This document shows, in pieces, positions 1 through 64,000 of a DNA stretch of 64,000 nucleotides. Position 1 is the first letter of the stretch, and each line of letters begins with the position of its first letter. A model generated the notes under the pieces. That model did not search any database and was not told the origin of the DNA. It saw only the letters and a program-made list of their open reading frames with translations. The position numbers were made by a program, and so were the translations under genes. The DNA comes from Blastocystis sp. Blastoise (taxonomy: Eukaryota; Sar; Bigyra; Opalinata; Blastocystidae), in contig JBBPEB010000019.1 of NCBI GenBank assembly GCA_039096225.1, forward strand, positions 258,501 to 322,500. Reading direction: 5' to 3'.

Positions 1-146
1 AAGATAATAGATATAATAGTGAATTATTAATAATAAAATGATAAATGTGATAAAGATAATACAAATAATTAAAACTAATAAATATGATAAAGATAATAAA
101 AATAATTAAAACTAATAAATATGATAAAGATAACATATATATACAA

Positions 147-444
147 CTGCATGGTTAATTGATTGCATCTTAATACGATCATGGGTATTAGGGTTCTTCC
201 AGCATATAAAGTTAAAGAAAGGAGAAATCCACATATGTCGTTCTTTATAGATTTTACTAGTACGTAATTTCTTCATTAGAGAAGTACCATTAAATAACAT
301 CTTTATACAACTATCACTAGTAAGTACAAACTGCTTATTTGTCATCGGCTTCACTTTAGAACCATAATTCCCGCGAATATATCCATGAGCATTGTATTTA
401 TTTAATAAATCAGCAATATCTTCCAAGTAATAAGTCTATAAAGA

Positions 445-476
<32 letters not shown>

Positions 477-1314
477 AACAAATATGAAACTATATATATA
501 TATATACTTCTTCTAATGTGCAATCAAATACTCCCAAGGGACATATTCTGTTCTTATATACATTAATAATATCATCAGAATAACTCTTCTCTTCATTTAC
601 TAAGTATTTGAAGGAAAACAAAGCTAAACCACCAACCTATATATATATATATATAGTATTATTATAATGAATTATATATATATATATGTAATGAAATTCA
701 ATTTAATATAATTATGTATAAAACATATATATATATATACTTCATCATGTCTATATATATTATCTGCAATAATATGGAGGAGATAAGGATAGATAACACG
801 TTCATTAGTAATAGATTTTACACTTAATAAGAATGCAATCAATTCCCAACCCTATATAGAGATTATACATATAATTATATAATATAATATAATAGTATAT
901 AATATAATAGTATATAATATATAATATAATAGTATATAATATATATAATATATATATACTTTGACTTCTCTTTCAAAGAATGGATTATTATTTGTTTGTT
1001 TAATACAAAAACATAAGCTTTCTTCAAGTAAATCAAATGAATACATAGTTGAGATCTTTAATGTATTCTTATAGTCTGCGGGTGTTTTCCCGCCAGTTTC
1101 TGGTAAGTCACCCATATATTTCATTATAATAGAACATAACTCTAGAGCCTCTGGAATATTAGATCCTATATATATATATATAGAGTATAGTATAGTATTA
1201 TTATAAGAATATTCAATAAATATAATGAAAACTATAAATAGTTTATATATATAATAACTATGATAATTATTTAATATGTATATAATTAATATGAAAATAA
1301 TGTTTAACTATAAA

Positions 1315-1348
<34 letters not shown>

Positions 1349-2812
1349 ATTTTATAATAATATTATATATATACCTTTAAGTACATTAAGTGTATGAAGA
1401 GGAGTGGTAGTAGAATAATTAATAAGATCATTTATATTCACTTTCGTAAACACTCCTTTCTTCATATCCCTTTGAAAAGACATCTTTGCATAACTATAGA
1501 AGGAATAATCATCACTAGAGTCTAAATCAATTTGTGTTTTTAATTTATCCATAGACACTTGAGATCGTAGATGAGAACGAGGAGTAGAAGCATCTTCCTA
1601 TATATAGAAATATAGAGTATTATGATTATTATATATATTATTATAATTATTATTATAATTATTATATATATACTTTTGGTTTCATAACATCTCCTGATGC
1701 TATATATACAATCAAAATAAATAAATAAATATAAAAACAATATATATACAGGCTTTTCGATGAATATTATCATTATTCTTTGAATTTATATTATTATTAT
1801 TACTAGATAGAGTATTTGAAGAAGAATGTGTACGATGATGTACTATAGAATTGTTTAAAGAAGAAGAGGAAGAAGAAGAAGAAACATTTATATGGTTATT
1901 ACTTATTTTATTTGGAGAAATAAAATTAAATGCTTGATTTTCTTTATTAAGAATAGGTTTATTTGTAATAGTAGGAGAGAGAGAATGTATCATAGATTGA
2001 GAAGGAGTAGTAGTAGCAGTAGTAGTAGTTGAAGGAGTAGTAGTAGGACAAGAAGAAGGAGAAATAAATGCACTTCGATTTGGAGTAACAACAGGAGAAT
2101 GGAAATATTGTTGATATTGTATATCAGAAGGCTATATATATATATATATATTAAAGAAGAATACTATATATATATATACAGTAATAGTACCAGAGTCAAC
2201 AAGTAGTTTAATATAAGTCGATTTATTCCATCCTATATCTATAAGTACTTGCTCATGCTCTTCTTTAGAAATCTTATGTATATTACGATATCTCTCTAAG
2301 TAAGACTATATATAATATATATATATATATATAATGTAATACTAATTATAATTATATTATAATATTTTTATTAAAAAGAGTATATATAAAAATGTCATAT
2401 ATATAATTAAAAAGAATTATTCATATCATATACTATAATAGTAAGATATATATAAATATTGAATAGATAAAAACAATATAAAGAATAAAATGTGATTATG
2501 AATAATATAAATATGATTATGAAAATATAATTATGATAATGAATAATATAATTATAATTATGAATAATATAATTATGATAATGAATAATATAAATATAAT
2601 TATGAATAATATAATGATTATGAATATATACTAATGCTTGAGGACATATCTTTTGTCCATTAAGAATACCATCTGCATATATCTTATAGAGTAATCCTTC
2701 AGGTGAAGCAGACACACTCTCTGTATATACATATATATATAACTAATTAATTATATATATATAATACCGATTTTATGAAGGTCATTATATTGATTTGGAT
2801 GAGATCGAATAC

Positions 2813-2850
<38 letters not shown>

Positions 2851-3643
2851 ATATATTACATAAAACATACATTCTCTTGGATGCTTGGAAACTATATATA
2901 TAATAAAATATAGAATAATAAATAAAATATAAAACAATAAATAAAGCATAGAATAATATAAAAAAAAACATAGAATAATATTTTAAAAACTATATAATAA
3001 ATAAAGCATAGAATAAAAAATAAAAATATTTCTATAATAATAAAATATACATACTTTGTTTTAGATAGAGATTGTGTAAGTGAGTTTCGAATGCTTCTAA
3101 AGTCATCATGCATAAGACTCATTCGTATTTTTGCTTTACTGGGTGTTTCAGGTCGAAATGAAGTTCTTGGCGGGATTCCTGGAGGTAAGATAAGAATTGT
3201 ATAATCTTGAGGAACATATCCTGTTTGTTCTGTTCTTGTATTAATAACACCAAGCCATCCATTAACAGATAATCTGATCACTTGTAAAACATCACTTCTT
3301 TTAATAGACACAGTTCCTTGACCTTCCTCGTCAAAATCATATTTTGCTTTTACAAACTATACAATTAATATTCATATTTATTCATATTTTCATATACAGA
3401 CGCATAGATCATTAATATAGAATAGAATAATATCAATATAAATAATAATCAACGAAGAAATTAAAAATATAATATATATACATATGTAATAAGAACTGAA
3501 TTCTTGATAATATTAACGGGTCCTTTTGAATATAAATCCTTTTGTATATCAGGTATAGTCCAAGTAGCAACATTCATATCTTTACAAAAATAATAAATGT
3601 TCCCATCAACTGGATCCTTGCATTTGATGTAGTTTGCATACAT
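147..3643 (-). CDS. WW-SH3-MyTH4-PH-like adaptor protein (C-terminus beyond window)
   Basis: Multi-exon gene on the minus strand starting at 3643 and running off the left edge after a donor near 147. The first exon (3643-3482) holds a WW-like motif (DPVDGNIYYF...TWTIPD). The next (3356-3055) encodes a clear SH3 domain: VKAKYDFDEEG, then NGWLGV and GYVPQDYTIL. After a Ser/Thr/Asn-rich linker (about 2130-1750) comes a MyTH4 domain (about 1600-500) with the conserved IKQTNNNPFF and VGWELIAFLL blocks, then the start of a PH-like segment (MWISPFFNFICW, about 430-150). Two coding exons are tiny (about 21 and 26 nt). MyTH4 domains bind cytoskeletal partners and WW-MyTH4 combinations occur in RhoGAP39-type proteins, so a cortical cytoskeleton or Rho-linked adaptor is likely. 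No RhoGAP domain is visible inside the window; it could lie further left. Domain calls are by motif; function is inference. Confidence 0.75.
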
Positions 3644-5155
3644 AATTGTACAGAATAACGAATATTATTATCAGTTAATTCACTATACACAAAACACAGC
3701 TTTTTGAAATGTCGCCACTTCAAAATTGAAAACCTTAACAATCATATGCAAGATTTCTCATTTTCCCACGATTATCGTTTCTCTCCTTAAAAAGTGCAAA
3801 TTTTTAATTTAAATAGATTGTTCTTTCCCCACGGGGATTGTTTTTCTTTTACTAGATAAAGAAGAAGAATCATGATAATTTATAAAAATAGAAAATTTAA
3901 AAACGAGGAAGCTATTTGTGTTTTTTCAAGGGTAATTCCCTTTCATTTCTTTTTATTGTATTTTTATTCTGTTCTACTCGTTTGAAATTATATATTTTAG
4001 TCGATTAATATTAAAAAGTTACTAAGATATATTAGGCTTACTTTTAGCAACGTTTTTCTTGAAAAAATGTAGTCCATTGAATCACTATCTCTCCATGAGA
4101 TATGTTATTTTTGTTATGAAAATAATGAAAACATATATTATAAAATACTTTCATCCCATAATGAGGAATAAATACTGTATTTTTCGTGTCAAATTAATCA
4201 ATTTATTCATTTTTACTTTGAATATCTTTTTGATATCATAGAACAGTAATTTTTGTCTATGTCTGATCTCGGCAATAGATCAATAAAATGAAGAAATTAA
4301 CATGGTAGAAATCATGACGTCAGTACATGCGCAATGCCTATACTCAAATTAATGATAAACTATTTTATAAATCATTGAGATTAGCAACAACTATTTTTAG
4401 AAAATTATCCCGCATAAATTAATCGATAAAAGAAATAATTTATTTTTTTGATAAAAACATTTTTTTTATAAAATATCATTGCTTTTACTCAACTATTTTG
4501 CTTTTATATATATATGCATATAAATCAAACATAATCACAGTTTTATATATATTTTCATTTAATAATTGGACATCACTCTTAGTATTCCTGCCTTAATAGA
4601 TCTATTTAGCAGTCATATATAAAAACAAATGAATCTCATACATATTAATATGAATATACAAACCTAATTTTCTATTTTCAGAGAAATTTAGGTGAATTAA
4701 GTTTTCCGTCAAAACTATTTTAAAGATCTCTATTATAAACTCAATGTAAAAACAATAGCATATAAATATATAACAAATTTCATAGCCATCTAATATAAAT
4801 AATGAGAGTAAAATAGTCTAATCCTTATATGTTTATCCTATATACCAAAGTGAGTCAGTAAGATAAAATAGAATTCAATGCAATATAAACTTTTTATTCG
4901 ATTTTATACAGAGAAACGAACATATTACTATAAAATCCTTGATACTAGGAAAAAAAAAGAAAAAAGTGTACGCTGAAAAAAAGGGAACTACTCGAGAAAC
5001 ACGGGGGAAGCAATTGAAACCTCCAGAAATCCATATTTATTTGTGAGAATCATAAATGAAAAAAAGAAATAGCTAAGAAAGGAAATGTTGTTGATAAATC
5101 AATCTAAAAACTGTTCTTGGTAATTTATTGTCATTTTTGATTATTTAGATTATAT
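3644..5155. other. Divergent intergenic region
   Basis: About 1.5 kb between the minus-strand adaptor gene and the plus-strand MORN gene, presumably carrying both promoters. No coding potential recognised. It holds a GC-rich palindrome at 3825-3838 (TTCCCCACGGGGAT) and, reading towards the minus-strand gene, the 13-mer ATAATCGTGGGAA at 3775-3763, which recurs upstream of the peroxiredoxin gene. A related CACGGGGGAAG lies at about 5000-5010, 150 bp before the MORN start. Confidence 0.6.
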
Positions 5156-6316
5156 ATGTCAATGGCAGAAAAGACGAAGCGATACACATTTGAAGATGGT
5201 TCTATTTATGATGGTAGTTGGGTAAACGATGTAATGGATGGTTATGGTATTCTCTATTTCGTATCTGGTGAACAATACCAAGGTTATTGGAAGCAAAATA
5301 TGAAGAATGGTCAAGGAATATACCGTTATTTATCAGGTGATGTTTATGATGGTGAGTGGGTAAATGATTTGCCTGAAGGTTTTGGTACATATACTTATAA
5401 GAATGGAAGTACTTACAAAGGTCATTGGAAGAATGGTCGAAAGAATGGAAAAGGCGTATCTAATTCTACAAATGGTGAAGTATATGATGGTGATTGGGTT
5501 GATGACTTTAAGAATGGAAAAGGTAAGTTATATATGGATAATGTCCTTCAATACGATGGTGATTTCTGTGATAATACTCCTGATGGTTTTGGTATATGTT
5601 ATCAGAATGGAGAAATGATCTATAAAGGTGATTTTAAACAAGGTGCTCCCTGTGGTAATGGTGAAATGTATATAAATAATCGTCTTCAATATGTAGGTAC
5701 TTTTAAGAAAGGTATAAAAGATGGTCAAGGTACTTATTATTTTGGAGATGGTTTAGTTTATGAAGGTTCTTTTATTAAAGGTAAGAAAGATGGCCATGGT
5801 AAATTATTACGTGATGATATACTTCTATATGAAGGTGAAGTACGTAATGCTAAGAAAGAAGGTTATGGAGTATTATATAATACAGATGGTACTTTATATA
5901 AAGGATATTTTAGTAATGATATGAAAGAAGGTGAAGGTAGATTATGTTTGAATGAAACTGATTATATAGAACAAAAATGGCATGAAGATGTTTTAGTTAG
6001 TGTTGGCTCTTATGTTAGTGGTCCAGGAGATTATTATAAAGGTGCTTTAGTAGAGAATAAACGTGAAGGATTTGGTATAATTGATTACTTTAATGGTGAT
6101 AAATATGAAGGTATGTGGTTAAATAATAAGAAAGATGGAATAGGTAAATATACTTATGCTACTGGAGATGTATATGAAGGTAATTTTCATAATGATATGA
6201 AGAATGGTCATGGTACCTATTGTTTTGCTAGTGGTGAGAAAGTAGAAGGAGAATGGAAAGACGACTATAAGAAACAATCATGCTTCTGTTTCTTCTGTAA
6301 TGCTAGACCCATATAA
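5156..6316 (+). CDS. MORN-repeat protein with Cys-rich C-terminus
   Basis: Intronless 386-residue ORF made almost wholly of about 15 MORN repeats of roughly 23 residues (YDGSWVNDVMDGYGILYF, YKGHWKNGRKNGKGV, YEGMWLNNKKDGIGKY are typical). MORN repeats form elongated beta-hairpin stacks that bind lipids or act as dimerising scaffolds at membranes and in the cytoskeleton. No other catalytic domain is present. The last residues are SCFCFFCNARPI; three cysteines in an aromatic context look like a palmitoylation or membrane-anchoring tail. The start at 5156 (MSMAEK) gives an ORF beginning just before the first repeat; a second in-frame ATG lies two codons later. It is unusual here in lacking introns. 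The precise role cannot be told from sequence. Confidence 0.9.
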   Translation: MSMAEKTKRYTFEDGSIYDGSWVNDVMDGYGILYFVSGEQYQGYWKQNMKNGQGIYRYLSGDVYDGEWVNDLPEGFGTYTYKNGSTYKGHWKNGRKNGKGVSNSTNGEVYDGDWVDDFKNGKGKLYMDNVLQYDGDFCDNTPDGFGICYQNGEMIYKGDFKQGAPCGNGEMYINNRLQYVGTFKKGIKDGQGTYYFGDGLVYEGSFIKGKKDGHGKLLRDDILLYEGEVRNAKKEGYGVLYNTDGTLYKGYFSNDMKEGEGRLCLNETDYIEQKWHEDVLVSVGSYVSGPGDYYKGALVENKREGFGIIDYFNGDKYEGMWLNNKKDGIGKYTYATGDVYEGNFHNDMKNGHGTYCFASGEKVEGEWKDDYKKQSCFCFFCNARPI

Positions 6317-7341
6317 TATCATTCTCTATTTGTATATATATATATAATCATTATTTATTAGTGAATATATTTATATAAATTGTTTATTATCTTTTAAAGT
6401 TGAATTATTTTAGTATTGATTCTATATAATATATTATATAGACTCAATCTATTTTTGTTGTTGTTTCTAAATACTCATTTCATTTATTTATTTTGTTTGC
6501 TATAGTTTGATTTATTCTTATTTATATATATATTAATAAATATATAGTAAATATATAAATTAATATACAAATTCTAACACTTTTATTTTTTATTTTTTTT
6601 TCATTTTCCATATGCTTCTTCTTTTTGTTATGTAGTGTATTTATTTAATTGCATTCATATCTATATCTCTTCATTTTGTTCTATTTTTCATTATTTTCGA
6701 TATCCTATTTTTTTTATATCTATTCTATTTCTTCTTTATCTCTTAGTATAATTTCTTTTGTACTCTATTAAAAATAATTACTTTTCTATTTAGCTTTGTT
6801 CTTCTATATATTATCATTTTTTGTCTCTATATTCCATACAAATGGAAATGATTTTCTTTTTTTTTAAATCAACATCAACTTTTTTTCCTTATCAGTTAGA
6901 AAATTAAAGTATAAATAAATTCATATAACAATAAATACTTCATTTACTCTTTAAAAAACAATAAATCCATGTTCATTTTCTTTTAAATAAACAACAAAAA
7001 GTTATACTCTATAGAATCAGCAACGAGAATATCAGGCAACATATCTTTATTACATTTCAAATCATATTTATAAACTTTTGCTCACATTTGTGTTTTTTTT
7101 TCGATATATTTTTTTTTATTTTGAAAATCACCAAAAGACACTTCTCTTAACATGAATAATCGTGGGAATTCCATTTTCATAATGGAGCAATTGTTTTCTT
7201 ATCATATGTTTGCATTTTTTCATATGTTGTCCAAAATCTTCTTATAAATCGATGTGACTAAAATGATATTGATATAAAACTCATAAATTATTTATTTTTC
7301 AATAAAGAAATATTAAATCTATTACTTACTTATTAAATAAA
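6317..7341. promoter_or_regulatory. Intergenic region with peroxiredoxin promoter
   Basis: About 1 kb of T-rich, non-coding DNA. The 13-mer ATAATCGTGGGAA sits at 7156-7168, about 175 bp before the peroxiredoxin ATG, identical to and in the same orientation relative to the gene as the copy upstream of the WW-SH3-MyTH4 gene. It is followed by the short palindrome GGGAATTCC. No ORF worth calling. Confidence 0.45.
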
Positions 7342-7962
7342 ATGGCTCCTACTATTCGTGCTCCTGCTCCTACCTTCACTCTTGCTGGTGCTAAACAAGG
7401 TGATATCGTTAATTCTTGGTCTCTTGAAGAACAAAAAGGATCTTGGACTTGTATTCTCTTCTATCCTATGGATTTCACTTTTGTTTGTCCTACTGAAATT
7501 ATTTCTTATTCTAAGGCTATTGATGAATTCACTGCTCTTAACTGTAACATCGTAGGTATTTCTGGTGATTCTCCTTATGTTCATCTTACTTGGGAAATTA
7601 CTCCTGCTACTCAAGGTGGTTTAGAAAATCAAGTTGTCTTCCCTCTTCTTTCTGATGTTGATCGTGAAGTTATGAAGGCTTATGGTGTTTATAATCCTGA
7701 TAAATCGGGTCTTGATTATGCTCAAGCTTTCCGTGGTTTATTCTTAATTGATGATAAGGGTGTTCTTCGTCATGTTTACATTAATGATAATGGTGTTGGT
7801 CGTAATGTTGATGAAACTCTTCGTGTTCTTGAAGGTCTTCAATATACTGATAAATTTGGTGAAGTTTGCCCTGCTGGATGGCATAAGGGTGATAAGGGAA
7901 TGAAAGCTACTAAAGCAGGTATCTCTCAATTCCTTGTCAAGAAATTATCTGAAAAGAATTAA
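7342..7962 (+). CDS. Typical 2-Cys peroxiredoxin
   Basis: Intronless 206-residue thioredoxin-fold peroxidase that reduces hydrogen peroxide and organic peroxides. The peroxidatic cysteine is Cys49 in DFTFVCPTEI, and the resolving cysteine is Cys176 in GEVCPAGW; length is normal for the AhpC/Prx1 family. The C-terminus (VKKLSEKN) lacks the YF motif of over-oxidation-sensitive eukaryotic enzymes, and the GGLG segment reads GGLEN, so it is probably a robust, bacterial-like form (inference). There is no targeting sequence, so it should be cytosolic. Codon choice is strikingly uniform (CTT, GCT, GGT, TCT, ATT, CGT), as expected for a very highly expressed gene. Thioredoxin would be the expected reductant. 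In an anaerobe it would protect oxygen-sensitive iron-sulfur enzymes. Confidence 0.96.
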   Translation: MAPTIRAPAPTFTLAGAKQGDIVNSWSLEEQKGSWTCILFYPMDFTFVCPTEIISYSKAIDEFTALNCNIVGISGDSPYVHLTWEITPATQGGLENQVVFPLLSDVDREVMKAYGVYNPDKSGLDYAQAFRGLFLIDDKGVLRHVYINDNGVGRNVDETLRVLEGLQYTDKFGEVCPAGWHKGDKGMKATKAGISQFLVKKLSEKN

Positions 7963-8182
7963 ATAAAATTTTTTTTGTTTTCTTATTTATATTATATTAT
8001 TGGGGTTTGTTATTAATTGCAGTTTCATTACATATATTTTTTGTTTTGTTGTTGTATTATATATATTGGAAAATTAAATAAAAAAAACTAAATAATAACT
8101 AGAAAATAAATTTTAAAGAAATAATAGTTGACTATTAATGAAAATCTTACAGAAATTATTATAATACAGAAGAAAAGGTTTT

Positions 8183-8830
8183 TTAAACATGAATTGTTTT
8201 TTTAGAAGTTTCGTTTTTGGTTTTCGATTTATCTTTAGTAGTCGTTACAGGAGTATTCTTTTTATCAGAAGCACGCTTAGTAATATGAATATCCTTCTTT
8301 GATTGTTTATATAATTTCACTTTATCACCAGCTATAGTCTTTATAGACTTTCCCTTATAATATTTATATAATATTAAAAGACATATAAGGACAATCATAA
8401 AAACAACGATTACAATAAGAATTGTTAACCATGTATTATTAATACCTAAAGGGCAACCTACGTATATATATTCATTGATATAATATCTTCAAATTTATTA
8501 TTATTATATATACCATCAGAATTAACATATGTGTATACAGTACGTCCAAATTGTATGTGACCTTCTATATTAGTTATATTTAATTATTTAATACATTTAT
8601 ATAATAATAATAATAATAATAATAATATATCAAATAATAATAATAATAATAATAATAAAAACATATCAAATAATAATAATAATAATAATAATATACCAGA
8701 AGGTGTAAAAGTAAAAGTATAAGGACCACCTAAATAGCTAGGGAAATCATCCCATAGTTGACGACCATTCTTATCATAACATTTATTTGTTCTTTATATA
8801 TAGATAAAATAAAATATTATTTCGTTTTTA

Positions 8831-8885
<55 letters not shown>

Positions 8886-9378
8886 AAAAATAAACATTAA
8901 AAACATACAAAAGACTAATAGGTTTTCCTGATTCTATTGGTGAAGTACAGTTGATATCAAGAGAAGATTTCAAGTCATAGGAAACAAAAGATACGTCAAC
9001 ACCAGATACATTATATGAATATTCTCCTGGCATATCATTATGCACAATATATTTCCAAATAAGACCATGAAGATGATTCTCTCCACAAGTTTCATCTGCT
9101 GGTTGCACATTTTGCATTTCAATTTTCCATAACTTTCCATCAAGATTAGAATAGAAAACATAATCAATATCTATATTATTAAAATAGAACTCATTAGCTC
9201 AACATAAAACAAAAAGAAGAAATACCTTCACCTTTTTGAGTGGAACAATCATCGGAGTATCTTCCACATACTATAATGCAAATTATTTTTATAAAATTAT
9301 TCTGAAACTCTTACACATTGCAGATTCACACGAAAGGAGGAAAAAACACATAGGTACAAGCAAATATCTGAATTGCAT
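8183..9378 (-). CDS. Type I membrane protein of unknown function (secretory)
   Basis: About seven exons reconstructed on the minus strand. The start at 9378 gives MQFRYLLVPMCFFLLSC, a good signal peptide. The lumenal part is Cys-containing (CGRYSDDC, DETCGENH, INCTSP, NKCYDKNG) and probably disulfide-bonded. One transmembrane helix follows (about 8450-8370, NTWLTILIVIVVFMIVLICL), then a short Lys/Thr-rich cytoplasmic tail ending KKTIHV (TAA at 8183-8185). The layout (signal peptide, beta-rich lumenal domain of about 180 residues, single TM, short tail) resembles mannose-6-phosphate-receptor-homology cargo receptors or Atg27-like proteins, but I see no decisive MRH signature, so the family is open. 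A (TAAA)n tract fills the intron at 8830-8888. Confidence 0.65.
8830..8888. repeat. (TAAA)n microsatellite in an intron
   Basis: Pure TAAA repeat of about 14 units inside an intron of the membrane-protein gene. Confidence 0.95.
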
Positions 9379-11319
9379 TATGATATAGTATGTTGTCACA
9401 ATAATCTATATATAAATTTAAAATGAATGAATAGAGCAATTCACTTTGTTGATTTAAAAAGTACTTTTAATATTGCTTCGTGACGATGTTTTCCGAATGC
9501 TGTGTCATCAATTGAGTTCTTTTAAAAAGATCGGCATTCATATTTACTGAAAAAACTCTCATGGTATGAATACTTATAGAGAAACATTTGTTTTGTCGTA
9601 TTTTCCTAGGGAATATCTCTCCTTTAGAATACCTCCTTGATAAGGTTTCCTACCCTAGACGAATTTGTTAGTTTGCATTACATTCTTTCTTATTTATAAA
9701 ATGAATTATCTTGCATAGTATCTGTTCAAAACAAAAATTTACTATTTGGTTACTTATATTGAACAACAGAAATCATGAGCTCATTCTTTATAACGACTTC
9801 CAGCAAAAGCAAATCCTATTGATGTTATTACGTGAAGAAAATTAAACAAAATCTTTATGTAAAATTAGTCAGAAACTAGTATCTCTTCTATATATATGGA
9901 TATGAACTCATTTTGAAATATACTCAACATATCTTTTTTATTTATTGTGGTTTTTCTTCAGATATAAGTGCTATAATCAAGTGCTCAGTTTGTGTTCTAT
10001 GGAATAAAGCAAAACCAAAGCCATGATCACATGAATAACAACCTTTTGTTCTTAATAGAAATATAAAGCAAAAATTCCGTTTTAAACAATGAATGAACTA
10101 TTGTAAGAAATAGTCAACATACATATAATTCATGATATAATGAAAGAATGCCTCTGAGAATTATCAATCAAAAAATGAAGGTGAAAAAGAATTTGAAACG
10201 GCTATCCCTTTTTTTTTCTTCACCGTTCATTTTTATTATTTTTTCAGATATAGAAAATGAATGTTATAGCTTCTAATATTAATTTTGCAAATGATGATAC
10301 TTGTATTATTTGTTCTTCATATATTTAAAAGATTGAATTCATATTCTATAAACAAAAGACATTTGTTTTAATAATCCATAAAAATCCATATATGTTTTTA
10401 ACAACTGTCTTGTCATTTCAAACATATGTTATAATGATATCCAACAACAAAAGAAGTCTTCTTCACTATTTTGAGAACACTCCGTGCAGCTTTCATTACA
10501 AAATAAATTGTTCATTTTTTATTAAGACAATATCAGCAGATCTTATTCAATAAGAGTGTCTCTCTATAGTTTTTTCTCATATACATACATCCCATGAAAT
10601 TAAGTAATAGCCAATCTCTTATTTTTCAAATTGAGTTATCTTCATTATATACATGACTAAAACAACATGGTTTAAGCATCAATCTGAATACTATATAAAT
10701 ACTATCTTAAATATTGAATTCCTTTTTTATTCCATATCAAGAATATTTTTTTATCAAAAAATGAATCCTTAAAAAAAAGTTGTTATTCAACTTGATATCA
10801 ATCAAGTGATATTGGGAATCATTGGAATTATTTTATATATGATAAGTCCTATTAAGATTTTTTTAAACATTAGATTTGTCAAAAAGTGTCATTACATGTC
10901 TAATTCGATGTTGATCTGTTTTGAAATTCTTAAATAATGGATAGATTTCGATAATACGAATAAGGACTAGTAGTAAGATATAGTCAAAATACCATTTGAT
11001 CTAGCTTTAACTTGTCAATTTTGACAAAAAAGCATGTTTATGATAAAATTCTCCATTCTATTGGTTGTTCATAGAAAAGTGCACATGTCTTTTGTCAAGA
11101 AAAACCGATTTCACTTTTATTGAATTTCATATGGCTATTTTTACATTGTTATATGGCTCTTTTGTTTGCAATGATCTTTTATTTTTTATTTGTTTCATAT
11201 TTTATTCGAACGATTCTTTTTTCGAAAAAAAAGGTATACATTTTGTCGTGTACTCATCATTGTACTTATTTTATCTGTTTCTAGGCTTTTCTGTATTCAA
11301 GAAAGAATTACGAAATAAT
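9379..11319. other. Long divergent intergenic region
   Basis: About 1.9 kb between the membrane-protein gene (-) and the Mei2-like gene (+). No convincing exon seen. An open frame runs through 11065-11319 upstream of the Mei2-like ATG, but it has no ATG of its own and encodes hydrophobic low-complexity sequence, so it is more likely 5' untranslated or promoter DNA. Confidence 0.5.
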
Positions 11320-14006
<2,687 letters not shown>

Positions 14007-16238
14007 TTATATAGATAAACAATAAATATATATATTAATTATTTTCATTTATTATTATTATTATCACCTTATATATATATATGTAGTTAACATATACTTT
14101 AACTTATACATCTTTTTTTATTATTAGCAACCTGTTTTATTAACGGTTATTCCCATTATATTCTCATTTTTTCATCTTTTTGTTTTTATTATCTTTATTA
14201 TTATCTAATTAATATCTGTATTTATAATATTTATAAATATACATATATTAATTATATATATGTATTGTATTGATATATTCAAATATTTACATTTTTATAC
14301 TTGAAATATTTATCTCTCTATACATAATAATCACTTTTTATACTTCATTTCTTTATCTCTTTTTTATCGTTATTCTCTCTTTATTATGAAGAATATAATA
14401 TCTACCTATTTATCTACTGTTAAAAGTATTCTATTTCTCTATTCATACCATTTTTTATAATATGAATATTCATATTCTGTTGTCTATCTACTAGATATAT
14501 ATATTTATATATATATTTATAGGATACATACATATATATATATATAATCATTTTTCTTGAGTCTTATCTCAATTCTTTACTATCTTACACTTTTTCTATA
14601 TATATATATATATATAATTAACTAGATCTCTGTTTATGGTTGGAAAAACAATTGTTATTTATTATTTTTCTATTTATATGTAAATAAATAATAATTCTTT
14701 CACATTACATTTTTTTCTATAATCATACTATAGTTCAATCACTATTTTTGAAAAATACCTCTCTATATCTTTTCTATTATATTCTCTTTTGTATTTTCTT
14801 CCTAGATGTATATGAAATAAATTTTATTTATATATGTATTTGCAATACTTTTCTACTAATGACAGTTTTTTAACTTTTACTAGTTTATTGTCATTTTTAA
14901 TTAATAATATTCTACTTTTTCCTCTTTAATAAGATTATTGTCTTCTTCACTCTATGTATTTTTATAAAAGTATTTGTTTTTTTTTTATATTTGTTTCTAA
15001 AATTTTTGTTTTTCATTTTCATTTTCGTTTCTTTTTATATCATACACAATTAGATATTTTCACTTTTTATAAACTGATTGAATTCAATTGTAAAATAAGT
15101 CTATTATATATATTATACTATCAAGAGTATCACATAATGATATACACTATCAATTCTAACAATGTTTCTACCCTGTATTTGATACTAATTGTAACATTTC
15201 ATTATAGTTCATTATATACATTATTACACATATCTGTAATAAAAAAGAGATCCTGTATATTCTTGTATTTCTAAAAATCAGCTTTTGTCATTATATATTG
15301 TCATTTTAATAGAAAAAATGTACCTTTATTTATTGAAATTTTGTTCTAAATCGTTTTTTACATATATAAAAATTCTTATATAATATTTCTAGAGAATAAA
15401 TTATTTTTGAATCTAAAGATAATAAATAGCATTCATTAGTCTTCTGTTGAATGACTCAATTCTTTCAACTAATAATATAAATAAACTCTTCTTTTTATCA
15501 TTATTAATAAATATAATGTATAATAGATATAACTGTATAACTGTCATTCGATTTAATAATCAGAACTTATATAACGAAGCAAATACATAAAAAATACATA
15601 TGTATTCTTTATTGTTTTATAAAGATATAAATAAATAATAGAAATCTTACATAAAAAAAACGATATTCTTATTATTGTTTGTTATATATATGGAAAGAAA
15701 AGGAGAAAAAAACATTATTAATAAACATATAAATATAACAAAAAAGGAAAAAAGATATTTAAAAAAAATAAGTTTTTAAATAATATGGAAAACATAAATA
15801 TAAATAAAATATATATACTAATTTATCATTAACTAAATAAGACATGATTATCTTTTTTTATTTAACGATGATTGTTGTTTGGGCATAGCAATAACTTCAT
15901 CGAAATGCTATAGAAATGATATATATATATATAATTATTTTTTTGTTTATATAGAACGATAATATCTTGTATATTCATAATTAGAATTAAAGAATAAATA
16001 AATAAATAATAATAATAATAATAACTATAATTACCATAATATATATACATTAAGAATAGATATATCGAATGTATTATTATCACTCATATCTGTTATTAAT
16101 TTATTGATAGGAAAGAACCCATATTTTAAAAAGAAAGAATAATACTATATATATAATAAATAATAAACCAAAGAATATTGTTTTTAAATATCAAAATAAA
16201 AATAATTAAGAATATATATAAAATAATATAGTGAATAA
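14007..16238. other. Convergent intergenic region
   Basis: About 2.2 kb of T-rich then A-rich sequence between two converging genes, consistent with 3' untranslated regions. An open frame at 14954-15274 is low-complexity and lacks features of a gene. Nothing else recognised. Confidence 0.6.
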
Positions 16239-21864
<5,626 letters not shown>

Positions 21865-22427
21865 TTATCTTAAAATGAATGTATTTAAAGTATCTCTTTG
21901 GAATAAATTAGATGAACAAGAAAAATATTTCCCATTGAAAAAAGTTGAAATAAAAATAGAGAAAAATAATGAATAACCAGGATTCTATTCGTTTTAACAT
22001 GGGAGTTCAATAATCCTATTTTAGTGGTTTTACCAAATTCCTCATCCAATATATTTCTTTTTGGAACACAATTGCTTGATTGGTTTATTTTGATGTTTAA
22101 AAAGAATATGGTTGGTTATAAATGATACTGGCTAAACTACAAATAATAAAAAAATGACGCAATTCTATAATTCTTTTTAATTAAACGTCATATAAACGGA
22201 ATAATAAAAAAATATTATAAATAGATAGTTTTATTTGATTCTATAGATTTTTATAATGAAATTAAGATATGAAAACAAAGCAAAAAAATTCAAGCTGCAA
22301 TTGTATAATTAATTAGAGTTTAAAATACAATTCATATATAAATATGTTACTTTATTAAATAAAAGCAAAAGAAAATCAAATATATTCAATATTAAGTAGC
22401 TCTACAATATAGGTTGTAGTAGAATTC
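21865..22427. other. Intergenic region
   Basis: About 560 bp between the zinc-finger gene start and the 3' end of the isomerase gene. GGGAAATA (reading on the minus strand, about 21935-21928) lies some 65 bp upstream of the zinc-finger start. No gene seen. Confidence 0.5.
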
Positions 22428-22924
22428 TTAATGAAGATATTTGTTCATGAGAGCAGTGGTACAAGGATTGAAACCACTAACTTCAGCTCCAGAAGTTCTA
22501 GTCTTTTGGAATTGAGATCTGACTTGTTTAGCAAGGACTTTACCTAATTCAACACCCCATTGATCAAAAGAACAAATATTCCAAATAAAACCCTATAAGT
22601 GAACATATAAATAGAAAATATTATTAAAAATAATAATTATATATATATAATATAGATTATATATATATAATATAGATTATATATATAATATAGATTATAT
22701 ATATATAATATGGATTATATATATAATATAGATTATATATACTTCAACAGCAGTTCTATGTTCATAAATGGATAATAATTCACCACAAGTATAAGCATTT
22801 AATTCATTAAAGAGAATAGAAGAAGAAGGACGATTACCAGAGAAAATCTATTATATATATATAAATAGGATTAGTTATATATAAATAAAAATAAAAATAA
22901 ATAAATAAGTAAATAAATAAATAA

Positions 22925-22981
<57 letters not shown>

Positions 22982-25062
22982 ATGAGCAAATAATTCAGGT
23001 TTAACTCCTTCTTTTTCTAAGTCTTGTTGAGTCTTACCACAAGCAAGAGCATCAGGTTGAGCAAAGAAATTAGACATTAATTCATCATGATTACAAACAG
23101 GCTATATATATATATATATATATAGAATAGTGATTATAATAAATAGAATATTATAATAGAATACTAAAAACTAATAATATATAATAATGATAAATAGAAT
23201 AATAAGTATATATACTTCTCCTTCAATAGAGACAGGTTGTTGAGATTGTTTGAATCCAATGAAATCCGCGGGAATAACTCTTCCTTGATGAATCAATTGA
23301 TAGAAAGAGTGTTGACCATTAGTACCTGGTTCACCAAAATCAACTTCACCAGCAGCAAAAGGAAGAACAGTTCCATCCATAGTAATACGTTTACCATTAC
23401 TTTCCATATCAACTTGTTGAATATGAGCGGGGAAACGAAGAAGAGATTGAGCATAAGGAAGAAGAGCACGAGTAGGATATTCTAAGAATGAAGAATTCCA
23501 GACACCAAGAAGACCCATAAGAACAGGAATATTCTTATTCATAGGAGTAGTAGCAAAGTGAACATCTATAGCATGAGCACCAGATAAGAATTGAGACATG
23601 ATTTCATAACCATATTGAAGAGAAAGAGGAAGCATACCAACAGCAGAACATACACTGTATCTTCCACCAACCCAATCCCAGAATCCGAAAATATTTTCAG
23701 ATTTAATACCAAAGTTATTACAGAGAGGAATGTTAGTAGAAACAGCACATAAATGTTTAGCAATAATATCAGCATCACTAGCACCAGTACTATATATATA
23801 TATTATTATTATTTATATTATAAATTAATGAATATAATAAATACTGTTTAAGATTCTTTAAGATCCAGTCTCTAGCAGTCTTAGCATTAAGCATAGTTTC
23901 AGCAGTAGTAAAAGTCTTACTGACAATAACAATAAGAGTATGTTCAGCATCTAAAGTCTCAAAACATCTCCAGGTATCAACAGGATCAACATTAGCTAAG
24001 AACTTTAAGGTACGACCCTTAGCAGCAACAGAAGCTTCCTTATCTATATTTTAGTATATATATGTTAGAGAATCAAGATATTATTGAAATAATAATAATA
24101 ATAAGTATTATAATATTTTAATAATAATAATAATAATATAGATAATAATAATAAAAATAATAATAAGTATTATTATAATAATAATAATATATACCAGCAC
24201 GAAGAGCTTCGAAAACAAATTCAGGACCAAGATAAGAACCACCAATACCAATAGAAACAACAGTAGTAAGATTCTTACCAGTTACACCCTATAAAATAAA
24301 CAAATAATAATAAACAAATAATAATAAACAAATAATAATAACTAAATAATAATAAACACATAATAATAAACACATAATACATACCTTTAATTCACCATTT
24401 CTGATTTTATCAGAGAATATTTTAATGTTATTTAAAGTTTCATGCACTTTAGGAACAACATCTTCTCCATCAACAATAATAGACTATAATAGAAATAATA
24501 ATATATTAAATATATAACAAGAATTATATATATTTCAAAATAATAATGTCTTTATTTACTTACTTGATCCTTAGTAGCACGAAGAGCAGTGTGTAAAACA
24601 GCACGATTTTCAGTGATATTAATCTTCTTACCAGAAGTCATAGCTTGCTATACATTATATTCAATAATAATACTATTTAATACAATATATATACAATCTT
24701 TTCTTCAAGTTTAGCTTCCCTAGCAAGAGCAAAAAGCTTTTCCTATAAGAATATATATATATTACAAAAGTTTTCAAAAAAAAAAAAAATGGTTTCTAAT
24801 TGATAAAAATATATGTGTATCTTTAAACTTATAATAAAATAATAATATAAATAGATACCATGATTTCAGGAGTAACTCTTTGACGAGTATAATCAAGTAT
24901 AATATTGTCAAATTCAGCAGAGAATTGATCAAAACGGGTTTCATCCTTTAATAATTCCTTTAAGTGAGTTTGATTAATCTTAGGAACTTCTTCCTTTAAA
25001 GCCTTCCAGGCATCAGTTTCCCAAATGTGTTGGTTGTATATAGTTTGAACGAAGCTATCCAT
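22428..25062 (-). CDS. pgi1: Glucose-6-phosphate isomerase
   Basis: About ten exons on the minus strand, from [19 protein letters not shown] (25062) to [13 protein letters not shown] (stop 22428-22430). Interconverts glucose-6-phosphate and fructose-6-phosphate in glycolysis, in the cytosol. Family signatures are visible: [19 protein letters not shown] (24250 region), the [12 protein letters not shown] motif (about 23680), [11 protein letters not shown] (23590), [11 protein letters not shown] (23510) and [17 protein letters not shown] (about 23320-23270), which includes residues of the sugar-phosphate site, plus the C-terminal His region. The length of assembled exons fits a ~550-residue enzyme. 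Introns are short, TA-rich and include (AAAT)n/(TA)n tracts around 22880-22978. Promoter DNA upstream contains GTGGGAAAT on the gene strand near 25200. Confidence 0.95.
22630..22742. repeat. TA-rich tandem repeat in an intron
   Basis: About five copies of a 20-bp unit (TATATATAATATAGATTA) in a glucose-6-phosphate isomerase intron. Each unit contains an ATATAG resembling the splice acceptor, so copies could act as alternative acceptors. Confidence 0.8.
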
Positions 25063-25828
25063 TAGTACAAAATAATATTATTATGCAGAAAAAGAATAAA
25101 TATCAAATCTATATGTATTTGTGAACAAAGAGATTTCCCTTCATATTCGAATATTCACGAATTTCCTTTAAAAACCCCGAATTTCTTCATATTTCCCACT
25201 TTCAACGTTATAGGTTTCTTGACAAATAAACAAATGATTCGTTTTCTTTGTGTTGCGTCATTTTAAGAAGGTTATGGAAAAATCAACAGATTCACTTGTG
25301 AACAGTGACCTTTTGACTTAAGTTCCCTTTATTCTGGTCTCTTTTTATAATTAATCTTTGCAGCCAAAACTATTTGAACTCAAAATCTTCATAAAAATAG
25401 TATTTTAACAAATAATCATTTCATTTAATTGCAAGTTATGTGATATTTTACTGTGAATATTTTTTCAATTAATATTTAAAATTATTTAAATTACAAATGA
25501 AGAGGCTTTGAAACAGTTCTCTTGAGTAAAACAAAACAAAACAACATTATTAGAAAATAAAATATTCATTTTGATATAAAACCAAAAGAAATTCAGCATA
25601 CTAGTGTAATTAAGATATTAAAAGCAGAAAAAAAAAGGAAAAAAAGTCAAAATTAATATTAAATGTTTTTTATTGTATGATATAAACACACTATCATGAA
25701 TTAAGGTTAAAAAATAATTTTTTTTAATATATAAAAATGGAAAAGTAATATAAATATAATACTGAATTCTATTATATTTAAAAAAAATATTTAAAAAAAA
25801 AAGAAATATATCATTATTATATATATAT
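25063..25828. promoter_or_regulatory. Intergenic region with isomerase promoter
   Basis: About 770 bp: isomerase promoter on the left part, 3' region of the FCP1-like gene on the right. The T-rich block with TTTCCCACTTTC at 25191-25203 gives GTGGGAAA on the isomerase strand, matching the GGGAA-core motif of other promoters here. No gene. Confidence 0.4.
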
Positions 25829-26640
25829 TTAATGTCTTGGATAATTCGGGTAATAATTGTTATTTTGTGGTTTATTATTGATATTATTATGAAGAGGAGC
25901 ATTAAAAGGGAGTCGTGGAGTCATATGTATTTGAGGATCAGGATAAGAAGGAGGATAATTATATGAATTCATTGGTTTGATAGTTCCTTGAGGTCTTGAA
26001 GGCATGTTCATAGTTGATGATGGAATATCCGAATTATAATTACGATTATCACAATAATTCGAATAAACAGGTCTTTGAGGTGGTGAATATAAAGAAGGTG
26101 AAGAAGAGGAAGGTACATTTGAAGATTGTCTAGGATAATGACCCGTAGATATAGAAGATAATGGAGGCATAACACGAGGAGGAGGAGGAGGAGGAGTAAT
26201 ATAATAAGGATGATTAGGACGAGAAGAAGGATATAGAGGTTCTTGTCTTCTTTGAGGAGGAGGTATTGATTGTCTTGGGATAGGTCTTCGTGATAGTTGT
26301 TGAGATACTAAGGGTGGAGGAGGTAGTTGACGAGCACGAGGTAGAGAAGGAGATAAAGTATCTATATATCTAGGTTCTTCATTCATAGGAACATTTCGTG
26401 GATATTGTGAAGGCATCAAAGGATAATTATTCTTCATATTAATTATATTCTTAGTATTAGTTGGAGGAATTGAATTATTAGTCGCATTTATAAGTGAATT
26501 CATTGGTCTCATATCAGATCGACCTTCAGGAAGTGAAATATTATTGTTAATAGTATTATTGTTATTATTATTCATATTTCTATTCATATTATTATTGTTC
26601 ATGTTTATATTTATATTTGTATTCAAATTATTATTGTTCA

Positions 26641-26706
<66 letters not shown>

Positions 26707-29307
26707 TATTATTATTATTCATATTATTATTATTCATATTATTATTATTATTATTCATATTATTATTCATATTATTATTATTCATATTATTATTATTCAT
26801 ATTATTATTATTATTCATATTATTATTATTCATATTATTATTATTCATATTATTATTATATTCTTGATAATTAGGTCGTTGAATACTTTGTGATTGGTCC
26901 ATAAATTGGCGAGGATATAAAGTTAAAGGGCGTTCTGGAAAAATATTTCTATCATCCTTTATAGCAGGAGAAGTAGTCATTTGATTCGGTTGAGTGTTAT
27001 TATTCTTATTTCGATTATTCTTTATATTGATATTACTATCACTGTCAGGAGTATATGATATATATGTATCTTGTATACCATCTTCTTGGTCCATACGTTT
27101 CGACATATACTCCTCTTTGTGTTCCTTCTCCTCCTCATGACTCTCAACAATTGTGTTCCTCGTACGTTTCCGACCACGACCCCCTCTCGCGGTACCACGT
27201 CTACCCCTTCCACGATTAGCACGTTTAGATTGGTCACTCGATATATCTATATTTATATTTGTATTTGTATTTGGATTCATATTCATAGGAGCATCTTTTG
27301 TTATATTAATACCTCTATTATTATTATCAATATTCTCATTCACAATTAGGGATGAAGAAGGTATTTCTGCTACTATATCATTATCTATAAATCGTATTCT
27401 CTTTTCTTGAAGAGGTAACTGCTCTTTCATTTTTGTAGGTATAACGATATTTCTATTATTTAAATTTCTATTATTAATATTTCTTCCAGATTCTCTAGAA
27501 GGTATTGGGCGTTTCATAATAGTTTCTTTTGTTCTATTAGGTATATTATTACGATTAGGAGGAGGAGGAGGAGCTGTAGTAGTATTATTATTAGGAGCAA
27601 CAGTAGTATTAGGAGGAGTAGTAAGAGCTTGCATATATCTTGTACGTAATCTATAATCATGTATACAAGGGATTTGAGATGGATATTTTGGATATAACAT
27701 ATAATCATCAGAATAAACTTGACGATAATATAACCCACACATAATAAGCCATTCTTTACGAACTATACATATTCCTTGTTGTAAGGCGATATCTACTTTA
27801 GAAGTACGTTTATTAGATGCAATAAGATGTGTTGTTCTTATTTCTCCTTCTTTAGGAGTAATAATAAGATCTTTTGTTATAGTAGCACCTAATTGACTAG
27901 CTAATTGGTATAATTCATGTTTAGTATTATCAGAATTCGTAGGAATTAATCCAGAGAAACAAATAGAAAGATGACTCAATACATGTGTTTGACGACGAAT
28001 TAATAATCGACGAATATCGACACCATAGGTGTCATCGGATGCGTCATCTTGCTTTGAAGATACAAGTGACTCTCCATCAGAACTTATTTCATCATTTGCA
28101 AACATAGATTGTCCTATATAATCCTTATATAATAAAGATAAGAATCTTGCTGTATTTACAAAATAACGTCTTTCTTTCTCTTCATATTCTTGGATTTGAG
28201 AAGCAGTCATCATTTCATCTGTGAAGAATACATAAGGAACACATTTAAATACACTTTCTTTAGGATTATACGTAGATACATCAAGAGAGAAAGGTATAGA
28301 AGGATTTGATTTAGTAGTAGCTTCATTAATCCATACTTCATTTCGATCATCTACAACAATACTTGTTTTTAATAAATCACTAAAGGACATATCGGTATCA
28401 TGCTCCCATGTATCCGTTATATATGTTAATAACTGACTTAACGACTTAAAATTCGTTTTCGTTGTAGTCAACGGATCACGTGTAATAAGACGATCTTTAA
28501 AATATTTCCTATATATATATATATTATAGAGAAATAAATACATATTATAAAAATTAATTGTTTAAATATATATATAATATATATAGATTTGTTTTATTAT
28601 TAATAAATAATAAATAATTTATATATATATATATATACCCTTCAGGATCAATTCGTCTTACCATTTCTTCTGCATATTTCGTTTCTCCTTGAGTATATAT
28701 AAACATTTCATATTTATCTGCTAATTTCTCTAGGAATTCGTCTAAACCAGGACGTTTCTTTGCCCAAACATATGTAGAAACTAATACTGTTTCTTGACGA
28801 TTCTCCTGTTGAGAAATAGTGTTACGATTAGCACTAAGGATTGGATCTTTAGCTTCATTTGATTGGTTTATTTCTGTATCTGTATCTGTATCCGTATCTA
28901 AAGTATCCTCATTATTCATATCTTTTGCATCATCTGTACGACCATTGAAAGATATAGTATTATTATTAGTATTATTAGTAGTAATAGTAGCATTACTAGT
29001 TGAAGAAGGACTTACAGTATCCTTTCTTTTCACAGGCACATACTGATCTAGTGGGAACTCAAATATATCACTTTCTATTTGCTGTTTTGTATTATTTGTC
29101 TATATATATAATATAAGTTAAATAAATATAGAATACATAATATTATATATATATAGATTATATACAGTAATAGATTTAACATAATTAATATATTGTTGAG
29201 CTCGTTTATTATTACTAGCGTGAATAAGTGTCTGATCTAAATCTAAAATAAGATGCAACTTGGGTAACTATATATATAATATATTATTATTATTATGTTT
29301 ATTATTA

Positions 29308-29345
<38 letters not shown>

Positions 29346-30292
29346 GATGAATAAATATATTAATAATATGAATAAAAAGAATTCAATTGAGAATAAGAAA
29401 GAATATATATAAAAACATTTTATATTAAATATACAAAATACTATAAAATAACTATGTATATATACATTATGATCAAATTCGATATCTTCCGTTTCACTAG
29501 CTCGAAAAGAAGAGCGTGTGCTATTCATGTGACTTAATTGTGCTCCTCCTGGATATATAGTATTTATATTTGGATTTGTTTGTGGAATGAATGGTGTAGT
29601 AGATATATTCATATTATAAGGTTGTGAGTATATATTATTAGGTAGAGAAGGAGAAGAAGGAGAAGAAGGAGTAGAAGGAGTAATAGAAGGAGTAATAGAA
29701 GGAGCAATAGAAGGAACAATAGAAGGAGTAGGAAGAGGAGATAAATACTCAGATATATTAATAGGTATATATTTATTAACAGGATGCATACTATAGATAA
29801 AAGTATAAATATATATAAATAATATATATATACATAGGAGATGTAGTAGCTTGAGATGAAGGTAGTTTATTAATAAGAATAGAATTTTTACTATTATTTA
29901 TATTCTGTATATTCCTTAATACTTGTTGAATGCATGGTGCTATATAATCATAAATATTAAACATCATAGAGGCAACAGCTAGAGGAGAGAGAGAATGTAT
30001 TCCATATAATGCTATATAGAAAATAGAAATAATAAATAGATTATATATATATATATATGTTAGAATAAATAGATCATAAACTCAATACTATGTATATAAA
30101 CATATATACTTTTCATAATATCTTCATGATGTATATATTTGGTATTATATAAAGGAATTCGTATACCAAATAAAAAGAGAGATATATAAGAATATAAAAG
30201 ATAAGCAGGAGGATGTGCAATAGACTCAATAGACTATATATAGTATTATTATTACATTTATTATATTTATTATATTTATAATTATTTCTATT

Positions 30293-30329
<37 letters not shown>

Positions 30330-31495
30330 TATACATAGAATTTGAATAGTGGTTTATTAAAGGAATCATAGAGTGTGGCATCAATAAAATGATAGTAACG
30401 ATCTTGATTAATAGGAGATATATCCATATATATATTCTCCTGTTTATAATAACTATATAATAATAAGTATAATAAGTATAAGTATAATAATAATAATAGC
30501 ATATATATACTCTTCAAGTCTCTGTTTAATTTGGTTATAATTGAATCTAAAGATATGACTGGAGTTAAATAAGGAGATAAAATAATCATAAGGAGTAGCC
30601 ATATGATTCAATAAAGGACATCTATATATATATTATATATATATTATATAATATATTATATATATATCTTTCATACTTATATAGATCTCTTATACATATA
30701 TCTAGTTCATCTAATCCTAATTTTTCTCTTAATAAATCTGATAGGCCATAAACAAGTAATATAGAATAAGAAGTGGTATATTTATTCTGAAAGAAGTTCT
30801 TTAAAGATTCACTTACCATAGCAATAGAGGTAATATGAATATGATCTAATTCAGCCGTATTCAGCTCAGTGTAAGAATGGTCTGAAAAAGGAATCAGTTC
30901 GGTAATAGATTGAGAAAGATGAATCAAACAATGTTCATATATATATACATTTTCCTGTTTATCCATTAATAATATCTATGTATATATAGATATATGTATA
31001 TAGTCCAGAAATCAATATTATTATTGGATATATATATATAGTTATGACTATTAGATTGTTATATATAATTGAATATAAGTAAAAGAAAAAAGGATTGAAG
31101 AGTAAAAGTTTTATATATATGTATATAGATTCTTAAAATGTTTTTAAAGTATTATTTATTGATTATAATCCATATAATCGTTATTATTATTATTATAAAA
31201 CTATTTTAAATGAGTCGATCAATATAGAATTAGTATATATATAAATAATATGTAATAGTTTACATATATATATTGAAGACATTTTGATTTAAAATAATTT
31301 ATCATGTCATATATAAATATATATTTAAGAAAATAAAGTTATATATATATATATATATATATATTGTAAAATGAATATATATATATATATATACATTGAT
31401 AAGATTAGAGTTTTTACTTGCTGGATATATATAAAGACAATATACTTCAGTAGGAAGAGATGGAGAAATCATTTTAGTCTCATTTATAGATAAAC

Positions 31496-31536
<41 letters not shown>

Positions 31537-32078
31537 CAAACATAATTTATAAATAGATTATATGTTTAGATTTCTATATTATTATTATTATATATATATA
31601 TATATATAATACTAGAAGTATAAGAGACCCATTCATTGGGGTTGACTTTTGGCGGGTAAAAGGATTGAATTAGGGGGGATAAGAGGGGATATGCAGGTGA
31701 AGAAGAGAAGTCAGAGGGAAATGGATATATCTATATATATATATAACATAATAGTATAGTATATAATATACTATTTATTTATCATAAATAAAATATTTTA
31801 TTAAAAAAATATTTAAAACTATAAATAATAGTTAAACATATAGATACATAATGAATAAAATCAATAGTAGCTTTAGCATTATTATTATTGTTATTCATAA
31901 TAATATTTGTGGCTATATTTGGAGAAGTATTATGAGAAGCAGAGAGTATAGGAGAGGTAGAAGAAGATAATGTTATTGGCACTAATGAAGGAGAGAGAGA
32001 AGTTAGAGAGGGATTGGGATTGGAACCTAAAGGACTACTTTGATTGGTGTTTGAATGTAATGAGGAAGAGTGCGTCAT
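25829..32078 (-). CDS. fcp1: FCP1-like RNA polymerase II CTD phosphatase with BRCT domain and long N-terminal extension
   Basis: Catalytic exon 29276-29170 carries LHLILDLDQTLIHAS, the DxDxT nucleophile motif of FCP1/SCP phosphatases. The next exon encodes STYVWAKKRPGLDEFLEKLA and KYEMFIYTQGETKYAEEM, then RKYFKDRLITRD and SIVVDDRNEVW, completing the fold. An insertion rich in Asp/Thr/Asn separates two blocks. A BRCT domain follows (LSICFSGLIPTNSD... GATITKD...VRKEWLIMC, 27990-27740), as in FCP1. The C-terminus is Asn/Pro-rich with MNNNN repeats and proline runs. It dephosphorylates the Pol II CTD in the nucleus. Upstream exons keep reading frame through introns to MTHSSSLHSN at 32078, giving about 400 extra residues I do not recognise. 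The junction near 29790-29836 is only a 46-nt intron, so one gene is favoured, but two genes remain possible. Confidence 0.75.
26640..26865. repeat. Coding repeat for MNNNN units
   Basis: Interrupted (ATT)n with CAT inserts; on the coding (minus) strand it gives Met every four to six Asn residues over about 75 residues of the FCP1-like tail. Confidence 0.9.
29838..32078 (-). other. Unrecognised N-terminal region of the FCP1-like gene (or a separate gene)
   Basis: Exons join in frame: MTHSSSLHSN...KATIDFIHY (32078-31850), a Pro/Ser-rich exon ending NPNEWVSYTSS (about 31735-31620), LPTEVYCLYIYPASKNSN (about 31495-31395), then after an intron of about 410 nt MDKQENVYIYEHCLIHLSQS and LLVYGLSDLLREKLGLDEL (30966-30690), followed by HMATPYDYFISLFNSSH, INQDRYYHFIDATLYDSF and LSPLAVASMMFNIYDYIA. 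It is compact, mostly helical-looking, not low-complexity, so a real domain. No FCP1 family N-terminus known to me looks like this. Confidence 0.5.
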
Positions 32079-33289
32079 TAAAGAAACAATAATAATGTCA
32101 ATATATATATAGAGTATAAGAAATATGATTATAAGAATTGTATGTATTATATTTATATTTATTATTGTTTGTATAAGTTTATATTAAAATATAATATGTA
32201 TAATATATATATATATCAATAATTATTCAATAAATATAAATATAATAAATAGAAAAAAAAAGAATCTATTAAAGATTGATGACTTCTTAAAGAATCCAGT
32301 ATAGATCTAAAACAAATGTATTATAAGCAATTTATCTTTTTCATTAAGTTTCTTTTCAAGATAAATAATCTTTAGATAAATGCTTATACATTGATTCATT
32401 ATAAGAATAGATGGGTCGACACAATTAGACAACTTCTTCGTATTCTACAGAATAAAATCATTTGATTATATATTTCTATAAGATACAGTAATCATCATTT
32501 TCCTTAATTTCTGCAGAATTATCATTATTTCTTCAAGAAATAATTAGAATAAAAAGAGAAGTCAAAATTGTTCTTGGAAAACTAGAAGATAGACAACTAA
32601 ATAACTCTTTTATTCCTCCATATATCACACATATACACAAATTAGAATAATCCATAATTTAAATAAGGATATTTCATCTATAAGAATATCTTCCTCTAAT
32701 TCTCCTTCTTCTAAGTCACTATTATCAGCTATACATGTTATTTATTACATCAGTTGTTATTTTAAAGGAATTAATATGTAAAATGGAAGTATAGAACTCT
32801 AACATACAATGACTTGACATCATTTATTGAGAATAACAAGTTTTGGTGACTTTACAATTGTATGGAGAATTCAACTTGTATCGTTATCGATCGAAATATA
32901 TAATAGAAGCAACTTGTATTGATAATAATTCATAAAAAGAAAAACTTATTCAAGAATACTTTTATTGAATTAATGGACATTTTCATTTATATGATCCTGA
33001 AATAAATACAAAAATCTCTGTAATTTTTGTTAGAAAATGTCAAAAGTAATATATATCACCTTTCTTTTTCCATTTTTGTTCTTTAAAAATACCAAAACAT
33101 TTCCTTGGTTTTTTTATATTAAAAAAAAGGAAAGACTTCATTAATTGATAATTTTTTTTCTTTGTAACCTGTCTACTCAATATCATGTCCTGGGGTATAT
33201 AAAAACAATCATCACATTGTTTATTTTATGTTTGTATATATAGAAGATACTGTCGACGAGTATAATTTGTGTGTTTATTATTTTTTATT
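32079..33289. other. Divergent intergenic region
   Basis: About 1.2 kb between the FCP1-like gene (-) and eIF3j (+). No coding sequence recognised. A TATATAAAA box-like sequence lies at 33195-33204, about 90 bp before the eIF3j ATG, preceded by CCTGGGG. Confidence 0.5.
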
Positions 33290-34573
33290 ATGTCATATAG
33301 CGTTACTGAAGATTGGGAAGCTGCTCTTGGTGACGATGTTCCTGAAAGTTGGGAAACTGAAGAACAATCTCTTTTTGAGCAACCTGCAATTGTTGATGAT
33401 CGTGTTGTTGTATGTAAATTAGTAATACATAAATATTTCTTTGATTTCTATTATATCCATTTTAACATGAATTTTTTATTATAATATTGTTTTTCATCAT
33501 TTATATGGTACATAAATATATTCCTTTTTTAAATAGTGTCCTGGTTGTAAAGGTGAAGGAAAGGTTCATCCTGAAACTGCTAAAAGAATTGAAGAAGGTA
33601 TGAAACCTCAACCTAAAAAAGAAGCTCCTAAAACTGGTAGATTTGCTAAATCTAATATCCGTGATGACAGAGATAGACAAGTTGCTGATCTTGTTGCTGA
33701 TATTCCTTTAGATGATCCAGTTGCTGAGAAATTACGTTTACAGAAAATAGTTGAAGATTCAGATAAGAAGATTGTTGATGAAATGTTTGGTGGAGAAGCT
33801 ACTGAAGGTATAGTTGATATTATTATTATGTTTATTATTATTATTATTTATTTATTATTATTTATTTATTATTATGTTTATTATTATTATGTTTATTATT
33901 ATTATTTATTTATTATTATGTTTATTATTATTATTATTCTTACTTTATGAAAAGTATATATATAATCAATATATATATATATAGATTTCTTAAGTGAGAA
34001 TGAAAAAGCTGTAAAACAAATGACTTTTAATTCCATTAATGATTATAATCGTATTGCTACACTTCTTGGAAAGAGAGCAAATGAAGCCAATAATGTTGTT
34101 GGAACTGTAGAACTCTTATCTGTTCTTATTCGTACTGTATATATATTTAATAATTTGTATTATTATCTTTTTTTTATTATTATTAGTGTTATTATCTTTT
34201 TTTATTATCATTTTATCAATTTTATATATATATATATTATTATTTTTTATTATTATTAATATTATTATGACCATTATAAATACTAAAATAATAATATATA
34301 CATAGGTAAAAGATAGTTTATCTTCAGATGATTTTGTCAAGTTGTCTTCACAATGTGGTGTTTATAAAGAAGAACGAAAGAAGGCAGAAGTCATTGTTCC
34401 TACTAAAAAGAGTATTTATTTCAAATATATATTTATATATTATTTTATAATGAACATCTTTTATAGGTAAGAAGAAGAAGGGTGTTGCTGCTAAAATTAA
34501 TGTAGATACTTGGGAAGATGAAGTAGGTGAATATCATGGTAATAATGATATGTATGCTGATGATTTTATGTAA
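33290..34573 (+). CDS. eif3j: Translation initiation factor eIF3 subunit J
   Basis: Five exons from MSYSVTEDWEAALGDD (33290) to NNDMYADDFM (stop 34571-34573). eIF3j is an acidic, loosely bound eIF3 subunit that sits at the 40S decoding centre and helps mRNA recruitment and recycling. Family features: the acidic N-terminus with a W in an acidic context (TEDWEAA, ESWETEE), the middle helix VAEKLRLQKIVEDSDKKI, the conserved C-terminal helical region (ATLLGKRANEANNVVGTVELLSVL, SSDDFVKLSSQC), then a Lys-rich stretch and a final WEDEVGEY motif. Start MSYS is chosen over an in-frame ATG 21 nt upstream because that would add only hydrophobic residues. Unusual: the second exon starts CPGCKGEGKVHP, a CxxC that I do not expect in eIF3j. 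Confidence 0.85.
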
Positions 34574-34955
34574 ACATCTCTTTTTTATGTCTTTGTCAAT
34601 CAATTTTTTTTAATAAAAATTCAGTTTAGTTTTAATTTTTTTTTATATTATTATTATTTATTGATTTCACAAGAATTACAATCTAATTATAAAACAAAAC
34701 GAAACAAAGGATTCATAAAATTCTAATGAATATACAAAATTTTTTTTTTGCTTTGTAATATACCCGAAAATGTAATTAACACATAAAATGAAAATGCATA
34801 TTCCAGAATAATATACACATAAAAAAACGAACGAATAGACAAAAAAGAAAAAATAAACACACGAAACACATAAACATATAGCGAATCAGATAACGATTAT
34901 TATATATATAGATGAAGTTACTAACAACTATTATTCTTTAGAATCAATAATTAAT
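34574..34955. other. Short convergent intergenic region
   Basis: About 380 bp between the ends of eIF3j and the RRM gene; poly-T and A-rich 3' sequence only. Confidence 0.5.
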
Positions 34956-36133
34956 TTAGTTATCTTCTTTCTTTTCCTTCTTCTCCTTCTTTTCTTTCTT
35001 TTCTTTCTTCTCCTTCTTTTCTTTCTTTTCCTTTTTCTCCTTCTTTTCTTTCTTTTCCTTCTTTTCTTCAGTTTCAGCGGGTTTTTCTTCAGTTTCAGCA
35101 GGCTTTACTTCAGCTTCAGCAGGCTTTTCTTCAGCTTCAACGGGCTTTTCTTCAGTTTCAACGGGCTTAGCTTCAGCTTCAACAGGTTCATCATCGAAAG
35201 TAATCTTCTTGTTTTCCTTAGGAGCTTCATCAAAACGGATCTTCTTATTTTGAGTATTATCATTGAAAGAACGCTTGTTACCACCAAAAGAACGGCCATT
35301 GTTACCTTGACCTTGTTGTTCCTTAGGGACAAATTGACGAACGTGAATTTGACGACCATCTAATTCATATATTATAGAATAAAATAGTTAATGATTATAA
35401 TTTTAAAATAATATAGAAATATATATATATATATATATGAAAAAAAAATAAATTAAAATATAATAAATAAAAATAATCTAATTCATATCCTTCCATTTCA
35501 CCAATAGCCTTGTTCATTTCATCTTCAGTAGAGAATCTGACAATACCGCAACCACGGCTCTTACCAGTAGCACGATCCATTAAAACGGCACAATCTTCGA
35601 GTTTACCGAACTTTTCGAAAGCAGCTTGAAGACCTTCAGTGGTAGTACCCCAAGATAAACCATTAACAATAACCTTATTGGTATCATTAAAGACTTTACG
35701 AGGTCTTTCTTCTCCGCCAAAACCATTACCACGAGGAGCTCTTTCTTTCTTTTGAGAGATTTCAACCTTAATAGTACGACCACCAAGATCCTATATGATA
35801 TATTCATTAGATATAAATTATATAAATCATTATATATAATAATTAAAGAACAAGCAAAACAAATGACACACGAAATTTTTAAAAAACATACAGAACCGTT
35901 GTATTCAAGAGCCTTCTTAACACCTTCTTCAGAGGAGAAAGAAACGAAACCAAAACCACGAGGTTTACCAGTGTTCTTATCAGAACAAACGGCAGCTTCA
36001 GTGATTTCACCACAATCTTGGAAGGCTTCATAGAGACCATTATCATCCATAGCAAAAGGTAAACCTAAGCAGAATAAACAACTAGCAAAGACTCATAACA
36101 CATACCTAAGACGATTACTTTATTTTCAGACAT
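34956..36133 (-). CDS. Two-RRM RNA-binding protein with KEKK-repeat tail (nucleolin/NSR1-like)
   Basis: Start MSENKVIVLG at 36133. RRM1 has RNP2 VIVLGLPF and RNP1 RGFGFVSF; RRM2 has VIVNGLSW and RGCGIVRF. After a glycine/asparagine linker (NNGRSFGGNKRSF) come Glu/Ala/Pro repeats (ETEEKPAETEEKP-like) and a long KEKK array ending KKEDN. The order of basic tail and RRMs differs from nucleolin, where acidic repeats precede the RRMs. The Tyr/Phe RNP residues predict real RNA binding; a nucleolar or ribosome-biogenesis role is inference. Codons are strongly biased, suggesting high expression. The first two introns start GTATGT, but the intervening sequence inside RRM2 (about 35358-35488) has no GT donor at all and is bounded by a 13-bp direct repeat; it must be removed to restore the RRM2 end GYELDGRQIHVRQF. 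Confidence 0.85.
35358..35488. repeat. 13-bp direct repeats bounding an intron-like insertion
   Basis: ATCTAATTCATAT occurs at 35358-35370 and again at 35476-35488, 118 bp apart. The coding sequence of the RRM gene is continuous only if one repeat plus the intervening DNA (118 bp, not a multiple of three) is removed. Confidence 0.9.
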
Positions 36134-36649
36134 GTTTTTTTTCGGGTATAAAAAGAATAATTAAATATTTAATTAAAAATATATAAAAAAAAGACTCACC
36201 TATAAAAAAGATCAAACTATACCACTCATTCTTGTTACCAGTCATTCTTACTATTTGATGATAAATATAGCTGTTTCATAGGTTGGTCGCTTATATGAGA
36301 AACAATACTAATATATAAAAGTATATAATACTCATGACTATTAGCAACAGAAAAAAGAATCACTTTTCTTGTATACATGGTTAATCTCCAAGATCTTAGT
36401 GAAATTCGACAAAAAACCAACAAAATGTTTGTTAAGTGACTTTTCGGATGTAAGTATCTAAACATTTTTTTAATTCTATGTTCCCCTGATTATTTGCGAC
36501 AAATGACGATTACATCTTTAATTTTGGGGTAAATAGTATTTTCATAGTTATTTTACAAATTGTAGCTATTATTCTTCAAATAACCAGGAATATCGAGTTA
36601 TATGGGATACTTGTATTCAATTTGTGCCTAAAAGGTATTTAAAGCCAAG
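36134..36649. promoter_or_regulatory. Divergent promoter of the RRM and ING genes
   Basis: About 515 bp. It includes AATAATCAGGGGAA on the minus strand (about 36494-36481), a variant of the ATAATCGTGGGAA motif. No gene; an open frame at 36235-36465 (-) has no family features. Confidence 0.4.
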
Positions 36650-37843
36650 ATGAACTACGAATTAGATGAATTAGAGTTAAATATATTCTTAGAGGAATAT
36701 ATAGAAAAATTTGGAATTCAAACAAAGTCCATTCAAAAAGATTTTGCGTTGATTCGTAAGCTTGATGAGGTATATTCCTTTTATGTTTTACAATAAAAGA
36801 TCATTTAATATGTTTTTTGAATCCTTAAAAGTTGATATCTATACTTTTTTTCTTCATATGACACTTTTTTTATTATATTATACTAGATAAGTCTTATTAT
36901 GGTATGTATATAGAAAGTGAATACTGTACAATCTGAATTAGAAGATCTTCAAAGAGAATTAATGCAAGATGCCGACCGTCAAATTGCTTCTGTATATAAT
37001 TAATAATGTTTTCATAATATATTTTTATTTATTTATTTATTTATTTATTATTTATTATATTTTTATTTATTTATTATATTTTTATTTATTTATTACTTTT
37101 ATTATATTTTTATTTATTATATTTATATATTTAATAATTTATTTATGTATAGAAGTTAGTAGGAGAAAATGTTCACGATACTTTGCTTCATGATCCTCGC
37201 TATCAATTATATAAAACTAAATATGATGAATTAATTTCATTATCAGAAGAAAAAGTATATATATATACTGTTTATTTGATATATATATATATATTTTCTC
37301 AAATAAATGAGATGCAATTTATGATAAATAATAATATATTATTCTCATACAATACTACTATATTTATAGTATCAAGTTTCTTTAAGATTATCACAAGTGG
37401 TTGAAAACGCATATAGTACAATACAGAAAAAAATACAAGAAGCAAGTCCTAAATATGATCAAATACGAAATGCACGTAAAGATTATAAGATGAATATGAA
37501 TGCAAGAAGAAGAATTCGACGTGCTGATGGATTAGAAGGAAATGGTGGCACTGGTGATGATATTACAGAATACTGTATTTGCCATCAAGTATGTTACTTT
37601 TTTTTATATTTTTTTTTTCAACTTTTTTTTATTACAATTACTTTAATGAATATTTTATTCTTTAAATTAATATATTTAATTATTTCTTTACATCTCTAGC
37701 CATCTTATGGTGATATGATTCAATGTGATAATCCAAAATGTTTGTATAAATGGTTTCATTTCTCTTGTGTTGGACTCACCGAATCTCCTGAAGGCACTTG
37801 GTACTGTCCTCAGTGCAGAGAAGAAATGTTATATACATCCTAA
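36650..37843 (+). CDS. ING-family chromatin reader with PHD finger
   Basis: Five exons: 36650-36769, 36914-36991, 37153-37254, 37370-37588, 37700-37843. The N-terminal coiled-coil ING domain ([11 protein letters not shown]... [11 protein letters not shown]... [12 protein letters not shown]) is followed by a basic linker ([11 protein letters not shown]) and a C-terminal C4HC3 PHD finger, [18 protein letters not shown] then [10 protein letters not shown] and [14 protein letters not shown] fingers bind histone H3 trimethylated on lysine 4, and the proteins are subunits of histone acetyltransferase or deacetylase complexes (NuA4, SAGA-like, Rpd3/Sin3). The aromatic cage positions ([13 protein letters not shown]) look intact, so H3K4me3 binding is expected. 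Protein length of about 220 residues is normal. Confidence 0.92.
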
Positions 37844-38291
37844 ATTTTGTTTGTTGTGATTTTATTATTGTATTACTAGTTTTTTGTATATCTCATGCAT
37901 TCTTATTCGCTTTATTTTCCATTTCTCTTTTTTTCTTCGTTTCTTGATGTATTCATATAGAAATCATATTCTTGTTTTGCTTTTAAAATTCATGTAATTT
38001 ATCATAAGAAGCTACATCTATAAAATATTTATTTAAAAATTCATAAAAATACATAATTATATAAAAGCTATAATTATTCACATAAAAAGAAATTTTCTAT
38101 TATAAATTATTATTTGTCTGTTGATAACCAACCCGATATTATTTATTCAACATAAAATAATTTTTGTACACACTTACAATATATATCAATATCCATATAT
38201 TATTCTCAACACATATAACCAAGATATGAATATAAATTAACAAAACAATTTATATACATATAATATTTTATACTATAGAAAAACAATTTAA
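37844..38291. other. Convergent intergenic region
   Basis: About 450 bp between converging genes; T-rich then A-rich 3' flanks, nothing recognised. Confidence 0.5.
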
Positions 38292-39207
38292 CTACTTTTG
38301 GGTTTCTTTAATATTACTTTCAATCTCTAATTGCTTTTTAGCAAAAAATTCTTGTTGCTTCTATAGAAATGTAAACAATGAATTAGAAAATATATGCTAA
38401 ATGATTATATAAACTATATAACAAAGAAGAAATACAGTTGTATATAACATATTAAAAAAAATCAAATTAATATACTAATATATATATACGGTAAGAATGC
38501 TAATTTGGTCTTTACATTTACAACTATTGATTTCAATAGCATTTTGAATATCTGTCTTAGGCATTTGCATAAAACATTTTCCATACATATAATAGGATTT
38601 CTGATTATCGTTTACACCTTCAAGATATTTTGACATCACTTCATAACTTTTTTTCTCAGATTGATTTACAGCCAAAGAATTAGATACTTGTGTATAACTA
38701 CGTATAGTTTGTCTTAAATCTTCTTGTAATTTAAGAACCTATAAAATATGAAATATAGAATCATAAAGAATGATTATTCAGAAACTATTATTTCTTTTTT
38801 AAAAACAACAATAACTAATATATCAAAAAAAGAAATGTTGAAATTCAAAAAGTAGAAACAACCAACATAATGTAGAAAAAACTTTAATATAAAATTAATA
38901 TACTTCTTCGGTCATTTTAAGGGGAACATTACTTTGTTCAGTCTTTGATGGTTCTGGTTTAGATACAGGTTGCTAAATATAGACAATAATAGTATACATA
39001 AACTTAAATAATAAGTCAAAAAAAAAAGTAAAGAAATGAATATACTACAGGTTTGCAAGCTTGCTTATGTCCATTCTTCCAATGAGCAACTTGACATTCC
39101 TTAGAACAGTATATAGCCTTTTTACATCTGGAACAAGTTTTAAATGATCCTTTCACTTCTTCTACTTTTTTGCATTCAGGATTTGAACAAGCTCTTGGTT
39201 CAGACAT
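38292..39207 (-). CDS. MYND zinc finger fused to prefoldin-like coiled coil
   Basis: Four exons, [14 protein letters not shown] (39207) to [10 protein letters not shown] (stop 38292-38294), about 180 residues. The N-terminus is a complete MYND finger: [43 protein letters not shown], seven Cys and one His as required for two zinc sites. After a short linker the rest ([17 protein letters not shown] ... [20 protein letters not shown] ... [17 protein letters not shown]) has the helix, short beta-hairpin (YGKCFMQMP), helix pattern of a beta-class prefoldin subunit, closest in style to subunit 1. MYND fingers bind proline-rich peptides, and prefoldin presents nascent actin and tubulin to the CCT chaperonin. 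The fusion is supported by frame continuity across three introns. The assignment of the second half as prefoldin is by pattern and moderate in strength. Confidence 0.7.
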
Positions 39208-39640
39208 TTCTTTCTTAATAATTCTTATTAAAGAAAAATGACAGAGAATAATATATTAAAGTTTATTCTTTTTATTTGCCATGATTATTTTCATAAATTA
39301 TAGATACTTTTATTCATAATCAAGAAAATATTTCTTTGTAATTATTTCTTTATTTAAATGGTCAATATCAGTATTTGATAAGAATCATCTATTTTATTTT
39401 TATGTGTACAACAATATTAGATTCTTGGTAGTAGAATCAAAAGATATTATAAACGTATTGAGAATATGTTTATGTTAACAATGAATAAATATCAATATAA
39501 AATATTTAGATTTATCATAGATATTCTTTAAACTTTAATAGAACTGAAATAACATAATAGTAAAGAAAAATAAGAATAAAAAAAAAAAAGAAATTGATTT
39601 TTGAAAACATGTAAAAATTAGAACATTAAATAAAAGAAGT
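39208..39640. other. Intergenic region
   Basis: About 430 bp between the MYND gene start and the quinolinate synthase 3' end. No feature recognised. Confidence 0.5.
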
Positions 39641-40174
39641 TTAGTGTTTGGTAATAGCGTTCACAAGGGAATCAGGTAAACTCTTTGTTTTTTGATAGTC
39701 TCTCATTCTTTGAATAGGAATAGTTCCTAAATCTTGAACACGAGTACCATTGACTTTATTATTATAAACCTTAGGTTTATATTGTTCTAAAGAGGATGAA
39801 TGGTTCTGAATCATTTCCATCACATTTCTTAAGTTATCAGCACTATTCATTTTCATAAATGGACAAGTAGCACAACCTCCTATATATATATATATAGATA
39901 ATATAGAGATAAATATAATGAAAATAAAAATAAAAATATAAATCTAATAATAAACTTATTATATATAAGATAATATAGAGATAAATATAATGAAAAAAAA
40001 ATAAAAATAAAAATATAAATCTAATAATAAACTTAATATATATAAGATAATATAGAGATAAATATAATGAAAATAAAAATAAAAATATAAATCTAATAAT
40101 AAACTTATTATATATATATAATACCATGAATTGAACAACCTTCAGCACGTGCTCCAGGAATAATGGGAGTATTT

Positions 40175-40240
<66 letters not shown>

Positions 40241-41217
40241 TTGATTTATAAATAATTAATTAATGAAATGAAATGTATAAAATATTACATTATATAAACT
40301 ACATATATACTTTGTTTGAACAATAGCGTCATTTCCCACGGGGAATATGATATTGACACTCTTAGTAGCAATAGTCCCATGACTTTCTTGAATCATCTTT
40401 TGAACCGTACTGATAATACTACATACCATACCAGCTTCTGTTCCTAATATGATATCCAAACTATATATATATATATATATATAGGAATATGGATATGGAA
40501 TAAGGTAGAGTATTATAGCTAGAATAGAGAACAACAAAATATATGTATTACACATAAAAAAATAATAGAAATTATAGAATAATATATATATATATCAAAT
40601 TTTCTTTCTTTTCTGTAGTAATAAGTTGTTTAATATATTTTAAGATATCTGCAGTAGATCCAACACAACCGCGGTTATATTGGTTTTTATAGTCAAGAGT
40701 TAATTTGAACATTTCGGTAGGAACCTCAAGGTGAGAAGTCAGATAAGCATCAGAATAATTAGGAAAGGATAATAATAATAATTATTATTATTATATATTG
40801 TTAATAATTTAATTATATAAAAAAAAACTTTTATAAATAATAAATAAATAAATATAATAAATAATAAATAAATAATATAATAAATAATAATAAACAATAA
40901 ATAATAAATAAATAATAAACAATAATAAACAATAAATAACAAAACAAAATAGAATTACTTATTTTTGATAATATTGGCCACATTTTGTCCGAATATATGA
41001 TGAACAGCACAATATCCTTGTGTATAACTATGGAAATTCTTTTCTGCTTTCTCTAAAATATCTCTAGTAAGCTTGGGATTGATAGCTAGTAATTGTTCCT
41101 TTGAGAGATCTTGATAATCATGAAGAATAGTCTTTAAGTTATTACCCATATAACTATCAGGACCATAGAAGATTTGAAGGTCAGGTACTTGGGTTATAGA
41201 CTATATATATAGAAAGA

Positions 41218-41281
<64 letters not shown>

Positions 41282-41354
41282 ATATATAAATAAATAATAT
41301 ATATAAATAAATAATATATATAAATAAATAATATATATAAATAAATAATATATA

Positions 41355-41421
<67 letters not shown>

Positions 41422-41924
41422 ATATAATAAATATAATAAAAATTAAGAGAGAAACATATAACTAGAATAATAATCTAGTCTAGCATATAGAATATAATGT
41501 AGATATATATAACTAGATGTATATAGAGTATACCTGCATAAGTAATTGAACGACGTTACCTGAAGTGCACGTGATAGTAGGAACAATAGATTCTGAAAGA
41601 GCCTATAAAGATAAGTATATAATATATATAGGATTAACAAAAAAAGTTATTATTAAACAAAAAACTAATTCATAATAGTACAATAAACAAATAAATAAAT
41701 AAATAAATATATACTTTGACTTGAAGTGAAGTATTAATATAAATCATATGAAGAGCTTTCTTATGTTCAGCTTGTTTCAGATAGGCTAAATATCCCTGAT
41801 TCTCGGCCGCTTCTGCTAAAGTGCATCCGATTGGACGAGTGTTTGTACGATATACAGGAATAGAATTAAATCCTATATATATATATCTTAATATAATATT
41901 AATAATAAGAGATGGGAGGCTATC

Positions 41925-41966
<42 letters not shown>

Positions 41967-42502
41967 TATGTATATATATATACCATCAGCATCTAATTGA
42001 GCACGACAATTCTCACTCATAAAATCTACACCCATACATATTATATTCTTACATCCATCTTTTACCTATTATTAAATATATATAATGATAGTAAACACAT
42101 AAAATAAATAAAAATAAATATAAAGAAAATAAAAATAAAATAAAATAAATAAAAATTATTCTATACCATATTACAGGCTTTTTGACCCATAACTAAAGAA
42201 TCGGCAATAGCGATATGCTTGGACTTTAATTTAGATAATAAACCTTGAATTTCAGCATCCATATAAAAGTGAGCAACAATACCAATCTTTTCAGATTCCA
42301 TAAAGTGATCTAATTCATTAACTAACTTCATATCAACGTTCAAGAATTGAGCCTGAGTCTCAGCAAACTGTCCATTAGCTTCAACTTTATCAGCATAAAT
42401 CTTTAAAGAAGGGAAAGCACCTGTGGCTATGGAACGAGAAGAAGATTTGAATGCTCTTAATGTAGCTACACGAGCACAACTTGAAAAGATTCTACTTTGC
42501 AT
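39641..42502 (-). CDS. nadA: Quinolinate synthase (NadA type) with organelle presequence
   Basis: Seven or more exons from MQSRIFSSCARVATLRAFK (42502) to SLVNAITKH (stop 39641-39643). Condenses iminoaspartate with dihydroxyacetone phosphate to quinolinate, the oxygen-independent first steps of de novo NAD synthesis, on a 4Fe-4S cluster. Blocks seen: VAHFYMDAEIQGLL, IAIADSLVMG, MGVDFMSENC, IGCTLAEAAENQGYLAYL, MIYINTSLQVK, PTITCTSGNVVQ, LQIFYGPDSYMG, CAVHHIFGQNV, LTSHLEVPTEMF, LGTEAGMV, and the cluster-binding end GCSIHGGCATCPFMKMN. The order and wording match plant/protist quinolinate synthases, without the SufE domain plants carry. The first ~30 residues are Arg/Ser-rich without acidic residues, a mitochondrion- or hydrogenosome-type presequence. 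L-aspartate oxidase (NadB), the usual partner, is not in this window. Introns hold (TAAA)n and 72-77 bp minisatellites. Confidence 0.93.
39899..40121. repeat. Intronic minisatellite, about 72-77 bp x 3
   Basis: Three near-identical copies beginning ATAATATAGAGATAAATATA inside a quinolinate synthase intron; copies differ mainly in A-run length. Confidence 0.9.
41218..41432. repeat. (TAAA)n with embedded 17-bp repeats
   Basis: Two TAAA arrays flank about five copies of a unit ending in AATATATA (ATAAATAAATAATATAT), in a quinolinate synthase intron. Confidence 0.9.
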
Positions 42503-43197
42503 TTTATATAGAAAAACTTCAAAAACAAAGCCTAAAAGCCTAAATCTAAAGACTTATTCACTATTGAATAAAGAAAGGTGTTCTTTGGTCAATTCGAGTT
42601 CCCCGTTATTTTTCCACACACAAAAAGAGAAAATATTTTTTCCCCATGATTTATGTTTCCAACATTAGATTTCTTTTGTTTTTCATTCATTTATTACTTA
42701 ATTTAACTATATACTTGCTGTATTGAATGAAACAGTTAGTTTAATGTGATATTTACTTTTTGTATTCTTTATTTATAATAAAATTATTATTTTTAAAAGT
42801 ATTTCTTTTCAATTATTTAAATTGGAGCATAACAATATAGAAAGAAGACATATGGGAGTCATTTTAAAATAAATATTTATATTAAGAAAAAAAAACAAAT
42901 TGATTTCTTTGTGCTTTTGGAAACAAAATAAACGAAACAAGATGAAAAATGAAACAAATGTACACTCGATATAAGCTCATTCAAAATGAAAGAAAAAAAG
43001 AAAAGAATTATAGATCAAAAGCAAGAAAGAAACTTTTATATTGTGCATTCATAAAGAAAGTTTTTTGTTTATATATATATAAATATAATATATTTAAGAA
43101 TAGATATTTATAACGAGGATTTAAACTACATATTTATACAATTAGAAAAAAAGTAATGTGACTAAATAAAAAATAATTCAAGGAATATTTGTATTCA
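42503..43197. promoter_or_regulatory. Intergenic region with quinolinate synthase promoter
   Basis: About 700 bp. ATCATGGGGAAAAA on the gene strand (42650-42637) and GGGGAACTC (42604-42596) lie about 140 and 95 bp upstream of the quinolinate synthase start and share the GGGAA core seen in other promoters here. No gene. Confidence 0.4.
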
Positions 43198-43979
43198 TTA
43201 AGAAATGCCACCTCCTTCAGTCCCACGGGGAGCACGTAATAATTCAGGAAGATACTTTAATTGCAACAAATTAAACATATATCTTGCCTATATATATATA
43301 TAAGAATAAAGTGATAAAAATATCAATATATATATATAAGAATAAAGTGATAAAAATATCAATATATATATATAAGAATAAAGTGATAAAAATATCAATA
43401 TATATATATAAGAATAAATTGATAAAAATATCAATATCTATATATATGTAAGAATAAAGTGATAAAAATATCAATATATATATATATAAGAATAAATTGA
43501 TAAAAATATCAATATCTATATATATATATATAAAGAATAAAGAGACTAAAAGAAGAATAATATCATACTTTCCCCGTGTTTTTCCTTGTGTTTTCTAGTC
43601 TTACTCCAAAGGCGCGGAATTGTTCTCGAAGTCGATTTTGAATATAAGGGAAAATAGTGGGTGAAGACCCTTGTAATTCTATAGTAGGGAAAGGAGTCAT
43701 ATCTCCCCCGCGGGAATAGTAATTATTGTTAGGAAGAGGTAAAGAAGTAGAAATAGTATTTGAATTTGCGTTCCCGTGGTTATTAGAGGACAGATGTGTT
43801 GGTGAATAAAGATGAATTGATTGTTTTAATGTAATTAACATACCTGTTCTATCTTTACCGGATTTACACATAGTAATTGTTGATCCATAGATCTGATTCA
43901 TTATATCTTCAGTATCTATAAAGACTTTTGGCTGTTCATTATAACTGGAAGATGTTATATACATCTTAAGAAGCTAAAG

Positions 43980-44015
<36 letters not shown>

Positions 44016-45275
44016 GATGACATTATAATTTTATACGTTATATATATTTAAGAAATCATTAGGTAGTTTAGGAATAGTATTCTTTTCGAGTTCTTTTGGT
44101 TCTATAGTAGGTTCATATATAGATGTATAAATATAATGACCATTTTCTATTCCTACATCCTCTTCTACATGGTATTCTTCATGATTTCTCGTTCTAAGTA
44201 AATATTGCATAATAAATAAGATATTTTGAATATTCATGGCTTGTGTTGAATGTGACTTTCGCTTTATATCCGCAATTCTCTGATTCACATCTACACCCTA
44301 TACAATAAATATAAGTAGAATATGTATAATAAGTATAATAAGTAGAATAAGTATAATATGTATAATAAGTATAATAATTATAATATATATAATAATTATA
44401 ATAAGTAGAATATATAATAATATATGTACAAGAGAGATTGTGAATGGACAAAGTGTAATCACTCTATCAGCATATTGCGCGGGAATAGGATTGGCGGGAG
44501 CCATAAGTGGAAGAGTTATATATAAATATTTATTCTCTATACACATATCTACAGTGTCTCCAGTTTGATGAGGTATACAAAAGTTATCACCTTGAATATA
44601 ATGGAATCGTAGACGGACCATTTTGAGCATATATACAGATATATATAGATCTTCAATCATTCCTTCCTCTTTTCCTGAATAGGACAATAACGACTGATAT
44701 AAAATCTATATAGATAGTAATATATATAGTAATATATATATAGTAATATATATAAATATATAAATATATATATACAGGATATCCATAGAGATAGTAATAA
44801 CTTAATAGTGATGAAAAAGAGGGCTGGGATATATAATAATTCATATGTTGAGTGAAAGAGGATATAAATATGGAGAGTGCTTGAGAGAAACAAATATCCA
44901 GTCTGTTGTCTATATATATATTACTTTTATATATCTCTTCACGGCCCTCAACATCTTCCATCTCATGATTCTATAGAATAATAATAATAATAATAATAAT
45001 AATATATATTATAAATAGATTAATACTAATATATATATATACATGAATAGCGTTTTCAATCTTTCTTTTATAGGCTACATCTGTATATATACCTCCATTA
45101 ATATATCCATAAACATAGGATGTAGGGGAGCCCGCGCTTGGGAAGAAATGGAGGGAACAAGGAGACATACTACATAATTGTTCCAGAGACATGAGAGGAT
45201 CTCGTTTATATATATACATATATCCCTCATGTAGATTTGTAGGGAGAAATGAACACTCGGGTTTTGCCTTATAGA

Positions 45276-45327
<52 letters not shown>

Positions 45328-45471
45328 GCATGATAATATCAAGTATATTAATTATTATCTTACGAAGGTTTGAATGTAAAATTATTGATCTGATTGGTTG
45401 CTATTGTAGTATGGCACGTGTCAATAATGGAACAATGAAGTGAAATATCATGATACACACGCTATAAATAA

Positions 45472-45502
<31 letters not shown>

Positions 45503-45505
45503 AAG

Positions 45506-45554
<49 letters not shown>

Positions 45555-45640
45555 TACCTTGAGTTCTTTGTATATAGAATGTAAATATACATCAAGAGAT
45601 AGAATACCTTCTGCAGAAGTACATTTATATAATCCCAAAT

Positions 45641-45678
<38 letters not shown>

Positions 45679-47272
45679 TATTATATATATATACAGTATC
45701 ATAATAATTTTGATATTTTTTGATTTTCTTTTCACATTCTTTTAAGTCATGTTTTCGGAATGGTGAGATAAGTTCCATATAACCACGGGGAATATCAAAT
45801 GTATAACTATATATATATAAAGAGTAAAATAAGTTATAGTATACAAATGTATATAAGTATATATATATAAATAAATGTATATAAGTATATATAAATAAAT
45901 ATATATACTCAGATTCATTAATATATTCTGATATACAGAAGAGAGAGGCTTCTTTGTCTAATGAATACATGAAATGAGCCGATGTATATCTATAGAAGAG
46001 AGGATAGAAATATAGAGGCATATTATACTTATACTTATTATGATTATGATTATGATTATAATGATTATTATAATGATTATGATTATGATTATATATACCT
46101 TCCGTGTTTAGCTGGCTGAGCTCTGACAAGAGTAACCCCAAGTTGGGGAAAAGACGAGAGATCCATTTCTTTCTTTAACTGACAGGAGTAATTAGGTTTC
46201 TTTAATAATTCATTCATACTTAGAGTATACCTAGTAATAAACTCAGGGGTCTATATATATATATAGTAATAAGGATTAATAATAAACATAATAAAATTAT
46301 TAAACATAATAAACATAATAAATTAATGAAATAAATAAACATAATAAACATAATAAACATAATAAACATAATAATATGATTCATTATATATATGTATATA
46401 TATATGTATATATATACATCTATAGGCATATGTTTTGGTTGTATCACATTGATATCACTCACTTCTTTTAATATAAATAGGAAGTTGACATCCAGGAGCT
46501 TCTTTGGAGGGATGGAAGACGTTATAGATTCTGATTTCTTTGTCAGCATTGATTGTAACTTTCCAGTCAATGTCAACTTCATCTCCTCTTGATTAGGTCG
46601 CATAGGTAGTTCACAAGTAACAGCTACATTATAATGTAATCCTGGGTTAATATTACACATCTCTATTGTATCTGTTACTCCCACCTATATATATATATAA
46701 GAGAATAATTAATATATATATATAAATATAACAATAATATAATAATAAATATAAAAATAAGTATAATTTATACTTCTATCCATTCTTCCCCGCGGGGACC
46801 CCGCTCACTCTCTGTGACATATTGATAATATGTATATATACATATACCCTTCCCAGTAGCGCGATAGGAACCACCAAAAATATATATATCAAAGATACAC
46901 TATATATATATATCAGGATATAGTCTATATATATATATATATACTTGAGAAAGTAGATCTGTACCACACCGATCGGAATCCTTAACATCATCTCCCACGG
47001 GAATCTTAAACTTTTGAAATTGAATAGGATTCCCACGGTAATAACGAAGATCTGAAGCCCCAACCATATCTATATTGATTACTGATTTTGATTCTTTTAA
47101 TAATGGAAGATTATCAGAACTTGAATTATTGTTTTTGGATGAATCAGATATTAATAATTGGGAATTCAAATCATTCCTATATATATATTTGGATAAACAA
47201 TAATTTAGAAGCAAAAAAATGAAAAATAAAAAAAAAATGAAAAATAAATAACAATAATAAAAATAATAAACA

Positions 47273-47342
<70 letters not shown>

Positions 47343-47716
47343 CATTTGTTCATCAAGAGTTAGGGATGATTGATAGGAGTGAATAGCTCTGCAGGGATTG
47401 AGAGAAGACTGTGAAGATAGGGGATATATTATATAGTATACATATTATATATAACTGAAAAAATACAGAATAATATATATATATATAATTGAAAAAAAAA
47501 TAGAATAATAAATATATATATATACATCTTTGTGCCACATCATGAGGAGAACGGATATATAATTGAAGGAGAAAGGAAGAAGATGGAAGCATATAAATAC
47601 TAACCAAATAACAAGAGAGAAATGAAAAAATATATTACTATATATATATATATATATAGAATGAATTAATAATAATAGTATTAGAATAAGTTTCTTAAAT
47701 GTTTATTATAATAATA

Positions 47717-47776
<60 letters not shown>

Positions 47777-48982
47777 TCGAGAGCATAGAAGAGATATATA
47801 ATAAGATTAAGGACACATAAGGACATAGATATAGTTATTGTAGTCACTTGGCGTAATATTATCATTCGATTCTATATATAATAGTGATAATAAATTAATA
47901 AACATAATAAATATATAAATATAATAAACATAATAATGATAATAAATGTTATAAAAATTATAAACATTATAAACATAATATATATATATATATATGTACC
48001 TCAAGTTGTTTTCCTTCTGCTATAGTAAGTAATCTAGAACATAATATAGAGGAAAATCCTAAAAACATAACTGAAATTAACGTAATCACAAGGATATAAA
48101 TCCATTCTGGAACACTAATATGTACATAATCTACAAATATAACATCCTATAGAGTATATAGAATTCATTAAGATATGTTGAAATAAAAATTAAATTAAAA
48201 ATTAAAAAAAAAAAATAAATAATAAATTATTATTATTATTATTATATATACTTGATTAAAAACAAGATAGGCTAATACTGCATATAGACTCCAAGTCAAT
48301 AGAATTAAAGTACAATAAATATATTTCAATAATCCTGTTCCTTTCTTTGTTATTACAAATAAAAACCTATAAATATTTATATATATATTTACATAAAGAA
48401 TAAATAGAATCGAAGAAACAACTTCTATAATATTATTATATTATGATTTATATACTTAGACCAGTATAGAATGACTGTAAGTAATGTAGAAATATCAAAT
48501 GTATTCTCAAGACCAAAAAAAAGAAACCTAAAAAATAATAATAATAACTAGAAATTTAAAAATATCACAAAATAGGAATCATTAAGAAATCAGATCTCAA
48601 AATTTTTTTCACAGACATGAAATAAAATATAATGATTTACTTTACGAATCCACTATAATCTGATTGAAAATTGATAATGAGATTAATGAGTCCTAAAACA
48701 CATCGTATTGAAATAAATGCATAGAACCTATAGAGTCATTGAGACAAGAAACAATATATATAATAATAAAGGTTAAATACAGTCTTTTGATCGTTACAGG
48801 AAACAATTTTTGTTTATAAAACCGAACCTATTAAATAATACATCGTAACAACATAAGGATATACAACTGCAACTACAAAGCATATTATGAACACTGAAGA
48901 TCCAAAACAAACACTTAGCAATTTATTTAAAGCGTCATTGTTTGTATCTGATATGAGAGTTGATTCTGAAAGATATACCATT
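43198..48982 (-). CDS. Seven-transmembrane protein fused to INPP4-type phosphoinositide phosphatase
   Basis: About 20 exons, roughly 1,200-1,300 residues. Start MVYLSESTLISDTNND (48982). Seven hydrophobic helices follow: VFIICFVVAVVYPYVVTMYY, YAFISIRCVLGLINLIINF, FDISTLLTVILYW, YIYCTLILLTWSLYAVLAYL, WIYILVITLISVMFLGFSS, VTTITISMSLCVLNLIIYLF, and LVIWLVFICFHLLPFSFNY, with basic loops and a pattern like plant TOM1/THH1 or TPRA1-type 7TM proteins. Reading frame continues through TA-rich introns into a Ser/Asn linker, a C2-like beta region (SVINIDMVGASDLRYY; FDIYIFGGSYRATGKG; LHYNVAVTCELPM), then ISLGVDVNQRIADIKRKS and the catalytic P-loop CKSGKDRTGM (Cys codon 43868-43866). The end, ARYMFNLLQLKYLPELLRAP then GTEGGG, matches the INPP4 C-terminus. 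INPP4 enzymes hydrolyse the 4-phosphate of PI(3,4)P2. Fusion of a receptor-like module to it is the main novelty of the window. Confidence 0.75.
43291..43535. repeat. Intronic minisatellite, about 38 bp x 6
   Basis: Six copies of a unit containing AAGAATAAAGTGATAAAAAT and ATCAATATATATATAT in the last intron of the 7TM-INPP4 gene. Confidence 0.92.
47281..47338. repeat. (AT)n microsatellite in an intron
   Basis: About 29 pure AT units between the linker exons of the 7TM-INPP4 gene; another tract lies at 47720-47772. Confidence 0.95.
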
Positions 48983-50217
48983 CTTCTTGATTTGTATATA
49001 ACAAGTTATAGTATATGAAAATATATAAAGAGAGGGTTATCCTTAGAAGTATTGTAGGAAAACAACAACACAATCGCGATAATATTGTTTTTTGTCTTCA
49101 TTTCCATTTAATAAACATGGGAATTCTAAATGAGTTTTGTGTTTTTTTAAATTTCTTTAAACTTCTGTGAAAAGCCAGTTATGTGTTTCAATCCCAATTT
49201 ACAGTTGTATTGATAAAAACTGTTTGAAAAGAATTCTTCAGGTGAATTTGAAACGTGATTGTTTATCAATATGAGATGTTGTCGTTACTTTATTTGATTA
49301 TTCTTTGCATTTTTTTCCATGAGTCCCCGTACCTTTAGAAACTAGCGCACACAAACAAAAAAAAACATGAGACTTATGGAGATAACACTGTAAAGAAAAA
49401 GCTATTAATCAAGTATCAACAGACTACTGACAAATTTCATTAATAACAATTCCATTTTATTACGTGATAATGTGTGTCGAAGTTCATTTGATATGTACTA
49501 AGCATTCTCACAATTTTTTAATGATAATAAAATCTTTTGTTACGCACTGACAAGAGTATTTGACAAAATATAGCTAATGAATAGTTGAGTGTCTTCAAAT
49601 CATGCATATACATCAAAAACTGGTAAGATTTAGTCAGAAAAGAGACGGAGAAGTCAAAATGAATAACTATCAACAAAAAACTTTGTTTGTTTTTAGTAAA
49701 TAGTTTTTAGTAATTTTTGATCAACTAGGAATTCAGAAGAATTGGCGAAGCTACTTGTTGATTGAATGAACGAGTTATAATAATCAAATGAAAAGAATAG
49801 TATCTCAAATATATCATTTTGATTTGCTAATCATAAATTGGTTCGCCAGTATTCTCTCTTGTTTTCAATTAACTTTTTTCACTGTGTTTTCAAAGTTACA
49901 TTAATAAACCTAATGTAGAGAGCCTTCCCAAAAGAGACTTTTCTTGAAACGATTTTTCGCATAAGTCCTCAGAAAGAGCTAGTTTCTTGCTTTTTTTCCC
50001 CCATCATCAGAGTCTATATGACAGACCCTATTTTCATATGATGATGTGTTCCAATTTGTAAAAGCAAATGATTTTTAAACAAATATATAATCTTTTTTGC
50101 TCCCATTGAAGTGGCTTCGTTCTTTTATTATATATCTTATATCTGAACGGTAAAGAAAAGTTTTTTAAAGGAACTAATATATTTATTTTGTAATTCATTT
50201 CACATTTTTATTTGATT
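48983..50217. promoter_or_regulatory. Divergent promoter region
   Basis: About 1.2 kb between the 7TM-INPP4 gene (-) and the WD40 gene (+), with more balanced base composition than the introns. Contains AACATGGGAATTC at 49114-49126 (about 135 bp from the 7TM start, opposite orientation) and TGAGTCCCCGTACC at 49319-49332. No coding exon recognised. Confidence 0.4.
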
Positions 50218-51174
50218 ATGGAAAATATAATGGAGTCATTATCAAACTCAAACAAGTATTTGAGCAATTTATTATCTTTGAAGATTTATTGAATTAACTC
50301 TTAATACCCTCTAGACAATCTGATGGTACTGATAGTTCTCAAACAAGTTCCTCTTCAGAAAATAATACATCATCAAGGTATGTGAATGATAATTTAGTTG
50401 CAATGATTGAAGAGTCTTGCTAAGTAGAACTATATTTATTGCTTTTTTTTTATATAGTTACAGTCTTTTTTCTGTGACACAGTTGTATTTATCAAAGCCT
50501 GTTGATCTACAAAGGATATATCACAGTTGTAGTAATGAAAACGTTTCTTATTATGTTTATGGAACAACTTTTGTTTATGTGTATATTATTACGTTTTTAA
50601 TTTATTTTTTTTTAACTCTAATAAATGTGTTTATATATATATTTATAGATGTGATTCAACTGATTCTTCGGATGCTCTAGGAAAAAATGTTTATATAACT
50701 GATGATGAAGATGAAGTATATATATAATTAAAAAAGACTATTTATCAAATATGGTTATTTCTATATTATTATTATGAATAAAATTTATTGGTTATATATA
50801 TCTATAAAGGAATTATATGCATGTACGGTTGTATGGAGTCCATTAGATGTCCCGTGGTTAATTCTTGGCGGGAAATTGGGTATTATATATATTATGGATA
50901 TAATATCACCTCATAAAGTGAGAGTATATATTTATATATTTATATTTGTTATATAGTTATTTTATAATAAATGAAAATATTTATTTATGTTCTTATTGAA
51001 TTACTAGTTTTAATATATATATATTATTTTTTTAATAGTTGATATATTATTAATATAAATATATATATAGAAATTTAAGGCACATTCAGGTCCAATTTGT
51101 GATATTCAGTCCGCTTTAACGAAATTCTCTTGTTTTGTGAGTGTATATATTATATATTATTGATTATAAGAATA

Positions 51175-51220
<46 letters not shown>

Positions 51221-51631
51221 TTGTGGGAATGGTGAAGTGAAGTTATATAATGCTTTCTCTCAACATTGTGTCGCCTTATTAAATGTCACTTATAAAGATA
51301 ACTCCTTCAAACCATCTTCTATTGTATATATTAACAATATTATTATATATATTCATGATATTTTATATAATAATATTAATATTATTATATATATTAATGA
51401 TATTTAATATAATAATATTAATATTATTATATATATTAATGATATTTAATATAATAATAATAATATATATATATATTTCTCTATTTTCTTCTTCTTCTAT
51501 CTCTTCTCTCCCTAGAGTGTGAATGAGGATGATTATAGAATAGCTATAGCAGGAGGGAATCATAACTTATATATATTCACATTAGTGGATAAGACACTTT
51601 CTGATATTATTGATAATTCTTATGAAGTATA

Positions 51632-51729
<98 letters not shown>

Positions 51730-52720
51730 TGATATTACAGGTGAACCCTATAGTATGAACCCAATTTGTGTAGCTTCTGTATATATATATATATAGTTAT
51801 ATATATTTTTATATAGAGATTTATATTGTTTTATGAAATATATATATATATATATATAGTTGTCAAAACCGATTTATCAGGTCATGTGGTATAATTTGTG
51901 TCTCATTCTTCGAACTTCTTTTAATACTATAGGATATTATTACTTGCGTATGTATGAGGACACCCCTTCTCTCTGTTATGCATATACACTTGATTTCTAC
52001 GATAAGAGTGAATACCCTAACGATTATATAAGTACACCTATATACTTTAACTCCAAGAAGGAAATTATATATGCTGGTATATATATATATATAATATATA
52101 TATATATATAATAATTACTATATTATAATAATTATGATATATATTTTGAGTTTATGTTGATACTTATTGTTATATAACTTACTATATATATATATATATA
52201 GGCACAAATACAGGTAATATTTGTGCCTGGAGTCCTAGTCATTCGGATGGGTCGATGAGGTATATTATTAAATATCCACAAGAAACACTACCTAATACTC
52301 TTATTGTATATATATATATAGTTATATTATATTATATACTTTTATAGAATCATTGTTATACATAATATATACTAATATAATCATTATTATACATAAACAT
52401 ACTTATATATAATCATTATTATACAAACATACTTATATATAATCATTATTATACATAAATATACTTATATATAATCATTTTTATACATAAATATACTTAT
52501 ATATAATCATTATTATACATAAATATACTTATATATAATCATTTTTATACATAAATATACTTATATATAATCATTATTATATATATAGCCTTATTCTTGT
52601 AGACCTATTATAAATATTCTCTTTAATGAAGAATATAATATAGTGTCTTGCTTACAGGACAATGGAACATTATGGAAATGGCGCCAAGAAAAGCCCGCCA
52701 ACTCAAGTGAACCCATATAA
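50218..52720 (+). CDS. WD40 beta-propeller protein resembling EED/ESC (Polycomb PRC2)
   Basis: About ten short exons from MENIMESLSNSNK (50218) to KPANSSEPI (stop 52718-52720). After a Ser-rich N-terminus and a central acidic piece (ITDDEDE) come WD40 blades: LYACTVVWSPLDVPWLILGG, KLGIIYIMDIISPHK, KFKAHSGPICDIQ, GNGEVKLYNAFSQHCVALLNV, DDYRIAIAGGNHNLYIFTLV, then a later blade EIIYAGTNTGNICAWSP and the last, YNIVSCLQDNGTLWKWRQ. The order and wording of the first three blades (CTVVW...LILGGKLGIIYIMD...HSGPICDIQ...CVALL) resemble EED/ESC, the PRC2 subunit that binds H3K27me3. WD40 family is certain; EED identity is a reasoned guess, and other propeller proteins could look similar at this divergence. 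Introns are unusually rich in (TA)n. Confidence 0.7.
51645..51726. repeat. (TA)n microsatellite in an intron
   Basis: About 40 TA units in an intron of the WD40 gene; similar tracts at 51178-51218 and 52746-52790. Confidence 0.95.
52376..52585. repeat. Intronic minisatellite, about 32 bp x 6
   Basis: Copies of TATATATAATCATTATTATA plus CATAAATATACT in an intron of the WD40 gene, ending just before the last exon. Confidence 0.88.
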
Positions 52721-52741
52721 GTCATCCAATCATTAATTATC

Positions 52742-52791
<50 letters not shown>

Positions 52792-53993
52792 CTATTATTT
52801 ATTTTTCATTTATTTTTGTATATCTTTATTTGTTATATATATACTTTAATAAGAATAACTTTCAAGTGTATTTTTATGAATATATAATCTTTGCTCATTT
52901 TTCAACGTCTTTTCTTTTATCTTTATTAAAATAGAAATAATATATATATTAATAAATAATATAGTATTCAAAAGAATTATTTTTATTTTCTTATATTATA
53001 CCTATATATTATTTTCTTCTCTTTTTGTTATTCCTATATATATTTATATATTATAGAATAACCTTTCATTATCACCTGCTTTCATTTATTTTTCTCATTC
53101 ATTTTTTATGGAGTAATATTGTTATTAATGTGAATATATTTATAAAGTTTATATTTCTTTTTTGAAAGATCCTATATATATATATATATTCATATTTTAT
53201 GTATATTCTTTTCTGTAATTCAAACTATTATTATTACTCCTACTAATTAAGAATTCATTTTTTAATGTAAATATTATTTAATACTATCTATTCTTATCAA
53301 ATAGAGTTTCTATTTTCTTTTCATATATGTATATTTATTCACGATAATTATATGAACTACTCTAAAGGATTAAGAAAATATATATGTTTAGATGAACCAT
53401 CTATATAATTCCTATTTCCATGACAATTCTCTTTATTATTATTGAACAAACTTTTTAGTTTTTATCAAAACTAGAGTCTTTTTATCTCTTTTAAATAAAT
53501 ATTCGATCTTTAAATATTTTTTTGCAAATAATCTCTTGCTAAAGATTAACTTTTATATTTCTGTAATGATTCAATGAACTACTTATACTTGAAGAAAATA
53601 TATAAAAATCTATCAAAAAAATAAAATTAAATAGTAGATAATGGTTGATAATAAAATGAAAAACATAATAAAATTACACAAGAATAGTACAGTTGAGTGC
53701 AGTGTATATGATATGTATTTAATCAACTCATTATCAGAAATGTATTATTAATTGAGTTCAAAACATATTGTAACCAGTATAAATAAAGCTATGAATAACT
53801 CTCAAAAAACATAGGTAACAAAAATGTATTCTTGCGATCATTGTACATGTTGATTGACCAATTTAGGATACAATTATAAATAAGCATCTATTCCATATCA
53901 ATCAGTGAACAATATTGTTAGTCACATAATCAATTTTATATAATACGTTGTTTCTATTTCAAGAATTGGAAAAAAAAATCACAAAATCTACAA
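52721..53993. other. Intergenic region left of the transposon
   Basis: About 1.27 kb: 3' flank of the WD40 gene and DNA up to the transposon insertion. AT-rich with no recognised gene. Confidence 0.5.
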
Positions 53994-54053
53994 TTAACTC
54001 GTTTTTTTCAAAATTATGACTCGTTTTTGGTTATTTTAAGGTTTTTTATTTTT
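53987..54053 (+). repeat. Left terminal inverted repeat of the transposon
   Basis: 67 bp, perfectly complementary to 57263-57329. Contains AACTCGTTTTTTTC and GACTCGTTTTTGG as two related boxes, and the TTAA at 53994-53997. Confidence 0.95.
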
Positions 54054-54092
54054 TGCTAATAAACCACAACTTAAACAAAAGAATTAAAAAAG

Positions 54093-57024
<2,932 letters not shown>

Positions 57025-57262
57025 AATATATATTTTGAAAATAAGTTTCAAACATTATTATTTTTTATATCTTTATGTATTATATTGTATTCATAACCTT
57101 AATGATTAAAAATCAAATTGTTTCTCAGGTGATTATCACTTAATCAGTTAATCATGTTAATTGTTTTGTTTTGTTTCTATTTTGATTGATTAATACTATT
57201 ATAAGATATGCTTTTGCTGTCATAATAAAATAGAGAAAACCTGTATTTAGTTAAAAATTTAT

Positions 57263-57329
57263 AAAAATAAAAAACCTTAAAATAACCAAAAACGAGTCAT
57301 AATTTTGAAAAAAACGAGTTAATTGTAGA
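57263..57329 (-). repeat. Right terminal inverted repeat of the transposon
   Basis: Exact reverse complement of 53987-54053; TTAA at 57319-57322. Confidence 0.95.
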
Positions 57330-57533
57330 AATCTTTCAGAAATATTCGTTACTCCATACTGTATAATTGGTTTAAATCATAAACACATCAACAAATGCTC
57401 ATTCAATCAAATCAAACGTTGATCTTTATTATAAAGTCAGTTCAAACGTCCAGATTTATGAACATTTTTCAATTCACAAAATATATATATTTTTTAGTGT
57501 TTCACAAGAAATAATAAATATATACATTAAAAG

Positions 57534-60915
<3,382 letters not shown>

Positions 60916-61340
60916 TTATTATAATTTATATAAAAAATGTATTATAGACTCTTTCTCTATATATAAACATTAGTTTGTTATATGTTTCACTGTCACTAGT
61001 CTTTCTCTCAACATACATGGTTTTGTTTGTTATTAACGAATATCTATTAGTAATTTTGCTGAATAGTTCATAGCATAGTATAGTCGTGTAATAGAATATT
61101 AAGAATGTATAAGAATAAAAACAATAATAATCCTTTGTTAACAGAAAAGATAATAACATTGAAAAATAGAATACAATAATTGAATTATAAGAAAAGAAAA
61201 AAGAAAAATTGTAGAAATACATATATAAATAGTAATTCATTCAATATATAAATGATAAAACAGTGAATATTAAATATCAAATAAAGCGAATAAAAATAAC
61301 ATAAATAAAAAGTAATGTATAAGAAATAAAGTATTATGAA
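60916..61340. other. Convergent intergenic region
   Basis: About 425 bp of AT-rich 3' flanking DNA; an antisense frame here has no gene-like features. Confidence 0.5.
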
Positions 61341-63099
61341 TTAAGCTCTTCCCCATACTTCATAATCTTCAATAAGAAAAGCATTATCATTTTCAGAGTT
61401 ATTTGTATTCACAAATAATGATTTCTTTTGAGTAGTTTGACATGTGCCATAAGAGAAAGCACTACAATAAGAATTAGAATTTATATGACAATTATCTGAA
61501 ATATATATATCAAAACCCCCTCCAAAGGTAGGACCATAAGTAGCATTACAATCAATTCCATAATCTTTATTACTATTAGTATAATTATATAAAGTAGGAG
61601 GAATAAAATGCTCATTACTTAAAGTAAACACAAACTCATGAGAAGTGGAAATGTAATCTAATATATATATTTATTATAGTTAATATATGTTTATACTATT
61701 TATATTTAGCTTATAATTGATATATATTAAAAATAATATAATATACATAATTTATAATTCATATAAATTAAATATATATATATATAATATAACATATATA
61801 TACAACCTGTTTTAGGAGATACCCAATTTTGATCAGTATATCCTCCAAATATATTCACATGATCATTATGACCTATATGCTTAATAAGAGTTACTGTTTC
61901 TCCTTTCTTATCACAATATTTATGGAATTCTTTTGCAGAATAATCATGTTCACTTGCTCTATATATATATATATATATATTATATTTACATAATTATATT
62001 TAAAACAATCTACTCCTAAAAAAAATTAGAATACAAAAGTACATAACAATTACATATGTAAATACCTATATAATAATTTCCATTTCTTTTCAATTCCTAA
62101 CCAATTAATTAAATATGTTTCCATCATTTTATTAATTAATATAGTTGTTCCCATAAACGTTTGTACAGGAATCATTCCTTCTAGAATATAATCTTTTCCT
62201 ATATCGCCATAAATAGCACACATTTCGTTCTTAAGAACTTCCTTATTAATTGTATCCATTCCACTCTCTGAAATATATATAAATCCATTACAACGTAAAG
62301 AAGTTTGTATATAATCTATATATTTATAATTCATATCTATAGATAATCGATTATCTGTTGCATAATAATCTACATATCCATAACGATAATTCTTGACAAG
62401 TTGAATCCATAATCCTTTCTTTATAAAATAATCACGTAAAATCTCGTTCTTCTTAAAATTCACATAGAGAACAACATCATTATTATCTTCAAATCGCTTC
62501 ATATTAAAATCTCTTCGAATAAGAATCTTTGAACATTCTTCTGGAATAGGCACCTCACAGTATTCAAATAAACTTAATAAATCAACTTGATCATCAAGGC
62601 TCATAGAATCAACATCAATTTTCTTATTCATTAACGAATCAAGGAGCAATGGGACACAACTCTCATCATATGGATAATCCAAATATATACATCCATCCGT
62701 TGTTCTTTGATCTTCATCAGATTGGGCATATATATAACTCCCTACTAAACTATTGGTAATTTTCTTTGGGAGAGAATAGATAACTCCACTATTTGTAAAT
62801 CTAATATAGTCTATTTCATCCTTATCTTCATGAATACATTCTCTGCTTATTGATTCTTGGAGAAATGAAGGTTCTTGAATAATTGTCTTCGATAACTCTT
62901 CATTCTTCATTTCATTTACTTCATTAGTACCTAAATAATGATTTAATAATCCATTAATAGAATCTCCTGAATGAATACAAAAACTAATTGACTTTCCTAA
63001 GATACCTACTAAGTCACTGATCAACTGTTCAAAATGAACCACATCATTCTGAACACTTTCTATCTTTGTAATATCAATATCTGAAATGTCTTTCACCAT
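61341..63099 (-). CDS. BTB-like and TLDc domain protein
   Basis: Three exons on the minus strand, MVKDISDIDITKIE (63099) to YEVWGRA (stop 61341-61343), about 520 residues. Residues ~110-190 read like a BTB/T1 domain (SGVIYSLPKKITNSLVGSYI, DGCIYLDYPYDESCVPLLLD, LLSLFEYCEVP). The C-terminal part is a TLDc domain: KEFHKYCDKKGETVTLIK, IFGGYTDQNWVSP, HEFVFTLSN, CNATYGPTFGGGFDIYISDN and FLIEDYEVWG. Metazoan TLDc proteins give oxidative-stress resistance and regulate the V-ATPase; BTB-TLDc proteins are widespread and often multicopy in protists and early fungi, with unknown roles. The first ~110 residues are helical and unrecognised. Both domain calls rest on motif pattern; TLDc is the stronger one. 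Confidence 0.85.
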
Positions 63100-63160
63100 A
63101 TTTCATAAAAAAGATTAAAAATGAAATGTTTAACATAATCATGGAGCATCATTTCCAGCA

Positions 63161-63290
63161 TTCGCCGTAGGCTACACAGGGTAGGGACTCTACCCCAGAC
63201 AATTTTTGTCCTACGCCTTGAGCCGCCAGAAGTACCCTTAAAACTGGCTCTTTTGGGAATTCTGTACCCCAGAAGAGTCTTCGTGGCGAA
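63161..63290. ncRNA. Candidate structured RNA or SINE-like element (strand unknown)
   Basis: About 130 bp at roughly 50% GC in DNA that is otherwise about 80% AT. An outer stem TTCGCC (63161-63166) pairs with GGCGAA (63285-63290). Inside lie GTAGG/CCTAC (63067+100 to 63071+100 with 63210-63214), GGGTAG/CTACCC (63179-63184 with 63190-63195), GACAA/TTGTC (63198-63202 with 63206-63210), GAGCC/GGCTC (63220-63224 with 63246-63250), GGG/CCC (63255-63257 with 63267-63269) and GAAG/CTTC (63272-63275 with 63279-63282). Some stems overlap by a base and are alternatives. It has an open frame on the minus strand (63308-63093) but no protein family features. I do not recognise a known RNA family in it. 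Confidence 0.35.
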
Positions 63291-64000
63291 CCCTGATTCA
63301 TTTCCCAAATACTAAAAACCGTTCTTCGAGAAATTGACTATCGGTGTGTTTCCACTACTTTTTGCTGTTAACCTGATACTGCATTGTATTGGCTAATTTC
63401 TTCATTATCCAATAATATTACATTTGTCTTTTTTATGAAGAGTTATTAATTTATCATATGTTAGTAGTTCTATAAGAATAAGCGTCAATTAAAGCTATTC
63501 TTTCATTGGATGCTACAGAGCATAATCAAACTACAATCATTATATACTCATGAAATAAAAAATATATAATAAATATAAAAATATAATTTTTTATGATATA
63601 TAACCTATAGTTGATTTTTAAATATTTAAAAAATATATTTTATGACTTTCTTTAAATACTCTATATAGTTGTTTTTTTATATTTTCATTAAAACTATAAA
63701 ATTAGCATTAAACTGAAGCATTATTATATAAATAATTGTAAACATGACTTGATAGAAGTATAAAAGCGTTTTATAGCAATTATATTACAAAAATACTAAC
63801 TATTTAACTACTTTCATTATAATGCACTGTAATTCCGTTATTTATTTATATTTTCGAGCTATTTTTGAGTACATAAATGTATAGCGTTTAATACATAGTA
63901 ATTTGTTATAAGTGAACAATTATTTAAAGAAATGAAAGAGTAATGTACACATTTATATTAATAACAGAGATTCAACTTGAAACTGATATCCTGTACTATT
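63291..64000. other. Right-end intergenic DNA
   Basis: AT-rich sequence with no gene recognised. A hairpin TTCTTCGAGAA sits at 63322-63332 and a TTTTT run at 63359-63363, which could be a Pol III stop if the structured segment is transcribed on the plus strand. Confidence 0.4.

Follow-up and report, generated by a model that had tools for sequence, protein, structure and literature searches.

A seven-transmembrane domain joined to an INPP4-type phosphatase in an apparent stramenopile: a candidate GPCR-INPP bigram

GPCR-bigrams are a known class of proteins, on which functional studies are few in the literature cited here. A 2018 survey (van den Hoogen et al., PMC5784254) described those of the GPCR-INPP type in Nannochloropsis gaditana and in oomycetes, with seven given for Phytophthora infestans, one to nine for other oomycetes and seven for N. 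gaditana. In that survey, which selected bigrams through topology and domain screens, P. infestans has 44 bigrams, N. gaditana is without GPCR-PIPKs, Aureococcus is the only stramenopile outside the oomycetes listed with GPCR-PIPKs, and the two bigram types are reported together in oomycetes only (PMC5784254). The GPCR-PIPK bigrams, including Dictyostelium RpkA and the oomycete GPCR-PIPKs, likewise combine a seven-transmembrane (7TM) domain and a phosphoinositide enzyme in one protein, the enzyme being a kinase. Animal INPP4A and INPP4B carry an N-terminal C2 domain and the P-loop motif CKSAKDRT (PMC3248162).

In the window, the whole stretch of 64,000 nucleotides that was analysed, a minus-strand gene of 22 exons is predicted to encode a 1,115-residue protein that is probably a bigram of the GPCR-INPP type, with a 7TM architecture and a phosphatase of the INPP4-family CX5R 4-phosphatase class (Table 1). 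As in the GPCR-INPPs of oomycetes and N. gaditana, apparently members of the same supergroup, the 7TM domain is N-terminal and the inositol polyphosphate phosphatase is C-terminal and predicted to be intracellular. The likeness is drawn from architecture; the survey passages cited here do not name the INPP class or 7TM family of those proteins. Against the counts given above for oomycetes and N. gaditana, one GPCR-INPP was detected here among the best candidates scored. Because fusions of this kind have been found in water moulds before, the bigram is a further example of an established design, not a new design. The first-pass annotation had called the fusion apparently undescribed, which holds at most for this host, given the GPCR-INPPs in print from oomycetes and Nannochloropsis; its analogy to GPCR-bigrams is supported (PMC5784254).

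At the sequence level, the fusion of the 7TM domain to the INPP4-type phosphatase is real. All 21 introns are GT-AG and all junctions are in phase, with no frameshift and no internal stop in the 22-exon model. As the first-pass annotation had read from the letters, seven hydrophobic segments lie in short exons (eight of them, 48981-47526), the splice phases stay open from the helices into the linker, and the phosphatase P-loop CKSGKDRTGM is present. Three in-phase versions of exons 1-3 are possible (models A, D and E), and model D was preferred to model A for exons 2-3 because its second intron matches the local intron pattern better. The two models differ at residues 55-73 (A numbering; 13 residues in D) and are offset by 6 afterwards. 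Model A was the query for the INPP4A comparison, the Pfam search that includes C2, two PDB sequence searches (one of them by phmmer with the phosphatase half) and the paralogue searches.

Table 1 Features of the predicted bigram gene (model D; positions are those of the window)
Feature	Position	Strand	Basis
Whole gene, 22 exons, 1115 aa; start at 48981, stop codon ends at 43198	43198..48981	-	gene model + gene finder
Exon 1 with the start codon; encodes a short acidic N-terminus and helix 1	48865..48981	-	
Exon 2: first inside loop RFYKQKLFPVTIKR; alternative in-phase versions exist	48781..48827	-	
Exon 3, coding for helix 2 plus the first outside loop	48641..48727	-	
Exons 4-8 with introns: helices 3 to 7	47526..48527	-	
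Exon 8: helix 7	47637-47526	-	
Junction intron 8, GTATATAT...CTTCACAG, GC 0.15	47409..47525	-	
Exon 9, 65 bases: linker, phase kept with exons 8 and 10	47344..47408	-	
Junction intron 9, GTATGTAT...ATATATAG, GC 0.08, (TA)n	47177..47343	-	
Exons 10-16 with introns: middle region, no fold assigned	45364..47176	-	
Exon 17: FLPTNLH block, resembles provisional INPP4A sequence	45043..45277	-	
Exons 18-21 with introns: catalytic region of INPP4 type, colinear to the last (C-terminal) third of the provisional INPP4A sequence	43569..44970	-	
P-loop CKSGKDRTGM, C987 to R993	43839..43868	-	
Exon 22, with the stop codon; encodes the conserved C-terminal stretch ARYMFNLLQLKYLPELLRAPRGT	43198..43287	-	

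The catalytic half agrees with its first assignment to the INPP4 type in its intact Cys and Arg, in its motif class (PMC3248162) and in its similarity to INPP4A, for which a provisional human reference sequence served. Its CX5R P-loop is of the CKSxKDRT type, with Cys, Lys and Arg all intact, and reads CKSGKDRTGM against CKSAKDRT in the animal enzymes. Comparison with the provisional INPP4A sequence gave a blastp E value of 4e-18 over residues 736-1117 (model A) in a one-sequence database and an alignment score of 194 against a shuffle maximum of 61 (n = 200), with 22% identity in the aligned part. The catalytic region and the C-terminal block are colinear with that reference sequence, which has the P-loop class, the FLPTNLH block and the C-terminal block in common with the bigram. 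INPP4A/B begin with a C2 domain and the bigram with a 7TM domain, which INPP4A/B are not known to have. A stretch read earlier as a C2-like region did not bear that reading out: Pfam gave no C2 domain at E ≤ 10, and against the provisional human INPP4A sequence the stretch 301-560 (model A) scored 34, no better than shuffles (37.6 ± 5.0). Because no C2 was found, the INPP4-type label is given to the catalytic half only, and the full-length protein is not classed as an orthologue of INPP4A/B. Against PDB, phmmer returned 13 rows for the phosphatase half, at chance level (best E 0.42), and another sequence search with the bigram protein returned one row (E 0.6). The bacterial effector 4-phosphatases SopB and IpgD, which are injected bacterial proteins, have the same general P-loop class.

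In the seven-helix domain, Lys and Arg make up 14 of 79 inside loop residues versus 2 of 65 outside, an N-out/C-in bias with a one-sided Fisher p of 0.004 for an orientation chosen to fit, or about 0.009 two-way. This charge pattern predicts that the N-terminus faces outward and that the phosphatase lies in the cytosol. No Pfam-A family, GPCR families included, matched the domain at E ≤ 10, and a comparison with PDB chains gave 0 rows at the same threshold; the label "receptor" is therefore owed to topology and to nothing else. TOM1/THH1 (PF06454) and TPRA1 proteins, of which the helix pattern had reminded the first-pass annotation, have seven helices as well; kinship to them is putative, and the domain has no Pfam match at E ≤ 10. 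A PF06454 profile search of the bigram's own genome was empty, a kind of search that says little on absence. Any likeness was weak: a provisional TPRA1 sequence scored 63, a value equalled or exceeded by 12 of 400 shuffles (reversed query 52), and a provisional TOM-like one scored 51, with 25 of 400 (reversed query 42). In the same genome, two gene models for GPCR-PIPKs, the proposed partner enzymes of GPCR-INPPs, were predicted. A derivation of the 7TM domain from these receptors found no support, as scores of 36 and 44 were equalled or exceeded by 291 and 120 of 300 block shuffles, and the reversed query scored 72 and 47. The two GPCR-PIPK receptors scored 108 against each other, which 0 of 300 block shuffles reached. 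Judged by these comparisons, the seven-helix domain is without detectable kinship to the two GPCR-PIPK receptors, from which the bigram also differs in carrying a phosphatase instead of a kinase.

It is improbable that the locus holds two adjacent genes, of which the first, with the 7TM domain, would end near 47500 and the second, for a soluble INPP4, would start downstream, for instance at the first residue of MVGASDL (Met323 in model D). With splice-site weights taken solely from 12 introns that lie downstream of the junction, a gene finder connected the 7TM exons with the linker in 10 of 11 unconstrained settings (five of six loose, five of five stricter) and returned the single gene 48981-43198 in four of the five stricter ones. 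When one or the other junction intron was disallowed, the score fell by 8.9-26.7 log units in all four constrained runs. The single gene of the first-pass annotation is supported. The gene finder favours an end of exon 8 at 47601, which removes helix 7, and omits or shortens some phosphatase exons. A split near 47543 did appear in one of the six loose settings, with very cheap new genes, and three of the four runs with a junction intron forbidden began a second gene at 47067. Both junction gaps, however, are intron-like in composition (GC 0.15 and 0.08, TATATATA counts 3 and 8; in the spacers flanking the gene, GC 0.28 and 0.21, counts 0 and 1). In addition, the exon frames contain no in-frame ATG from the end of exon 8 to residue 323 except the last Met codon of exon 9, divided AT|G by junction intron 9, and two genes would leave residues 264-322 open and in phase without reason. 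A decaying or inactive phosphatase retained as a scaffold, comparable to P-Rex proteins, in which the INPP4-like domain is inactive, is very improbable. The low-complexity insert after the P-loop and the identity of just 22% to the provisional INPP4A sequence in the aligned part would fit such decay, but the P-loop Cys, Lys and Arg are present, the conserved C-terminal block is retained and the 22 exons are free of frameshifts and internal stops.

As a GPCR-INPP bigram, the protein would be a single polytopic chain with the seven-helix domain N-out and the INPP4-family phosphoinositide 4-phosphatase on the cytosolic side, where the enzyme would take the 4-phosphate off PI(3,4)P2 to give PI3P at whichever membrane carries the bigram. 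A ligand or other cue on the helices may alter phosphatase activity or location, and the phosphatase may counteract the same-genome GPCR-PIPK kinases, as proposed for oomycetes. That the helices regulate the enzyme has about an even chance, lower than the architecture and the enzyme class, because seven helices alone do not demonstrate ligand sensing. With the same architecture and a different role for the helices only, these might instead only tether the phosphatase to one membrane, as an anchor or as a 7TM domain that is no receptor, like a TOM1/TPRA1-type scaffold or trafficking protein, without ligand control. This alternative, which we hold to be doubtful though of some weight, is favoured by the missing GPCR match in Pfam, the lack of detectable kinship to the same-genome GPCR-PIPK receptors, the weak likeness to the TPRA1 and TOM-like sequences, and the very short N-terminus and outside loops. 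Against it, other stramenopile 7TM-INPPs are classed as GPCR-bigrams in the survey, which poses their ligand sensing as an open question (PMC5784254).

The first-pass annotation had looked to Neocallimastigomycota for relatives of the host. The host EF-1alpha ORF is without the opisthokont signature, an insert of about 12 residues: in the EF-1alpha 2 chain, the counterpart of query residues 1-433 spans residues 1-443, 10 more. A TPI-GAPDH fusion is encoded in one 599-aa ORF with TIM and Gp_dh domains, its mitochondrial targeting being judged by eye, and mitochondrial TPI-GAPDH fusions are described from stramenopiles, three cercozoans and Thecamonas (PMC3527533). EF-1alpha and TPI-GAPDH together speak against Neocallimastigomycota. 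The host polyubiquitin has no junction insert; typical Rhizaria have one, and Rhizaria are disfavoured on this ground. Because of the EF-1alpha without opisthokont insert and the TPI-GAPDH fusion, the host is most likely a stramenopile and apparently not a fungus; an apusomonad is a possible alternative.

The locus matters mainly because both bigram types co-occurred only in oomycetes in the 2018 survey (PMC5784254). One detected phosphatase bigram and two predicted kinase bigrams in a further apparent stramenopile would hint that the two types are not paired in oomycetes alone, and would provide, for tests of direct lipid-signal switching by such receptors, a set much smaller than the 44 bigrams of P. 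infestans. It is an unlikely, bolder proposal that a single-copy receptor-phosphatase of an undescribed 7TM family, together with the GPCR-PIPKs, serves this anaerobic-looking stramenopile as a direct receptor-to-lipid switch without heterotrimeric G proteins, in which kinase bigrams would write the lipid signal and the phosphatase bigram would erase it.

An exon-wise genome search for G-alpha gave three rows, all Arf/Arl-like by eye, and one for PF00792 (PI3K C2) did not find this domain, which is generally expected in any eukaryote through Vps34; exon-wise negatives such as that for G-alpha are therefore no evidence of absence. Six peptide patterns, a probe that finds close relatives only, matched none of the viral contigs, and scanning the window for tRNAs and for Rfam families at gathering scores gave nothing. 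No paralogue of the bigram was found among the best candidates scored in three genome searches, in which 21 of 21, eight of eight and five of seven rows were the bigram's own locus. The two off-locus rows have an E value of 0.206, and the one inspected resembles a surface protein.

Running from 48981 to 43198 on the minus strand, the window gene can be read as 22 exons and 21 GT-AG introns with every junction in phase, so that the seven-helix exons and the INPP4 phosphatase are joined in frame, as the first-pass annotation had proposed. Exons 1-3 allow three in-phase versions (models A, D and E), and the product length is 1121 aa for model A, which was built first by hand, and 1115 aa for model D. 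Two features led to the choice of model D: its second intron, of 53 bases, has the GTATTTAA start and CTCTATAG end of the gene's other introns, and its first inside loop is positively charged; stricter gene-finder runs favour version E's acceptor and donor instead. Seven hydropathy segments lie ahead of residue 250 in model D, and similarly in model A, matching the seven hydrophobic segments noticed at first reading; an extra segment at 426-444 is barely at threshold (1.3). Lysine and arginine account for 14 of 79 residues in the inside loops (including 30 tail residues) versus 2 of 65 in the outside loops (one-sided p=0.004, with the orientation picked to fit), and acidic residues show the opposite pattern (3 inside versus 10 outside). 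The predicted topology places the N-terminus outside and the phosphatase in the cytosol.

The alternative that the 7TM exons (to exon 8) and the phosphatase beyond linker exon 9 are two genes was weighed with a small purpose-written gene finder, which took codon usage from other genes of the same genome, splice-site weights from 12 introns, all downstream of the junction, and its background from those introns and the spacers on both sides of the gene. Loose penalties fragmented the region, yet 5 of 6 such settings still connected the 7TM exons with the linker; under stricter penalties they were connected in 5 of 5, with a single gene at 48981-43198 in 4. One gene was again returned by a later run, which was circular, being trained on the whole window gene. 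Blocking intron 47525-47409 or 47343-47177 carried a score penalty of 18.7, 8.9, 26.7 and 16.5 log units across four runs, three of which gave two genes while the fourth kept one gene via another route. The gene finder is crude, its single gene having 21 exons and 978 aa: it closes exon 8 at 47601, losing helix 7 in a piece with exon-like GC (about 0.36, counted by eye), drops phosphatase exon 44970-44776, which falls within the INPP4A similarity, and drops or shortens parts of 45644-45558, 45277-45043 and 43973-43569.

Since introns and spacers are handled identically by the gene finder, it is blind to their composition, which provides a separate check. Exons of the window gene have a GC content of 0.24-0.40 and introns of 0.03-0.25, and TATATATA occurs at least once in 17 of the 21 introns. 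The two junction gaps have GC contents of 0.15 and 0.08 with 3 and 8 copies of TATATATA, compared with 0.28 and 0.21 and 0 and 1 copies in the two adjacent spacers. Moreover, a separate gene downstream would have no early start codon: beyond exon 8, and leaving aside a Met codon that an intron splits AT|G, residue 323 is the first Met in frame.

In Pfam, the protein had no match above the cut-off, only PF13350 at E 0.036 (14.5 of 22.2 bits). Against an approximate human INPP4A reference sequence, blastp aligned residues 736-1117 (E=4e-18, 22% identity) and a second block around FLPTNLH (residues 625-698, E 0.001), and the local score was 194, compared with at most 61 among 200 shuffles; residues 1-300 and 301-560 had no match to it. 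PMC3248162 gives CKSAKDRT as the INPP4 motif, and the P-loop CKSGKDRTGM retains its Cys, its Arg and both of its Lys residues, bearing out the proposed phosphatase type. At the level of sequence, the architecture and an intact catalytic motif are established, and the protein is presumably an active phosphatase.

Passages of PMC5784254 and PMC6033456 describe such GPCR-INPP bigrams, 7TM-phosphatase proteins, in oomycetes (P. infestans has seven, other oomycetes between one and nine) and in N. gaditana (seven, with no kinase-type GPCR-PIPK), and propose that GPCR-PIPK and GPCR-INPP act as a couple; the window gene therefore adds an example to a known class. Among the papers searched, the term GPCR-INPP was found only in these two, no other publication on 7TM-INPP4 fusions was found among titles and abstracts, and the main text of a choanoflagellate GPCR survey (PMC12716839) contains neither "phosphatase" nor "INPP". 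Because INPP4, but no robust homologue of INPP5, is present in oomycetes according to part of PMC9694693, their GPCR-INPPs are probably INPP4-type as well.

In the same genome, one INPP4-like gene was found among the best candidates, and PIP5K matches (9 rows) fell at four places. Gene-finder models at two of these, on contigs C17 and C1, have hydrophobic segments upstream, and both are predicted to be GPCR-PIPK bigrams. For the C17 product, the PIP5K match has a value of 9.3e-43, and the C1 model also takes in an upstream gene that looks unrelated. At the places on C21 and C3, a view of the open frames of at least 40 aa showed no clear 7TM beside the kinase. The 7TM parts of the two candidates are related to one another (0 of 300 shuffles), and relatedness of the window gene's 7TM to either was not detectable. 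G-alpha was not found in the genome by a search that also missed PI3K, so this is no evidence of absence.

Positions of other genes discussed, in the window or on contigs C1, C8 and C17 (L055 and L056, stretches of the same genome)
Feature	Location	Strand	Remark
GPCR-PIPK candidate	C17:490709-492392 + upstream (L056)	minus	seven hydrophobic segments before PIP5K domain
GPCR-PIPK candidate	C1:219829-222732 + upstream (L055)		six hydrophobic segments before PIP5K domain
TPI-GAPDH; second TIM match	C8:413227-413943 and C8:1595289-1596005		599-aa fusion ORF; second TIM match in 615-aa open frame
Quinolinate synthase NadA	window 41670-42553	minus	PF02445 match (E 4.3e-11, pieces of exons joined)
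PEP synthase/pyruvate phosphate dikinase-like gene	window 57588-58439 + 60181-60912	plus

PI(3,4)P2 is a substrate of INPP4 enzymes, as stated in parts of PMC6563779 and PMC9694693. Most likely, the window-gene protein would remove this lipid at its own membrane under the influence of its 7TM domain, acting opposite to the kinase bigrams; we infer the substrate, the control of the enzyme by the 7TM domain and the existence of a ligand. The main rival to such a receptor-phosphatase, and a plausible one, is that the helices serve as a membrane anchor alone.

The assembly containing the window comprises 33.3 Mb in 34 contigs, and a TTAGGG array was present at 1 of 10 contig ends examined. An EF-1alpha insert is a signature of opisthokonts; host EF-1alpha is without it, in agreement with a 10-residue difference from the EF-1alpha 2 chain. 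Typical Rhizaria differ from an insert-free polyubiquitin junction, and the host's polyubiquitin units adjoin without an insert, which speaks against such a host. TPI and GAPDH are fused in a single ORF, a fusion known from stramenopiles, three cercozoans and Thecamonas (in part of PMC3527533). The lack of the EF-1alpha insert and this fusion argue against the initial assignment to Neocallimastigomycota, and a stramenopile, perhaps an anaerobic one, is the best reading. Further TIM matches lie on C1 in several short frames. NadA, which is unusual among eukaryotes, hints at anaerobic life; its gene adjoins the window gene and its N-terminus looks mitochondrial by eye.

The GC-rich palindrome CCCRYGGG, with one mismatch allowed, occurs 12 times in the window (expected 3.0 ± 1.6; reached by 0 of 100 shuffles, for a pattern picked after being seen), 7 of them within the window gene, between 43222 and 47039, and 6 of these exonic; the stricter TYCCRYGGRA was not clearly enriched in the window (1 versus 0.19). 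At the end of contig C18 (stretch L028), tandem repeats encode a cysteine-rich unit, by eye possibly of a large surface protein. The first frame of the dikinase-like gene matches PPDK_N (E 8.7e-60), and the second resembles by eye the C-terminal part of such a gene.
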